Assembly (NCBI GenBank): GCA_902727935.1
Contig: CACVAX010000041.1
Coordinates: forward strand, 1 to 64,000
Length of the DNA: 64,000 nt
Direction of reading: 5' to 3'
DNA from: an uncultured Sulfurovum sp.
Lineage (GTDB): Bacteria; Campylobacterota; Campylobacteria; Campylobacterales; Sulfurovaceae
Below the pieces are notes generated by a model. That model saw only the letters and a list, made by a program, of their open reading frames with translations. It ran no database searches and had not been told where the DNA came from. Position 1 is the stretch's first letter. Every line of letters starts with the position of its first letter. The translations under genes were made by a program, and so were the position numbers. Positions 1 through 64,000 of this stretch are shown here, piece after piece.

Positions 1-53
1 ACCAAATATTGTTACTTTATTTTATTTAGTCATTTGAATACTCTTTTCAAATA

Positions 54-120
54 CTCAAATAATTAAACAAAATAGCTCTGTCTTTAAAAAATAGCTTAGA
101 CTTCAGCTATTCTTTATAGG
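54..120 (-). repeat. Copy 1 of a ~65-bp dispersed hairpin repeat
   Basis: On minus: cctataaagAATAGCTgaagtctaAGCTATTtttt...ttgtttaattatttg. Confidence 0.75.
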
Positions 121-156
121 ATGGTTTGTTTTCTTTTCTGAAGATAGCATTTTAAG

Positions 157-663
157 CTACAAAACTCTTTGGTCTAAAATAAAATCACGTATTAGATGAA
201 TGAAAACTGGTATTCTTTGGTTTGCATCGACAGAAAAAGTTGCCAATTCTTCGTAGGTATCTTTGCGTTCGTCAAACAAGATTTTGGCTCTGGCTTCATC
301 TTGAAGTAAAGGACGTTTTTCACGCTCTCTTTTTGTTAAACGCTTGAGTATTACCTCAAAATCAGCATTGATATACACTATGAGCGACTTGTCAGAGATG
401 GAACTGTAAATAGGTAGTCCACCACCTGTAGCGATGATTTGACCTTTTTGTTGGGTTAAGCTATTAATACACTCTTGTTCAAGACCACGAAAATGCTCTT
501 CACCTTTTGTTTTAAAAATCTCGCTAACAGAAGCACCTTGTTCTTTTTCTATCATACTGTCAACGTCTACAAAGTTTTTAAACAGTTCTCTCGCAAGAAT
601 TCTTCCGACACTTGTTTTTCCTGATCCCATAAAGCCTATGAGAACGATGTTGTCATATACCAA
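157..663 (-). CDS. aroK: Shikimate kinase
   Basis: N-terminal P-loop 'NIVLIGFMGSGKTSVGRILA', 'GGGLPIY' and 'KRPLL' motifs; 168 aa. Confidence 0.93.
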   Translation of the reverse strand: MVYDNIVLIGFMGSGKTSVGRILARELFKNFVDVDSMIEKEQGASVSEIFKTKGEEHFRGLEQECINSLTQQKGQIIATGGGLPIYSSISDKSLIVYINADFEVILKRLTKREREKRPLLQDEARAKILFDERKDTYEELATFSVDANQRIPVFIHLIRDFILDQRVL

Positions 664-682
664 GAGTATTCCTTTTTTTGTT

Positions 683-1684
683 TTAGTTATCTAACATAAA
701 TGTTAATTCACAAATCACTTGTGCATGGTCACTTTTAAACAATAAATCATTATTATTTTCATGTAAGTGTTCATCAAATACCTTGTAATTTGTTACTTCA
801 GCCATTCTATCACTATTAGCTTTATCAAAATGATTTGAGATAAAAACATAGTCTAAAACATGACCTTTTCCTAAAAAGTAACTTGTTGGTTTTCTTTTTA
901 GCTCTTTTTGTTCAGGGTGAGGGTTGTGTATTGTTTCTTTATACTGGTAACTGGCATCATGTAAAACAAAACCTTCTTCACTGTTTTCTTGATGGTACTT
1001 ATGATTACTTAATGCATCAATGGTAAGAGAAAACTCTTTATCATTTAAATCACAGAGTAGTACGACTGGCTTGTCTTTAACTTTTTTGATGTTGTAAAAA
1101 AGTGAAGAGGCTTCACAAAGTCTTTGGTGCAATGAGGTTGCCGTAGTACCTTTAAGTGCTTTGGCTACAGATTTTTTTTTATGTTCTAAAGTATGCTCTT
1201 CAGTAAAACGATATTCAAATTCATTGAGTCTATTTGACTTTAAATGAGCGACATAAACCACAAGTTCTTGTTCGTTGGGTAGGGTGATGGTTGCTTTTAT
1301 GGGTACTCTGGCTAAGCCATAATGCCCTTTAAATTCATGCTTTTCAAAAAAAGGTATATGTACACGTACTCTTTGTATTTTACCTATAGGGTACTTTGAA
1401 GCAATGGCTACAGTAGTACTTGTATATGTTTTTTTTGTAAGTTTCGCTGTATCAACTGTTTCAAAATACTCAAAGCCTAACTCTTTGACAAGTGCTTCTA
1501 AGGCATCTCTCGAAAAGACCTCTTGAAAGCCAATAATATCACAATCCATTTTAAGGACTTGTTCTTTTATCCATGCTGTTTTATTAGCCCATTGTTCTTT
1601 GCTGAAGCGTTCTTTTTTAGTATACCAAGAGTAGGGTGGTTCGACAAATTGGAAGAGGTTGAAGGTGCCTAATTTTATTTTCAT
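683..1684 (-). CDS. Endonuclease/exonuclease/phosphatase family protein
   Basis: 'GTFNLFQF', 'IIGFQEVF', 'LLCDLND', 'DYVFISNHF', 'SDHAQVIC' motifs. Confidence 0.85.
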   Translation of the reverse strand: MKIKLGTFNLFQFVEPPYSWYTKKERFSKEQWANKTAWIKEQVLKMDCDIIGFQEVFSRDALEALVKELGFEYFETVDTAKLTKKTYTSTTVAIASKYPIGKIQRVRVHIPFFEKHEFKGHYGLARVPIKATITLPNEQELVVYVAHLKSNRLNEFEYRFTEEHTLEHKKKSVAKALKGTTATSLHQRLCEASSLFYNIKKVKDKPVVLLCDLNDKEFSLTIDALSNHKYHQENSEEGFVLHDASYQYKETIHNPHPEQKELKRKPTSYFLGKGHVLDYVFISNHFDKANSDRMAEVTNYKVFDEHLHENNNDLLFKSDHAQVICELTFMLDN

Positions 1685-1697
1685 GCTGGGATTATAG

Positions 1698-2276
1698 CTA
1701 AGTATTAAGACCTGACATTAAGATTTGTTCTTCTTCCATAGTAAGAAAACGCCATGTAGAACTTTCAATGTCAAGGTTAAAGTTTCCAATACTTATGCGT
1801 TTTAACTCCAAGACTTTTAAAGGTGTTCCAAACTTCGGGTCTTTTAATGCTCCAAAAAGCCGACGAATATGACGATTCTTTCCCTCACTAAGTTTCACTC
1901 TAAGTTTTGTTTTTGCAGCAGCCACGCTAATCTTTTCCACATCAAGAGCTTTGAGTATACCGTGTTTACTCTCTACCCCTTTTAGTGCTTGGTTAATGTG
2001 TTCATCTGTCACATGACCTCGAACCCAAATCTCATACACTTTAACACAGTTTCCAGGTTTAGTTAGGGAATTTCCCACTTGTCCATTGGTAGTGAAAAAG
2101 AGAAGCCCTTTAGATTCTAAGTCCAGTCGTCCAACTGGCATCCACCCATCAGTAAAAGCCCAATCGGGTAAAAGGTCGTATACGGTTTTTCGCCCACGTT
2201 CATCGGAACGTGTGACTATGTAGCCTTTTGGTTTGTTTAGGGCTAGGAGTTGTTTTGAGTTTGGCTTATTCATCTT
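1698..2276 (-). CDS. Pseudouridine synthase, RsuA/RluB/E/F type
   Basis: 'LALNKPKGYIVTRSDERGRKTVYDLLP', 'VGRLDLESKGLL', 'EGKNRHIRRLFG'; the ORF track starts slightly upstream (2297), M(NKPNSK) is a likely start. Confidence 0.85.
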   Translation of the reverse strand, partial: KMNKPNSKQLLALNKPKGYIVTRSDERGRKTVYDLLPDWAFTDGWMPVGRLDLESKGLLFFTTNGQVGNSLTKPGNCVKVYEIWVRGHVTDEHINQALKGVESKHGILKALDVEKISVAAAKTKLRVKLSEGKNRHIRRLFGALKDPKFGTPLKVLELKRISIGNFNLDIESSTWRFLTMEEEQILMSGLNT

Positions 2277-2435
2277 CAAACTCTTGCATAAAGTCATCTA
2301 TTTCACAGAATATTTTTGTTAACATTTTTTAGTCATCCTTTTAAATTTCACTGACTTTAAAATTATAGGATGACTACTCTTTTAAGCTTCTTTATCTCGT
2401 TTTGTTGTCGAACTTAGGTTATTAATATTATTAGT

Positions 2436-2500
2436 CTATAAAGAATAGCTGAAAGCAAAGCTATTTTTTGAGGACATAAGAAGATTGTTTAATTATTTGG
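2436..2500 (+). repeat. Copy 2 of the same repeat, opposite orientation
   Basis: ctataaagAATAGCTgaaagcaaAGCTATTtttt...ttgtttaattatttg. Confidence 0.75.
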
Positions 2501-2722
2501 GTCATTATGACCATCGTTATAATTTGGACTGATGGTTTAGACACTATTTTGTATATAAAATTTTCTATTACTATGGCTATTGTAGTTGTGGCTGGCATAT
2601 TGATATCTTTAGCATTACGAGAGTATGGTAGTGAAAAAAAGCTAAAAGACCATAATTACTTAGATTAGAATATCTCAATAAAAAAAGTTATATGCCAAAG
2701 AACTTTGACATATAGAGTTCAA

Positions 2723-3106
2723 TTATTTTAACTTACTAATGTGAGTAGCAATAGCACTAATTTGTCCATCAGAAATTGAGTAAGTTGCTTCTTGCATTAC
2801 GATACTGTCTTCATAAATAGCATATGCCCCATGTCTTTCATCTTGGTCTCTATAGGCTTTTATTTTTCGAGCTAAAGCACTAGCATCCATAGAAGCAATT
2901 GGTATCATTCCCTTTAAAGGTGTTTTTTCACCGTTTTCTCCATGACAAATTGAACAACGTTTTTTATAGAAAAGTGCACCATTTATTTTTGTGGTTGAAA
3001 CGGAAACTGATGTATTTGCATCCACACTTTTATTCTCATCCACAGTTTCTGTAGCCATTAAACTAGTACTTGCCAATAATGCAGTCATAATAATAATTTT
3101 TTTCAT
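2723..3106 (-). CDS. Small periplasmic c-type cytochrome
   Basis: Signal peptide 'MKKIIIMTALLASTSLMA', heme motif 'CSICH'; ATG at 3106 preceded by AGGAG, so the longer ORF start at 3175 is probably wrong. Confidence 0.75.
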   Translation of the reverse strand: MKKIIIMTALLASTSLMATETVDENKSVDANTSVSVSTTKINGALFYKKRCSICHGENGEKTPLKGMIPIASMDASALARKIKAYRDQDERHGAYAIYEDSIVMQEATYSISDGQISAIATHISKLK

Positions 3107-3391
3107 TTGTAAATCTCCTAAATAGTTAAAGTTTGTTACCTTCATAAGTATACTCCTCATAAACTTAAGACACAAGAAGAAACTAAGAGTAACATAGCTT
3201 TTTTAGATTAGCCATTTCTTACCATTAAAACGTTGTAGATGTTGAGACTCTTTTTATTAGGATTGTTTTGTTTAGTTTACAAAAATTATGCTTCGGAATG
3301 TGATCACCTAAATATTTTAAAAACTATTAAGGCTTATACTACTTTATTATTAATATAATTATTTAATAAAAATTTAATAATTGGAATTGGC

Positions 3392-3970
3392 ATGAATAAT
3401 TTACCTGACTCAAAAAGAAGCCGAAGATTAATATATGTAGATGCTTCAGGAATAGAAAATAATACAATTTTTAAAATAAGTTTGTATGATAAAGATAATA
3501 ATGCAACCTTTATTTTACAATTAGATGGTGTAGATAATAGTAGTGAAGCTGAAGAATATGCTATCTTTTATGCCATATTTTATATTAAAAAACATAATTG
3601 TTTTGGCTGTCATATTTTGTGTGACAATCAAAGTGCTGTAAATTCTAAAATGGTTCAGTTTTTAGCTAAAGAATATTCTATAGGGATTAGTTGGATACCA
3701 CGAGAAGCCAATATTATAGCTGATAAAATAGCTAAATTAGAGCCAACACTAAAAGAGACAGATTGGAATATATTGAAATTCTTTGTTGAACTTGTTAAGG
3801 CTCAATGTTATAATGTTCAAGACATACAACATGGGCAAAGTAAAGAGATAAGCGCATTAAAAGAGCAAATAGAAAAACAAAAAACTACTATTGATGTACG
3901 AAATACTAAAATATCAAATCAAGCTAAACAAATAACTGCTTTGAAAGTTAAAAAGGAAAAAATAAAATGA
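3392..3970 (+). CDS. RNase H-like fold protein with C-terminal coiled coil
   Basis: 'YVDASG', 'SSEAEEYAIFYAI', 'CDNQSAV', 'EANIIADKIA' spacing fits D-E-D-D of RNase HI-like (RVT_3) families; Lys/Glu-rich tail. Confidence 0.6.
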   Translation: MNNLPDSKRSRRLIYVDASGIENNTIFKISLYDKDNNATFILQLDGVDNSSEAEEYAIFYAIFYIKKHNCFGCHILCDNQSAVNSKMVQFLAKEYSIGISWIPREANIIADKIAKLEPTLKETDWNILKFFVELVKAQCYNVQDIQHGQSKEISALKEQIEKQKTTIDVRNTKISNQAKQITALKVKKEKIK

Positions 3971-4842
3971 TAAAAAATATAGCAATAACAGGTGGAACAC
4001 ATGGTAATGAACTAACAGGTGTTTATCTTGTAAAAAAGTGGCAAAATAATCCAGAGCTTATAAAACGTAGTAACTTTACTACCATAACACAGCTTATGAA
4101 CAAAAAAGCCATTAAAGAAGTTCGGCGTTATGTTGATCAAGATTTAAATAGGTCTTTTAGTTTAACCGATTTGGCGAATGATGGTTTAGATGCTCATGAA
4201 GCGAAGTTAGCTAAAGAGTTAAATGAGCTACTTGGTAAAAAAGGCTCTGAGAATCCTAAAGTAGATTTCATTGTGGACTTACACACGACTACAGCAAACA
4301 TGGGGCTTTCTATAGTGGTGAGTAATCAAAGTAAAATTACATGGAGAGCGATTGCTTATCTTTGTAAAATGGAACCTGCTTTAAAAGTGTATAGATGGTT
4401 GGGTGACATAGAAAATGCTTTTGTAGACTCAATGGCTCCTCATGGTTTTGCCATAGAAGTGGGTGCTGTGCCTCAAGGTGTTTTAAGAGCTGATTTGTTT
4501 TTAAAAACAGAAGCTTTGGTTTATCATCTTTTAAATTATGTGGAAAAAGAGAACAGTGGGGTAGATTTGGATTTAGATGATGAGGTGGAAATTTATGACC
4601 ATGAAGTATTAGTAGACTATCCACGTAATGACGCAGGTGACATTGTAGCCATGGTACATCAAGATAGACAAGACAAAGACTTTACATTAATAGAAAAAGG
4701 TAAGCCTTTATTTTTGACACTTGATAATAAAACCATAGTTTATGAGGGTGAATCAAAATATACTTTATTTGTGAATGAATCAGCTTATTATGAAAAGGGG
4801 TTTGCTATGACTTTGGCCAAGAAGAAGAGGATAAAGGTATAG
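3967..4842 (+). CDS. Succinylglutamate desuccinylase/aspartoacylase family protein
   Basis: 'ITGGTHGNELTG', 'DLNRSF', 'DFIVDLHTTTANMG'; ATGA overlap with previous ORF. Confidence 0.85.
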   Translation: MIKNIAITGGTHGNELTGVYLVKKWQNNPELIKRSNFTTITQLMNKKAIKEVRRYVDQDLNRSFSLTDLANDGLDAHEAKLAKELNELLGKKGSENPKVDFIVDLHTTTANMGLSIVVSNQSKITWRAIAYLCKMEPALKVYRWLGDIENAFVDSMAPHGFAIEVGAVPQGVLRADLFLKTEALVYHLLNYVEKENSGVDLDLDDEVEIYDHEVLVDYPRNDAGDIVAMVHQDRQDKDFTLIEKGKPLFLTLDNKTIVYEGESKYTLFVNESAYYEKGFAMTLAKKKRIKV

Positions 4843-4877
4843 GGTAGTTGATAGGATTATTGGTTTTAACCCTATCA
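4839..4877. promoter_or_regulatory. Overlapping inverted repeats between aspartoacylase stop and fic
   Basis: ATAGGGT(4839-4845)/ACCCTAT(4869-4875) and TGATAGG(4849-4855)/CCTATCA(4871-4877) share the same right arm. Confidence 0.4.
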
Positions 4878-4954
4878 TATTTGAGGTGATTATCTTGTTT
4901 AATCGTATCATTTATGTTAGTATGGTCAATATTAGACTTTAAAAAGGTTATACA

Positions 4955-6088
4955 TTGAGAGATAATCAACAATGGATTTGGCAAGATAAGAATTATCCTC
5001 ACTTTGAGTATGGCTCAAAAAAGATTAGCACTCTCATCGAATCAATCTCTATGAAACAAGGTGAACTTAGAGCTTTCAGTAAAATTCTGGGCAAAGAAAG
5101 TTTGGAACAAAGTCAACTGAATGCTCTTGAAAATGAAATCATATCCAGTTCAGCAATTGAAGGTGAGATACTAGACAGAGACAGTGTGAAGTCATCTATT
5201 AAAGAAAAATTGGGGATTGAAGTACCACAGTACTATAAAGAGAAAACTAAAGAGAGTAACTATGTGGATGTATTGATAGACGCTAATACAAACTATAAGC
5301 AGAATCTAACTGTTGAAAAGCTTTTTTCTTGGCATTATAAAATGTTTGAAAATTATAACAGTAAGATATGGAATATAGAAATTGGTACTTTTAGAAATAC
5401 AGGTACCATGCAAGTTGTATCAGGAGTGATAGGAAAACAAAAAGTTTTTTATGAAGCTCCAAATAGTACAGTAGTTAATGAAGAAATGAACAGCTATATA
5501 AAGTGGTTTAATGAGACTCCAGCCTCTTTGTCAAAAGTATGTATTGCTCATTTATGGTTTGTAATTATTCACCCTTTTGATGATGGAAATGGACGAATTA
5601 CACGAGCTATTACTGACATGGTACTTTCGGCAATAGAAAATACAAATACATCACGACTTTATTCTATGTCTAAGAGTATTAATAGTGACCGTAAAGGGTA
5701 TTATAAAGCTTTAGAAAAGACAACGGGTTACATTAAAAAAGACAACCTAATAGATATTACATTTTGGTGTGAATGGTTTTTGAAAATGCTAGAAAAATCT
5801 CTTATAGAAGCTATAGCATCGATAGTGTATGTGGTGGATAAAGCTAAGTTTTGGGACAAACATAGAAATAATCCAATAAATGAGAGACAAACAAAAGTTT
5901 TAAACAGTATCTTGGACAAAGGTATGGAAAATTTTGAGGGTGGACTTAGTACTAAGAAATACATAAAAATTACAGGTACTACTTCTGCAACGGCTTCACG
6001 AGATATTAAGAGTTTAGTAAAAATGGGTTGTATTAAACAAGTTGATGGAAGTTCTGGTCGTAGTGTTCGGTATGAGGTTTTGGTATAG
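4955..6088 (+). CDS. Fic family protein (class II, N-terminal inhibitory motif), TTG start
   Basis: Fic core 'HPFDDGNGRITRAI', inhibitory-helix type 'SSSAIEGE', N-terminal 'WQDKNYPHF' (DUF4172-like), C-terminal winged-helix-like region. Confidence 0.88.
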   Translation: MRDNQQWIWQDKNYPHFEYGSKKISTLIESISMKQGELRAFSKILGKESLEQSQLNALENEIISSSAIEGEILDRDSVKSSIKEKLGIEVPQYYKEKTKESNYVDVLIDANTNYKQNLTVEKLFSWHYKMFENYNSKIWNIEIGTFRNTGTMQVVSGVIGKQKVFYEAPNSTVVNEEMNSYIKWFNETPASLSKVCIAHLWFVIIHPFDDGNGRITRAITDMVLSAIENTNTSRLYSMSKSINSDRKGYYKALEKTTGYIKKDNLIDITFWCEWFLKMLEKSLIEAIASIVYVVDKAKFWDKHRNNPINERQTKVLNSILDKGMENFEGGLSTKKYIKITGTTSATASRDIKSLVKMGCIKQVDGSSGRSVRYEVLV

Positions 6089-6115
6089 CTTATTCATGTT
6101 TGGAGGTAGAAGGTA

Positions 6116-8065
6116 TTAGCTCAACTCCTCCTCCATCTCCAAAACCTCTAAATATCTCTCAGACATTTCCTCATACTCAGCCTTTACCTTCTTAAGCTCA
6201 TCCGTAACATTTATAAGCCCTTTGGCTTCATAACATTCTGCATCATAGAGACAAGCATTGAGTTCATCTATTTTGGCTTCTAACGCGTCGATGAGGTCTG
6301 GTAAACGTTCTAAGTCTCTTTGATCTTTGTAACTTAGTTTTGTTTTCTTTTTTTCTTCTTTTACTTGTGCTACTGGGGTGGCTTTAGCTGTTTTAACTTC
6401 TTTTTCTATTTCGTAGAGTTCATTGATATTTTTTTCAATAAGTAGGTATTCGCTATACTCTTGGAATGACTCTTCAACTACACCATCTCCTTTAAATATG
6501 AGCAGTTTATTGGCTATTTTGTCAATGAAGTAACGGTCATGACTTACGAAAATGAGCGCTCCAGGGAAGTTGAGAAGTTTTTCTTCTAAGATGTTAATGG
6601 TTTGGATGTCCAAGTCATTGGTTGGTTCATCGAGAATAAGGCAGTCTACCTTTCGTGTAAAGAGTAGGGCAAGAGCCACACGGTTTTTTTCTCCACCAGA
6701 TAACATTCCTAATTTTTTAAGCATGTATTCTTCTGGGAATAAAAAGGATTTCATGTAGGCAAACACGTGCATGTTGTTACCCATGACATCGACAATGTCG
6801 CCACCGTCGGGACAGAAGGTATCTAAAATGGTTTTGTTTTCGTCGAGCATTTCACGGTGCTGGTCGAAATAGCCCACTTTAAAGTCACCCTTGTCTATGC
6901 TTCCTTTGTTTGCTTCTATTCTTCCTAACAGTAATTTAAGTAGGGTAGATTTTCCTGAACCGTTGTGACCTACAATGGCAATTCTGTCTTTTTGTAAGAT
7001 TCTTGTGGTAAATCCTTCGATGAGGTTTTTATCTGCAATTTTGTAATGTAAGTTTTCAATGTCAAAAAGCATTTTCTTTTTGGACATTCCTTTTTCACCA
7101 TCACGGTTAAAACTTTTTTTCTCACGTTCTAAATCAACTTGCATTTTACGAATAAGGGTTGGATCTTTTTTAGCTTGGTCTCTAAGTTCAAAAACCCTTG
7201 CTTTTCGTCCTTGGTTTCTGGTGAGTCTTGCTTTTACTCCACGGCTTAACCACTCTTCTTCTTTTTTGAGGAATTTTAACAAAGTGTTATGCGTTTTAGC
7301 CATGCTTCTCATGCGTGCTTCTTTTAGCACAAGGTACTGGTCATAACCACCTTCATAAGAATAGATGTTCATGTTTTCAACTTCCACCGTACGTGTAACA
7401 ATACTATTAATAAAGTGTCTGTCGTGAGAAATGATGAGTAGGGTAAATTTTTCTTTTAGGAGAATCTCTTCTAGGAATTCAACCATATAAACATCAAGGT
7501 GGTTAGTTGGCTCATCTAGTAACAGTACGTCAGGTTTTTTCAAAATGAGAGAAGCCAAAGCAACACGGCGTTGTTCTCCCCCTGAAAGTGTGTTTACATC
7601 TCGGTATTCGTACTCTTTGAGTTTAAACTCTTGGAGGACACGTTCTATTTTGTCGTCTAAGTTCCATGCGTTGTGATGGTCTAAGTAGTTTGATATTTGT
7701 GAATGCTCATCTAAAAGCTTTGTGTTTTCAAAATCTTCAGCAATGAGTTGTGAGAGTTCTTCATAACGTTGTTTTGCCGAGCTTAAATCTGCAAGTTCAT
7801 TTTCAATGGCATCACGTACGTTTAATCCATCATCAAAAGTAGGGTTTTGGTCTAAGGAATCGATGATAATACTTTTGTCTAAAACTCGCGTTCCTTCATC
7901 AGCTGTTACTTCACCTGAGATGATTTTTATAAGCGTAGATTTACCACAACCGTTCTGCCCTACAATAGCGACTCTTTCGCCCTCATTTAGTTGAAAGTCG
8001 ACCCCTTTAAGAAGTTGCTTTACGTCATAATTTTTAGCGATGTTAAAGAGACCGACAAGTGCCAT
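6116..8065 (-). CDS. ABC-F family ATPase (Uup-like)
   Basis: Two ABC domains: 'GQNGCGKSTL', 'LSGGEQRRVALA', '[11 protein letters not shown]', 'LSGGEKNRVALA', 'ILDEPTNDLD'; C-terminal coiled coil. Confidence 0.92.
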   Translation of the reverse strand: MALVGLFNIAKNYDVKQLLKGVDFQLNEGERVAIVGQNGCGKSTLIKIISGEVTADEGTRVLDKSIIIDSLDQNPTFDDGLNVRDAIENELADLSSAKQRYEELSQLIAEDFENTKLLDEHSQISNYLDHHNAWNLDDKIERVLQEFKLKEYEYRDVNTLSGGEQRRVALASLILKKPDVLLLDEPTNHLDVYMVEFLEEILLKEKFTLLIISHDRHFINSIVTRTVEVENMNIYSYEGGYDQYLVLKEARMRSMAKTHNTLLKFLKKEEEWLSRGVKARLTRNQGRKARVFELRDQAKKDPTLIRKMQVDLEREKKSFNRDGEKGMSKKKMLFDIENLHYKIADKNLIEGFTTRILQKDRIAIVGHNGSGKSTLLKLLLGRIEANKGSIDKGDFKVGYFDQHREMLDENKTILDTFCPDGGDIVDVMGNNMHVFAYMKSFLFPEEYMLKKLGMLSGGEKNRVALALLFTRKVDCLILDEPTNDLDIQTINILEEKLLNFPGALIFVSHDRYFIDKIANKLLIFKGDGVVEESFQEYSEYLLIEKNINELYEIEKEVKTAKATPVAQVKEEKKKTKLSYKDQRDLERLPDLIDALEAKIDELNACLYDAECYEAKGLINVTDELKKVKAEYEEMSERYLEVLEMEEELS

Positions 8066-8155
8066 GGAGAATCCTTGAAAATAATTGTGGGATTATAGCT
8101 AAATTTGGTATAATCATTTTAGTGTCAAACTTAATAAGTAATTAAAGGACGAGAA

Positions 8156-8353
8156 GTGATTAAAGATATATTAGATGGTACGAAAGAAGTGCTAGTAGAG
8201 TTAACTACAGGTATGGTAGAAACATGTAAAGAACTTTCTTTACAATCCACTACACTATGTGATGATATTGAAGTTAAATTAATGGGAACTTATCAGGAAA
8301 TCGAGGCTTATGAAAAGGCTAAATTAGAACAGAGTGTAAAAGAGGCAGCATAA
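8156..8353 (+). CDS. Small conserved hypothetical protein, GTG start
   Basis: 65 aa acidic ORF immediately upstream of the TIGR02757-like gene. Confidence 0.5.
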   Translation: MIKDILDGTKEVLVELTTGMVETCKELSLQSTTLCDDIEVKLMGTYQEIEAYEKAKLEQSVKEAA

Positions 8354-9099
8354 TAGATAATATTCGTTTACGCCTTGAAGAAGAGGTCAAGAGTAGAAAT
8401 TCTGGGCTTGAAATTTCCAGTGAAAGACCAGACCCTCTTTTAATAGCCAAAAAATATAATAACGAAAACATTGCACTTATTTGTGCTTTGTTTGCTTACG
8501 GTAATGTAAAAGCCATTATTAAGTTTTTAGAGAGTTTAGATTTTACGCTTTTAAAAGCTTCTGATGATGTTATTACAAAAGAACTTTCCTCACATTATTA
8601 TCGTTTTCAAAACTCCCAAGACGTTGCATCACTGTTTATTGCTTTAAAGCGTTTAGAAGAAGTAGATAGCATTGAAAATATTTTTTATGAAGCTTATAAA
8701 AAAGAAGAGAATGTTTTGGATGGTTTATGGAGTTTTATTACTGTTATGCAAGAACTTTATCCACGAGAAAGTAGGGGGTATAAGTTTTTAGTAGGTTCAG
8801 TACCTAAAAAAATTAATTCGGCAGGAACGTATAAGCGTTATTTGATGTTTTTACGTTGGATGGTGCGTTCAGATGAGTTGGATTTGGGTTTATGGTCAAA
8901 GATAGATAAAAAAGATTTGTTGATGCCGTTGGATACTCATACCTTTAAAGTCTCTCAAAAATTAGGACTACTTAAACGAAAAACTTATGACATGAAAGCT
9001 GTATTGGAGTTGACTGAGACGCTTAAGGGGTTTGATGCTTCTGACCCCATAAAATATGACTTTGCACTCTATCGTTTGGGGCAAGAAAAAATTATTTGA
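8353..9099 (+). CDS. TIGR02757 family protein
   Basis: 'DPLLIAKKYNNENIALICALFAYGNVKAIIKFLESL', 'PLDTHTFKVSQKLGLL'; the conserved N-terminus lies upstream of the ORF-track start 8488 but has no ATG/GTG/TTG; ATA at 8353 has AGAGG 7 nt upstream. Confidence 0.65.
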   Translation: MDNIRLRLEEEVKSRNSGLEISSERPDPLLIAKKYNNENIALICALFAYGNVKAIIKFLESLDFTLLKASDDVITKELSSHYYRFQNSQDVASLFIALKRLEEVDSIENIFYEAYKKEENVLDGLWSFITVMQELYPRESRGYKFLVGSVPKKINSAGTYKRYLMFLRWMVRSDELDLGLWSKIDKKDLLMPLDTHTFKVSQKLGLLKRKTYDMKAVLELTETLKGFDASDPIKYDFALYRLGQEKII

Positions 9100-9107
9100 A
9101 CCATTTG

Positions 9108-9854
9108 CTAAAGTGCATTATACCACTGTGCTAATACCATACGGTAGCCTGAAGTTACAGGTTTAACTTCATGACTAAAAAATGGATTACTTAAAAAGAC
9201 AAGCATGTCTCCAGCTTTTGGATAGATAACAATGGGTTGTTGATGTTCGTCATGGAGATAGTTAAAGACTAATGCTCCTCCTTCAAAAGTATACTCTTCA
9301 AGTTCATTATTATTATTATTATTATTATAAGTTGCTTGTGTTGTATGAGAAGTACCAAAGAGTAAAATGGTGATTTTCCGTTCGGGAGCCACACAGGTAA
9401 AACCAACCGTATTTCCTTCTTTATCTATAAGTTCACTAGAATCATCAGCGTGTTTAATATAAAAGTCACCCTTTTTGTAGACCAGCACTTGTAGTGGGGT
9501 TGCATGGGTTAGTCCCATGGCAAAAAAATCTTCAATTTTTTTTTGGTGCAATAAAAATCTTTCGGCATAAAGGGTTTCAAATAAATCGGGTAGAGTATGT
9601 AGGGTAGTTTTACGAATCTCTTCTACAACACTTGGCAGAACAATACTGTCTAAAACTTTTGTTTTAACTTTTGCTTTGCGTACATTGGATTGTTTTTTGA
9701 TGGTATTTGCCATGGCATGACACTCTTCAAGTGTTAAAAAATTTTCAATCATTAAAAAGGGATAGTCATTGTAGGGATTGGGAAGAATTTTATTATTGAT
9801 GACGGTGTCGTTTAAAAAGTCATCACAAAATATTTTGTTGCTAATTTGTATCAA
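9108..9854 (-). CDS. 2OG-Fe(II) oxygenase family protein
   Basis: 'YIKHADDSSE', 'KITILLFG', 'GGALVFNYLHDEHQQPIVIYPKAGDMLVF..FFSHEVKPVTSGYRMVLAQW'; poly-Asn run from an (ATT)n tract. Confidence 0.75.
   Translation of the reverse strand: MIQISNKIFCDDFLNDTVINNKILPNPYNDYPFLMIENFLTLEECHAMANTIKKQSNVRKAKVKTKVLDSIVLPSVVEEIRKTTLHTLPDLFETLYAERFLLHQKKIEDFFAMGLTHATPLQVLVYKKGDFYIKHADDSSELIDKEGNTVGFTCVAPERKITILLFGTSHTTQATYNNNNNNNELEEYTFEGGALVFNYLHDEHQQPIVIYPKAGDMLVFLSNPFFSHEVKPVTSGYRMVLAQWYNAL
9306..9328. repeat. Trinucleotide microsatellite (ATT)~7.7
   Basis: attattattattattattattat, in frame in the oxygenase gene, encodes N7. Confidence 0.95.
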
Positions 9855-9945
9855 TTAGACTCCAGTAGATAGAATCTGCTATTTTATAGTAACTATCCAA
9901 AATCTAACGCTATAAATAAATCTTATTTTTAGATAAAATAACTTC

Positions 9946-10173
9946 ATGAATAATATAAATAAAAACAAATTGGTTCTTTGGACAAAACGGTTACTTGGTT
10001 TTATGGCGATTGGGCTTTGGTTATCTGTGATTTATGAGATTTCTCAAATGTCAGCACCTTTTATGGAACAAGCTCCATATTGTATGGGAACTACCATGTT
10101 GGTTTTTGGTCTCTTAACAGCAATGTATAAGGGTTTGGATTATTGGTTGATAAAAGAAGAGTCTAAAAAATAA
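9946..10173 (+). CDS. Small membrane protein
   Basis: 75 aa with two hydrophobic segments. Confidence 0.5.
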   Translation: MNNINKNKLVLWTKRLLGFMAIGLWLSVIYEISQMSAPFMEQAPYCMGTTMLVFGLLTAMYKGLDYWLIKEESKK

Positions 10174-10177
10174 AAAG

Positions 10178-10256
10178 TGGGAACAAATTGGAAGCTACCG
10201 TAATGTTGAAACATAAATAGGGGGAAGTGACAACCAGCAACCCCAAAGTGTTCCCA
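10178..10256. ncRNA. Candidate structured RNA element
   Basis: 8-bp perfect closing stem TGGGAACA(10178-10185)/TGTTCCCA(10249-10256) around a GC-richer core with GGGG..CCCC; strand unresolved. Confidence 0.4.
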
Positions 10257-10278
10257 TGTATAAATTATAACAGTTTTA

Positions 10279-10319
10279 TGTTTTTTCTTATGTAACTTTT
10301 GTTACATAAGGAAAAAACA
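10279..10319. repeat. Long imperfect hairpin
   Basis: TGTTTTTTCTTATGTAAC-TTTT-GTTACATAAGgAAAAAACA, one bulged G. Confidence 0.8.
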
Positions 10320-10381
10320 GCTTAAGATAACTCTTAGCAAACTAGACTACAATAATAAAAACTTAAAATTTAGGATAAAAA

Positions 10382-11290
10382 ATGGTAATAAAAGAGATAC
10401 AGGAATATGCTGATATACGTACAAAGGCTCGGGCTTATTTATGTTATATTATGAGTCGACATGCTTCAAATATTGGTTTAACTGAAGAGAATAAAGAAAA
10501 ATATGTTAAGCGACAATTAGAAACTTTAAAAGAAGTGATTTCTACAGCTGAAGTATTTTATGCTGTAGATGAACGAGGTACTCAGGTTTATCATAATGTT
10601 TCTGATAATAAAAAACTTAATGGACAACGTGAAGGGTTAGACCGAAGTGAACGAGCTTACTTTTATAAAACTGTGACTGAAAAGCGTTGTGTTTTAACAG
10701 ATCCTTATCCTTCATTAGCAACTAATAATTTGGTCATTACAGCTTCTTTTCCTGTTTACGATGAGGCCGAAAATTTACTTTATATTCTCTGTGTTGATAT
10801 TGCCCTTGAAAATATTTTGAAGATGGTACACCCTTCTTCAATAGACTCTACTTTTGGTAAGTATTCTAAATTTGTTTATGCATGTTTTTCTTTAGCCTTA
10901 TTGTTGGTTTCTTTACTTCTATTTGTTAAAGGGGTGAGTAGTTTTTTACATTTGGGCTGGCATGTTGATACCATTGATATTAATGCCATGTTTGAAGCCA
11001 CCATTCTCTTGACACTGGCTTTAGCCATCTACGACTTGGTTAAAGCAATATTTGAAGAAGAGGTACTTGGAAAAGAAAAAAAAGAAGGATCAGGAGATGG
11101 ACATCAAACCATGATTCGGTTCTTGGGTTCTATTATTATTGCTCTTTCTATTGAGGCATTAATGCTGGTATTTAAATTTGCTATTACCGAACCAGAAAAG
11201 CTTATTTCAGCTGTTTATTTGATTTTAGGGGTAACGGCACTGATGGTTGGTTTATCTATTTATATTAAAGTAAATAAGGCAGATAAGTAG
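10382..11290 (+). CDS. PDC/Cache-like sensor domain membrane protein with no output domain
   Basis: 'LDRSERAYFYKTVTEKRCVLTDPYPSLATNNLVITASFPVYDEAENLLYILCVDIAL' is Cache-like, followed by TM helices. Confidence 0.6.
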   Translation: MVIKEIQEYADIRTKARAYLCYIMSRHASNIGLTEENKEKYVKRQLETLKEVISTAEVFYAVDERGTQVYHNVSDNKKLNGQREGLDRSERAYFYKTVTEKRCVLTDPYPSLATNNLVITASFPVYDEAENLLYILCVDIALENILKMVHPSSIDSTFGKYSKFVYACFSLALLLVSLLLFVKGVSSFLHLGWHVDTIDINAMFEATILLTLALAIYDLVKAIFEEEVLGKEKKEGSGDGHQTMIRFLGSIIIALSIEALMLVFKFAITEPEKLISAVYLILGVTALMVGLSIYIKVNKADK

Positions 11291-11356
11291 CCTATTAAAC
11301 GTATTTTTTAAGGCTTTTTAGATATATTTTCTCAATACTATCTAAAAGGTTTAACA

Positions 11357-12622
11357 ATGCTAGAAATCATTATGGTACTTTTTACCATCTATACTTTCCT
11401 AAAACTTTATATCTCTGTGATGCAAATTGGTTACATCTCTCAAGAAAAAAATAGAGAAGCTGTTTTGATGTCTCAAGATAAGTACTTTGTGGCCGGAACC
11501 TATGCCATCAAAAAAGAGCGTTTGGGCATGATTTCAACTTTAGTAGATTATGCCATGTTTGTTTGGTGGATAACAGTTGGATTTGCTTGGTTAGCAGGTG
11601 CTTTACAAACAGACAACTCTGTTGTTGAAGCCGTGGCTTTTCTTTTTGGATTTATTGCTGTTGGTTTTGTTGTTGGTTTACCATTTGAGTTGTATCAAAC
11701 TTTTAAACTTGATAAAGAGTATGGTTTTAGCAAAACAACGCCTAAACTTTATATGATAGACCAAGTGAAGTCAACCATTATGTTCTTAATTTTTGGTGGA
11801 GCTGTTTTTTATGCTTTATCATGGATTGTTATTAATATAAGTTCATGGTGGCTTTGGGGGTTTGCTCTTTTATTTGGAATAGCACTTTTAATTAATGTGA
11901 TTTATCCAACCATTATCGCTCCTATTTTTAATAAATTTACACCACTTGAAGAGGGTGAACTTAAAACGGATATTGAAAGCATGATGCAAGGAGTTGGTCT
12001 AAAAAGTGATGGGGTATTTGTATTGGATGCTTCTAAAAGAGATAGCCGTTTAAATGCGTATTTTGGAGGATTGGGTAAATCTAAAAGGGTGGTACTTTTT
12101 GACACACTCATGGAAAAATTAACCAATAAAGAACTTCTTGCTGTGTTGGGTCATGAACTTGGACATTTTTCACATGGTGATATTTGGAAAAACATTGGCA
12201 TGATGGGGGTTTTATTGTTCTCTTCATTTTTTATTTTGGGTAATTTATCAGACACCTTGTTTACTGAAATGCATGTCGCTAAAACAGCAGGAGTAGAGAT
12301 AGCCATGATGATGCTTCTTTTGCCTTTATTATCTTTTATATTCACGCCAATACTTTCAGCTGTAAGCCGTCACAATGAATATGCTGCTGATGAATTTGGT
12401 TCAGCCTTAGGGGGTAAAGCCAACTTAGTTTCTGCATTAATGAAACTGGTAGAAGAGAATAAAGCTTTTCCTAAGTCTCATCCTCTTTTTGCATTCTTTT
12501 ACTATACACACCCTCCTGTTTTAGAAAGACTAAAAGAGTTAGGGTATGATGCACATGCTGTAAATGAAGGTTTAAAAAAAGAGGGAATATTTACTTTTTT
12601 TGAGAATGATAAACCCAACTAA
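11357..12622 (+). CDS. M48 family (CAAX prenyl protease 1-like) metallopeptidase
   Basis: 'LLAVLGHELGHFSHGD' HExxH, multi-TM, 'NEYAADEFG', 'HPPVLERL'. Confidence 0.92.
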   Translation: MLEIIMVLFTIYTFLKLYISVMQIGYISQEKNREAVLMSQDKYFVAGTYAIKKERLGMISTLVDYAMFVWWITVGFAWLAGALQTDNSVVEAVAFLFGFIAVGFVVGLPFELYQTFKLDKEYGFSKTTPKLYMIDQVKSTIMFLIFGGAVFYALSWIVINISSWWLWGFALLFGIALLINVIYPTIIAPIFNKFTPLEEGELKTDIESMMQGVGLKSDGVFVLDASKRDSRLNAYFGGLGKSKRVVLFDTLMEKLTNKELLAVLGHELGHFSHGDIWKNIGMMGVLLFSSFFILGNLSDTLFTEMHVAKTAGVEIAMMMLLLPLLSFIFTPILSAVSRHNEYAADEFGSALGGKANLVSALMKLVEENKAFPKSHPLFAFFYYTHPPVLERLKELGYDAHAVNEGLKKEGIFTFFENDKPN

Positions 12623-12645
12623 GAGAGATTAAATTCTCTCTTTTA
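12619..12645. terminator. Bidirectional hairpin between convergent genes
   Basis: AAGAGAGA-ttaaat-TCTCTCTT followed by TTATTTT. Confidence 0.7.
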
Positions 12646-13798
12646 TTTTAGACTTTCGTAATTTAGAAATTCTTCCTAATAACATGACTGCTTCTTCATG
12701 CAACTTATATTTTCGTAAAATATTTTCTGCATTATAAAGACCAAGAGTGTGTTGATTATAATATTCAACACCGTCAATAATACAAGAAGCTAACTCAATG
12801 TTATATTTTTTTTCATTGTATTCGGTAAATTCTTTAAAAATTTCAATGGACTTAAAATGAAAAAATTCTGTTTTTTTAACATTTTTCTGATGATAATAGA
12901 TAGAAGCTAGATTTTTAAAGAGTACAGCCACATTATAACCATATTTGGCAGGGTTATTTTGAGCCAATAAACTTAATTGAGGTAAAGCTCTTTTATAAAA
13001 AATGAGCGCTTTATCATATTTTTTTTCAGTGGCATAGATGGAAGCTAAATTGTTTTGTACAATGGCAAGGCTTTCGGTATAGCTTTCTGAATCTTCCTGA
13101 ACAAAGTCAAAAAGAAGGTCTAAAGAAGCATGATAATGCTTCTTTGCTTTTCTAAAATTTGCTTGAAAAAAGTAGAGTGAAGCCAAGTCACAATGTAATT
13201 TACCTAACTCATTATTGTATTGAGTTAGTCCATGGTCAATTAAAAAATCACAAGTGGCAATGGCGAGTTTATAATATTTTTCAGCATGAGTTAAAAGGCG
13301 TTCTTCTTCATAGAGTACAATCAGTGATAAATAAATTTTAAATAGGGAAACTTGGTGATAAGTATATGCCTCTTCTTCTCCTAAAAGTGCATAACTTTCC
13401 AAGGCTTCAGCATAAAAATATTGTGCGAGTTGTCGGTTTTGATGTTTTTCATGTAATTGAGCTACCTTCACAGATGTTTGTGCTAGAATCATTACATAAC
13501 TTACCAATCTAGTTTCTCTTACAAAAATACGTGCAAAGGTAATAATTTCTCTATATTTATCTATGGCAAGAGCATACATGCCTTGTGCTTCATAAAATTC
13601 TGCTAAAGTCATATAAGATTCAACAAGCAGTGGTTTATGCTTTCTTGGATTGATATTAGCAAGTTTAACGCGAAGTGCTAAAGCTTTTTGATATGACTTT
13701 TCAGCAAAGACATATTCTTTGTTCTCATTGTATTGATGACCTATACGCATAAAAGTGTTAAGCATAATCTCATCTACGGTTGTTTCTGTTGGGTACAT
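12629..13798 (-). CDS. Tetratricopeptide repeat protein
   Basis: Repeated TPR helices, e.g. 'YVFAEKSYQKALALRVKLA', 'KYDKALIFYKRALPQLSLLA'. Confidence 0.8.
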   Translation of the reverse strand: MYPTETTVDEIMLNTFMRIGHQYNENKEYVFAEKSYQKALALRVKLANINPRKHKPLLVESYMTLAEFYEAQGMYALAIDKYREIITFARIFVRETRLVSYVMILAQTSVKVAQLHEKHQNRQLAQYFYAEALESYALLGEEEAYTYHQVSLFKIYLSLIVLYEEERLLTHAEKYYKLAIATCDFLIDHGLTQYNNELGKLHCDLASLYFFQANFRKAKKHYHASLDLLFDFVQEDSESYTESLAIVQNNLASIYATEKKYDKALIFYKRALPQLSLLAQNNPAKYGYNVAVLFKNLASIYYHQKNVKKTEFFHFKSIEIFKEFTEYNEKKYNIELASCIIDGVEYYNQHTLGLYNAENILRKYKLHEEAVMLLGRISKLRKSKIKERI

Positions 13799-14038
13799 AT
13801 CAAACTCCTTTATTATTTTTCTTATGATATTTGTGTATCTATACTACATCTATAATGTGTAGAAAATGCAATAAAATATAAATTTTTTTGATTGAATTTA
13901 ACTTTTTAGAGCTTTATTAATATTTTAAAACATTATCTATTGTAACTAAAACAATTTTAAATAATAATTATTGTAAGTAAAATAGTTAAATTTACGCTAA
14001 AATAAAAAATATAATAAATTTAAATAATAAGCCTAAAA

Positions 14039-17000
14039 ATGATTAAAAAAGAGAACTTTTCAAAACTATTAAAAGCGTTACATTTTAGACAAAATCAAAA
14101 CATCTACATTAAAAAGTTTCCCAATTTAAAGACTGAACTTAAAGTTGATATTGAAAAGCAGATATTAATTTATCCTGAAAAAGATGGACTTCGGGTTAAT
14201 GGACAGCAAACTTGTAATTTTAAACAAGCAGAAAATTTTGTGGTTTTTGAGTGTGTACATCGGCTTCTAAGTCAAGAGTATGCTCCCAAACATATTGAAC
14301 TTGAACCAACCTGGCAAGTGGGTCATGGGGCAAGTGGTGGACGAGCTGATATTTTAGTAAAAGACAATGATGACAATGCTCTTTTAATTATAGAATGTAA
14401 AACAGCAGGGTCTGAGTTTAAAAAAGCTTGGGATAGCACACAAGTGAAACCCACACAGCTTTTTTCTTATGTGCAACAGGTTCGGAGTACTCAGTTTATT
14501 GCTTTATATGCAAGTGATTTGGTAGATGAAAAAATCAATGCTGATTATTATTTAATGAGTATGGTGGATAATTCTAAATTACTTGAAAACAATAAGAAAC
14601 TAAAGGGTTATAAAGATGCCAATAGTACAGAAGAGATTTATGAAGTTTGGGTTGAGACCTATAAAAAAGACTATGCGACATTGGGACTTTTTGAAGCAAC
14701 ACAAGCGTATCATATTGGTAAAGACAAATACAGTTTAAATGATTTAAAAACCGTTACGAGTAGAGATATTCAAGGTAAGTATCATGAGTTTGCAACGATT
14801 ATGCGACAGCACAACGTGAGTGGTCGTGAAAATGCTTTTGATAAATTGGTAAATCTATTTTTATGTAAAGTAGTGGATGAAACGGATAATAGCAATGAAT
14901 TAAAATTTTACTGGAAAGGGGTCGCTTACGATGATCCTTTTTCATTACAAGACAGGTTAAATCATCTCTATAAAGTAGGTATGAAGAAGTTTTTAGGCGA
15001 AGACATTACCTATATTGAAAATCAGCAGATAGAGGATGCTTTTTCGGTTTTTAGAGACAAGCCAAACATGACCAAAGAGATTATCCAAGGGTTTTTTAAA
15101 GAGTTAAAATTTTTTACGAACAATGATTTTGCTTTTGTTGATGTGCATAATGAAGCATTGTTTTATCAAAACTTTGAAGTACTTTTAAAAATTGTTAAAA
15201 TGCTCCAAGACATTAAACTGACAGGTGGAGAAGACAATCAATTTTTAGGTGACATGTTTGAAGGTTTTTTAGACCAAGGGGTGAAACAAAGTGAGGGACA
15301 ATTTTTTACGCCTATGCCCATAGTGAAGTTCATTGTAAATGCTTTACCTCTTGATATGATACTAAAAGAAGACAATCCAAAAGCCATAGATTATGCTTGT
15401 GGAGCAGGACATTTTTTAACAGAAGTAGCAAACAACTTTCCAAAAGAGCAACATAAAAATATTGTAGGCATTGAAAAAGAGTATCGTCTTTCAAAAGTGG
15501 CTAAAGTGAGTGCTTTTATGTACGGTCAAGATGAGGTGAATGTGGTGTATCATGATGCGTTAGCTTCTTGTGAACCTATTAAAAATAATGACTATTCACT
15601 ACTAGTAGCAAATCCTCCTTATAGTGTGAAAGGTTTTTTAGAAACACTCAATGAAGAAGAGAGAGCCAAATATGTGTTAATGCAGAGTCTTGATAAAAAA
15701 AGTTTGGTTGCCAACAATGCCATTGAGTGTTTTTTTATAGAACGTGCTAAGCAGTTGCTGAAAAAAGACGCTGTAGCTGGAATTATTTTACCCAGTTCCA
15801 TTCTTTCAAAAGGTTCTCAAAACATTGCTTCTTCTAAGGGAAATGTTTATGTTCAGACACGAGAGATTTTATTAAAATACTTTGATATTGTTGCCATTGC
15901 CGAGTTTGGTGCTGGTACATTTGGTAAAACAGGTACAAACACGGTAACGCTTTTTATAAAACGTCGTGCTGACAACCCTAACATGGCACAACATTTAGCA
16001 TACATGGTAAAAGCATGGTTTGAAGGAGACTTTACAATTAATGAAGTTTTTAAACAGAAAGACTTACTTTCGGTTTATGCCACACATATAGAAGTAGATT
16101 TAGAAGTTTATAAAACACTACTTCAAACTACTTACAATGAAGAGCTTTTTAAATTTGAAATATTTGTTGAATATAAACAAGAATTTGAAAAACTAAGTGA
16201 AACAAAAAATCGTAAAAAGCAAAAATCTTATAAGGCGTTAAATACCGTAGAAAAAAAGAAACTCGAAGAGCAAAAGCTATTAGATTACATAAGGCTCATA
16301 GAAGAAGACAAGCTCTATTATTTTGCTTTGGCATGTTTAAATAAGAAAGAGGTTATTATCGTAAAAGCCCCATCTAATGGAGCAGAAAATAAAAAGTTTT
16401 TAGGGTATGAATGGAGTGGAAGAAAAGGTGATGAGGGGATTAAATATTTAACTTCGGGTTCGCTGCTGAAGTTAGAAGATGCAGAGGTATTAGAAAATAT
16501 TTTAAATCTAAATAACATCCAAACGCCTTTGTATAATCCACAAGATAAATTTGATGAGAGCAAAATAAACACGCTTATTTCTAAGAATTTTTACGATGAT
16601 GTCGTAGAGATACCTAGTAAACTAGAGGATTTTGTGAGTAAAGCTAATCTTGTGGATATGTTGGATTTTTCTGGAAAAGAGTTTTCTAAAGCCATTAGAC
16701 TTAGTCCTAAGAAAAAAGTTCAAATTGATAGTAAATGGGAATTAAAAAAATTAGCTAAAGTCGCATCATATGTTACAACTAAAGTTAATGTTTCAGATAT
16801 TAAGGTTGAAAATTATATTACTACAGATAATATTTTACAAAATAGGCAAGGTATTTCTACATATAGAGGTACATTAAATATAGAGCGAGTAACAAGCTAT
16901 GAAAAAAATGATATTTTAATATCTAATATTAGACCTTATTTGAAAAAAATATGGATAGCTACTCACAAAGGTGGTTGTTCTAATGATGTTTTAGTTGTTC

Positions 17001-17839
17001 GTAGTCTTAACCCAGCAGTAATTATTCCAAAATACTTATTTTATCTTTTAAGTTCAGATGTATTTTTTGATTATGTAATGTCTTCAAAGAAAGGTATTAA
17101 AATGCCTAGAGGAGATAAAGAACAGATTCTTAAATATTCTATACCTCTTGTTAAAATAGAAATTCAAGAAAAAATTATTCAAAAATGTGAGCTTGTGGAT
17201 AATGAGGTTAGGAAAGCTAAAGAAGAGATTCAAAGCATACAGAACGAAATAGATGTTGAGGTTAGAGCTATTAATGGAGATATGGTAAAGATTGGAGAGA
17301 TACATAAAACATCTTCAGGTGGAACACCTTTGTCCTCTAAAAATGAATTTTATGATAAAGGAAATATTCCTTGGGTAAATAGTGGTGAAGTAAAACAAGG
17401 TTTAATCTTAAATACAAAAAATAAAATTACTCAACTTGGACTAGATAACTCTTCTGCTAAGATATTTCCTAAGTATACAGTACTAATTGCAATGTATGGG
17501 GCGACAGTTGGACAGGTTGGAATTTTAGGTATTGAAGCTTCGACAAATCAAGCTGTTTGTGGATTATTTCCAAATAGAGAAAAAGTATTACCATTATATT
17601 CTTATTTTTATTTAAATAGTAAAACTGAAGAATTTATTAAATTAAGTGTTGGTGTGGCAAGAACAAATATTTCACAGGAAATCATTAAAAACTTTAAAAT
17701 TCCTCTTCCTTCATTATCTTTACAAAAAGAAATAGTCCAAAAAATTCAAAAACTAGAAACTAAAATAACGAAAGCCAAAGAAGTACTAAAGAATACGAAC
17801 TCTAGAAAAGAAAGCATTTTGAAGGAGTATCTATCATGA
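14039..17839 (+). CDS. Single-polypeptide restriction-modification enzyme (Type IIG/Type I-like fusion: nuclease, N6-adenine MTase, two TRDs)
   Basis: 'GGRADILVKDNDDNALLIIECKTAG' (D-ExK nuclease), 'FTPMPIVKFIV', 'AIDYACGAGHFLTEVA', 'NPPYSVKG', then two HsdS-like TRDs. Confidence 0.88.
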   Translation: MIKKENFSKLLKALHFRQNQNIYIKKFPNLKTELKVDIEKQILIYPEKDGLRVNGQQTCNFKQAENFVVFECVHRLLSQEYAPKHIELEPTWQVGHGASGGRADILVKDNDDNALLIIECKTAGSEFKKAWDSTQVKPTQLFSYVQQVRSTQFIALYASDLVDEKINADYYLMSMVDNSKLLENNKKLKGYKDANSTEEIYEVWVETYKKDYATLGLFEATQAYHIGKDKYSLNDLKTVTSRDIQGKYHEFATIMRQHNVSGRENAFDKLVNLFLCKVVDETDNSNELKFYWKGVAYDDPFSLQDRLNHLYKVGMKKFLGEDITYIENQQIEDAFSVFRDKPNMTKEIIQGFFKELKFFTNNDFAFVDVHNEALFYQNFEVLLKIVKMLQDIKLTGGEDNQFLGDMFEGFLDQGVKQSEGQFFTPMPIVKFIVNALPLDMILKEDNPKAIDYACGAGHFLTEVANNFPKEQHKNIVGIEKEYRLSKVAKVSAFMYGQDEVNVVYHDALASCEPIKNNDYSLLVANPPYSVKGFLETLNEEERAKYVLMQSLDKKSLVANNAIECFFIERAKQLLKKDAVAGIILPSSILSKGSQNIASSKGNVYVQTREILLKYFDIVAIAEFGAGTFGKTGTNTVTLFIKRRADNPNMAQHLAYMVKAWFEGDFTINEVFKQKDLLSVYATHIEVDLEVYKTLLQTTYNEELFKFEIFVEYKQEFEKLSETKNRKKQKSYKALNTVEKKKLEEQKLLDYIRLIEEDKLYYFALACLNKKEVIIVKAPSNGAENKKFLGYEWSGRKGDEGIKYLTSGSLLKLEDAEVLENILNLNNIQTPLYNPQDKFDESKINTLISKNFYDDVVEIPSKLEDFVSKANLVDMLDFSGKEFSKAIRLSPKKKVQIDSKWELKKLAKVASYVTTKVNVSDIKVENYITTDNILQNRQGISTYRGTLNIERVTSYEKNDILISNIRPYLKKIWIATHKGGCSNDVLVVRSLNPAVIIPKYLFYLLSSDVFFDYVMSSKKGIKMPRGDKEQILKYSIPLVKIEIQEKIIQKCELVDNEVRKAKEEIQSIQNEIDVEVRAINGDMVKIGEIHKTSSGGTPLSSKNEFYDKGNIPWVNSGEVKQGLILNTKNKITQLGLDNSSAKIFPKYTVLIAMYGATVGQVGILGIEASTNQAVCGLFPNREKVLPLYSYFYLNSKTEEFIKLSVGVARTNISQEIIKNFKIPLPSLSLQKEIVQKIQKLETKITKAKEVLKNTNSRKESILKEYLS

Positions 17840-18654
17840 CCATACAACAACTACTAAAAGAAGCAGAAGAAAAACTAAAAGAGAGTTGCGAACGTCCAAG
17901 GTTTGAAGCTGAACTCCTGTTATCTCACCATTTGGAGGAGGATAGAACCTACTTACATGCCTTTGATAATCATGAAGTAAAAGAAGCAGAAGCGTTTCGT
18001 GTTTTGGTGGAACGAAGAGCGAAGCATGAACCTTATGAGTACATCGTAGGAGAAGCCAGTTTTTATGACATTGAATTAAAGGTAGAAGCTGGTGTGCTTA
18101 TTCCTCGTCCTGAAACAGAGATATTAATTGATTTGGTAGCTGAAATTATTGACAAAAAAAATCTTAGAAACATTGCTGAAATTGGCGTGGGTTCTGGGGC
18201 GATTTCAGTAGTTTTGGCTCGAAAATTTCCAAAGCTAACCATTATAGCCACCGATATTTGTGATGCACCCATTAAAGTAGCACAGTTAAATTTAGAAAAA
18301 TATAAAGTAGATAATAGAGTGCATATTAGAAAGTCAAGTATTTTGGATGAGGTAAATGAAGCTGTTGAACTGGTGGTGAGTAACCCACCCTACATTGCAA
18401 ATGACTTTAAACTGGAAAAAAATGTGGGAGAGTATGAACCCAAAGAAGCATTGTTTGGTGGTAGAGTGGGGGATGAATTGTTGAAACAGATTGTCTTGGA
18501 TGTAAAAGCAAAAGACATCAAATATCTAGCCTGTGAAATGGGCTATGACCAAAAAGAACCCATGACCCAATTTTTTAATGATATTGGGGTAAAATATTAT
18601 AAATTTTACAAAGACTTAGCAGGATTTGACCGTGGGTTTGTTGTGGAGTTTTAG
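17836..18654 (+). CDS. prmC: Peptide chain release factor N5-glutamine methyltransferase
   Basis: 'GVLIPRPETEILI', 'EIGVGSGAISVVLA', 'VVSNPPYIA'; ATGA overlap with the RM gene. Confidence 0.92.
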   Translation: MTIQQLLKEAEEKLKESCERPRFEAELLLSHHLEEDRTYLHAFDNHEVKEAEAFRVLVERRAKHEPYEYIVGEASFYDIELKVEAGVLIPRPETEILIDLVAEIIDKKNLRNIAEIGVGSGAISVVLARKFPKLTIIATDICDAPIKVAQLNLEKYKVDNRVHIRKSSILDEVNEAVELVVSNPPYIANDFKLEKNVGEYEPKEALFGGRVGDELLKQIVLDVKAKDIKYLACEMGYDQKEPMTQFFNDIGVKYYKFYKDLAGFDRGFVVEF

Positions 18655-18666
18655 GAGAAGTACATA

Positions 18667-19785
18667 ATGAGTAATTTTATTACAGAGATTAAAATAGGAA
18701 AAGTTCGACATTTAGAAAATATTGATATTAAACTTGGTAATGAGAAGAAGCATTTGATTCTGACTGGGAAGAATGGGTGTGGGAAGACGGCTGTATTAGA
18801 GAAGTTAGATTCTGTGTTAAGTGTTAATTATACACAAGGTTACCCTATTATTGAAGCGAATGGTTTAGGAGTAAAATTTTATATTAATGATTTAAGTTTT
18901 TCTTATGCTAAAGATTATATTTATACTTTTTTTTCAACAGAAAGAGGAATTAAGTTTCATAAACCTAAAACTATAAAGAAAATAAATTTTACGAAAATTG
19001 AGGAATATAAAGTAAAAAAATTAAATCAAGATTTTTTACAATATATAGTAAATTTAAAAATAGAATATTTATTTGCACAGTTAGATAATGATGAAGAAGA
19101 AAGTTTAAAATTAGATGCATGGTTCAATAAGTTTGAAATTATGTTAAAAAATATATTTAATGATAATTCTTTTAAACTTATTTTTGATAGAAAAAATTAT
19201 AATTTTTGGATAGAAAGAGATAATAGAGAGCGTTTTGATTTAAATAGTTTATCTGCTGGTTACTCTGCAATTATAGATATAATAACTGAGTTAATTTTAA
19301 AAATAGAAACAACTGAATCTAAAAGTTTTGATTGTGAAGGTATTGTTTTAATTGATGAGGTAGAGAATCATCTTCATGTAGAGTTGCAAAAAAATATATT
19401 ACCATTGTTAACAAATTTTTTTCCAAATATTCAGTTTATTGTTACTACCCATAGCCCTTTTGTATTACAGTCAATTGAAAATAGTGTCGTTTATGATTTG
19501 GAAAGAAAAGAATCATTGAGTGGAGAGAAGTTAAATAAAGCTACTTATTCAGATATTGTAAAAAATTACTTTGAAGTAGATAGTGAATTTTCTGAAGTCT
19601 TAGAATCTGATATAAAAAAATATCAGAATTTAGTCAAAAAATTTGAAAATAAAAATTTAACAATTGAAGGTGAAAAAGAGTTGTTAGATTTGGATATAAA
19701 GCTTGATAAAATAGCTCCCATGTTATCTGATGACATTTATTTAAGATTTAAAGAGTCGCAAGATAGGATACAGGAAAATGGTTAA
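18667..19785 (+). CDS. AAA ATPase of OLD/RecF/PtuA type (Septu-like)
   Basis: 'LTGKNGCGKTAVLEKL', 'LSAGYSAIIDI', 'GIVLIDEVENHLHVELQ', 'FIVTTHSPFVLQSI'. Confidence 0.85.
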   Translation: MSNFITEIKIGKVRHLENIDIKLGNEKKHLILTGKNGCGKTAVLEKLDSVLSVNYTQGYPIIEANGLGVKFYINDLSFSYAKDYIYTFFSTERGIKFHKPKTIKKINFTKIEEYKVKKLNQDFLQYIVNLKIEYLFAQLDNDEEESLKLDAWFNKFEIMLKNIFNDNSFKLIFDRKNYNFWIERDNRERFDLNSLSAGYSAIIDIITELILKIETTESKSFDCEGIVLIDEVENHLHVELQKNILPLLTNFFPNIQFIVTTHSPFVLQSIENSVVYDLERKESLSGEKLNKATYSDIVKNYFEVDSEFSEVLESDIKKYQNLVKKFENKNLTIEGEKELLDLDIKLDKIAPMLSDDIYLRFKESQDRIQENG

Positions 19786-20419
19786 AGTCAATAGAAGGTT
19801 AAATCCTGCTTTTGATAAATATAATGAAATTAGTGTAAGCGATAGTTTGAGAATAGACTTTAATAAAAAATGCTATCTTTGTGAAGAGGTAACGAGACAT
19901 TTTGAAGTTGACCATTTTTATCCACAGCTTGCATATAGTCATTTGGTTAATGAGTATGAAAATTTATTTTATTGTTGTCAAAAATGTAATAAGATAAAGC
20001 CTAAAAAGACTAATATCTCTTCTGACAATGAAATTTTGAATTGTTGTGATATTGATGTGGAATCATATATTAAGTTAAAGCTTAATATTCAAGAATGTAA
20101 AATTGAAGTTGAACAAGTAAAAAGTAATCTAGTTTTAGATATAAAAATTAGAAATACAATAAAGGTGTTAAATCGAATTTATAATGGAGAAAATTCTAAA
20201 AGTACTTCATGTGAAGATTTAAGAGATGAGATAAAAAGTGTGATAGCTTCTTTTAGAAAGAAGTTAGATAAATATGAAAAAAGCAAATTAAAACGAGCGA
20301 TTGTTGAAGAGATAAAAGAAGATTTAGATAATACTTCATCTTATTCAACTTTTAAACGTTGGATAATTAGAGATAATCCAAATTTAAACCAACAATTTAA
20401 ACAATACATAGGAGATTAA
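19778..20419 (+). CDS. HNH endonuclease (PtuB/TIGR02646-like)
   Basis: 'CYLCEEVTRHFEVDHFYPQLAYSHLVNEYENLFYCCQKCNKIKPKK'; 8-bp overlap with the ATPase ORF. Confidence 0.82.
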   Translation: MVKVNRRLNPAFDKYNEISVSDSLRIDFNKKCYLCEEVTRHFEVDHFYPQLAYSHLVNEYENLFYCCQKCNKIKPKKTNISSDNEILNCCDIDVESYIKLKLNIQECKIEVEQVKSNLVLDIKIRNTIKVLNRIYNGENSKSTSCEDLRDEIKSVIASFRKKLDKYEKSKLKRAIVEEIKEDLDNTSSYSTFKRWIIRDNPNLNQQFKQYIGD

Positions 20420-20422
20420 AAA

Positions 20423-20905
20423 ATGCTAAAAAAATACTTTAGATTATTAACCATGATATTTATTATCATACTTGGAATGACACTTGGAGCAGGGTTACTA
20501 GCTGGTGTGGTGGTTGCTCCTACTATTTTTAATTCAGAAGCTGTTCTTGGTTCGGCACTTTTAACCCGTTTTCAAGAGGGTTTACTGATGACCCAAGTGT
20601 TTGAACGTTTGGCGTATTTGGTGAATTTTTTAGTGATTATTGCGATACTTTATGAAGTGATTAAATTTAAAGCATTTGAAAATACGCGTTGGACAATGAT
20701 GTTTACTTTTTTGGTGGCTGCAACAGGATTGTTGTTTACTTCGTATTATATCCCTCAAATTTTAGAGATGCAAACTTTAGGTGAAGCAGCCACCATGGGA
20801 GAAACATTTACAAATGTTCATAAAGGTTCAGAACTCAACTTTAAACTCTTTGCCTTTTCGACTTTGGGATTATTGATTTTAACGTTGAGAAAAGTACTAA
20901 GATAA
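20423..20905 (+). CDS. DUF4149-like integral membrane protein
   Basis: ~160 aa, four hydrophobic segments, starts 3 bp after the HNH stop. Confidence 0.6.
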   Translation: MLKKYFRLLTMIFIIILGMTLGAGLLAGVVVAPTIFNSEAVLGSALLTRFQEGLLMTQVFERLAYLVNFLVIIAILYEVIKFKAFENTRWTMMFTFLVAATGLLFTSYYIPQILEMQTLGEAATMGETFTNVHKGSELNFKLFAFSTLGLLILTLRKVLR

Positions 20906-20922
20906 ACATTAATGTTTATCTT
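20899..20922. terminator. Perfect 24-bp palindrome spanning both convergent stop codons
   Basis: AAGATAAACATTAATGTTTATCTT. Confidence 0.75.
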
Positions 20923-21589
20923 CGGTAGGATGTAAAATATCTTCTTTATCTCGGTCAATGTATTGGTTCTCAATATCTTGTACTGAATAAACATAACCTA
21001 TACCATTAATCGTTTCAATTTCAAATGCACCTTCTGGCGTACTAATACTGGCGTAACTTGTATTTTTACCTTCAGTTAAGATGATGGCATGTTGTGTATT
21101 TTGGTCGCCTATTAAATTACCTGTTACAGAAGTACTTCCATTTTTATGGGTAACTTTTTTAGATATTTTTGCCTCATATTCCACTTGACCAAGTGTTGGA
21201 AGTTTAATGATATCACCGAGTACCAGTTTGGCAATACTATTTTGGCTTACTTCAATGCCTAAAATAGGAGAAACGAGCTTTTTAGCTGGTATTTTTTTTA
21301 GAAGTTCTTCTTTGTCAATTTCGTGGTAAATGTTTTGTACAGTTTGAACTTCTATTTTTTTAGGTTCTACATTAACCATTTTCATTGACGCATCTTGCTT
21401 ATCATTTTCATTAAAATCAACAAGTTTATCCAAGTTTTCTTCTTCTGTTGGAACGGCAAAAAATGCATCAACATTTTTAATCTCTTCAGGCATTGAGCTA
21501 TCTTTTGTTTGACCATTGGAAAGAATAATAGTTATCCCAATGGCAAGTGTAGCAATGATACTCAAAGTTATAAGAACTTTTTTTGTCAT
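20909..21589 (-). CDS. Membrane-anchored propeptide/inhibitor-like protein
   Basis: N-terminal TM 'VLITLSIIATLAIGITIIL' and C-terminal 'TEGKNTSYASISTPEGAFEIETINGIGYVY', which resembles the propeptide region of reprolysin-like peptidases. Confidence 0.5.
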   Translation of the reverse strand: MTKKVLITLSIIATLAIGITIILSNGQTKDSSMPEEIKNVDAFFAVPTEEENLDKLVDFNENDKQDASMKMVNVEPKKIEVQTVQNIYHEIDKEELLKKIPAKKLVSPILGIEVSQNSIAKLVLGDIIKLPTLGQVEYEAKISKKVTHKNGSTSVTGNLIGDQNTQHAIILTEGKNTSYASISTPEGAFEIETINGIGYVYSVQDIENQYIDRDKEDILHPTEDKH

Positions 21590-21600
21590 TTGATACCCTT

Positions 21601-22950
21601 TTATTTAGAGGCATTTAAAAGGTCAGTATAAGCCTTTTTTAATGCTTTTAGTTCTTGAACTGCTACAAGATAAACATCTGTTTTAAAGTTTGTACGTTTA
21701 GTCTTGGCTTCTTCAATGCTTGTTTTTCTTTCTTCTTTAAGGGTTTGAATTTTAGCTTTTAGAGTCTCTCTTTTACTTGCAATGTTCTCTTTATAGACTG
21801 TTCTATGGTTAACACGTTCAGTACGGATTTGAGCAACTAAGGCTTGGAACTCTTCTTTTGTGCTTACTTTGGCTTTACGGTCTGCACGAGCAGTTAAATA
21901 TCTTTCACGTAGTTTATCAAGTTCTACCGTGAGTGCTTCTTTAGCTGTTGCTTTACTTGTATTAAAGGCAGTGAGTAAGGCTTGAGATTTAGTTTGGTAG
22001 TTTGTTTTAGCTGTTTCACGTACCGTTTTTACATTTTCACGTAATTGTTGTAGTTCAGCTCTTGCTTCATTGACAACCAATATTTGTGCTTCATAAGCTT
22101 TTTTAGCTGTTTCTAAATTTGTTCCATCGTTAATATCATTACTATTATTATCATCAGTTTGATTGTTATCTGGCTTATTGGTATTATCATCGGTATCATT
22201 TTTATCATTAATAATTACAGACGCTCTAAAATTTGCAATTATTGGTGCTTGAATTTCAATTTTTTTGACAGCATCAGCTTCATTATCAAGTCCTACTTCA
22301 ATACCACAAGGTTCACCATTACAATCTAAATGGGGGTCAGAGAATTTATAGATTTTTGTTCCATTGTAACTAGCATCGTAAGCCATAACAGTTGTGAATT
22401 GGTCTTGTATCCCATGACCTCTTCCATAACCTGCATCTGGGTCTTGCTTGGCTGAATGTGCCAAATGCATGTTGTGTCCTACTTCATGAGCTGTAACATA
22501 TCCAGCACAATCAATGCTAACATGAGCATAAGCATAGGCTTGATAACCTGGATTATAATAAGCCAATCCACACAATCCATCATTGGCATAAGGACGATAA
22601 ATAACGACCTCATCAGCACCAACTGTGTCCCTTAATACTTGAACTTCAGCATCTCCTTGAACCTTTGTTAAAGTCTCATTACTATTAACAGTATCATCAA
22701 GGTCAAGTTGTTCTAGTTTAACAGCTTTTAAACTGATATTTAGTCCACTATCTTCATAAATCTTATTGGTCGTTGTGAAAAGGTGGTTTACTTTGGTTTC
22801 AATGTCTCCATTAGATATATCTTTTGCACCTTGAGAATAAACGACAAGGGTATCAATCTTGGTTACATTATTTTCAGCTATTGCTAGGGAAGTGTTAAGT
22901 AGTAAAAGTGAGCTAAGGGATAAGGTGCTTTTGAGTAGAGTCGATTTCAT
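21601..22950 (-). CDS. Secreted reprolysin-like (M12-type) zinc metallopeptidase with C-terminal coiled coil
   Basis: Signal peptide, 'TAHEVGHNMHLAHS' (HExxHxxxxxH), downstream 'VMAYDASY' Met-turn-like; D/N-rich linker then Lys/Glu/Arg-rich helix. Confidence 0.85.
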   Translation of the reverse strand: MKSTLLKSTLSLSSLLLLNTSLAIAENNVTKIDTLVVYSQGAKDISNGDIETKVNHLFTTTNKIYEDSGLNISLKAVKLEQLDLDDTVNSNETLTKVQGDAEVQVLRDTVGADEVVIYRPYANDGLCGLAYYNPGYQAYAYAHVSIDCAGYVTAHEVGHNMHLAHSAKQDPDAGYGRGHGIQDQFTTVMAYDASYNGTKIYKFSDPHLDCNGEPCGIEVGLDNEADAVKKIEIQAPIIANFRASVIINDKNDTDDNTNKPDNNQTDDNNSNDINDGTNLETAKKAYEAQILVVNEARAELQQLRENVKTVRETAKTNYQTKSQALLTAFNTSKATAKEALTVELDKLRERYLTARADRKAKVSTKEEFQALVAQIRTERVNHRTVYKENIASKRETLKAKIQTLKEERKTSIEEAKTKRTNFKTDVYLVAVQELKALKKAYTDLLNASK

Positions 22951-23181
22951 TGTATTTCCTTTATTAGTAAATCTATGACTATTTTAGCAAGTTATTTATT
23001 ATTTTAATAGGTTAAATATTAGATATTAATACTAATTTTAATATTTAATTGATAATTTATATTAAATTACTTAATTGTATTAAATAATATTTTTTTTAAT
23101 TTTATATTACTTTTTAAAATAATATTTTATACTTGACTAACTTTTAGCTAAAATAGCATAATTATTTATGAAGGTATAACA

Positions 23182-24297
23182 GTGGAATGTGAATATTTTG
23201 GAACATGTGGTTCATGTACGGTTTATGAGATAAGTTATGAAGCAGAATTGCTTCAAAAAAAAGAGCATGTATTAGGACTATTATCTCCTTTTGGAGTCAA
23301 AGATTTAGAAGTTTTTTCAGCAAACGCTTCACATTACAGAGCAAGGTCCGAGTTTAAAATTTGGCATGATGGAGAGGTTTGTTCTTATGCCATGGGTCGT
23401 TTGGATAAAAAGGGTGCCGTTAATATTGTTGAATGTCCCAAAGTAATTGTTCCTATAGAAAAAAGAATGCGACCCCTTTTAGAAAAAATTAATGCTTCAA
23501 AAGTTTTGAAAAATCGTCTTTTTTCTGTGGAGTTTTTAGCGACGACTAGAGATGAATGTTTAATAACAATGATTTACCATCGAAAGCTAGAAGAAGATTG
23601 GACAAGAGAAGCTAAAGAACTAGAACAACTTCTAAATGCTAAAGTTATGGGGCGAAGTCGTAAACAAAAAGTCATTTTGAGCGATGAGTTTGTCACCGAG
23701 AAACTTTTGATAGATGGGCAAGATTATTTATATCAACATTATGAAAGTGGTTTTACTCAACCAAATCCAGCTGTGAATATACACATGATAGAATGGGCAA
23801 TTAAACAAGCAAAAAAAGTAAAAGCTAAGGGGGATTTTTTAGAGAGTTATTGTGGCTTAGGAAATTTCACGCTTCCTCTTTCTAAATATTTTGATCGAGT
23901 GTTAGCCACCGAGATTTCTAAGCGTTCTATTTACGCTGCTAAAGAGAACTGTGTGTTAAATAATATTACTAATATTGAATTTATTCGTTTGGCTTCAGAA
24001 GAGATGACCCAAGCCCTTAATAAAGAGCGAGAGTTTACACGTCTTCAAGGGCTAGACTTAGATACTTATAATTTTTCAACGGTTTTGGTTGACCCACCAC
24101 GTGCAGGATTAGATAAGGATACCATTAAACTTATTCAAGGGATTGAAAATATTATCTATATCTCTTGTAATCCTGAAACCTTGGCTAGAGATTTGTTAGA
24201 ATTGACAAAAACGCATGACATAGACGATGCTGCAATTTATGACCAATTTCCTCATACGTATCATGTTGAATCAGGAGTGTTTTTAAGGAAGAAATAG
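23182..24297 (+). CDS. trmA: tRNA (uracil-5-)-methyltransferase
   Basis: 'YHYESGFTQPNPAVN'-like segment, 'LESYCGLGNFTLPLS', 'VLVDPPRAGLD', 'IIYISCNPETLARDL'. Confidence 0.92.
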   Translation: MECEYFGTCGSCTVYEISYEAELLQKKEHVLGLLSPFGVKDLEVFSANASHYRARSEFKIWHDGEVCSYAMGRLDKKGAVNIVECPKVIVPIEKRMRPLLEKINASKVLKNRLFSVEFLATTRDECLITMIYHRKLEEDWTREAKELEQLLNAKVMGRSRKQKVILSDEFVTEKLLIDGQDYLYQHYESGFTQPNPAVNIHMIEWAIKQAKKVKAKGDFLESYCGLGNFTLPLSKYFDRVLATEISKRSIYAAKENCVLNNITNIEFIRLASEEMTQALNKEREFTRLQGLDLDTYNFSTVLVDPPRAGLDKDTIKLIQGIENIIYISCNPETLARDLLELTKTHDIDDAAIYDQFPHTYHVESGVFLRKK

Positions 24298-24345
24298 TAG
24301 AGTTCCTTCTACTAGCTTTAATCATAAATTTCCTATAATCATAAA

Positions 24346-25275
24346 ATGTATCTGAAAAAGCCAATCCTGCTTCTGTTTTTATCTTTTCCTTTTTTCTCTT
24401 TTTTACAGGCTGATACAAATACGTCCATATTTGATACTTACCATGATAATTTATGTAAGATGTTGATTGATACAAGTAATAGCATTGATGACTATTTTAT
24501 AGATGGAAATATTAGTACATCGAGTAATACCTATGGGGAGTTCAGTACGTCCATAGCACAAGAGAGTTATTTGAGTTTTGAAAATGATGTACGTTTTCGA
24601 CTACGTTTGAATTTACCAAAAATTCAAAAAAATTTACGTTTAGTTTTTGAAGATGACAGTAGTGATAACCTCTTGTATGATGGAACGCAATTAAATGACC
24701 AACATTTAGATACTAAAGAGTATTTTTTACGTTTGGAATATTTAAATTATGTAAAAAACACTTTTAATATCAGAATGGGAGGAGGACTTAAGGTACGTAA
24801 ACGTAATCTTGTACCTTATTTGAATGTTCGTGCACGCTATGAATTTTATAATGAGCAAAAAAATAAATCAGAACTTTTTAACCGTTTTCGTTATTATAGC
24901 GATGGTGAGATTGAAAATAATCTTGAACTCAATTCTTTATATACCATAAGTGATGATTTGTATACGCTTTGGACTAATACCTTTTATCACACCAATCGCT
25001 TTCCTCATGAAACATTGGCCAGTAGTATCACGGCTGTTTCTATTTTTACGGACAAACAACACATTCGTTATGGTCTAGGCATCTCTTCTCATGTGAATAA
25101 GTTTCAAGACTTAACGGTAGATTATTATTATTTACACAGTGCTTTTCATCATCTTTTTTATAAAGATTGGGCTTATTATGAGATTTCTCCCTCAATACTT
25201 CAAAGAAAAAATAATGATTTTAAAACTTCTTATCGTTTATTAGTAAAATTTGGTATCTATTTTCACAAAAAGTAG
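24346..25275 (+). CDS. Putative outer-membrane-associated hypothetical protein
   Basis: Signal peptide, many aromatic/polar beta-like strands, C-terminal 'YRLLVKFGIYFHKK'. Confidence 0.5.
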   Translation: MYLKKPILLLFLSFPFFSFLQADTNTSIFDTYHDNLCKMLIDTSNSIDDYFIDGNISTSSNTYGEFSTSIAQESYLSFENDVRFRLRLNLPKIQKNLRLVFEDDSSDNLLYDGTQLNDQHLDTKEYFLRLEYLNYVKNTFNIRMGGGLKVRKRNLVPYLNVRARYEFYNEQKNKSELFNRFRYYSDGEIENNLELNSLYTISDDLYTLWTNTFYHTNRFPHETLASSITAVSIFTDKQHIRYGLGISSHVNKFQDLTVDYYYLHSAFHHLFYKDWAYYEISPSILQRKNNDFKTSYRLLVKFGIYFHKK

Positions 25276-25316
25276 TATTTTGTTATAATGTTATAAAAAA
25301 TTAAAAAAAGAGTAAA

Positions 25317-26288
25317 ATGAATTTAAAATCATTTGACGTTGAACAGCGTGGAAGATTAGACAAAATTTTAACGGATATTTTAGATGAAAGTCGAAATCAA
25401 GTTGAGCAACTTATCAAAGAGGGCTTGGTTTTTGTTAATGGAAAACAAGTTTTAAAAACGGGTAAAAAGCTTATCGTCGGGGATAAAATAGAATATAAAT
25501 TTAAAGAGATAATTCCTAAAGAAGCAGCCATTATAGATTTTGATGTTGAGATTATTTATGAAGATGATGTCATGATGGTTGTCAACAAGCCCTCTGGCTT
25601 GGTTGTGCATCCAGCCCCTTCAGTCAAAGAAGCCACGTTGGTTGATTGGCTAGTACATAAAGGCATTTCCCTCTCGACCATTTCAGGTGAAGAGAGACAT
25701 GGGATTGTTCACCGAATTGATAAAGAGACAACAGGGGCTTTGGTAATTGCAAAGACCAATGAAGCACATCAAAAGCTTAGTGCGCAACTGCAAGATAAGA
25801 GTATGGGACGTTACTATTTAGCACTGATTGACTACCCTTTAAAAGCGTCTGGAATTGTTGAGAAACCTATTGGAAGAAACCCAAATAATAGACTGAAAAT
25901 GGATGTCGTTCAAAATGGGAAAGAGGCTAAATCGGCTTTTTGTAAATTGACTGAAAGTAGCAAGAAAGTTGAGTTAATTGTTGTTAAGCTTTTTACAGGT
26001 AGAACGCACCAAATTAGAGTACATTTAGAAAGTTTGGGACGGCATATCTTGGGAGATGATTTATATGGATTTAAGAGCAAAAAAGATACAATCAAGCGAG
26101 TTTACTTACATGCTTATAAGTTGTATCTATGTCATCCCACAACAGGAAAAGAGATGGAGTTTTTAGCACCTCTTTTCTTAGATATGCAAAGCTATATCGA
26201 TAAAGAATTTAAAAAAGGAGAAGTTGATGAAAAGGTTAACCCAAGTCTCATTAACAGCTATTTTACTACTATTACTAACAGGTTGTAA
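25317..26288 (+). CDS. rluD: Ribosomal large subunit pseudouridine synthase D-type
   Basis: S4 domain, 'GIVHRIDKETTGALVIAKT', 'KLFTGRTHQIRVHLESLG'. Confidence 0.9.
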   Translation: MNLKSFDVEQRGRLDKILTDILDESRNQVEQLIKEGLVFVNGKQVLKTGKKLIVGDKIEYKFKEIIPKEAAIIDFDVEIIYEDDVMMVVNKPSGLVVHPAPSVKEATLVDWLVHKGISLSTISGEERHGIVHRIDKETTGALVIAKTNEAHQKLSAQLQDKSMGRYYLALIDYPLKASGIVEKPIGRNPNNRLKMDVVQNGKEAKSAFCKLTESSKKVELIVVKLFTGRTHQIRVHLESLGRHILGDDLYGFKSKKDTIKRVYLHAYKLYLCHPTTGKEMEFLAPLFLDMQSYIDKEFKKGEVDEKVNPSLINSYFTTITNRL

Positions 26289-26910
26289 TCCAACAGCGAT
26301 GTTGGAAAATGAAGTATTGGACCCAAATCTACCAAAACTAAATGATGTTAAGGCTGTTCCGAGCAGTACTTCCGTTGCTTTTGAATGGCAATCATTGGCA
26401 AATAATGGTATTACTGGTTTAAATATTTATAGAACAGATAGTAATGGTTATGTCAATAGTTCGATGAAACAATTAAAAAAAGTTGGGTCGATTAAAGACC
26501 GTTTTGCCACACATTATGTTGATACTGATTTAAAACAAGGCAGTGCTTATACTTATACTTTTACTACGGTTAAAAATGGTTTTGAATCTGCACATGGAAA
26601 AGTAATTAATATAAAAACATTAGACCCTTTTGATGCTGTAACTTTCTTCCAAGGTTTTCAAAAAACTCAAAATACAATTAAATTGATTTGGCGACCACAT
26701 GCCAATCAAAAAGTTTCATGGTATAAAGTTGAAAGAAGTATCAATGGTACAGAATGGAAATGGGTTGGTACGGTCAAAGAACGGATGATGTCTGAATATA
26801 TTGACAACAGAGTAGTTGCTGGAAACGGCTATACTTATCGAGTAACAGCCATAGGCTTTGAAGGTAGCTTTTCAAAACCTAGTATTAATGTTTCGATACA
26901 AGCAAGGTAA
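26227..26910 (+). CDS. Fibronectin type III domain lipoprotein
   Basis: Lipobox 'LLTGC', two FN3-like repeats; start overlaps the rluD 3' end by ~60 bp. Confidence 0.75.
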   Translation: MKRLTQVSLTAILLLLLTGCNPTAMLENEVLDPNLPKLNDVKAVPSSTSVAFEWQSLANNGITGLNIYRTDSNGYVNSSMKQLKKVGSIKDRFATHYVDTDLKQGSAYTYTFTTVKNGFESAHGKVINIKTLDPFDAVTFFQGFQKTQNTIKLIWRPHANQKVSWYKVERSINGTEWKWVGTVKERMMSEYIDNRVVAGNGYTYRVTAIGFEGSFSKPSINVSIQAR

Positions 26911-26918
26911 GGGACTGA

Positions 26919-28124
26919 ATGCCACATATTACGGTTAAGCCTTTTGATACAGCGTGTCTTAAAAAAGGAAAATATGGAAAACTTCAAGGCACAGAAGTTC
27001 TTTTTAAAGCAAAAGATAGTTTTTCAAGTGATGAGTTAATTGCCATAAAACATGAGAATGAATCTTTTTTATTGCATTTAAAAAAACCTTTAGAAGAAAA
27101 ACCAAGTTCAAATACTTGGTTGTTAAAGTATGACAAAGTAACCAGACCTCTTAAAGTTAATCTTCTAAAACAAGCCATTGCAGATGTATCGACTGGATTA
27201 AATTTAGACGTTCTACAATCCAATATTACCATACATGATACTAAAGTAGCACTTTCAAATAAATATGAAAAAAGTATTGAAGATTTTGTAGATATTGAGT
27301 TTCCTTTTGAATCAGTAGCCATTGAAGTTGGCTTTGGTTCAGGAAAACATTTACTTTATCAAGCTCAAAAAAACCCAGAGCGACTTTTTATTGGTATTGA
27401 AATTCATACGCCTTCAGCTGCACAAGTGTTAAAACAGATTCAGATTTTAGATTTAAAAAACATTTGGGTGGTTAATTATGATGCACGTCTTCTTTTGGAG
27501 ATGATTCCCTCGAACCTTTGCCATCAGATTTTTGTTCATTTTCCTGTACCTTGGGATAAAAAGCCACAAAGAAGGGTTATTTCAGCTTCATTTTTAGAAG
27601 AATCTATGAGGGTTTTAGCAAAAGGTGGACGTTTAGAATTAAGAACTGATTCTTATAAATATTTTTGGTATTCTATGGAAACTTTCTTAGGTGAAACCGT
27701 GACCAAAACAGCTGTGGAAGTTCGTAAAAATGAAGCTTTAGAGGTTACTTCAAAATATGAAGCCAGATGGTTGCGACAGGAAAAAGATATCTATGATGTT
27801 TATGTTACTTCCATTAAAAAATCTGAATCAAGACGCTTAGACTTCAATTTCTCTTTTGGAGACATTGTGTATACAAAAGAAATTTTAGATAAGATATCCT
27901 ATCAAGCGAAAATTTTTGATGGATTTTTTATACATTTTGAACGTCTATTTCAGATAGACAATGATGCAATTTTAATCAAACTTGCATTTGGTAGTTTTGA
28001 TAGACCAGAACATAAATATATTTACTTAGATAAGTCTACAGCCTACTATTTTAATACAAGTCCTGTAAAAACAATGACCAATTATAAAACACACTTAAAA
28101 ATTATGGAGTATCTAAATGTCTAA
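26919..28124 (+). CDS. trmB: tRNA (guanine-N7-)-methyltransferase
   Basis: 'VAIEVGFGSGKHLLYQA', 'IFVHFPVPWDKKPQRRVIS', 'GRLELRTDSYKYFWYSME'. Confidence 0.9.
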   Translation: MPHITVKPFDTACLKKGKYGKLQGTEVLFKAKDSFSSDELIAIKHENESFLLHLKKPLEEKPSSNTWLLKYDKVTRPLKVNLLKQAIADVSTGLNLDVLQSNITIHDTKVALSNKYEKSIEDFVDIEFPFESVAIEVGFGSGKHLLYQAQKNPERLFIGIEIHTPSAAQVLKQIQILDLKNIWVVNYDARLLLEMIPSNLCHQIFVHFPVPWDKKPQRRVISASFLEESMRVLAKGGRLELRTDSYKYFWYSMETFLGETVTKTAVEVRKNEALEVTSKYEARWLRQEKDIYDVYVTSIKKSESRRLDFNFSFGDIVYTKEILDKISYQAKIFDGFFIHFERLFQIDNDAILIKLAFGSFDRPEHKYIYLDKSTAYYFNTSPVKTMTNYKTHLKIMEYLNV

Positions 28125-28794
28125 TGTTATTGCAGCAAACGATTTAACACTCTCTTATGGGAGTGATGAAGAGATTATTAAAAATGCAAGTTTTTCGATT
28201 AAAAAAGGTGACTTTGTTTTTATTACAGGGCCTAGTGGTTCTGGAAAATCAACACTTTTAAAATCTTTTTATGGAAATCTTACCCCAGGTACTGGCTCTT
28301 TAGTTGTGGGTGGTTTAGATATGGTGAACATTAAAAAAGATAAACTACAAGAGCTTAGAAGTCATTTGGGTATTGTTTTCCAAGATTATCGTTTGATTAA
28401 TGAATGGACAGTTGAAAAAAATGTTGTTTTACCTTTATGGATTTCTGGCTATTCTGATGAGGTACAATCGACACAAGCAAAACGTCTTTTGCATCATGTT
28501 AAACTTTCAGGTAAAGAACAAAAATACCCCATGGAACTTTCTGGTGGAGAACAACAAAGAGTAGGGGTAGCACGTGCTTTGGCAAAAAACCCTTTTCTTA
28601 TCTTAGCTGATGAGCCTACGGGTAACCTTGATGAGTACTCTTCGAATGTTATTTGGGATTTGATGGAAAATGCGTGTCATCAGTTAGATACAACGGTGGT
28701 GGTAGTAACACATAGAATTCCAACAGTATTTAATATTCGTTATAGACGGTTTACCATTGATGAAGGTGGCAAAGTTCATGAAATTATTCCTTAA
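28117..28794 (+). CDS. ftsE: Cell division ATP-binding protein
   Basis: ABC ATPase '[11 protein letters not shown]', '[15 protein letters not shown]', followed by FtsX-like gene. Confidence 0.88.
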
Positions 28795-29590
28795 AACACA
28801 TATCTCACTTATCTTTCCCTTAGTGGCTATTTTACTTGGTTTGGAGTTTTTTATTGTTTTTGATAGAACAACAGACACGTTTGAAAAAAGTTTAAAAAAT
28901 GGCTACAGTATGATGGTTGTCTCCAAAGTTGAAATGAGTATAGATGACTTTAAGTCATGGGATGAACATATTGAGCAAGTTATTGAACTTGAAAAATCAA
29001 AAATTTTAGAGCGTTTAAAAATGGACAAAGATACAGCAAGTAAAAAGAAATTTGAAGCCTCTTTGCCTAATTTTTATTCCTTAAAGTTGGATGGTTATTT
29101 AACGGTTGATGATTTAGATAAAGTGAAGTTAAATTTAGAGAAATCAGAAGATATATTGAGCATCGAGTCTTTTCAATCAGCTTATCAGTCCAAGTATGAG
29201 TTATTTTCTTTTATTAAGTTAGCATTTCAAACTTTTATTGTTTTTATGTCCATTATTGGATTTTTCTTGATTATAAAGCAGATGGAAGTATGGAACTTTT
29301 TACATGCTCAACGTATGAAAATTATGGAAATATTTGGAGCGTCTTTATTTTTACGCTCTAAAGTACTTATTAACATGGCTTTGATTGATGCGATTATTTC
29401 TGCCTTTATAACTTCAGCTATTTTTTATGCCATTCAAAATATTTGGATAAGAGGAAGTCAAATGGAAATCTTGAAAGAGAATGTTGATTTTATTTTTTCT
29501 TTTTCAGATGTTTTCATTTTATTAGTCGCCTCTATTGTGGTGGTGATGATTGCTGTTTATTTGGTTGTTATCAATGTTAAGGAAGAGTAG
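28757..29590 (+). CDS. ftsX: Cell division permease FtsX-like protein
   Basis: Four TM topology, position directly after ftsE with overlap. Confidence 0.78.
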   Translation: MMKVAKFMKLFLKTHISLIFPLVAILLGLEFFIVFDRTTDTFEKSLKNGYSMMVVSKVEMSIDDFKSWDEHIEQVIELEKSKILERLKMDKDTASKKKFEASLPNFYSLKLDGYLTVDDLDKVKLNLEKSEDILSIESFQSAYQSKYELFSFIKLAFQTFIVFMSIIGFFLIIKQMEVWNFLHAQRMKIMEIFGASLFLRSKVLINMALIDAIISAFITSAIFYAIQNIWIRGSQMEILKENVDFIFSFSDVFILLVASIVVVMIAVYLVVINVKEE

Positions 29591-30805
29591 ATGAAAATTA
29601 TTTTTTATCTACTTCTTTTTTCTTTTTTTCTTTTTTCTTCCTCTCTTTTTGCTGCTTCTGTTGAGAGTAAAATTAAACAAAGTAAAAAACAGTTGAGTTC
29701 TAAAAGAGTAGAATACAATAAAATGGATAAAGAACTTTCAGATGTTGCCAAGAAAATTAATGTTGCTAAAAAAGAACAAAATGAACTGACTAAGAAGCTT
29801 GAAGTATTGGCTAAAAATATTCAAAATAATGAAATAGTATTTCAGCGTTTACAAAAAGAAGATAAAAAATACTCACTTGCGTTAAATAGTTTAAATACTG
29901 ATATCGATAAAAATCAGAAAAAATTTTTAGATTTGGTTGCGAAAAATTTTTCATTGGCATTGGCATTGGAAGAACTGAAACAGCCAACAAAAGACTCGGT
30001 TATGATGAAAGAAGCCTACAAACTTTATGCAAAAACGAACAGTAAAGAGATTGAAAAGCTTCAAATAGATATTGATAAACTTAAAACTAAAAAAGAGCGT
30101 TTAAAACTTAAAAAATCAAATATTAAAAAGGCCATTGCTGGTTATCAAAAAGAACGTAATGAGTATAAAAGTAAAAAGAAAAAACAAGATGTGTTAGTAA
30201 AAAATTTGGCAAGAGACAAGGCCATTTATAAAAAAAGATTTAATAAAATTAAAATAAGTAGAAAAAGTTTAGAACGTAAATTAGCGAAACTAAAAATTAT
30301 TAAACGCTCAAATGACAAAGAGAGAAGAGCGAGACAAGAGGCTAAAAGAAATGCTGTTAGTAATAATAGAAGAAAAATACCCAAAACAGTTGCTTCAGCT
30401 CCCCCTATAGCTAAATATAAAGGGGGAAAAACAATTTCACCTTTAAAAGGTTCTAGGCTCATTAAAAAGTTTGGTACTTATGTCGATCCCATCTATAAAT
30501 TTAAAATTTTTAATAAGTCCATTACCCTTAAAGCCCCACATATTGGTTCAAAAGTACGTTCAGTTTTAGCAGGAAAAGTTGTTTTTGCTGAAAATTCTGG
30601 AGGTATGTTAGGCAAAGTAGTTATTGTAGAGCATGCCAATAATATTCATACCATCTATGCCAAACTTTCACGTTTAGCTCCTGGTATACATGTGGGTAAA
30701 AGGCTTTCACTTGGAACGATTATTGGTAAAGTAGATAAGAGCCTTATGTTTGAAGTAACTAAAAATAATAAACACATGAATCCTTTAAAGTTGATAAAAT
30801 TATGA
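29591..30805 (+). CDS. EnvC-like coiled-coil protein with degenerate LytM/M23 domain
   Basis: Signal peptide, long coiled coil, C-terminal M23-like fold 'GSKVRSVLAGKVVFAENSGGMLGKVVIVEHANNIHTIYAKLS' without the HxH metal motif. Confidence 0.75.
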   Translation: MKIIFYLLLFSFFLFSSSLFAASVESKIKQSKKQLSSKRVEYNKMDKELSDVAKKINVAKKEQNELTKKLEVLAKNIQNNEIVFQRLQKEDKKYSLALNSLNTDIDKNQKKFLDLVAKNFSLALALEELKQPTKDSVMMKEAYKLYAKTNSKEIEKLQIDIDKLKTKKERLKLKKSNIKKAIAGYQKERNEYKSKKKKQDVLVKNLARDKAIYKKRFNKIKISRKSLERKLAKLKIIKRSNDKERRARQEAKRNAVSNNRRKIPKTVASAPPIAKYKGGKTISPLKGSRLIKKFGTYVDPIYKFKIFNKSITLKAPHIGSKVRSVLAGKVVFAENSGGMLGKVVIVEHANNIHTIYAKLSRLAPGIHVGKRLSLGTIIGKVDKSLMFEVTKNNKHMNPLKLIKL

Positions 30806-31827
30806 TACATAGATACATAGATACATTGGGAAAACAGGATTAAGAGTTAGCCCTATTTGTTTAGGAACAATGACTTTTGGTACACAAGCTGATAAAGCAA
30901 CGTCTTTTAAAATAATGGATAAAGCCTATGATGAAGGCATAAACTTTTTTGATACAGCCGAGATTTATCCTGTGCCTCCTTCTGGAAAATTAGCAGGTAT
31001 TACCGAAGCTTGGGTAGGTGAGTGGATGGCTGATAAGCCAAGAGATTCTCTTATTATCGCTACAAAAGTAACAGGAGCTGCCAATGGTTGGTTTGTTCCA
31101 CCTATTCGTCATGGTTTAACAGCCATGGATAGATTTCACATTGAGAGAGCTGTTGAAGGAAGTTTAAAACGTTTGAAAACAGACTATATTGATCTTTATC
31201 AAATGCATTGGCCCGATACACTCATCCCTAAAGAAGAGACGATGGAAGCTTTTGACCGATTGGTTCAGAGTGGAAAAGTACGTTATGTAGGCACATCGAA
31301 TGATACAGCTTATGGAACAACCAAAGCACTTATGACATCTGCTCATCATGGCTTTGCACGTTTTGAGTCCATTCAAAACAATTTCTCTTTACTTAACCGT
31401 AGATTTTTAGATGAGTTGGCTGAAGTATGTGAAAAAGAACAGATTTCTTTATTGCCTTACTCTCCTTTAGCAGGAGGTGTCTTAAGTGGAAAATATAATC
31501 AAGATCCACAAAATACAAAAGGACGTTTTGCTACTTATTTAAAGTCGGTTAATCAACGACAAAGGGCAATGGCAAATCGTTTTATGAATGAAAAAACGTT
31601 AGCCTCTACCCAAAAATATTTAGGAATCGCCTTACGTGCTGGAATAGACCCTGTAACGTTAGCCACAGCATGGTCAAAACAGTTTGATTTTGTGGCTTCG
31701 ACTATTATTGGGGTTACTTCTGACAAACAGCTTGACCCTATACTTGAAGCAATGGACTTAACTTTGAGTTCTGAAATTTTAGGAGAGTGTAATAAAGTAC
31801 ATAATGAAATTCTTTACCCCATGGGGG
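30802..31827 (+). pseudogene. Aldo/keto reductase, N-terminus out of frame (8-bp repeat) and stop displaced by an extra G
   Basis: 'YIGKTGLRVSPICLGTMTFG', 'FFDTAEIYP', 'YQMHWPD', 'GTSNDTAYG', 'LPYSPLAGGVLSGKY'; the ORF track begins at internal M (30870) and runs on to 32006 antisense to mscL. Confidence 0.7.
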
Positions 31828-31834
31828 TAAAGAA
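31810..31834. terminator. Hairpin between convergent aldo/keto reductase and mscL
   Basis: TTCTTTACCCC-ATG-GGGGTAAAGAA, 11-bp perfect arms. Confidence 0.7.
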
Positions 31835-31838
31835 AACA

Positions 31839-32282
31839 TTAAGGTGCAGGAGGTACGTCTGTACTACCACAGTGTCCACATTTCTTAGCAGAGATTGGAA
31901 TTTCCATAGCACAATCATTACAAATTTTAGTCGTAGGAGCTACTGCTTCTTCTGGGGTTTTAATCTTGTTATAGGCTTTGATAAGCATAAACATGACAAA
32001 ACCTAAAATTACAAAAGAGATAGCATCATTAATAAACATTCCATACTTGATAGCAGGTGCACCTGCTTTATCTAATGCAGCCATCGTAGCGTATGTTTCT
32101 CCATTTAAAGCAACAAAAAGTTGTGAAAAATCAACATTACCCATAAGTAATCCTATTGGAGGCATCATGACATAAGTAACAAATGACTTGATTACCGTGG
32201 CAAATGCACCACCAAATACAAAACCAACAGCCATATCTACCATGTTTCCATTAATCAAAAACTTTTTAAATTCATCTAACAT
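31839..32282 (-). CDS. mscL: Large-conductance mechanosensitive channel with C-terminal zinc ribbon
   Basis: 'FLINGNMVDMAVGFVFGGAFATVIKSFV' plus 'CNDCAMEIPISAKKCGHCGS'. Confidence 0.92.
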   Translation of the reverse strand: MLDEFKKFLINGNMVDMAVGFVFGGAFATVIKSFVTYVMMPPIGLLMGNVDFSQLFVALNGETYATMAALDKAGAPAIKYGMFINDAISFVILGFVMFMLIKAYNKIKTPEEAVAPTTKICNDCAMEIPISAKKCGHCGSTDVPPAP

Positions 32283-32399
32283 TTTAATCCTTTTTATATT
32301 TTAAAGTAATTAATTATACTATAATAAAATATTTTTTAACTATATTTTTATTTATTAAAGATAAAAAAGATAAAAACTTTAGCAGAGTAGATTATTGGG

Positions 32400-33140
32400 C
32401 TAACCATAAACCTCAATATGTTTTTTCTTACGAAAGGTATCTTCATAATTTATGATGGAGAGTCCTTGCTGTTCTAAGGTAGCTCTTACTAAATTTTTTT
32501 GAAAATTAGACATTTCATCATGAGCAAAAAAATCTTCTAAGGGCATCCACAAAGCAAACTCTATTTCTTCCGTATCTATCACATTAATCTCAAAGTTTTT
32601 GGCTTCTAATTCAAATACAAGGTACATGTTTGATCTATTAAAAGTAAAAGGGTGGGAATTTAAAATGGAAACCATTTTTACTAGTTTGGCTTTAATACCT
32701 GTCTCTTCCCATACTTCTCGTATAACACCTTCTTCTAAACTTTGTCCCTCTTCTAACATACCACCTGGAAGTTTATAAAGAGAGCGTGAAGTGTGAATTC
32801 TATCACGCACCATAAGCAGTTCATTTTTGTCATTAATTACGACTGCACCTACTCCAATGGTATGGGTCGGAGGTACAGGAATATAAGCATCTTTCGTTAC
32901 TTGATAGGTAAGGGTAGTTCTTTTGGCTTCACAATTATGAAACGCAAAATCCATCTCTAGTGCTACAGCAATATGTTGTGCTTGTGTAGCCTTTAAGTCT
33001 ATCCACAAAAGTGCTTTTTTTTGAAGAGAAGCTGTTTTTAATAAGGCTTCAAGCGATGCCTTAAAATCAGAAACAGAAGTCTCTATGCTCTCTGTTTCTA
33101 TGATTAAACCATTGTATCTGTCTTCTTTAACCCTTAACAT
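32400..33140 (-). CDS. NUDIX hydrolase family protein
   Basis: Nudix box 'GGMLEEGQSLEEGVIREVWEETGI'. Confidence 0.92.
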   Translation of the reverse strand: MLRVKEDRYNGLIIETESIETSVSDFKASLEALLKTASLQKKALLWIDLKATQAQHIAVALEMDFAFHNCEAKRTTLTYQVTKDAYIPVPPTHTIGVGAVVINDKNELLMVRDRIHTSRSLYKLPGGMLEEGQSLEEGVIREVWEETGIKAKLVKMVSILNSHPFTFNRSNMYLVFELEAKNFEINVIDTEEIEFALWMPLEDFFAHDEMSNFQKNLVRATLEQQGLSIINYEDTFRKKKHIEVYG

Positions 33141-36100
33141 TTAATACTTGTTTAACATTAATAAAAGTCCAGCTACCCAAAGAATAAGTGGGAAGAGTAA
33201 AATGAAGACTATTTTAATATTCTTCCAAGATTTTGCTGCTAATAGGGTTAGTATAAATAATCCAATTACAGCAGGAATGACCCAGTCAGGCAGTGGCATT
33301 GGGGCACCAGCTGCGTAAGAGTGAAGTCCTGAAAGATAATAATTTACCCCAAAATAGGTCATAATAACCGTTGAGTAACCCCAAAGAGAAGCCACGTTGA
33401 AGGCAAATGGATTACTTAATTTTGGAATGAAACGCAAGTGTAAAATGGTGGCATAAATTAAAATGGTAACAGCAGCCCATGTTTCTTTAGAATCCCAACC
33501 CCAGTAACGACCCCAAGATTCATTTGCCCATACTCCTCCAAGGAAGTTACCAATGGTCATCAAGAATAAGCCCACAATAATACTCATTTCAGCAATGTTC
33601 GTAAGCTCTTTAATGGAACGGTCAATGTTTTCATTTTCACCACGTTTCATGATGTATAAAATGAGTACTACTAAAGAGACAATTGAACCTAGTCCTAAGA
33701 ATCCATCACCAGAAATAATGGTTGCCACATGAATCATTAACCAGTAAGATTTCAGTACAGGAACTAAGGTTGTAATCTCTGGATTAATAAAGTTCATGTG
33801 TGCTACACCCATGGTCACACCAGCAAGTAAAGCTGTTGCACCCAAGGCAAATGGAGATTTACGGGCAAAAATAAGTCCTGCTGCTACCGTTGATGCTGCA
33901 ATAAAGACAATGGACTCATAGGCATTTGACCAGGGTGCATGTCCTCCAACGTACCAACGCATCCCCATAGAGGCAACATGAATGGCAAAGCCTAAAACCA
34001 TAAGCCCCCATGATATCATCGCAATCCATTTTAAAGTTGGATTAGGCTTGATGATGTTAATAAATGCTGCCAAAAGTAAGATAATTCCTACCAAAAGATA
34101 GAGTGGAACTAATTTAGCAAAGAATCCTAATTTATTATATTGAATTTCAACACTGATTTCATTTTGAGAAAGCATAACAGCCACACCAAGTTTTTCTTGA
34201 TACATATTAATTAATTTCATGGCTTCATTAAATTTACTTACATCACCATTCTCTTCAATAAGTCCTGCTCCTTGAAATAGATAAACCGTCATCATTCGAA
34301 TCATTTCAGAATCTTTTTTAGGGAGTTTTGAAATGGCATCTTGAGGATTCATCCATTTGTTATTAATCTCATTAGGTACAGGATAAATTTGAAGTAATGT
34401 CCCTGTATATATCATATATGCAACATTTAAACGCTCATCTACTTTAACCAGCTCTTTGTCATAAAGGTTTTTGTCTAAAGGCTTTTTCCGTACAGAATCA
34501 TTCATTTGTTTGGTTAACTTATACTCTCCCTCTGTTGTAAAGAAGTCATAGAACTTTGCATAAGTAGCTCCCTCTGGAAGACCGAGTTCTTTGGCTATTC
34601 GTATATGTTCTACTTTAATCATTGGAATATTTTGATACTTTTTAGGGTTAACGGTCATTCCTAGCATCATTGCACTTGGTTCAACACCATAAATACTACT
34701 TTTTCCAGCCAACTTAGCAATAACTTCATGTGCCAAGGTATCTATGGGTTTCATTCGTCCACGGGTATCTTGGACAACAAGCCTTCCAAACTGACTTACT
34801 ACTTCATCGGGATAGACATTAATCATCTTCGTCAAATTGGCATCAAGTGTTGGTAATTTAGCAGCTTGAACAGGCGTTGAATATGACATAAAGAACATTA
34901 AGGCAATGGCTATTGAAGCACCTTTTATTTTTCCATTTTGAAGTTTTCTTGCACCTTTAAGTAATTTCTGAAAACGTCCATTTTTATCAAATAAGTTCCA
35001 AATCATTCCAAGTGTCAACAAAATATAGCCAATATAAGTAGGCCAAGTCCCTGGGTCATGGTTAACAGAAAGAATTGTTCCTTTTTCATCTTGGTCATAA
35101 GATGATTGGAAGAAACGGTAAGACCTATGGTCGAGTACATGGTTCATAAATATTTTGTATGGCATTCCATCAATTCCTTGTGAACGGTCTATTAGTTCAA
35201 CATCTGAAGAGTAAGCTGATGGACTCATCGAACCAGGATAACGCTCTAAATCAAAGTTAATTAGTTTAATAGAAAATGGAATAGCAATTCTTTGAACACC
35301 TAAGTACATTGAAATTTTTACACCTCCAACAGTAAGTGTATGAATTTTAGAAATATTGCCAGCATAGGAAAAAAGGTCAACAGTTTTTTCTTCGCCATCA
35401 ACATTGATGACAAAGGTAGCCATTTCTGGTTTACCACCCTGCGTTTTTAGGCTATTACTCACATATTTCACAATAGACTTTTCATGTATCTCTTTAAGTA
35501 CTATTGAGTTTCCTTCAAACTGATAGAGCATCTTAGTGCTAAAGTCATTCAGCCCTTTTGAAAGTTCTCCTTCTTTTTGTGTTAACATAGAAAGTGTTTT
35601 TATATCAAAAGCACTTTCTACTTGCAATGTTCCATCCCCTTTAGAGGTAAGACTTAAGAGAGGTTTTGTAGGATTACTAACTTGCTTGTTAAAGGCTAAA
35701 ATAAATTTCCCTGTATCATAAACATCACCATCGGTGATAAAAAGGGGTTTTCCTTGTCCTCCAGCTGCTACCATGAGTTCCAATACTTGTTTACCGTTAA
35801 TGCTATCAGGCATGGCTACTTTTGTTGCTGTTGGTAAGTAATTGACTAGCTTTATAGAGACTTCTTTGCCATTAACATCCCAGTTTTCAGACCAAGAGTT
35901 ACTGCTCATGGAAGAGAAGAGAATGGGTTCTTGATAGTCAATACTATTTTCGCCATTTTCTACATGGACTTTTAAAACTTTTTCAGCAGAAATCATACTC
36001 GAAGAGATAGCACCTTCACGAATATGCATGACTCCTTCATATCCTATATAACGGGTTATCATTGCCCCAATAGCAATGACTAAAAAGGCTGTATGAAAAA

Positions 36101-36326
36101 TAAAGACAGAAGGTTTAGATTTATAACTTTTATACTTCATCATATTATAGAGTAAGAGTAATATAAAATAGAGTAAGAAAAATTCAAACCATTGTGCATT
36201 GTAGATGAGTGCTCTGGCTGTTTGCGTACCATAATCGTTTTCGATAAACGTGGCACCTCCAACAATAGCCCCAAAAAGAAAGAGTATCAAAACGGCTATT
36301 TTTACTGAAAAGATGTGCTTTAACAT
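33141..36326 (-). CDS. ccsBA: Fused ResB/CcsA cytochrome c biogenesis protein
   Basis: Large multi-TM protein; ResB-like N-terminus, CcsA signature 'WANESWGRYWGWDSKETWA'; likely start at internal M (MLKHIFSVK). Confidence 0.9.
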   Translation of the reverse strand: MLKHIFSVKIAVLILFLFGAIVGGATFIENDYGTQTARALIYNAQWFEFFLLYFILLLLYNMMKYKSYKSKPSVFIFHTAFLVIAIGAMITRYIGYEGVMHIREGAISSSMISAEKVLKVHVENGENSIDYQEPILFSSMSSNSWSENWDVNGKEVSIKLVNYLPTATKVAMPDSINGKQVLELMVAAGGQGKPLFITDGDVYDTGKFILAFNKQVSNPTKPLLSLTSKGDGTLQVESAFDIKTLSMLTQKEGELSKGLNDFSTKMLYQFEGNSIVLKEIHEKSIVKYVSNSLKTQGGKPEMATFVINVDGEEKTVDLFSYAGNISKIHTLTVGGVKISMYLGVQRIAIPFSIKLINFDLERYPGSMSPSAYSSDVELIDRSQGIDGMPYKIFMNHVLDHRSYRFFQSSYDQDEKGTILSVNHDPGTWPTYIGYILLTLGMIWNLFDKNGRFQKLLKGARKLQNGKIKGASIAIALMFFMSYSTPVQAAKLPTLDANLTKMINVYPDEVVSQFGRLVVQDTRGRMKPIDTLAHEVIAKLAGKSSIYGVEPSAMMLGMTVNPKKYQNIPMIKVEHIRIAKELGLPEGATYAKFYDFFTTEGEYKLTKQMNDSVRKKPLDKNLYDKELVKVDERLNVAYMIYTGTLLQIYPVPNEINNKWMNPQDAISKLPKKDSEMIRMMTVYLFQGAGLIEENGDVSKFNEAMKLINMYQEKLGVAVMLSQNEISVEIQYNKLGFFAKLVPLYLLVGIILLLAAFINIIKPNPTLKWIAMISWGLMVLGFAIHVASMGMRWYVGGHAPWSNAYESIVFIAASTVAAGLIFARKSPFALGATALLAGVTMGVAHMNFINPEITTLVPVLKSYWLMIHVATIISGDGFLGLGSIVSLVVLILYIMKRGENENIDRSIKELTNIAEMSIIVGLFLMTIGNFLGGVWANESWGRYWGWDSKETWAAVTILIYATILHLRFIPKLSNPFAFNVASLWGYSTVIMTYFGVNYYLSGLHSYAAGAPMPLPDWVIPAVIGLFILTLLAAKSWKNIKIVFILLFPLILWVAGLLLMLNKY

Positions 36327-36555
36327 AGTTATCCTAATTAATATAATTGCTGATTGTAGCAAAAGTTCGTTAAGTGAACGTTATGATTGAACATAAATGT
36401 GATTTTTTTATTAGAAAAGAGCTGAGGCTAGGAGACAGATATTAATATATTTTATAGCTTTTATTCTTTTTATGCGTATATTTTAAAATATACAAGTTTA
36501 TATCAAGTATATTAAATATAAAATATTATAAAAAAACATAAAGTGTGAATATACT

Positions 36556-37182
36556 ATGGATAAATTACAAAAAGACGGCTACTCAAAATTTATGAAACAA
36601 TACTTTAAAGAGAATAAAGAACTTTTTTCTAATCTTTCAAAAAGTCAAAAACCAGAAACAATGATACTTACTTGCAGTGACAGTCGCATTGATCCAGCTC
36701 TGTTATTAGATGCCCATCCAGGAGAGCTGTTTATCATCAGAAACATTGGAAATATTGCACCTCCTTACTTTCCTGCTAAAGGGTCGACACAAGCTTCCAT
36801 AGAGTACGCTGTTAATGTACTTCATATTAAAAGAATTGTTATATTAGGTCATAGTAACTGTGGGGCATGTGCCTACATGTACCATAAAGCCAAAGAGGGT
36901 GAAACAAAACTAGACCATGTAGACCAATGGTTAAATTACATCACTCCTGCAAAAGGTGCATCTATGTTAGAAGTACATGCCAATAAAAATAAAAATATTT
37001 TTGAATTAACAGAAAAACATAATATCATTGTCTCTCTTCAACGACTGATGGAATACCCTTACATCCAAGATAATTTAATTCATGATAACATTGAACTAGA
37101 AGGTTGGTGGTACGACATAGGTTCAGGTGCTGTAGAAATCTATAATTTCAATACACGACACTTTGATGCTGTCATACAATAG
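36556..37182 (+). CDS. Beta-class carbonic anhydrase
   Basis: 'MILTCSDSRIDPALLL', 'IRNIGNIAPP', 'ILGHSNCGACA'. Confidence 0.93.
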   Translation: MDKLQKDGYSKFMKQYFKENKELFSNLSKSQKPETMILTCSDSRIDPALLLDAHPGELFIIRNIGNIAPPYFPAKGSTQASIEYAVNVLHIKRIVILGHSNCGACAYMYHKAKEGETKLDHVDQWLNYITPAKGASMLEVHANKNKNIFELTEKHNIIVSLQRLMEYPYIQDNLIHDNIELEGWWYDIGSGAVEIYNFNTRHFDAVIQ

Positions 37183-37280
37183 TAATAATTTTTAACTTCA
37201 TAAAACTATAAATATTTTTTACTTCCTAATTAATCGCTATAACCATCAACTACTTTGAGATGCATGACCAAAATTTTTAT

Positions 37281-37289
37281 GGGGGGGGG
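37281..37289 (+). repeat. Homopolymeric G9 tract
   Basis: atggggggggggtt-type run (9 G) in AT-rich intergenic DNA. Confidence 0.95.
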
Positions 37290-37353
37290 TTAATTATTTC
37301 TTAATTATAGTAACTACTCTTTTAGGAGTATTATATACTTTTCAAGATTTATT

Positions 37354-40300
37354 TTAATCTAGGGGTAATCCCAATTTTTCTTTTATTCTTTTTATATCTT
37401 TTAATTTAGCATTTCTTTTAAGTCTTATTTCTTTAGTTTTATTTTTATAAATGGTATAAAATTTATTATTCTTTATGTAAAGAGGTGATTTATTATTAAA
37501 GGTATTTTTAATAATATTTTCTATTTCATCTTCATTATTTTTACGAAAAAAAATCTTTTTAAATAAACTAGTATTATTATTTATTTGTTTAAGTTTTAGA
37601 GAATCTAATACTACGTTTAAAGCATCTATGTGTATATCTACATCATTAAAAGTATTTATTTTTATATTATTTTTATTCTTTCGTTGGTATTTTATATACT
37701 TAAGAAGTATTAGGATTTTAGTATCTTTTTTTTTACCTTTGTAGTAAATTATATTTTTAAAATTTTCAATAACTTGCTCATTAAAAGCATCCAAGATTTT
37801 TATTATATTTATTTTATCTTTATGACTTTCATCATTATTATTTTTAATAATATGAGCTAAAATCACAATTACATCTTTTTTTAAATTTTTATTAGAAATA
37901 TCACTTTTAATTATATCAATCATGATTTCTGTAAACTTTTTACTATTAACATAATAAAGTGCCTCACTTACTTCTACTTTATTTGAATAATCAACTTTTG
38001 TATTTTGTAATAAATTAATGAGAGTAGTAAGTACGATATCATGATTAATATTAATTAAGCAAATTATTTTTATTAGTTCTAATATATATTCATTTTTTTT
38101 CTTTTCTTCTGCACCTTGTATAACCTCTAACCAATTTATAATAATGATTAAAAAATCATTATTATCTTTATCTATGGAGACTAATAATTTTGCAACCTCT
38201 AATTTATTCTCAAAATTGAGTCTCTCATCTTTTAAAAAAATTAAAAGAATTTTAATAAATTTTTTATGCTTTTTTCCAATAAAACTTGAGTCTATTACTA
38301 TTCTTAATCTTACAAGTATTTTTATACTTTCTTTTTCCATTAGTGATAATAAAAAATTAATAAATTCTTTATTGTTTTTTATTTTAGGTATTTTTTTTCC
38401 AATTTCAATTTTTGCCAATGTGTCAATAGTTTGATTTTTAATTAAATCTCTTACATCTAATTTCAAAATAATCCTATAAACTGGACTTAGCACTCTACTT
38501 ATTTGTATATCAGTAGAGCTTTCTTCCATTAAATTTTTAATAAATGTTATATATAAAGAGTTATATTTTTTGATTGAGACTAAAATTTTAGCCATATGAA
38601 CTCTCTCCTCAATGATGTAATCCTTATTTTGTATTAAATTTACTAAAATCTCTACAAATTTGTCATCATCTATATTTATAGACTTTAATACTTTAAATAT
38701 AACAGTCCTTACACTTATTGGCATAGTCTTCTTTTGTATTAATTTTATTAATAAAGTAGCTATTTCATTTTTATCTCTATTAATTTGAACCAATATTCCA
38801 ATTCCTCTTAATTTAGCATGATTAGTACTTAACTTATCATTTATTATTGACAATAAGGTATTCGTAATCTTTTTGTTATTTTTAAGAAAAAATAATTGCA
38901 TAATTTCTTTTTTTTCTAAGGGCTTAAATGTATTATTCATAATAAAACTTATGAGAAAATTAATGGTTGTATTATTTATAAGATGTTCTACCGTATGTAA
39001 TTTTTTTAATAAAAAGATATAATTTTTTTCATTCTCTAATACAAATGCTAACCAACAACTTAAATTATGATTAATAGCTAAGATCCTTTTTTCTATTAAG
39101 TTTTTATGTTGCATATTACTTATTAAATTTAAAATTAATAAAAACTCATAAAATCCACCTAAGTCTCTAGGTTCGCTCTTGATTTCTTCAAGTAACCATT
39201 CCTTATCCTGAATCAACCCACCCAAAAACATAAAAAAGAACTCCATATAAGGATAAAATTTATACTCTCGAATAACCTCACTTATCTCTTTTTTAGATAG
39301 CTTTGACACGTATAAAGCAGAAAAGTACTCTTGAAAGGTTAAGTGAGGAAACTCATAGTTATTCATTAGTGGATTTCGATGTTTTCTATCACTTTTTAAA
39401 AATCCTGTTTTTAGTACATAGTCAACAAAAAACTCTTTTTTCTCTTTGATAATACTTTTACCTAAAACGATATCTCGGTTTTTTAGTCCGTCAAATGCTA
39501 CTTTTCCTAAATAGTCAAATATTTCATCTTCTCTCTCTTGAAGATAAGTTGTATGGTTGGTTTCACTGTACTCTGAAAAGCTATACTTTATCACTTCATG
39601 ATAAAGCTCCGTCATAGTCATAGGAGAAATAATTAATTGATTATTTTTAGCTTTTTTTCTCCAAATTGAACAAATGATTTCCAATATTAAAGGAATATAG
39701 GCAATGTGCCTAATATTGATGTTTTGTTTCAAAAAAGTTTGTAGATTATTTTTATTGCTCTGCTCTTCAAAAAAATTATCTATATAGGCTGTTACATTCT
39801 CATCAGTAAATCCAATCGTTTCAAAAACTTCATTTACATCAAAATCACTTCTTCTACTCTGATAAGGTCGTGAAGTTATGATATAGTTTTGAAGATTATA
39901 CTTTTTTATCGTATTATGTAGTAGAAAGGTATCTGAAAGCTCATCATACCCATCAAACAAAAAAAGCGTCTTGAATGGGTTTATATCTATTCTTTTATGC
40001 TTGTATCTTTCTTGAAAATAGAGCTTTTTAAGAATGCTCTCTAACTCATCCTTTTTCCACTCTCTTAGTGCAATATAGAAAATATTTTGAAACTCACAAT
40101 AAAGCTCTCCTTTTGCCCATCTATAAGCGATATATTTACACAAAGTAGTCTTCCCAATACCTGCTTTTCCATAGATAAGGGCTTTGGAAGAGTTGAGTTT
40201 AGATGATTTTTGTATTAACTCCTCTATGGCTATTGGTTCTTTTGGTTTATATATCTCTTCATAAGAGTTTATGATTTTATCTCGGTCTAAAAATTTTGCT

Positions 40301-40482
40301 TTGTCTTTTATATCCTCTTCTTTTTCTTCTTTGATAATGGCAAGATTGACATAAATATCATCTATTTGCTTTTTGTCATCTTCGATTAATAGTGAGATAG
40401 TTTTAAAATGGTTTAGATAATACTTAGTACATAACTCTTTAAGTTCTTTTGCCCCTATTTTGAGGTTTATTGGTTTGGGTAG
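37354..40482 (-). CDS. NACHT-type STAND NTPase with C-terminal HEAT-like repeats; frame open upstream of the annotated start, no canonical start codon
   Basis: Walker A 'ALIYGKAGIGKTTLCKYIAYRW' read upstream of the track start, Walker B 'TLFLFDGYDEL', 'NYIITSRPYQ'; many ~30-aa helical repeats downstream. Confidence 0.85.
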   Translation of the reverse strand, partial: LPKPINLKIGAKELKELCTKYYLNHFKTISLLIEDDKKQIDDIYVNLAIIKEEKEEDIKDKAKFLDRDKIINSYEEIYKPKEPIAIEELIQKSSKLNSSKALIYGKAGIGKTTLCKYIAYRWAKGELYCEFQNIFYIALREWKKDELESILKKLYFQERYKHKRIDINPFKTLFLFDGYDELSDTFLLHNTIKKYNLQNYIITSRPYQSRRSDFDVNEVFETIGFTDENVTAYIDNFFEEQSNKNNLQTFLKQNINIRHIAYIPLILEIICSIWRKKAKNNQLIISPMTMTELYHEVIKYSFSEYSETNHTTYLQEREDEIFDYLGKVAFDGLKNRDIVLGKSIIKEKKEFFVDYVLKTGFLKSDRKHRNPLMNNYEFPHLTFQEYFSALYVSKLSKKEISEVIREYKFYPYMEFFFMFLGGLIQDKEWLLEEIKSEPRDLGGFYEFLLILNLISNMQHKNLIEKRILAINHNLSCWLAFVLENEKNYIFLLKKLHTVEHLINNTTINFLISFIMNNTFKPLEKKEIMQLFFLKNNKKITNTLLSIINDKLSTNHAKLRGIGILVQINRDKNEIATLLIKLIQKKTMPISVRTVIFKVLKSINIDDDKFVEILVNLIQNKDYIIEERVHMAKILVSIKKYNSLYITFIKNLMEESSTDIQISRVLSPVYRIILKLDVRDLIKNQTIDTLAKIEIGKKIPKIKNNKEFINFLLSLMEKESIKILVRLRIVIDSSFIGKKHKKFIKILLIFLKDERLNFENKLEVAKLLVSIDKDNNDFLIIIINWLEVIQGAEEKKKNEYILELIKIICLININHDIVLTTLINLLQNTKVDYSNKVEVSEALYYVNSKKFTEIMIDIIKSDISNKNLKKDVIVILAHIIKNNNDESHKDKINIIKILDAFNEQVIENFKNIIYYKGKKKDTKILILLKYIKYQRKNKNNIKINTFNDVDIHIDALNVVLDSLKLKQINNNTSLFKKIFFRKNNEDEIENIIKNTFNNKSPLYIKNNKFYTIYKNKTKEIRLKRNAKLKDIKRIKEKLGLPLD

Positions 40483-40838
40483 TTATGCACATTTCCAAAA
40501 TTATTATTGATTACTCCACCTTCATTATGTTGATGTTGGATACCTTGAATTGTACCATTGTTAATATATTTAGTTTTTTTAATATATTCTTGAAAAACTT
40601 CTTTCTTCTCTTCTTCACTTTTCATTTGTTTTATGTCATCAGGGGTGTTAATAATTGTAGCTTCAATAATATCTGTTATTTCCTCTATTTCTTCATTAGA
40701 TACATCTTCTAATTGTTCCAAAGCATTTACTTGTTTAGCAATATAAACACGTAGTACAAAATCCTTGGCACTCTCCATATAGGAAGTAAAAGCTTCCCAA
40801 AGTATTTTATGTAAAATTGAATCTGGTATTTCTATCAT
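40467..40838 (-). CDS. Small N-terminal-domain-like protein preceding the NACHT ORF
   Basis: 123 aa helical, ends in a Gly/Asn/Gln linker 'NNGTIQGIQHQHNEGGVINNNFGNVHNYPNQ'; stop TAA lies 6 nt after C_CCA_AAC. Confidence 0.75.
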   Translation of the reverse strand: MIEIPDSILHKILWEAFTSYMESAKDFVLRVYIAKQVNALEQLEDVSNEEIEEITDIIEATIINTPDDIKQMKSEEEKKEVFQEYIKKTKYINNGTIQGIQHQHNEGGVINNNFGNVHNYPNQ

Positions 40839-40916
40839 GTTGTTCCTATTAATATCATTTTGTATTTATTTTATCGAATAACTTTAAAATAAAGCTAATA
40901 AAAAGCATTAAAATCT

Positions 40917-42008
40917 CTAATTATTCTTCAACCATTTCTGTTTCAACTCTTCATGAAAACTATTTTCTAAGCCATTGGCTTCACGTAGTTTTAATAATGC
41001 TCTGTCTGCACGTTCCTTGAGTTCACTTCTTGTTGGAAAGACAATTCCATAGTTTTGAGGGTTAAAGGTAAACGGTGCAACGGTGAGTACTTTTTTCTTT
41101 TCTTTTTTATTGTATTGATTAGCAAGGTAGACAAGTCTAGGTCCATCATGAACTAAGGCATCGACACTTCCTTTTCTTAGAAGTGCCATACCTTCTTCTA
41201 AGGTTTTGACAGGAATAACATTCGCACCAATTTTTTCGACGTATTGACGAGGAGCATCGGTTGCTACAGCTGCTACATATTTACCTGCTAAATCTTTTTC
41301 TGAACGAATTGAACCACCAATGGCTTGTGCTGTCAGCGCAGAAGTTACAATGGCTGTTAAGATACTCACGGCTAAGATTCCCACAATGTGCCACATAAGA
41401 TCAATGGTTCTAGCCAAACCTTTACTTGGAGGAGTCTCCCACGTAATTAACATGGTGATTCCCCACCAAAAAGCATCAATAATACCTGTTGTATAGTTTT
41501 TAGAAAAGAGTTCAGAATTTTCATCTTTTTTATCCACAAACCAACGTAAGTGCATGGTAATAAAAAGAAAAAGTAAGAACATAAGAACCGATTGTGTTGT
41601 CATCATTTTAGAAATTTCTTTTCCCATGAGTTCTAAGACAGAGGCTGATGATTTTTCGGCATCGACCATAACTTGTAAGCCAAGTTCATACATGGAGTTT
41701 GAAAAGTCGATGTCAGCTTCTCTAGCAGAGGTAATAGTGACAGCTGAAATTGAAGCATCCACTTCTTTGTCTTTTGTGGCTTTAATGAGTTCATTAACCG
41801 AATCAAAGTAGACCCATTGGGTTTTTACATTGAGTTCTGAAGCAATTTTATTCCATAGGTCAATACTAAAACCGATGGGTTTACGATTTTCTACACTAAT
41901 GTTTTGGTCGTACATAACCCATGGTTCAGAGGGTTTAATTCCAATTTTTAAGGTTTCACTTTGTCCATAGAGTGAAAGAAGCATGATAAGCGACAATATT
42001 TTTTTCAT
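40917..42008 (-). CDS. Prokaryotic ionotropic-glutamate-receptor-like protein (periplasmic binding lobes interrupted by a pore module)
   Basis: SBP lobe 'KIGIKPSEPWVMYDQ', TM, 'DAFWWGITMLITWETPPSKGLARTIDLMWHIVGI', TM, SBP lobe 'DLAGKYVAAVATDAPRQYVE'. Confidence 0.75.
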   Translation of the reverse strand: MKKILSLIMLLSLYGQSETLKIGIKPSEPWVMYDQNISVENRKPIGFSIDLWNKIASELNVKTQWVYFDSVNELIKATKDKEVDASISAVTITSAREADIDFSNSMYELGLQVMVDAEKSSASVLELMGKEISKMMTTQSVLMFLLFLFITMHLRWFVDKKDENSELFSKNYTTGIIDAFWWGITMLITWETPPSKGLARTIDLMWHIVGILAVSILTAIVTSALTAQAIGGSIRSEKDLAGKYVAAVATDAPRQYVEKIGANVIPVKTLEEGMALLRKGSVDALVHDGPRLVYLANQYNKKEKKKVLTVAPFTFNPQNYGIVFPTRSELKERADRALLKLREANGLENSFHEELKQKWLKNN

Positions 42009-42245
42009 AGTTAATCCTGAGGTATTTTAGGGAAAGAATTATACTTTTGCATGTCAAGAAAAAGAAGTAAAAAAGAAAATCTCGCATAAATAGTGTTTTA
42101 TGTACCAAGTCTGTGTGATTAGGTAACATAGCATCTTTTCTTTTGGCTTTTTATACTTTATAATTTAGTAGTCGTTTACTGGGATGAAGTAGCTACTAAG
42201 GCACATTTAACTATCATTGACGCTAAAAAAATTTAAGGTAAGAAA

Positions 42246-42962
42246 ATGAGTCAATTATTAGATATAGATGTGAACAAACCACTTGTAGCATTGTTAGAAG
42301 CACATGATATGGAAGTGGGACAAACCGAAGAGTATTTTTTTGTAGAAGGGCTTTTTCCTGGCATTGTGGCACAAGCATTTGAAATGGAAAACTTTGGTGA
42401 ATCAGTAGTGGTGCAAGTTGACATAACCATGCTGTTTCCAAATGATTCTTTTATAGAATCTTTTGTAGCACAAGCTAAAACAGTAGAAGATGCCATAGAC
42501 AATATTTTTCAGCAGTTTGAGAGTAATGTATTACATACTTTTATTATGGCATTTTGGGGAAAAGCTAAGAAAGTTGAGAATGGTGTGGGAACAGATATTT
42601 GGACACTTAATGGTCAACGTTATGAAGCTGTGATTTCTAATTATGGGTATAGAGGTTATGAAGATTTTGATAGTATTATTCCTGATATTGATAGCATGTA
42701 TGATGCAATTAAGATCTCAATAGATGCTTATCCTGTTACGAAAGATATTTATGCCATTAGGACTGTTTATACCAATGGAAGTAATGGAGAACAAATAACA
42801 GAAGGATTGATTAACAATGAAGAGTTTCCAGAACTTCAAGAGGCTGTTTCTAAATTAGAATGGAGCAGAGCCGAGAAATTTTATTCTGTTCGTAATCTTG
42901 TATTACTGATGAAGCTTAGTGAAGGTGCTGAAGAACATATTGAAAAGCAAGAAGCAGTGTAA
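42246..42962 (+). CDS. Conserved hypothetical protein (possibly DUF6348-like)
   Basis: 238 aa soluble ORF with good upstream spacing before a response regulator gene. Confidence 0.55.
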   Translation: MSQLLDIDVNKPLVALLEAHDMEVGQTEEYFFVEGLFPGIVAQAFEMENFGESVVVQVDITMLFPNDSFIESFVAQAKTVEDAIDNIFQQFESNVLHTFIMAFWGKAKKVENGVGTDIWTLNGQRYEAVISNYGYRGYEDFDSIIPDIDSMYDAIKISIDAYPVTKDIYAIRTVYTNGSNGEQITEGLINNEEFPELQEAVSKLEWSRAEKFYSVRNLVLLMKLSEGAEEHIEKQEAV

Positions 42963-42968
42963 AAACAG

Positions 42969-43625
42969 GTGAAAATTTTGCTCTTAGAAGATGACCTTAT
43001 GCTCTCGGAGGTCATTGTTGAGCATCTTGAAGCCAGTGAGTATGTGGTGACAACAGTTTTTGATGGTATTGAAGCAGAAGATTTACTCTTTGAGACAAAG
43101 TTTGACCTTTTACTTTTAGATGTTAATGTACCCTTGCTCAATGGCTTTGAACTTTTAAAAAGTCTTCGAACATTAGGAAATACAACACCTGCTATTTTTA
43201 TTACGTCTATGAACAGACCAGAAGATGTGTTAGAAGGGTTTGAATTAGGAGCAAATGATTATTTGAAAAAGCCTTTTGAAATGATAGAGTTAAAAGCACG
43301 AATTGATAATATCAAACGTCAGTTTAAGTTGGATAATTCAGATATTATTCAAATTTCGAAGAGCATGAGCTATGATTTGTCACGTTATCTTTTACATATT
43401 GATAATAAAGAGATAAAGCTTTCTAAAAAAGAAGGCGAGTTTTTAAGCTATTTTTTACAACATAGGGGTGAAGTGCTTTCTGCTGATAATTTGATGGTGA
43501 ATGTTTGGTCTTATGATACAGCACCCACTTCGCCAACCCTTCGTACTTATATTAAAACTTTACGAAAATATTTGGGTGAAGAATCCATTACGACCCTTCG
43601 AGGGGTGGGATATGTATTTAACTAA
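42969..43625 (+). CDS. OmpR/PhoB-family response regulator
   Basis: Receiver 'LLEDDLMLSE..LLLLDVNVP..KKPFE' and winged helix 'LRTYIKTLRKYLG..LRGVGYVF'. Confidence 0.9.
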   Translation: MKILLLEDDLMLSEVIVEHLEASEYVVTTVFDGIEAEDLLFETKFDLLLLDVNVPLLNGFELLKSLRTLGNTTPAIFITSMNRPEDVLEGFELGANDYLKKPFEMIELKARIDNIKRQFKLDNSDIIQISKSMSYDLSRYLLHIDNKEIKLSKKEGEFLSYFLQHRGEVLSADNLMVNVWSYDTAPTSPTLRTYIKTLRKYLGEESITTLRGVGYVFN

Positions 43626-44763
43626 AGAAGAACGACGTACCCTTTTACAGTTTTTATTACTTTATCTTTGTTCTTCTTTTATCCTTTTTGCCATTATTGC
43701 TTATCTTTTTTATGAAAGTGAATCCAAAGCTTTTTATGAAAAAACACGTAATATTATGCAAATGAATGCTTCGGTACTTTCTGCAAAAATTATTCATGCT
43801 CATATGAGTGGAGAAAAGTTTTCCTTAGAAGAAGTCGTTCTCAAATATCAAGGTAGAATTGGTTTTTATGATAAAAATAATAAGCCATTGGTTACCTCTA
43901 TTAATCTCAATATAGATTTTAATAAAAATCTTTATGAAGACAAAAAAAACATGATATTGGTTGACAGCAGTACCCTTGGACATTTGGGTGTTGAGCATAT
44001 TGTGATTGAAAAAGAGGGCATACAGAAAGATATGAGTAAGTTACAGTATCAAATATTGTTTTATCTTTTAGTTATTTATATTTTTTTAACCATTGTTGGT
44101 TATTTTTTAGCAAAACTTTTTATTCAACCCATACAGCAAAAACGCATTCAATTGGACAATTTTATTAAAGACAGCACCCATGAACTGAATACACCCATAA
44201 CAGCATTAATGTTATCGGTCAATGCTCCAAAACTTAATAGTCCTCAAAATTTAGAACGTATTAAACTCTCAGCTAAAAGGGTTTCTGAAATTCATAAAGA
44301 TTTGACTTATTTAATGTTAGAACGTTCAAAAGAGCTTGTAATTGAAAAGTTATGTTTAAACACAATTTTAAAAGAAGAACTTAGCTATCTTTCACTCTTA
44401 GCTGAAAAGAAAAAGATAAGCATCGTATTAGAAGATAAAAATCAAATTTATTTTAAAATAGACAAAGAGAGCTTTGTTCGATTGATTCATAACTTAATCA
44501 ATAATGCCATTAAATACAATAAAGTTAAAGGTGAAATCAAAATTACACTTGTGGATAATTTACTTTTTATTAAAGATACAGGTATAGGCATTAAAAACAA
44601 AGATAAAGAAGCCATTTATGAACGTTTTTATCGAGGGAATAATGAAGTAGGTGGTTTTGGCTTAGGATTAAATATTGTGCATAAAGTTTGTAAAGCTTAT
44701 TGTATTGGTATTCAACTAGAAACAAAAGTAGGTGAAGGAACTACTTTTGTCTTGAAATTTTAA
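43612..44763 (+). CDS. Sensor histidine kinase
   Basis: 'FIKDSTHELNTPITAL', 'NLINNAIKYNK', 'IKDTGIGIKN', 'GGFGLGLNIV'; ATG at 43612 overlaps the regulator stop. Confidence 0.9.
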   Translation: MYLTKEERRTLLQFLLLYLCSSFILFAIIAYLFYESESKAFYEKTRNIMQMNASVLSAKIIHAHMSGEKFSLEEVVLKYQGRIGFYDKNNKPLVTSINLNIDFNKNLYEDKKNMILVDSSTLGHLGVEHIVIEKEGIQKDMSKLQYQILFYLLVIYIFLTIVGYFLAKLFIQPIQQKRIQLDNFIKDSTHELNTPITALMLSVNAPKLNSPQNLERIKLSAKRVSEIHKDLTYLMLERSKELVIEKLCLNTILKEELSYLSLLAEKKKISIVLEDKNQIYFKIDKESFVRLIHNLINNAIKYNKVKGEIKITLVDNLLFIKDTGIGIKNKDKEAIYERFYRGNNEVGGFGLGLNIVHKVCKAYCIGIQLETKVGEGTTFVLKF

Positions 44764-44791
44764 AACATGTTCTTCTTATTCTTCTTAGAAT

Positions 44792-45745
44792 TTATTGTTT
44801 TGCTTTATTAATATTTTTTAAGTGTTCATTATAAGAGTTTGTAAAGTCATGTACGCCTGATTTATTTTTCATAAAATAGAGATAATTGCTTGTTGCAGGG
44901 TTAAGGGCTGCTTCTATGGCTTCTGTGGATACGGAACAGACAGGATAAGGGGGTAATCCTTTGTTGGCATAGGTATTAAAACCAGAAGTATCGGTTCTAA
45001 TCCGTTTAGGCGTTACTTTAACATGAGAATATTTCCCATAATTGAGTGTTCCATCCATTTGTAGAGGCATGTTTATTTTAAGACGATTATAGACCACAGA
45101 AGCCACGATTGGCATCTCTTTGTTATTCGCAGCTTCTTTTTGAATAACAGAGGCAATGGTTAAGATTTTGAGCCACTCTTTTTTATCATATTTTTTTAAA
45201 TGCTTCAAGGCTAAGATTTTGTATCTTTTTTCTGTTTGCAGGACAAGGGTTTGTATGAGTTTTTTTTCTGAAATATTTTTAGGAACATGATAGGTTTCAG
45301 GCATAATTCCAGCCTCTTCATAAGATGCATACTCTGTATAAGCATTTTCTAATTTACTTAACATTAAATTTTGTTGTTTAGCCAATTCTTCCAAGAATAT
45401 AGGACGTGTTTCTCCGGGTATAAGGGTAATAATATCAATGGCTTCTTTGGCTGAACTTAGTTTTTTCAAGAAATCAATACGGCTCATTTTATTTTTTCCA
45501 ATGAGCAATGTCCCACTTTTGGGAGCATCTAAAACATAGGCTAAAAGATACGTATCTAAAAGGGTTAAACTATAGCCTTGTTCTTTTAAATGGGCAATGA
45601 CTTTAGTGACCGAGCCTTGTGGTAAGATAACGGTTTGGGTTGTTTTAATGGGGGAAGTAAAGTAAAAAATAAGTGCAATAAGTAGTAAGATTATCAGCAT
45701 AAAAATCTTAGAGAGCAATGAGTAGATTAGGTTAAAAAATTTCAT
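44792..45745 (-). CDS. mltG: Endolytic transglycosylase MltG-like (YceG)
   Basis: 'IASVIQKEAANNKEMPIVASVVYNRLKINMPLQMDGTLNYG', 'YANKGLPPYPVCSVSTEAIEAALNPA'. Confidence 0.92.
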   Translation of the reverse strand: MKFFNLIYSLLSKIFMLIILLLIALIFYFTSPIKTTQTVILPQGSVTKVIAHLKEQGYSLTLLDTYLLAYVLDAPKSGTLLIGKNKMSRIDFLKKLSSAKEAIDIITLIPGETRPIFLEELAKQQNLMLSKLENAYTEYASYEEAGIMPETYHVPKNISEKKLIQTLVLQTEKRYKILALKHLKKYDKKEWLKILTIASVIQKEAANNKEMPIVASVVYNRLKINMPLQMDGTLNYGKYSHVKVTPKRIRTDTSGFNTYANKGLPPYPVCSVSTEAIEAALNPATSNYLYFMKNKSGVHDFTNSYNEHLKNINKAKQ

Positions 45746-45757
45746 TAATTATTATAC

Positions 45758-46309
45758 TCATTTATTATTAAGTGTATTAGCAATATTTTCCAATAATTCT
45801 AAATAGGCTTTTTCCATGGCTTTTATCATCTCTTCTATTTTTTTACTACTCTTTACTTTTGTTTCAAAAGTTTTTGTTTGGGTACGATTATCATTGAGTT
45901 TAATGATGCTGTAATTTGCTTTAAGATGCACTTCTTCATTGGATGCAATAAATCTTTTAATGGTTAAGCTAATCCTTTTACTACTCTGCTCACTTCCCTC
46001 CCAAGGATAGAGATGAACATTAGGATTATTCATGCTTTGTTCTAAATACTCAATAAGCATTTGGGTTAACTTTTTCTCCATGGGAATTAACCAATGTGCT
46101 TCGTCAATTAGTTCAATCTGATAAGCTGTGATTTGTCGAACAATTTTATGCTCTTTGAGGTATTTAGGAACAGTTACTGTAAGAACATCTAAGTGTTCAC
46201 TTTGGGTTGTTTGTGGTCGAACATCAAGTTGCTCACCTAAAGTATAAAACTTCTTAGAAGCACAAGCTGTAAATAGAAGCAGTACAAGTATTAAGAATAG
46301 ATTTTTCAT
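45758..46309 (-). CDS. PqiC/ABC-type transport auxiliary lipoprotein
   Basis: 'LLLFTAC' lipobox, position after PqiB-like gene. Confidence 0.7.
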   Translation of the reverse strand: MKNLFLILVLLLFTACASKKFYTLGEQLDVRPQTTQSEHLDVLTVTVPKYLKEHKIVRQITAYQIELIDEAHWLIPMEKKLTQMLIEYLEQSMNNPNVHLYPWEGSEQSSKRISLTIKRFIASNEEVHLKANYSIIKLNDNRTQTKTFETKVKSSKKIEEMIKAMEKAYLELLENIANTLNNK

Positions 46310-48016
46310 TTAGTCATCTCCTATAATGAGGGCATTGGATTTACGTTCAAGTGTTTTGGTAACTTTTCCCATGGATTCAGCTGTAAGGGTAAGCTCTTTC
46401 AAGGTTAAGGAAAGTTGTGCAGCAAACTTTGAATTGGCATTGTAATCTTGACTTAAAGTGTTTATTTGAGCTAAAGTTTCTGTTAATTCATACAGGGTTG
46501 CTTCTAAGCTACTTGGTAATGCTTTCAGGGACTCTTGTTGCGTAATATCATTAATGTTTTTGGCAGTTCTTGTATAGGTTTTAAGGGTTGTGTTAAGATT
46601 TTTAAGAGTTGTTTTTAACTCCAATAAAATATTATTAACAGGTTTTTTATTTTTTTCAAATATTTCAGTTGCTGAAGCTAAGAGTTTTTCTAATTGAAGG
46701 TTTTTAACTTTATTGACTACTTGTTCGACTTCTTTTAAAATATTTGTATTTTGTTCCATTTTGATGGTTGGGAAAAGGTTAAACCCTCCTTCCATGCTTA
46801 AGGTGGCATGTTCATTTTTGTCAAAGACCAAATCAATAAATTTACCTCCAATAATAGGGAGTAAACTATTGATCTGTGCCTTTAGCCCTTCATTGACTAA
46901 GGTTTCAATCATTTTTTCACCTTCTACAGCAGACCCTTTATGTGAAAAACCTTGGGTATGAATAATGGCATACACTTCTGATTCAACAGTTTTAGATTTT
47001 GTGCTAAAATGACTTGAAATATCGATGACCGAACCAACTTGAAATCCATTAAATTCTATGGGTGAACCAATTTCTAGTTGTGATATGCTTTCATTAAAAA
47101 CAAATTTATAGACTTTGTCATTTGCTCCTCTCATAAGGTGTTTGGCTTTCATTTGGTTGAGGTTTTTATACAAAGGAAATAAATGACTCTTTTCGAGTGT
47201 TAAATGTTTGTTGTCATCTAGGCTCTGTATGGGGGTATAAATAGAAATCCCACCTCTTGCAATTTGTGAAATAGAAGCAACATTGAGGTCTAATTTTCCT
47301 TTTGAAATATCTACAGAGACCGATGAGGTTGTATAGAATTGACTGTGTTGGTTGATGTATTGGGTATATTGTTCATGAATAAAAATTACAAAATTAATTC
47401 TTTTGCCATCAGGAGCAATACCAACATGTTGTACTTTTCCAACCTTTATCATTCGGTAATAGACATTAGAACCTTTTTTTAAGTGATAAGATTTGGGTGC
47501 TGAAAGTAAATAGGTTCTGCCTTCCATATCTTGGGGTGGTGCTTCTTCTAAGCCTATAAATTTTTGTTTTGTTTTCTCATTTTTTGTGGCTTTTAATTCA
47601 ATATACGAGCCAGAAAGAAGTGTGTCAAGTCCTGTAATACCACTGGAATCCACATCAGGGTGTACAATCCAAAATTTTGCTGATTTATTGAGATACTTGG
47701 AAACATTTTTATTCATACGTACTTGAACGGTAACACCTTCACCTATTTCCGAAAGGGCGACATTTTCAACTGTTCCGACAATAACATTACGAAGTTTAAC
47801 ATAACTTTGTTTGGCAACGAGTCCTGCATTTTCTTTAAAATCTATCTGAATAAGAGGACCTACTTTGGAGTAGTATTGAAAAGCTAACCATAAAGCAACG
47901 ACCAAGGCAATGAAAGGTACCATCCAAATGGTGGTGAGTAGTTGAATGCCTTTTGATTCTTTAATTCGGGGCGTATTATATCGGTTATGAGGCATGAAAG
48001 TGTTTTCCTTTTTCAT
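46310..48016 (-). CDS. PqiB-like MCE-domain protein
   Basis: Single N-terminal TM, repeated MCE motifs 'GLVAKQSYVKLRNVIVGTVENV', 'KGSNVYYRMIKVGKVQHV'; start probably M(KKENTFMPHNR). Confidence 0.85.
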   Translation of the reverse strand: MKKENTFMPHNRYNTPRIKESKGIQLLTTIWMVPFIALVVALWLAFQYYSKVGPLIQIDFKENAGLVAKQSYVKLRNVIVGTVENVALSEIGEGVTVQVRMNKNVSKYLNKSAKFWIVHPDVDSSGITGLDTLLSGSYIELKATKNEKTKQKFIGLEEAPPQDMEGRTYLLSAPKSYHLKKGSNVYYRMIKVGKVQHVGIAPDGKRINFVIFIHEQYTQYINQHSQFYTTSSVSVDISKGKLDLNVASISQIARGGISIYTPIQSLDDNKHLTLEKSHLFPLYKNLNQMKAKHLMRGANDKVYKFVFNESISQLEIGSPIEFNGFQVGSVIDISSHFSTKSKTVESEVYAIIHTQGFSHKGSAVEGEKMIETLVNEGLKAQINSLLPIIGGKFIDLVFDKNEHATLSMEGGFNLFPTIKMEQNTNILKEVEQVVNKVKNLQLEKLLASATEIFEKNKKPVNNILLELKTTLKNLNTTLKTYTRTAKNINDITQQESLKALPSSLEATLYELTETLAQINTLSQDYNANSKFAAQLSLTLKELTLTAESMGKVTKTLERKSNALIIGDD

Positions 48017-48596
48017 GATTGATGATGAGGCGTGTATCAAAAGAGAGGGCTGAAAGCATGGTGAAAAATACCATTAGTGCAAAAGCAGTAGCACCAACCC
48101 CTGGAGATATTTGTACGCCTGAGAAATGTATGAGTACAGAAAGTATAATGACCACAAAAACATCCACCATTGACCAAGGTCCAATGGATTCGGTAATGTA
48201 AAAAATCTTATGTTGATCGAGTACGCTAGAGTGGGTTTTGTATTTTGAGGCGATAAGTAAATAACTAATCAGTAAAAACTTTAAAAGAGGCACAACAACA
48301 GAAGCCACAAGAATAATAATGGCAATGGGATAAGAACCAAGCTCCCAAAGATGTATTATCCCTCCCATAATCGTACTTTCAGAGTTTACACCAAATTGTT
48401 TCGTGATTAAAATAGGATAAAGATTGGCAGGAATGTAAAGAATAATGGCTGTAATTAATAAGGCTAAAGTTCGGCTATATGAACCCTGTAAAGAGCTACT
48501 AATCTTACTATGGCAACGCCGACACTTTAGGGTAATACTATTGTCATAATTCACTGTTTCACAGATATGACAACGTAAGTAATGTTCATCTCTCAT
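47985..48596 (-). CDS. PqiA-family membrane protein (second half-type ORF)
   Basis: Zinc ribbon 'CHICETVNYDNSITLKCRRCH' plus four TM. Confidence 0.8.
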   Translation of the reverse strand: MRDEHYLRCHICETVNYDNSITLKCRRCHSKISSSLQGSYSRTLALLITAIILYIPANLYPILITKQFGVNSESTIMGGIIHLWELGSYPIAIIILVASVVVPLLKFLLISYLLIASKYKTHSSVLDQHKIFYITESIGPWSMVDVFVVIILSVLIHFSGVQISPGVGATAFALMVFFTMLSALSFDTRLIINHEKGKHFHAS

Positions 48597-49224
48597 TTAT
48601 TTGTCCATATATTTTAGAATGCATTTCCCAAAGTTCATGAAAATTTAGACCTTTTGTAAGAATCATGTCAAGGACTAAGGTAAAAATAAAAGCAATAAAA
48701 GCTATGCCTATTTCTATGTTGGCAATATCAAAAAGTTTGACCATTGCCACCAAAAGTGAAATAAAAAAAATGTCTACCATACTCCAAGGTTTTAAGTGTG
48801 CTAGTAAAATAAGCAGACGTTTTGTAAGGTAACCTGCTTTTTGTATTTTCATAAAAAAGAGCAGTAAAAAAGTAGAAAAAATAATGGCAATGGGGAAAAT
48901 AAAAATGAGAAATAAAAACATAATTCCCACAACATACTGCTGATGTTCAGCTAAGACCATAAATAATGCCATAAGGGTTAGACTTTTTTCCATGCCTTGT
49001 ATATTAATGCTCACAATGGTAAACTGAAAAGCAATAAACAGTGAAATAGAAGCCGTTATAACAAGTGCTAACATCTTATCTAGCATATGTTTGTCATCTA
49101 AGTAAAGTAGTACGTTACATTCTGAACAAAAGGCTTTTTCATGTGCTTCTATAAGAACTTTTTCATGTAAGGTATGACATTTTTTACAAATAATAAGCTT
49201 GTCTAATTCATGTTCTTTAATCAT
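48586..49224 (-). CDS. PqiA-family membrane protein (first half-type ORF)
   Basis: Zinc ribbon 'CKKCHTLHEKVLIEAHEKAFCSEC' plus four TM. Confidence 0.8.
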   Translation of the reverse strand: MIKEHELDKLIICKKCHTLHEKVLIEAHEKAFCSECNVLLYLDDKHMLDKMLALVITASISLFIAFQFTIVSINIQGMEKSLTLMALFMVLAEHQQYVVGIMFLFLIFIFPIAIIFSTFLLLFFMKIQKAGYLTKRLLILLAHLKPWSMVDIFFISLLVAMVKLFDIANIEIGIAFIAFIFTLVLDMILTKGLNFHELWEMHSKIYGQINER

Positions 49225-49262
49225 GTATAAATTATAGCATATTTTTATGTTATGATTTTGTT

Positions 49263-49907
49263 ATGAAAAAAGTAGCCATAAAGTTTTCCATAGATAAGCA
49301 TCATGAATTTGATGAATTAAAGAAAATAGCACAACAGTTACAATGTTTTATTGTAGAGGGTGATTATAAAATATCGATTATTATAAAGCAACTACAAGCA
49401 GATGAATTAATTAAACTTGATATTAGCACAGAAGAAAATATGCCAGATTTTATAGAGCTTGTAGAAGCATTTAATGAGCAAGGAATCCAATATGAACTTT
49501 ATAACAGTTTAGATGAAGGTTGGCAAAAGTGTGAACTTGATGATTTAGAGTTAGAGAGAACGCCTAAATGGTTAAGTACTTTAGTGGGTGTTAATATACT
49601 TTGGTACTTAGGAATGACTTTTTTACAGTTCTTTTTTATCTATGATTGGTACAGTGAGAAATATGAATGGGGTATGATTGCTTCAATATTTACAGGAATT
49701 TTGACAGCGTTAGTACCAATACTTGGCTCTTTAGTGGCATATTGGTCAGCCACAGAACTCTCTGACTGGAAAAACTACCAAGCATTAGGTGCATTTTTTA
49801 TTTATTATATCCCCTTAGCACTCTTCTTTCTCTATTTAGCTTGGTTACTACTAAAAGCTTTTTATGCTGACCGTTGGTATAGATTTCGGCATCCTGAATT
49901 TAATTAA
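49263..49907 (+). CDS. Membrane protein of unknown function
   Basis: 214 aa, soluble N-terminus and TM C-terminus. Confidence 0.5.
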   Translation: MKKVAIKFSIDKHHEFDELKKIAQQLQCFIVEGDYKISIIIKQLQADELIKLDISTEENMPDFIELVEAFNEQGIQYELYNSLDEGWQKCELDDLELERTPKWLSTLVGVNILWYLGMTFLQFFFIYDWYSEKYEWGMIASIFTGILTALVPILGSLVAYWSATELSDWKNYQALGAFFIYYIPLALFFLYLAWLLLKAFYADRWYRFRHPEFN

Positions 49908-49949
49908 CAATTACTATGTTATAGTTCCCACAACATTTAAGGAGTACAA

Positions 49950-50912
49950 ATGCATCAAGAGTTAAAAGGTTGGTTAGAGTGGTTGGGAATGGAAGCACCA
50001 GTGCTAACAGCATTGCATGGCGATGCAAGTGGTAGACGCTATTATCGTCTTGAAAATCACGCTAAAAAATTAATGGTGATGGATGCTTCAGATGAGAAAG
50101 CCTCTGTGCCTATTTTTATTGGTGTAGGGTGGAGATTGATGGATGCAAAAGTACGCATACCGACCATTCGTGCTTATGAACTCAATAAAGGCTTTATTTT
50201 GTTAGAAGATGTAGGTTCTACGCATCTGTTTGACTTTGGTGCGTTGGATAATCCCAGTGTTTATTATGAAAAAGCAATCAAAACATTGGTTCAAATGCAA
50301 GAGACTCCTTCAAAAGGGTTAGAACCTTATGACCAAAGTTTTTTACTCAATGAGATGAATCTGATGTTAGAGTGGTATCTTAAAGCACATTTGGGTCAAA
50401 AAGTAGAGTGTGTAGAGGGTCGAACGCTCTTAAGTGCGTTTATGCTTATTAGCAAAGAGGTATTGGCTCAACCCCAAGAGACCTTTGTTCACCGTGATTA
50501 TCATGCTAAAAACCTTATGATAGACAGCGAAGATGAAATAGTTGTCATAGATTTTCAAGATGCACGTGAGGGGGGTATCACCTATGACTTGGTCTCTTTG
50601 CTTCAAGATGCTTATGTGCTTCTTGATGCACGAGAGCGAAACAGATTGATAAAATTTTACAAAGAGCTAAAAGGCATAGAGGTTGATGAGGAGACTTTTA
50701 TGCGTTGGTTTGACTTTACAGGATTGCAACGGCACATTAAAATATTGGGTATTTTTGCACGGCTCAGTATTCGTGATGGAAAAGATGCCTATTTAGACAA
50801 TATTCCGTTGGTATTGCAGTACATTTTAGAAGTCGCTCAAAAATATCCTGAACTTCAAGGATTGGTTGCTCTTTTGACACTTGAAGAGCAAGACTCTGTG
50901 GGGTTTTTTTAA
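49950..50912 (+). CDS. Aminoglycoside phosphotransferase-like kinase (AmgK-type)
   Basis: 'HGDASGRRYYRL', 'FVHRDYHAKNLMI', 'VIDFQDAREGGITYDLVSLLQDAY'. Confidence 0.85.
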   Translation: MHQELKGWLEWLGMEAPVLTALHGDASGRRYYRLENHAKKLMVMDASDEKASVPIFIGVGWRLMDAKVRIPTIRAYELNKGFILLEDVGSTHLFDFGALDNPSVYYEKAIKTLVQMQETPSKGLEPYDQSFLLNEMNLMLEWYLKAHLGQKVECVEGRTLLSAFMLISKEVLAQPQETFVHRDYHAKNLMIDSEDEIVVIDFQDAREGGITYDLVSLLQDAYVLLDARERNRLIKFYKELKGIEVDEETFMRWFDFTGLQRHIKILGIFARLSIRDGKDAYLDNIPLVLQYILEVAQKYPELQGLVALLTLEEQDSVGFF

Positions 50913-50915
50913 GTT

Positions 50916-52355
50916 ATGATATTGGAAAACCTTAACTTTAAAAGCAACTATTTATCATTGGACAATGAGTTTTATGAGTTCACCAAACCTACTCCACTGG
51001 ATGAACCTTATCTATTAAGTTTCAATCTAAAAGTAGCCAAACTGATTGAACTTGATGAAAAGAGTGTGGATGACCCACGTTTTATTCAATTTTTAAATGG
51101 GACATTTATTCCTAAAAATGTACAACCTTTTTCCATGTGTTACGCAGGGCATCAGTTTGGTCATTATGCTCAACGTCTAGGTGATGGACGAGCCATAAAC
51201 TATGGTAGCATCAATGGTTGGCACTTGCAAACCAAAGGCAGTGGAGAGACAGCTTTTTCAAGAACAGCCGATGGTCGTGCTGCGTTACCCTCTACCATTC
51301 GTGAATACCTTATGAGCGAAGCGATGCATCATTTGGGGATTCCTTCTACTCGTGCTTTAGGAATGATTGGTTCACAAACCAAACTGTTACGTAATGGCAT
51401 AGAAAAAGGTGCTGTGGTTATGCGAATGTCGAAGAGCTGGGTGCGTTTTGGTACGTTTCAATATTTTACGTACTTTAAAGAGTATGAAAAACTGAAAGCC
51501 TTAGCTGAGTATGTGATTGAAGAGAGTTATCCTCATTTAAAAAATGATGAAGATAGATATTTTAAGTTGTTTTCTGAAGTGGTGGAACGTACAGCCACAC
51601 TGGTAGCTTCTTGGCAAGGGGTGGGGTTTTGTCATGGAGTGATGAATACAGACAACATGTCCATAGCAGGGCTTACCCTAGACTATGGACCTTTTTCAAT
51701 GTTGGATGATTTTGATTTTGGTTTTGTTTGTAACAGTACGGACAAAGCAGGGCGTTATGCGTATGGAGAACAGCCTAATATCTCTTATTGGAACTTGACC
51801 AAACTGGCTCAAGCATTTGCTCCCATGGTGGACAAAAAACGTATGGATAAAAAACTAGAGGATTATGGAGCATTTATTTACCCCAATGCCTACATAGAGA
51901 TCATGCGTAAAAAATTGGGTTTAGAAGTCAAAGAGGAGTCAGATGCAGAACTCATTACCGAATTGGTTGGGGCATTGCAAGATGCTTATGTTGACCATAC
52001 CAATTTTTTTAGGATATTAAGTCGTTATGATGGTGAACGAATGCCTCTTTTTGAGATAGCGATGAACCCCATTTCTATTGAGAACTGGTTAAACCTTTAT
52101 GACAAACGCTTAATGAAAGAGTCTTTAACCTTAGAAGCACGTCAAACAAAAATGCTTAAAACAAATCCAAAATATGTGTTAAAAAACTATATGTTTCAAG
52201 ATGCCATTGCGTTGGCTAAAGGAGGAAATTTTTCTAGAATAGAGGAGTTATTATATCTTGCTCAACACCCTTTTGAGGAGTTAGAGGGGTTTGAACATTT
52301 TGCTGTTGAGACCCCCGAACACTATAAAAATGTGACGCTTTCTTGCTCTTCATAA
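50916..52355 (+). CDS. selO: SelO (YdiU/UPF0061) protein adenylyltransferase-like
   Basis: 'YAGHQFGHYAQRLGDGRA', 'LKGSGETAFSRTADGRA'-type region, 'FCHGVMNTDNMSIAGLTLDYGPF'. Confidence 0.92.
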   Translation: MILENLNFKSNYLSLDNEFYEFTKPTPLDEPYLLSFNLKVAKLIELDEKSVDDPRFIQFLNGTFIPKNVQPFSMCYAGHQFGHYAQRLGDGRAINYGSINGWHLQTKGSGETAFSRTADGRAALPSTIREYLMSEAMHHLGIPSTRALGMIGSQTKLLRNGIEKGAVVMRMSKSWVRFGTFQYFTYFKEYEKLKALAEYVIEESYPHLKNDEDRYFKLFSEVVERTATLVASWQGVGFCHGVMNTDNMSIAGLTLDYGPFSMLDDFDFGFVCNSTDKAGRYAYGEQPNISYWNLTKLAQAFAPMVDKKRMDKKLEDYGAFIYPNAYIEIMRKKLGLEVKEESDAELITELVGALQDAYVDHTNFFRILSRYDGERMPLFEIAMNPISIENWLNLYDKRLMKESLTLEARQTKMLKTNPKYVLKNYMFQDAIALAKGGNFSRIEELLYLAQHPFEELEGFEHFAVETPEHYKNVTLSCSS

Positions 52356-52365
52356 TGAAGCTTTA

Positions 52366-53049
52366 TTATATCTTCTCAATTAACTGCACGGCTTTTAGTG
52401 CATCTTTTTGAATAAAGTCAGCAACTTCATCCAAGTCATTGTTATTGCCATAACCACATAAAACACCAATACTGGCAATATCAGCTTCTTCAGCAGCCAA
52501 CATATCATCAGGCGTATCACCAATATAGTAGGTAATCGTACCAAAGGAATAACCCAGTGCGTCCAATGCTTTGTAGATAGGTTCAGGGTGTGGTTTTGGA
52601 TTTTTAACATCTTCTCTACCTATTAAAACATCAAAGTACTTCATCAGGTCAAAGTGTTCAAGAAGTTCACGTGAATATTGACCTGTTTTAGTGGTGACCA
52701 CAGCAAGACGTGCATAGGTATAAGCAGTTTCTATGGCTTCTTTTGCATGGGGTAAAAGTACCGTTTTTTTTGTATGAATGCTTCGGTAATGTTCTTTATA
52801 GGCTTTGACATATTTCATCGCCTCATCTTCAGCCACACCTAATTTTATAAACATTTTGTCAAGTGGTAAGCCTATGAGTGATTTAATGTTCTCTTCTTTG
52901 GGAATGTCTACTTTAAAAGCTTTATAGGCTGTTGCAAAACTTTCTAAGATAGCTTCTGTTGAATCAATAAGTGTGCCATCTAAGTCAAAAAGAATAATTT
53001 TTGAACGAAGTTTATCCTCTTTGAGTTGATAAATTGTATTTGAAGACAT
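52366..53049 (-). CDS. HAD-family phosphatase (phosphoglycolate phosphatase-like)
   Basis: 'ILFDLDGTLIDSTEAIL', 'VVTTKT', 'YYIGDTPDDMLAA'. Confidence 0.88.
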   Translation of the reverse strand: MSSNTIYQLKEDKLRSKIILFDLDGTLIDSTEAILESFATAYKAFKVDIPKEENIKSLIGLPLDKMFIKLGVAEDEAMKYVKAYKEHYRSIHTKKTVLLPHAKEAIETAYTYARLAVVTTKTGQYSRELLEHFDLMKYFDVLIGREDVKNPKPHPEPIYKALDALGYSFGTITYYIGDTPDDMLAAEEADIASIGVLCGYGNNNDLDEVADFIQKDALKAVQLIEKI

Positions 53050-53184
53050 TGTTTTACCTCTTGTTAATATATTGTGTATCATACCCATTCAAAGATAAAA
53101 TCAATCCTATTTTAGATAATTGTTAGCTATAATGATTTGATAAAAAGTTACATGAAAAATTCATAAAGAATCGAGGGAAACAAA

Positions 53185-53667
53185 GTGGAAAAAGAACCAA
53201 TGTTAAAAGTGACATTTGATAAGCTATCTAAAGAGTTAGAGCATCTAAAAACAGTTGAGCGTGGGGAAATTGCTCATATTATAGATGTGGCTAGAGAGCT
53301 TGGTGATTTAAAAGAAAATGCTGAATATCATGCTGCCAAAGACAAACAAGGACTGATGGAAGCACGTATTTTGGACTTAACTGATTTGGTTGGAAGAGCT
53401 CAGGTGATTGATCCTTCTTCTTTGGCTCATGCACGTATCTCTTTTGGTTCAACCGTTGAATTGGTTGACCAAGAGGACGATTCTGAAGTTATTTATACCA
53501 TTGTGGGTGCACAAGAGTCAGATTTGGATAAAGGTTGGATATCATCAGGTTCTCCAATGGCACGTGCATTACTTGGGAAAGAAGAGGGTGATGAGGTGAG
53601 TATTATTTTATCTGCTGGAGAAAAAAAGTTTGACATAGAATCAGTTACTGCGATGGAAATTGAATGA
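53185..53667 (+). CDS. greA: Transcription elongation factor GreA
   Basis: 'GDLKENAEYHAAKDKQGLMEARI', 'ISSGSPMARALLGKEEGDEV'. Confidence 0.93.
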   Translation: MEKEPMLKVTFDKLSKELEHLKTVERGEIAHIIDVARELGDLKENAEYHAAKDKQGLMEARILDLTDLVGRAQVIDPSSLAHARISFGSTVELVDQEDDSEVIYTIVGAQESDLDKGWISSGSPMARALLGKEEGDEVSIILSAGEKKFDIESVTAMEIE

Positions 53668-54671
53668 CAACGGTAGGCGTAGTTGGAGCGAGTGGTTACA
53701 CTGGGCTTGAATTGATTAAGATGTTACTGACACATCCAGAGTTTGTGTTAAAATATTTGGCAACCACGACAGGTGATACTGTAATTGAAGCATTACATCC
53801 TTCTCTAGTAGATGTCATAACTTATCCTGTAGAGAAAGCATCAATAGAGGCTGTGGCGAAATCCTGTGAATTGGTTTTTTTAGCACTTCCTCATAAAGCC
53901 TCGATGGGTTTTGCAAAAGACTTAATAGAAAAAGGGGTTAAAGTAGTCGACTTGTCTGCTGATTATAGATTGGACTTAGATACCTATGAAGAGCATTATT
54001 GTGAACATGAAGACAAAGCACATTTAGATGAATCAGTTTATGCACTTATTGAATATTATCGAGAAGATTTGAAAAAAGCGAGATTAGCAGCTGGTCCGGG
54101 CTGTTACCCTACGGCTACTTTATTAGGAATTTTACCCTTTATCCCTTATATCGATGAAAATGCTCCTCTGTTTGTGGATGCAAAATCTGGTGTGTCAGGG
54201 GCAGGAAAGAAACTTTCTGAAAGCACCCATTTTGTAACAGTGAATGATAATATTTTTGCTTATAATCCCTTGAAGCATCGACATGCACCCGAGATTACAG
54301 AGAAGATAGAAAAAGTACATGGAAAAAAAATAAATGTTAATTTTGTACCCCATCTTATTCCTGCTACACGGGGTGAATTGGTTTCGGTTTATGCTACTTT
54401 AAAAGAAGATATTAATCCACTAGAAGTACTTAAAAAGCATTATGAGAATGATATGTTTATTCGTATTCGTGAAAATCCTGTAGACATTAAGAGTACAGCA
54501 GGAACACATTTTTGTGATATTTTTGCTACTAAAAATGCTAATGCTCTGTTTGTTAATTCTGCTATTGATAACTTGTTACGAGGAGCATCATCACAGGCTA
54601 TGGTTGCTGCAAACTTAATGTGTGGTTATCCTGAAGGTATGGGTATTCCTACCATCGCTTATGTGCCATAG
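53664..54671 (+). CDS. argC: N-acetyl-gamma-glutamyl-phosphate reductase
   Basis: 'VGVVGASGYTGLELIKML', 'AGPGCYPTATLLGI', 'GVSGAGKKLSE'; ATGA overlap with greA. Confidence 0.93.
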   Translation: MTTVGVVGASGYTGLELIKMLLTHPEFVLKYLATTTGDTVIEALHPSLVDVITYPVEKASIEAVAKSCELVFLALPHKASMGFAKDLIEKGVKVVDLSADYRLDLDTYEEHYCEHEDKAHLDESVYALIEYYREDLKKARLAAGPGCYPTATLLGILPFIPYIDENAPLFVDAKSGVSGAGKKLSESTHFVTVNDNIFAYNPLKHRHAPEITEKIEKVHGKKINVNFVPHLIPATRGELVSVYATLKEDINPLEVLKKHYENDMFIRIRENPVDIKSTAGTHFCDIFATKNANALFVNSAIDNLLRGASSQAMVAANLMCGYPEGMGIPTIAYVP

Positions 54672-54687
54672 TAGAAAAAAATAGATA

Positions 54688-54712
54688 AAGAAGTTTTTTA
54701 GGCTTCTTTGTC
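54688..54712. terminator. Hairpin between argC and convergent FIST kinase
   Basis: AAAGAAG-ttttttagg-CTTCTTT. Confidence 0.65.
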
Positions 54713-56794
54713 ATTTTCCTCCAACTTTATTGGAAGCGTAGGAATTGCTCCCTTATCTGGAAGGGTAATAATAAAAGTTGTTTTTTTGTTGACAATACTA
54801 AATACTTCAATATTTCCTTCTACTCTTTCAATGAGGTCTTTGGACATATGTAGTCCAAGACCTGTTCCTTTTGATTTGTGTTTAGTGGTAAAGTAAGGCT
54901 CAAAAATATTTTTCAGAATTTTCTTTGGAATCCCTCCAGCATTATCCTGTACAGCGATAATTAATTCATCTTTTTTATGATAAACACGAATGGAAATATG
55001 ACCATTTTTAATTTTATTTTCTTCCATTGCATCACGTGCATTGTTAATAAGGTTCATAATAACTTGTTTAAAGTCATTTTCATAACCTTTATATTTTATA
55101 TTTTCTGGACAATCAAGATGAATACTTATTTCTGATTGAATTAAAGTTTCTTTGATAAGCATAATGGTAGATTCAATGGTTTTTTTAATATTAAAGGATT
55201 GGGCGATATCAGAATGGTCAACAAAGCGTCTAAAGTTTTCAACAGTTTCAGATAAAAACTGAACGGAGGTATTGACTCTTTTTGCAAGTTTTTCTAAGTC
55301 AATTTCATCACCTTTGCCCAGTTGTGCTTTTATCATTGTGTCATTCATTATCCATGAAACCGTATTGAGTGGTTGTCTCCATTGGTGTGCAATGTTTTCT
55401 AAAATTTCCCCCATGGAAGCCAGTCGGGATTGTTGGTTCATAATGGCATTTTGTCGTTTTTCTTTTCGAACAGCATTTTTAATTTTTACTTGTAGTTCTT
55501 CATTTAAAGTTGCCAATTCTTTTGTTCGTTGTTCAACGATGTTTTCTAGGTTTTCAGTTAGCTGATTTAATTCATTTGAAGTTCTATGCATGATAGAATA
55601 AAGGTTTTTATTGGCTAATTCAAAAGGCCCAATGTTGGTGCTTTTTGATTCTGAAAGTTCAATATATTCATTATCAGATTCAGTAATGGTTGCCATTAAA
55701 AAAGATTGATTATGGTAAGTGTGTGTTTGGTTTGGGGTATGATAATACTCTTGGGAAGTACAGTAACCAAATATTTGGTTTGTTTTTCTAATGTTTGAAA
55801 GGTAGTGAATAATAGGTACTCTAAAACCGTACTCATAAGAGATACATGTTCCAATCCATAAACCTTGTGCTGGAGTATTTTGAAGAAACTCACTAAGCTC
55901 TTGTATACGGTTCATCATGGAGTCATAATTTCCAATGGAGAGTTGTACAATATCACCTTCTTCAAATTTTTTTGCCATTCTTAAACTTTGGTTTGAAAAG
56001 TCAATCTCTAAGATATGTGCTGTGGCTGAAATATTATTTTTACTAATATATAAAGGTACTTGTAATGAAACAGAAGGGTCTTCTTCTATGTTAGGAAAGT
56101 ATTTTCTGTAAATGTCTAAGGCAAGACTATTATTCAAGGTCAAAATAGAGTTGCCTTGTACCTTGGTAATTACTTTCTTTTTAGAAATTGGTTTCCAGTC
56201 AAGTGCCTGAAAGAGTTCAACATTGAGTTTTTTACCATGAAGAAAAACAAAAATTAAGGCATTTTTATAAATAGTATTATTATGAAAGACAAAAGAGTTT
56301 CTTTCATTTTGTATTTTTGAGGTTGCTCCTCCACCAAAAATTTTCAAATGATTAAATTTGTTGCCAATTTGATTAATAAGAATGGAACTTTCTTCTTCAT
56401 TATAAGATGAGAGAATTTCTATGGCTTTGGTATCGGCATTGAGATGTTTTTCTAAGGCAGTAAAATTTATACGCTCTTTTAAAGTATTTTTTTTACTTAA
56501 ATCGAGTACTTCACTAGAAATTTTTGAATTTTGAAACTCCATAATGGAAATAATAGGTTGAGGATTGATATCTGTTACTCTGTGGTTGACAAAGGAAGTA
56601 AAACTTTGCATTCCAACAATGGTAGCATTTGGGAGTAGCTTAGATAATAAGGTCAGCAGTTTTGTCAGTTTATTTTTATCGGAGTCTGGAAAGTTTATCT
56701 CTATGAGTAGTTTAGAATTCGATACAATTTTATTTTCTTTAAGCCACGTTACTAATCTTTCCTGATGATAATAGTAATGTACGAGTTGTCTCAT
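54698..56794 (-). CDS. FIST-domain sensor histidine kinase
   Basis: FIST N/C-like N-terminus, 'LENIAHQWRQPLNTVSWIM', 'IMNLINNARDAMEE', 'GTGLGLHMSK'. Confidence 0.87.
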   Translation of the reverse strand: MRQLVHYYYHQERLVTWLKENKIVSNSKLLIEINFPDSDKNKLTKLLTLLSKLLPNATIVGMQSFTSFVNHRVTDINPQPIISIMEFQNSKISSEVLDLSKKNTLKERINFTALEKHLNADTKAIEILSSYNEEESSILINQIGNKFNHLKIFGGGATSKIQNERNSFVFHNNTIYKNALIFVFLHGKKLNVELFQALDWKPISKKKVITKVQGNSILTLNNSLALDIYRKYFPNIEEDPSVSLQVPLYISKNNISATAHILEIDFSNQSLRMAKKFEEGDIVQLSIGNYDSMMNRIQELSEFLQNTPAQGLWIGTCISYEYGFRVPIIHYLSNIRKTNQIFGYCTSQEYYHTPNQTHTYHNQSFLMATITESDNEYIELSESKSTNIGPFELANKNLYSIMHRTSNELNQLTENLENIVEQRTKELATLNEELQVKIKNAVRKEKRQNAIMNQQSRLASMGEILENIAHQWRQPLNTVSWIMNDTMIKAQLGKGDEIDLEKLAKRVNTSVQFLSETVENFRRFVDHSDIAQSFNIKKTIESTIMLIKETLIQSEISIHLDCPENIKYKGYENDFKQVIMNLINNARDAMEENKIKNGHISIRVYHKKDELIIAVQDNAGGIPKKILKNIFEPYFTTKHKSKGTGLGLHMSKDLIERVEGNIEVFSIVNKKTTFIITLPDKGAIPTLPIKLEENDKEA

Positions 56795-56825
56795 TGTTTT
56801 TAAGCCTTTGTGTTATTTGTGTAGT

Positions 56826-57503
56826 TTAATTAAATACTTTAGAACCAATACGTACGAGGTTTGAACCACATTTTATGGCAAGTTCATAGTCATTGCTCAT
56901 GCCCATTGAACAGATTTTTGCACCATCTTTTTTCAGTGATTCATAAATTTTATGGGTTTGCTCAAAACTGTCTTGAATTATTTTTTCGTCTTCAACATGG
57001 GCACCAATACTCATGACCCCTTTTAGTGTAAGTTGAGGACAAGATTCTTGGATTTGTTGATAAATATCAAAAGCTTCTTCACTCTTGACTCCAGATTTAC
57101 TTTCTTCATTGGCAGCATTAATTTGTAATAGACAACGCATTTTTTGCTCTTTTTGTGCTAATTTTTCATTGAGAGTAGTAGCCAATTTAAGGGAGTCGAG
57201 TGATTGGAAAAGGCTTGGTCGAAGTTCAATGAGTTTGTTAATTTTATTACTTTGTAGATGACCCATCATGTGCCATTCTAAAGGAAGTTCTTCTAAATGA
57301 TGCATACGTGTTTCGAGTTGTTGCACTTGGTTTTCACCAAAAGCACGTTGTCCTAGTTCATAAAGGGTTTTGATATTTTCTTCATCTGAATATTTTCCCA
57401 CAGCGACAAGCTGTACAATATGATGCTCTGAAATGGTAATTCTAGCTTGTTCCATGTTCCAGATAATTTCATCTAAATTTTTTCTTAATGTTTCTTTAAT
57501 CAT
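56826..57503 (-). CDS. YggS-family PLP-binding protein
   Basis: 'LVAVGKYSDEENI', 'FGENQVQQLETRM', 'WHMMGHLQSNKI', 'SMGMSNDYELAIKCGSNLVRIGSKVF'. Confidence 0.92.
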   Translation of the reverse strand: MIKETLRKNLDEIIWNMEQARITISEHHIVQLVAVGKYSDEENIKTLYELGQRAFGENQVQQLETRMHHLEELPLEWHMMGHLQSNKINKLIELRPSLFQSLDSLKLATTLNEKLAQKEQKMRCLLQINAANEESKSGVKSEEAFDIYQQIQESCPQLTLKGVMSIGAHVEDEKIIQDSFEQTHKIYESLKKDGAKICSMGMSNDYELAIKCGSNLVRIGSKVFN

Positions 57504-57506
57504 TTT

Positions 57507-58562
57507 TTATCCTAATAATCTATTAATGTCATTGTATAAACCCAAAAGCATTAGGCTTAAAAGTATTCCCCAGCCTAAAAGGGTTAACTTTAACATAATC
57601 TCTTCATTGGCTGGTTTTTTAGTTAGTAGTTCATAGAGATGGAAAAGTATGTGTCCTCCATCTAAAGCTGGTATGGGTAAAAGGTTGATAACGCCTAAGT
57701 TGACGGAAATAAGTGCTGTAAACATAAGCAGTGCTATCCATCCCATTTGACTCACTTTAGAAGTGGTATTTACAATGCCTACAGCCCCTCCTAAATTTTC
57801 AAGAGGAATCAGACCCGATAGGAGTTTTTGTAGACTTTTTACAATATAGAGTGAAGCATATTGTGTCTGCTCATAAGCAAATCTAAGACCATCTTCTAAG
57901 TTATAAGGGATATGTTCTATTTTATTGGGGTTGGGACTAATACCCAAAAGATAACGCTTGTCATCCTCTCCAAATACATTATGTGTTTCAAGTAATTTAG
58001 GGGTAATGCTTAAGTCAATATATTGCTTGTCACGTAAAATAGTAATTTGATGTTCTTGGTCATTTTGACCAAGACTTTCTCCTATTTCATTCCAATACTT
58101 AATGGGTCTCCCATCAATATTGGTAATGCTATCTTCTAATTGTATACCAGCATCAAGGGCAGGTGATTTGTCCATGAGTTTTCCCACATTGGCAAGAGGG
58201 GTAGGCACACCAATAATGGAAACCATTAAGTAAAGAATAAATGCCAGTAAAAAATTGGCAAATGGCCCAGCAAAAGAGATAACAATACGCTCAAAAGGAG
58301 TTTTAGAATTGTAAGAATCAGAATCATATGATTTGAGTTCAGGATTGGCATCATCTTGCCCTTTCATTCTAACATAACCCCCCAAGGGAATAAGGGATAA
58401 ACTCCATTGGGTTGCTCCAAACTTTTTGGTGAGTACTCTTTTACCAAAACCTATGCTAAAAACTTCAACATGTACCCCGAAATAACGAGCTGCTAAAAAG
58501 TGTCCGAGTTCATGAAAAAATATTAAAAATGAAAATACCAATAAGGCTATGAAAATCCCCAT
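57507..58562 (-). CDS. rseP: RIP metalloprotease RseP
   Basis: 'FHELGHFLAARYFGV', PDZ region, 'LGVINLLPIPALDGGHI'. Confidence 0.93.
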   Translation of the reverse strand: MGIFIALLVFSFLIFFHELGHFLAARYFGVHVEVFSIGFGKRVLTKKFGATQWSLSLIPLGGYVRMKGQDDANPELKSYDSDSYNSKTPFERIVISFAGPFANFLLAFILYLMVSIIGVPTPLANVGKLMDKSPALDAGIQLEDSITNIDGRPIKYWNEIGESLGQNDQEHQITILRDKQYIDLSITPKLLETHNVFGEDDKRYLLGISPNPNKIEHIPYNLEDGLRFAYEQTQYASLYIVKSLQKLLSGLIPLENLGGAVGIVNTTSKVSQMGWIALLMFTALISVNLGVINLLPIPALDGGHILFHLYELLTKKPANEEIMLKLTLLGWGILLSLMLLGLYNDINRLLG

Positions 58563-58695
58563 AAACGTCCTGTATGCTTAAAAAATTATTGATATGAATT
58601 ATACCAAGCTTAGGTTAAAAACTAGAGCTTAGAATTTAGATGGAAAATAATCAAATTATGCTAAAATAATCTTAAAAAATAAAGAAGAGGCAAAA

Positions 58696-59694
58696 ATGGA
58701 TGATAATCATGATGATGAAGAGATAAAAGTACAAGATGAAAGTATAACGCCAAATAAAAAAAATAAATTGGCTGAAGCAGAAGCTTTGATTGAAGCATCT
58801 AAAGAATTAGTAGCAAAAGTTGACTCTGATGTTGCAGAATGTAAAGTTGGTATTTCAAGTGCAGCTGAAGCATTTGATACTGCGAAAAAAACTTTTAATG
58901 AGGTCACGTTTAAAAACAGTGAAGCATTATTAGAAAAAGTAGGGTTTGACTATACTACGTTTGAAGAGAGGGATGCTTTTGAATTGGCTGTTGATTCAGA
59001 TGACGATGAAGCTTTTTCTGTTAAAAGTTTAAATTCAGGAAGATTTACGGGGCTTCTTTTGGCAATTTTTGTGGCATTGCTAACGGTTATGGCTTGGATT
59101 TACTTGGCTATGACCAAATTGGGTATTGATCCAAATTCTATAACAACACTTGATAATGCTACTGCACAAATAAATCCTATTTTAACATGGATTGGTGGAG
59201 ATATGATTTCAGCCAATGGTAATATGACAATAGGGGCATTAATATTAGGGTTTTCTGCACTTATTATGGCGTGGTTGGTTTATGCCATTCGTATTAATTT
59301 TAAAGCGAAGAAAAACTTACATATAGCCCAAGAGACTTTTGATAAAACCAATGAGTACTGTAGTACACAAGAAGCATGTCAACAAGAAATGATAAAAGTA
59401 GACAGTCATTTAAGAGAAGCAACTCAAGAGATTACGAACTTAGATATGATTTTAAATGAACAAGTTTCTATCTTAAAAAGAATTATTCATGTTGAAGGTA
59501 TTTATGACCATGAAAAAGATTATCATCCTAGTTCTAAAAAAGTGATGAGAGAAACAGAAAAAATCATGAGAACGGCTGAACATTTAGTCTCCACAGCCAT
59601 CACACAAGACAAAAAGTTAAACTTTCAATCTGTACAGGCTTTAAATACAGCTAAAGGAATATATTCAGAATATTTAGGGCGTATTTACGATTAA
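58696..59694 (+). CDS. Hypothetical coiled-coil membrane protein
   Basis: 332 aa, two TM flanked by coiled coils. Confidence 0.55.
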   Translation: MDDNHDDEEIKVQDESITPNKKNKLAEAEALIEASKELVAKVDSDVAECKVGISSAAEAFDTAKKTFNEVTFKNSEALLEKVGFDYTTFEERDAFELAVDSDDDEAFSVKSLNSGRFTGLLLAIFVALLTVMAWIYLAMTKLGIDPNSITTLDNATAQINPILTWIGGDMISANGNMTIGALILGFSALIMAWLVYAIRINFKAKKNLHIAQETFDKTNEYCSTQEACQQEMIKVDSHLREATQEITNLDMILNEQVSILKRIIHVEGIYDHEKDYHPSSKKVMRETEKIMRTAEHLVSTAITQDKKLNFQSVQALNTAKGIYSEYLGRIYD

Positions 59695-59696
59695 GA

Positions 59697-59733
59697 ATAT
59701 AAAGAACTAAGGTGAGGTCTTAGTTCTTTATAT
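59697..59733. terminator. Bidirectional terminator-like hairpin
   Basis: ATATAAAGAACTAAG-gtgaggt-CTTAGTTCTTTATAT, 15-bp perfect stem between convergent genes. Confidence 0.85.
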
Positions 59734-60285
59734 CTTAACAGATTTGAAAAAGTCTCTTACATATTCATAACCTGAGTAAAGTGTAAGAGCAACTGCAATC
59801 CAAAGAAGCATATCTCCTCCATACCAACCCATGAGTAAGAAACCAATGGCAATCATTTGAACTACGGTTTTTATTTTTCCCATCCATGAAGCTGCAATGT
59901 CTATGCCTTCTGCAACAGCAGAAACTCTAAGACCTGTAATAAAAAGTTCTCTGGTTATAATTAAAAAGACTGCCCAAGGAGAAGCTGAGTCTAACATCAT
60001 AAGTCCTAGAAATCCTGCAAGGGTAAGCATCTTATCTGCTAAAGGATCAAGAATTTTCCCCATAGTGGTAATTTGATTAAAGGTTCTAGCAATGTAGCCA
60101 TCAAAAAAGTCTGTAGCTGAAGCGACAACAAATATAAAAGCAGCTACATAATTAAGCCATGAAGGGTGTATTCCTTCGAATATTGCTGCATCTTGGTTAA
60201 CCAAAAGCATGAACATTACAGGGGCTAAAAGCAGACGAATAAAAGCTAGAATATTTGGAATATTTACGATTTTGTTGTTTTGCAT
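59728..60285 (-). CDS. pgsA: CDP-diacylglycerol-glycerol-3-phosphate 3-phosphatidyltransferase
   Basis: 'ATDFFDGYIARTFNQITTMGKILDPLADK' CDP-OH-P motif. Confidence 0.93.
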   Translation of the reverse strand: MQNNKIVNIPNILAFIRLLLAPVMFMLLVNQDAAIFEGIHPSWLNYVAAFIFVVASATDFFDGYIARTFNQITTMGKILDPLADKMLTLAGFLGLMMLDSASPWAVFLIITRELFITGLRVSAVAEGIDIAASWMGKIKTVVQMIAIGFLLMGWYGGDMLLWIAVALTLYSGYEYVRDFFKSVKI

Positions 60286-60311
60286 AAGAGAGGTTCCTTA
60301 TAAAGATTTGG

Positions 60312-60358
60312 AATCCGTAGGTTCGATGAAATCGAACCTACGGGATTGTAAGTAGGTT
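60312..60358. repeat. REP-like hairpin with extra GTAGGTTC copy
   Basis: AATCCGTAGGTTCGAT-GAA-ATCGAACCTACGGGATT then AAGTAGGTTC. Confidence 0.65.
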
Positions 60359-60384
60359 CAGAAAAGGAAAGAGCTTTACTGGGT

Positions 60385-61164
60385 TTATCTAAAAGTTGTT
60401 CCACCATCAACAACAATTGTTTGACCTGTAATCCAAGAAGCTTCTTCTGTACAGAGGAAGTAGACAGAACCAGCTAAATCTTCAGGACTTCCCATTCTAT
60501 TTACAGCTGAACGCTTAATGGTTTCTGCTTTTACTTCTTCATAATTGGTAAAGGCTTTTAAAGCATCGGTGTCAATTGGTCCACCAGATACAGCATTGAC
60601 TCTAATACCCATTTCTCCAAGCTCAACAGCAGCGTAACGGCTCATGGCTTCAACAGCTGCTTTATTCGTTCCATGACCAGCATAGTTGTCAATGTAGATA
60701 AGGTTACCAGTTGAACTAAGCGTCACAATTGCACCACCACCAACTTTTTGCATACGTACAGCAGCTTCTTGTGAACCACGCACAAACGCACCAACAGTTG
60801 CCGTATAGATATTTTGTAGACCTTTAGCAGGACGCAGTTTCATAAATTTACCATACCCTCCCACAACAGGGCGACCATAAATCATTGCATTGGAGATAAA
60901 AAAGTCTATTCTATCGAAGTCCTCATCAATGGCTAAAAAAAGTGTTTTAAACTCATCTAATTCTAAAATATTTAGAGGATAAGCTTTTGCTTTAATCCCA
61001 TATTTAGCTTCCAAGTTAGCTGAAATTTCATTGGCTACAGCTTCATTTGAATTGTAAGTAAATGCAACATTTACTCCCTCAGATGCAAATTTTTCTGCAA
61101 TTGCTTTACCAATACCTTTGGTTGCACCTGTAATAACGACTGTTTTGCCTTTGTTCGATGACAT
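60385..61164 (-). CDS. SDR-family enoyl-[acyl-carrier-protein] reductase-like
   Basis: 'VVITGATKGIGKAIAEKFA', 'RVNAVSGGPIDTDALKAF', 'WITGQTIVVDGG'. Confidence 0.88.
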   Translation of the reverse strand: MSSNKGKTVVITGATKGIGKAIAEKFASEGVNVAFTYNSNEAVANEISANLEAKYGIKAKAYPLNILELDEFKTLFLAIDEDFDRIDFFISNAMIYGRPVVGGYGKFMKLRPAKGLQNIYTATVGAFVRGSQEAAVRMQKVGGGAIVTLSSTGNLIYIDNYAGHGTNKAAVEAMSRYAAVELGEMGIRVNAVSGGPIDTDALKAFTNYEEVKAETIKRSAVNRMGSPEDLAGSVYFLCTEEASWITGQTIVVDGGTTFR

Positions 61165-62058
61165 TTATACTCCTACGATGTTGTAATTTTTCATAACGTC
61201 TTCGATTGCATTCATATTTTCTAATGAAGGAGAAACTAATGGTAGTCTGTATTCTAATGTGTCAATTAGACCAGCAATATACATGGCAGCCTTAATAGGA
61301 ATAGGATTACTTTCGCAAAACATTACTTTGTTTATGTTGTAGAGTTTATCGTTAATCGCTTTAGAACCTGCAAAATCACCCTTTAAAGCTAGATGTGCGA
61401 GTTCAGATTTCATGTCTGGTAACAGATTGGAAGTAACCGAAGTAATTCCTTTTCCACCATTAGCCAAAATTGGGTAGTCAATGGCATCATCACCAGAAAA
61501 AACATAAAGATCTGGCCTTTTTGCTAAAAGTTCAACCGTTCTTTCAATAGAACCTGTTGCTTCTTTAATTCCATAAATGTTCGAAACATCATCAAAAAGC
61601 CGACATACAGTATCAGCTGAGATGTCTACTCCTGTTCTTCCTGGTACATTGTAAAGCATAAAAGGCAATTCAACAGACTTAGCAATGGCTTTGTAGTGTT
61701 GATAAATACCTTCTTGAGAAGGTTTGTTGTAGTAAGGACTTACCGAAAAAATAGCATCTACTCCACATTTTTCTGCATGTTGTGCAATGGCAATGGCTTC
61801 ATGTGTGGCATTGCTTCCTGCACCAGCAAGAACGCGTGTGTTGGTATTTTTACAAACTTCTACAGCAATTTCAATACATCTTTTATGTTCATCATGGCTT
61901 AGTGTGGCACTTTCACCTGTTGTTCCTACAGGACAAACAGCATCAATACCATTATTAATTTGTCGTGTAATTAATTTTGCAAAAGTTGCTTCATCAAGAG
62001 TTCCATTTTTAAATGGGGTAATTAGTGCTGTTGTTGCACCTGTAATTAAGTTGTTCAT
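61165..62058 (-). CDS. dapA: 4-hydroxy-tetrahydrodipicolinate synthase
   Basis: 'GTTGESATLSHDEH', 'VLAGAGSNAT', 'LYNVPGRTGVDI', 'GIKEATGS', 'FSGDDA'. Confidence 0.95.
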   Translation of the reverse strand: MNNLITGATTALITPFKNGTLDEATFAKLITRQINNGIDAVCPVGTTGESATLSHDEHKRCIEIAVEVCKNTNTRVLAGAGSNATHEAIAIAQHAEKCGVDAIFSVSPYYNKPSQEGIYQHYKAIAKSVELPFMLYNVPGRTGVDISADTVCRLFDDVSNIYGIKEATGSIERTVELLAKRPDLYVFSGDDAIDYPILANGGKGITSVTSNLLPDMKSELAHLALKGDFAGSKAINDKLYNINKVMFCESNPIPIKAAMYIAGLIDTLEYRLPLVSPSLENMNAIEDVMKNYNIVGV

Positions 62059-62073
62059 GTACTTATTTCCTAC

Positions 62074-63387
62074 TTACTTTTCATTCTTTTTCTTAAGTAT
62101 TAATGTGGTCGTTAGATTATTATTAAAATACTTATTGGCTACTTTGGTAACCATCTTAGGTGTAATCTTAGCTAAATTCTCTTCATATTCAAGTAAAGGT
62201 TTTAGGTTTCCTCGAACTAAATAAGAACCAAAAAGTGTGTTAAGACTCGCTGAATCTTCTAAAGAGTAAATAAAGTCTGCTTTGGCATTAATTTTTACTT
62301 TTTCAAGCTCTTCTTTACTTACATCACCAGCTTTTATTTTGGCAATTTCTTCTAAAATTTCTTTTTCAAGATCTTCAATTTTAACGCCAGGATTTGCCAT
62401 GCCCATAAAAATGAAAACACCTTCATCAGTTAGTTCCATATTGTATCCATAGATGCTATTTGCCATCTGTTTTTTATCAATAATTTCTTTGTATAGACGT
62501 GAAGACTTCCCCGAAGATAGGAGTTCAGTGATAGCTGAAAGTACTACTTGGTCTTCATGTTCATAGTTTGGAATAGGGTAAGCAATGGCAATGGTATCTA
62601 CAGTATTGTTCTCTTTATGAATGATTTGTCTAATACTTCCATCACGTTTTGGTTCAGCAACTTTGAGTTTAGGTACAGTTGTATGGTTTTTAATTTTCCC
62701 AAACTTTTCTTCTGCAACTTTAAACACTTCTTTCTCATCAATGTCACCTGTAACAATTAAAATGGCATTGTTGGGTTGGTAGTATTTTGAATGAAAGGCT
62801 TTGATATCTTCTATTGTCCACGTTTGAATATCATTCATAAATCCGATAGGCGTCCAATGATAAGGATGAGAAACATAGTGAGTATTAAAAAGTCTAAAAT
62901 ATAAATAACCAATAGGTGGATTATCAGTACGCACACGACGCTCTTCTGCCACAACATCTCGTTCTATTTGAAATTCATCATCTTTTAAATTTAGGTTTTC
63001 CATAAGTTCAGCAAAAAGCTCCACAGAAGTTTCTAAGTTTTTAGAAGAAGATTTAATGTAGTAATGTGTGTAGTCAAAGGAAGTGGCTGCATTGTTGGTA
63101 GCTCCTTTAGATTTAACAATTTTATCAAATTCACCTGCTTCGAGGTTCTTGGTTGATTTAAAGTTTAAATGCTCTAGCATATGAGCAATACCACTTTTTC
63201 CCATAACTTCGTTACGAGAACCCACTTTATAAAAAATATCAGTGGTAATAACATTCGAGTTGTTTTTCATCGGAATAACGACTATTTCTAAGCCATTGTC
63301 AAGTGTTTTAGTATGGTGTTGGGGCAAGGAGTTAGCCATTAAGAGTCCTAGTGTACTTATAAGTGTAATAACTGTTTTCTTTATCAT
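62074..63387 (-). CDS. M16 family zinc peptidase
   Basis: 'GIAHMLEHLNFKST' (HxxEH), 'VAEERRVRTDNPP'. Confidence 0.92.
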   Translation of the reverse strand: MIKKTVITLISTLGLLMANSLPQHHTKTLDNGLEIVVIPMKNNSNVITTDIFYKVGSRNEVMGKSGIAHMLEHLNFKSTKNLEAGEFDKIVKSKGATNNAATSFDYTHYYIKSSSKNLETSVELFAELMENLNLKDDEFQIERDVVAEERRVRTDNPPIGYLYFRLFNTHYVSHPYHWTPIGFMNDIQTWTIEDIKAFHSKYYQPNNAILIVTGDIDEKEVFKVAEEKFGKIKNHTTVPKLKVAEPKRDGSIRQIIHKENNTVDTIAIAYPIPNYEHEDQVVLSAITELLSSGKSSRLYKEIIDKKQMANSIYGYNMELTDEGVFIFMGMANPGVKIEDLEKEILEEIAKIKAGDVSKEELEKVKINAKADFIYSLEDSASLNTLFGSYLVRGNLKPLLEYEENLAKITPKMVTKVANKYFNNNLTTTLILKKKNEK

Positions 63388-63429
63388 AATAATTTTATAT
63401 CCTCTACAGTTTTAAAAAAGAGTGCTATT

Positions 63430-64000
63430 TTAACTAAAAAGTCTTTTACTGTGTATTGTATCGCTAATAATTTTATGAATATTATCAATGCTATCCGTAG
63501 CATCTATAAGTAAATGGGGTATGGCTAACTTTTCTAAGCTTTTTTGCATGTGATTCTGAACAGATATTAAATACTCCAATCCACGTAACTCTATGCCATC
63601 TAGTTTTTTTTCTCCCATTCGTTGGGTTAATGTTTCCATATTGGTCAGAAATAAAATAATTAAATCAGGAAAATCTTCTTCTAAGGCAAACTTATTGAGT
63701 TCTACTAGATGGTTAAATTCAAAATCACCATTGGCCAAGGCATAAGCAATGCCTGAAAGAAAACCTCGGTCAGAGACAATGAGTTTATCTCGGTTTTTTT
63801 TAATGATTTGATGATAATGTTCTGCTCTATCTGCTAAAAAAAGTAGAAGTTCTGCTCTTTTAGAATGAAGTGAATCTTCTAGTAAAATTTCTCTGGCTTT
63901 AAGCCCAAAGGTTGTGCCTCCAGGTTCTTTTGTTAAAATAACATCTTTAAATACTTTGGTTAAAAGTTCTATTTGGGTGCTTTTTCCAGAAGTATCAATG
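63430..64000 (-). CDS. tmk: Thymidylate kinase, truncated by window edge
   Basis: Minus-strand reading from 64000 gives 'IDTSGKSTQIELLTKVF...TKEPGGTTFGLKAREILL...FLADRAEHYHQII...SDRGFLSGIAYALANGDFEF', continuous with the ORF at 63738. Confidence 0.92.
   Translation of the reverse strand, partial: IDTSGKSTQIELLTKVFKDVILTKEPGGTTFGLKAREILLEDSLHSKRAELLLFLADRAEHYHQIIKKNRDKLIVSDRGFLSGIAYALANGDFEFNHLVELNKFALEEDFPDLIILFLTNMETLTQRMGEKKLDGIELRGLEYLISVQNHMQKSLEKLAIPHLLIDATDSIDNIHKIISDTIHSKRLFS

What the first reader, a model, noticed from the sequence alone, without database searches (positions are those of the whole stretch)
37354..40838. NACHT/STAND NTPase apparently made by -1 ribosomal frameshifting from an upstream 123-aa ORF
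On the minus strand the NACHT frame is open from 40482, but the stretch from there to Walker A (GKAGIGKTT) contains no ATG, GTG or TTG. The only candidate, TTG at 40143, lies just after the P-loop and would destroy the NTPase. The upstream ORF ends ..H N Y P N Q stop, and its zero-frame codons TAC CCA AAC CAA TAA (40481-40467) contain an exact X_XXY_YYZ heptamer, C_CCA_AAC (40479-40473), 6 nt (C-AA-... CAA codon plus register) before the stop. A -1 slip on it gives CCC AAA CCA ATA AAC, exactly the NACHT register. A short hairpin CCTC-AAAATA-GGGG starts 7 nt downstream. The ORF1 tail (GIQHQHNEGGVINNNFGNVHNYPNQ) looks like a linker that would normally continue into a STAND module. If real, the STAND sensor:short N-terminal-domain ratio would be set by frameshift efficiency, a control mode I do not know to be described for bacterial NLR-like immunity. 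Caveats: the hairpin is weak, C_CCA_AAC is not among the best-known E. coli slippery sites, and a simple 1-nt indel (mutation or sequencing error) would look similar.
Basis: partly seen in the sequence, partly recalled or inferred. Interest (0 to 1): 0.78.

Follow-up and report, generated by a model that had tools for sequence, protein, structure and literature searches.

The report
Bacterial NLR-like gene spanning a frameshift
A bacterial immune-type NTPase (NACHT/STAND, the family of animal NLR sensors) has no start codon of its own and is probably made only when ribosomes slip back one base at the end of a small upstream gene; the same slip site and hairpin sit in front of the genome's only other clear NACHT gene, so this looks built in rather than a sequencing error.

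Summary
ORF1 (123 aa) ends TAC CCA AAC CAA TAA. The NACHT frame (1042 codons) lies at -1, opens 3 nt before an in-phase C_CCA_AAC, and has no ATG/GTG/TTG before Walker A. It is not an assembly indel. The genome's only other NACHT gene above Pfam's cut-off (64% identical) and a truncated relative in another genome of the genus keep the same -1 register, the same heptamer and a 5-bp GC hairpin 6 nt downstream (-9.4 kcal/mol; none of that kind elsewhere in the 64 kb). The start-less first 100 NACHT codons evolve under purifying selection (dN/dS about 0.09, dS about 1.1), and neither complete copy has a stop, so the frame is translated. Relatives show the same two modules as separate ATG-started genes, or (with an NB-ARC STAND) fused in one frame. 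Best explanation: programmed -1 frameshifting makes a 1161-aa adaptor-NACHT protein besides the free 123-aa adaptor. Weak points: the window's own hairpin is weak (-4.1), C_CCA_AAC is a poor E. coli heptamer, only three loci are known, no expression data. Initiation at the conserved AUA overlapping the stop (AUAA) is the main rival. No such NLR was found in the papers searched. New variant of a known kind.

The parts
40470..40838 (-). ORF1, 123 aa (stop TAA 40469-40467): N-terminal helical bundle (about residues 5-88) plus Asn/Gly-rich tail GTIQGIQHQHNEGGVINNNFGNVHNYPNQ; proposed adaptor/effector-associated domain
   Evidence: AlphaFold model mean pLDDT 72, helices 6-22, 26-38, 48-63, 75-88, tail pLDDT below 50; relatives L011, L002, L027, L043
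40844..40847 (-). Shine-Dalgarno AGGA of ORF1
   Evidence: sequence
40473..40479 (-). candidate slippery heptamer C_CCA_AAC, in phase with ORF1
   Evidence: identical in L011 and L013
40467..40469 (-). ORF1 stop TAA; with the preceding A it forms ATAA, whose ATA is in the NACHT frame (rival AUA start)
   Evidence: ATA conserved in all three loci
40452..40465 (-). hairpin CCTC-AAAATA-GGGG, 7 nt after the heptamer (-4.1 kcal/mol; GCCCC/GGGGC, -9.4 kcal/mol, in L011 and L013)
37354..40482 (-). NACHT/STAND frame, -1 relative to ORF1, 1042 codons open, no ATG/GTG/TTG before 40143; after a slip it contributes 1039 residues to a 1161-aa fusion
   Evidence: Pfam NACHT PF05729 E=1.3e-18, residues 101-239 of P0001; dN/dS
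40144..40170 (-). Walker A GKAGIGKTT
   Evidence: alignment A1

Best explanation
ORF1 and the NACHT frame are one gene. Most ribosomes terminate at TAA 40469-40467 and make a 123-aa helical adaptor with an Asn/Gly-rich tail. A fraction slip back one base on C_CCA_AAC, helped in the paralogue by a GC hairpin and perhaps by the stop codon close behind, and make a 1161-aa adaptor-linker-NACHT-C-terminal-sensor protein. Shown: the sequence, the -1 register, the absence of starts, the recurrence in three loci and purifying selection on the start-less part. Inferred: that slippage is how it is translated. More speculative: that the free adaptor and the adaptor-bearing NLR co-assemble through the shared domain or tail on activation, so slippage sets their ratio, as matching ORF1-tail and NACHT-N-terminus motifs suggest for the two-gene relatives.
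For: (1) Both NACHT genes above Pfam's cut-off in this genome, plus G030:C46, have the same junction CCCAAACYAATAA and the -1 register. L011's ORF1 is only about 34% identical to the window's, and DNA identity falls to 33-47% per 15-nt block just upstream of the junction while staying at 80-87% over the first 45 nt from the heptamer. (2) NACHT codons 1-100, which no canonical start can reach, have dN/dS 0.09 at dS 1.1 between window and L011, with synonymous changes from codon 8 on. Neutral drift at even 0.1 substitutions/site would leave about 20 stops in the window frame and 12 in L011; both have none. (3) Hairpin GCCCC-6 nt-GGGGC follows the heptamer after a 6-nt spacer in L011 and L013, -9.4 kcal/mol; no all-GC 5-bp hairpin occurs in either strand of the window. 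(4) The fusion architecture exists in one frame: L043 (G285) has an ORF1-like domain fused to NB-ARC-TPR. (5) One substitution (ATAA to ATGA) or a 1-nt indel would give a normal start or an in-frame fusion, yet none of the three loci has either.
Against: C_CCA_AAC belongs to the heterogeneous AAC class, which shifts less well in E. coli than C_CCA_AAG; it is, though, not among the three of 64 heptamers negative with the IS3 pseudoknot (PMC4066793). The window's own hairpin is weak. No dnaX-like upstream Shine-Dalgarno stimulator is evident. Only three loci in one genus carry it, one is a truncated remnant, and they share ancestry, so conservation is not independent. Searches of the family (176 genomes), a 400-genome sample of the order, plasmids and viral contigs gave no further case. 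No RNA or protein data.
Confidence: 0.7

Rival explanations
1. Termination-reinitiation at a non-canonical AUA: the ribosome ending ORF1 at UAA re-starts at the overlapping AUA (AUAA, like the common AUGA), giving a separate NACHT protein.
For: ATA at NACHT codon 4 is conserved in all three loci; the overlap geometry equals AUGA coupling; two-gene relatives with separate starts exist.
Against: AUA is a very poor start (general knowledge); PMC4066793 mentions only low-level AUA initiation behind an SD-like sequence, and there is no SD here. One change (ATA to ATG) would give a proper start and none of the loci has it. It leaves the heptamer and the L011/L013 hairpin as coincidence.
Confidence: 0.17
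2. A recent disabling indel or assembly error; NACHT is a pseudogene or the true frame is continuous.
For: A single-base change mimics it in one genome; the assembly is a draft (84.6% complete, 5.8% contamination); L013 is a broken remnant.
Against: The same register and junction occur in three separately assembled loci; 1042 and 629 open codons with dN/dS about 0.1-0.3.
Confidence: 0.06
3. An expression route I have not identified, such as an unusual start further into the NACHT frame or an altered transcript; the heptamer and hairpin are inherited by chance.
For: Few loci and weak E. coli-type signals; codon 8 is ATA/ATC/ATA.
Against: No SD precedes the AUN codons near the junction (sequence); there is no long homopolymer at the junction for transcriptional slippage.
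Confidence: 0.07

Closest known systems
Programmed -1 frameshifting of IS3-family insertion sequences and dnaX
   Same: Two overlapping frames in -1 register, X_XXZ_ZZN heptamer just before the zero-frame stop, downstream hairpin 4-10 nt away (PMC4066793)
   Different: Not a transposase or polymerase gene; C_CCA_AAC instead of A_AAA_AAG or C_CCA_AAG; hairpin 14-16 nt, just under the 17-nt lower limit used there; window copy weaker than the 7.6 kcal/mol rule
Bacterial NACHT (bNACHT) NLR-like proteins
   Same: Central NACHT module with an N-terminal module and a long C-terminal region (tripartite scheme in PMC12169576); close relatives carry SMEK or HNH N-terminal domains in one frame
   Different: N-terminal module is a small helical domain reached through a frame change; antiphage activity untested
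Bacterial amyloid signalling (BASS) pairs
   Same: Two-gene relatives L002 and L031 repeat a motif at the ORF1 C-terminus and the NACHT N-terminus (HYGSGDNVAGDK / HSGSGDNIAGDK; THYGSGDNVGRDKIV / THFGNGDNVGRDKIV), the arrangement described for BASS in PMC8086366
   Different: The window has one tail that would be present in both products; amyloid formation untested; assignment to any of BASS 1-10 not made; ORF1 is not shown to be a Bell domain
HetE-N (PF20701) / effector-associated domains
   Same: Related small helical N-terminal modules score against HetE-N (L031 ORF1 2.3e-5, L043 3.9e-4)
   Different: The window's ORF1 itself does not match

Membership tests
Programmed -1 ribosomal frameshift site | In-phase X_XXY_YYZ heptamer inside the overlap of the two frames | tested here: met
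   C_CCA_AAC 40479-40473
Programmed -1 ribosomal frameshift site | Downstream frame lacks its own start and is under protein-level selection | tested here: met
Programmed -1 ribosomal frameshift site | Stimulatory RNA structure at the right spacing | tested here: inconclusive
   Strong in L011 and L013 (-9.4 kcal/mol, 16 nt), weak in window (-4.1)
Programmed -1 ribosomal frameshift site | Site and register conserved between homologues | tested here: met
   Three loci in two genomes, one a remnant
Programmed -1 ribosomal frameshift site | Trans-frame product observed | not testable with these tools
   needs reporter assay or mass spectrometry
NACHT STAND NTPase (bNACHT/NLR-like) | NACHT domain with Walker A and B motifs | tested here: met
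   PF05729 67.9 bits, cut-off 26.7; GKAGIGKTT and LFLFDGYDE
NACHT STAND NTPase (bNACHT/NLR-like) | Antiphage or cell-death activity | not testable with these tools
   PADLOC gives only a weak mad8 match
BASS amyloid signalling pair | Matching motif at effector C-terminus and NLR N-terminus in neighbouring genes | tested here: inconclusive
   Seen in L002 and L031; the window has a single different tail in ORF1 and no second copy
BASS amyloid signalling pair | Motif forms amyloid | not testable with these tools
   needs purified peptide
HetE-N domain (PF20701) | Score over Pfam cut-off | tested here: not met
   Not met for window ORF1; L031 ORF1 25.1 vs 25 bits

The most novel reading that the evidence does not exclude
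An NLR-like immune receptor made only by programmed -1 frameshifting: one tail serves as the assembly motif of both the abundant free adaptor and the rare receptor, so the slip rate fixes their ratio, replacing the duplicated motif of two-gene relatives.
Probability: 0.4. Interest if true: 0.85.

Novelty: new variant of a known kind. Interest (0 to 1): 0.66.

Why it matters
Many bacterial NLR-like systems keep adaptor or effector and receptor in separate genes or fuse them. A frameshift that makes both from one gene would be a simple way to hold a low, fixed receptor-to-adaptor ratio. Gene callers miss such receptors or truncate them past Walker A (here at the TTG at 40143), so others may be hidden in genomes. 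It also gives a natural test of a C_CCA_AAC slip site outside E. coli. The papers searched here returned no NLR or STAND receptor made by frameshifting.

Tried and rejected
Assembly or sequencing indel: rejected by three loci. Dead gene: rejected by dN/dS and lack of stops, except L013, which is a remnant. Viral contigs: nothing. Plasmids: NACHT only at 22-27% identity in 13 records, ORF1 none. Further families of the order: two-gene (L031) or in-frame HNH (L032) forms, no further slip cases. Fold search of the ORF1 model in the PDB: no significant match, best E 4.5; PDB sequence search only chance-level. The literature search for CCCAAAC with slippery and frameshift found nothing, and the paper I wanted on initiation from all 64 codons is not held.

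Full report
What is there. On the minus strand ORF1 (40838-40467, 123 aa, AGGA Shine-Dalgarno) ends CAT AAC TAC CCA AAC CAA TAA. The NACHT frame is -1 to it, open from 40482 to 37354, and the first ATG/GTG/TTG is the TTG at 40143, beyond Walker A. NACHT is certain (PF05729, 1.3e-18). A slip on C_CCA_AAC would give ...HNYPN-PINLKIGAKELK..., 122 + 1039 = 1161 residues.

Not an indel. A search of the 34 genomes of the genus with the NACHT protein found a second copy in the same genome (G000:C22, L011, 64% identity over residues 1-436) and a fragment in G030:C46 (L013). All three have the same junction: window ACTACCCAAACCAATAAACCTCAAAATAGGGGC; L011 ACCACCCAAACTAATAAGCCCCAACATCGGGGC; L013 ACCACCCAAACCAATAAGCCCCAATATAGGGGC. 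In each the NACHT frame is -1 to an upstream ORF1 and has no canonical start before Walker A. In the whole genome only these two genes exceed Pfam's NACHT cut-off. A pattern search of 176 genomes of the family with up to 3 mismatches found only L011 and L013; the window itself has 4 differences from that pattern.

The frame is translated. Between window and L011 the first 100 NACHT codons have dN/dS 0.09 with dS about 1.1, and codons 100-230 have 0.25. Synonymous third-base changes with unchanged residues run from codon 8 onward. Neutral simulation at 0.1-0.55 substitutions per site always gave stops in both frames; none is present. L013 is a remnant: its ORF1 is deleted internally and its NACHT is cut after about 236 residues. 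If the shared junction goes back to the common ancestor, which is the simplest reading, this selection acted while the -1 arrangement existed. Gene conversion from an ATG-started copy cannot be wholly excluded.

The signal. In the window's long ORFs C_CCA_AAC occurs once in 14,704 in-phase positions and any X_XXA_AAN/X_XXU_UUN heptamer in 1.4%. Only two of 58 ORFs have any heptamer in the last five codons. In L011 and L013 a GCCCC/GGGGC hairpin with a 6-nt loop starts after a 6-nt spacer, -9.4 kcal/mol; 42-nt segments fold 3.5-3.7 sd better than shuffles. The window copy is CCUC/GGGG, -4.1 kcal/mol, z -1.6 for the 42-nt segment. No all-GC 5-bp hairpin with a loop of 3-8 nt occurs in the window on either strand; a 4-bp one like the window's has about a 1% chance at the permitted spacings. 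There is no covariation, because the stem hardly varies. By the E. coli survey in PMC4066793, AAC is a weaker A-site codon than AAG, but C_CCA_AAC is not among the three heptamers that failed with the IS3 pseudoknot. Its exact efficiency is not given in the text read. Low-efficiency slippage may be enough for a receptor needed in few copies (inference).

Relatives. Close NACHT relatives in the genus carry other N-terminal modules in one frame, for example SMEK (L009); an HNH example (L032) comes from another family of the order. L002/L004 (G011) and L031 (G211) have ORF1-like and NACHT genes as two ATG-started genes with matching motifs at the ORF1 end and the NACHT start. L027 (G090) has an ORF1 relative (about 50% identical) just before an ATG-started NB-ARC-TPR gene, and L043 (G285) has the two fused in one frame. 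So the domain pair exists as separate genes, as a single-frame fusion and, here, in -1 register. DNA identity between L011 and the window drops sharply just upstream of the slip site: the junction travels with the NACHT part and has been joined to two rather different ORF1s (34% identical) while keeping the register.

Function. The AlphaFold model of ORF1 is a helical bundle (residues 6-88) with a disordered tail, mean pLDDT 72, without a PDB match. Related ORF1s touch HetE-N, an N-terminal domain of fungal HetE described as an uncharacterised effector domain in PMC8195603. By analogy with BASS pairs (PMC8086366) and effector-associated domains (PMC8195603) I propose that the free ORF1 product is recruited by the ORF1 part of the activated fusion. 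This is inference.

Rivals. AUA reinitiation (AUAA) has the right geometry and a conserved AUA, but lacks an SD, uses a very poor start and ignores the heptamer and hairpin. Error or pseudogene is contradicted by the repeats and by selection. Overall I give 0.70 to programmed -1 frameshifting, 0.17 to AUA initiation, and the rest to error or unknown routes.

Novelty. Frameshifting in bacteria and NLR-like NACHT proteins are each known. Their combination was not found in the papers searched, which cover open-licence papers only. New variant of a known kind.

Noticed in passing
window 37281-37289: A run of nine G (C on the minus strand) lies between the NACHT stop and the carbonic anhydrase gene, the only G/C run of 8 or more in the window; possibly a phase-variable tract.
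   Followed up: partly
L011:2-841 and L013:3-446: Both the own-genome paralogue and the G030 remnant have the same AAA-type ATPase gene (MLTKNQLFEILLDWNYWNR...) just downstream, while the window copy has carbonic anhydrase there.
   Followed up: no
L002:3581-5452 and L031 upstream of 1501: Two-gene ORF1/NACHT relatives with a nearly identical GSGDN(V/I)AGDK / G(S/N)GDNVGRDKIV motif at the end of the first protein and the start of the second, an amyloid-signalling-like arrangement in this bacterial order.
   Followed up: partly
L043:1-1824: ORF1-like domain fused in one frame to an NB-ARC-TPR STAND protein in another family of the order.
   Followed up: partly
L013:842-1660: An unrelated 272-aa ORF on the opposite strand occupies the place where the NACHT frame of G030 is cut off.
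   Followed up: no
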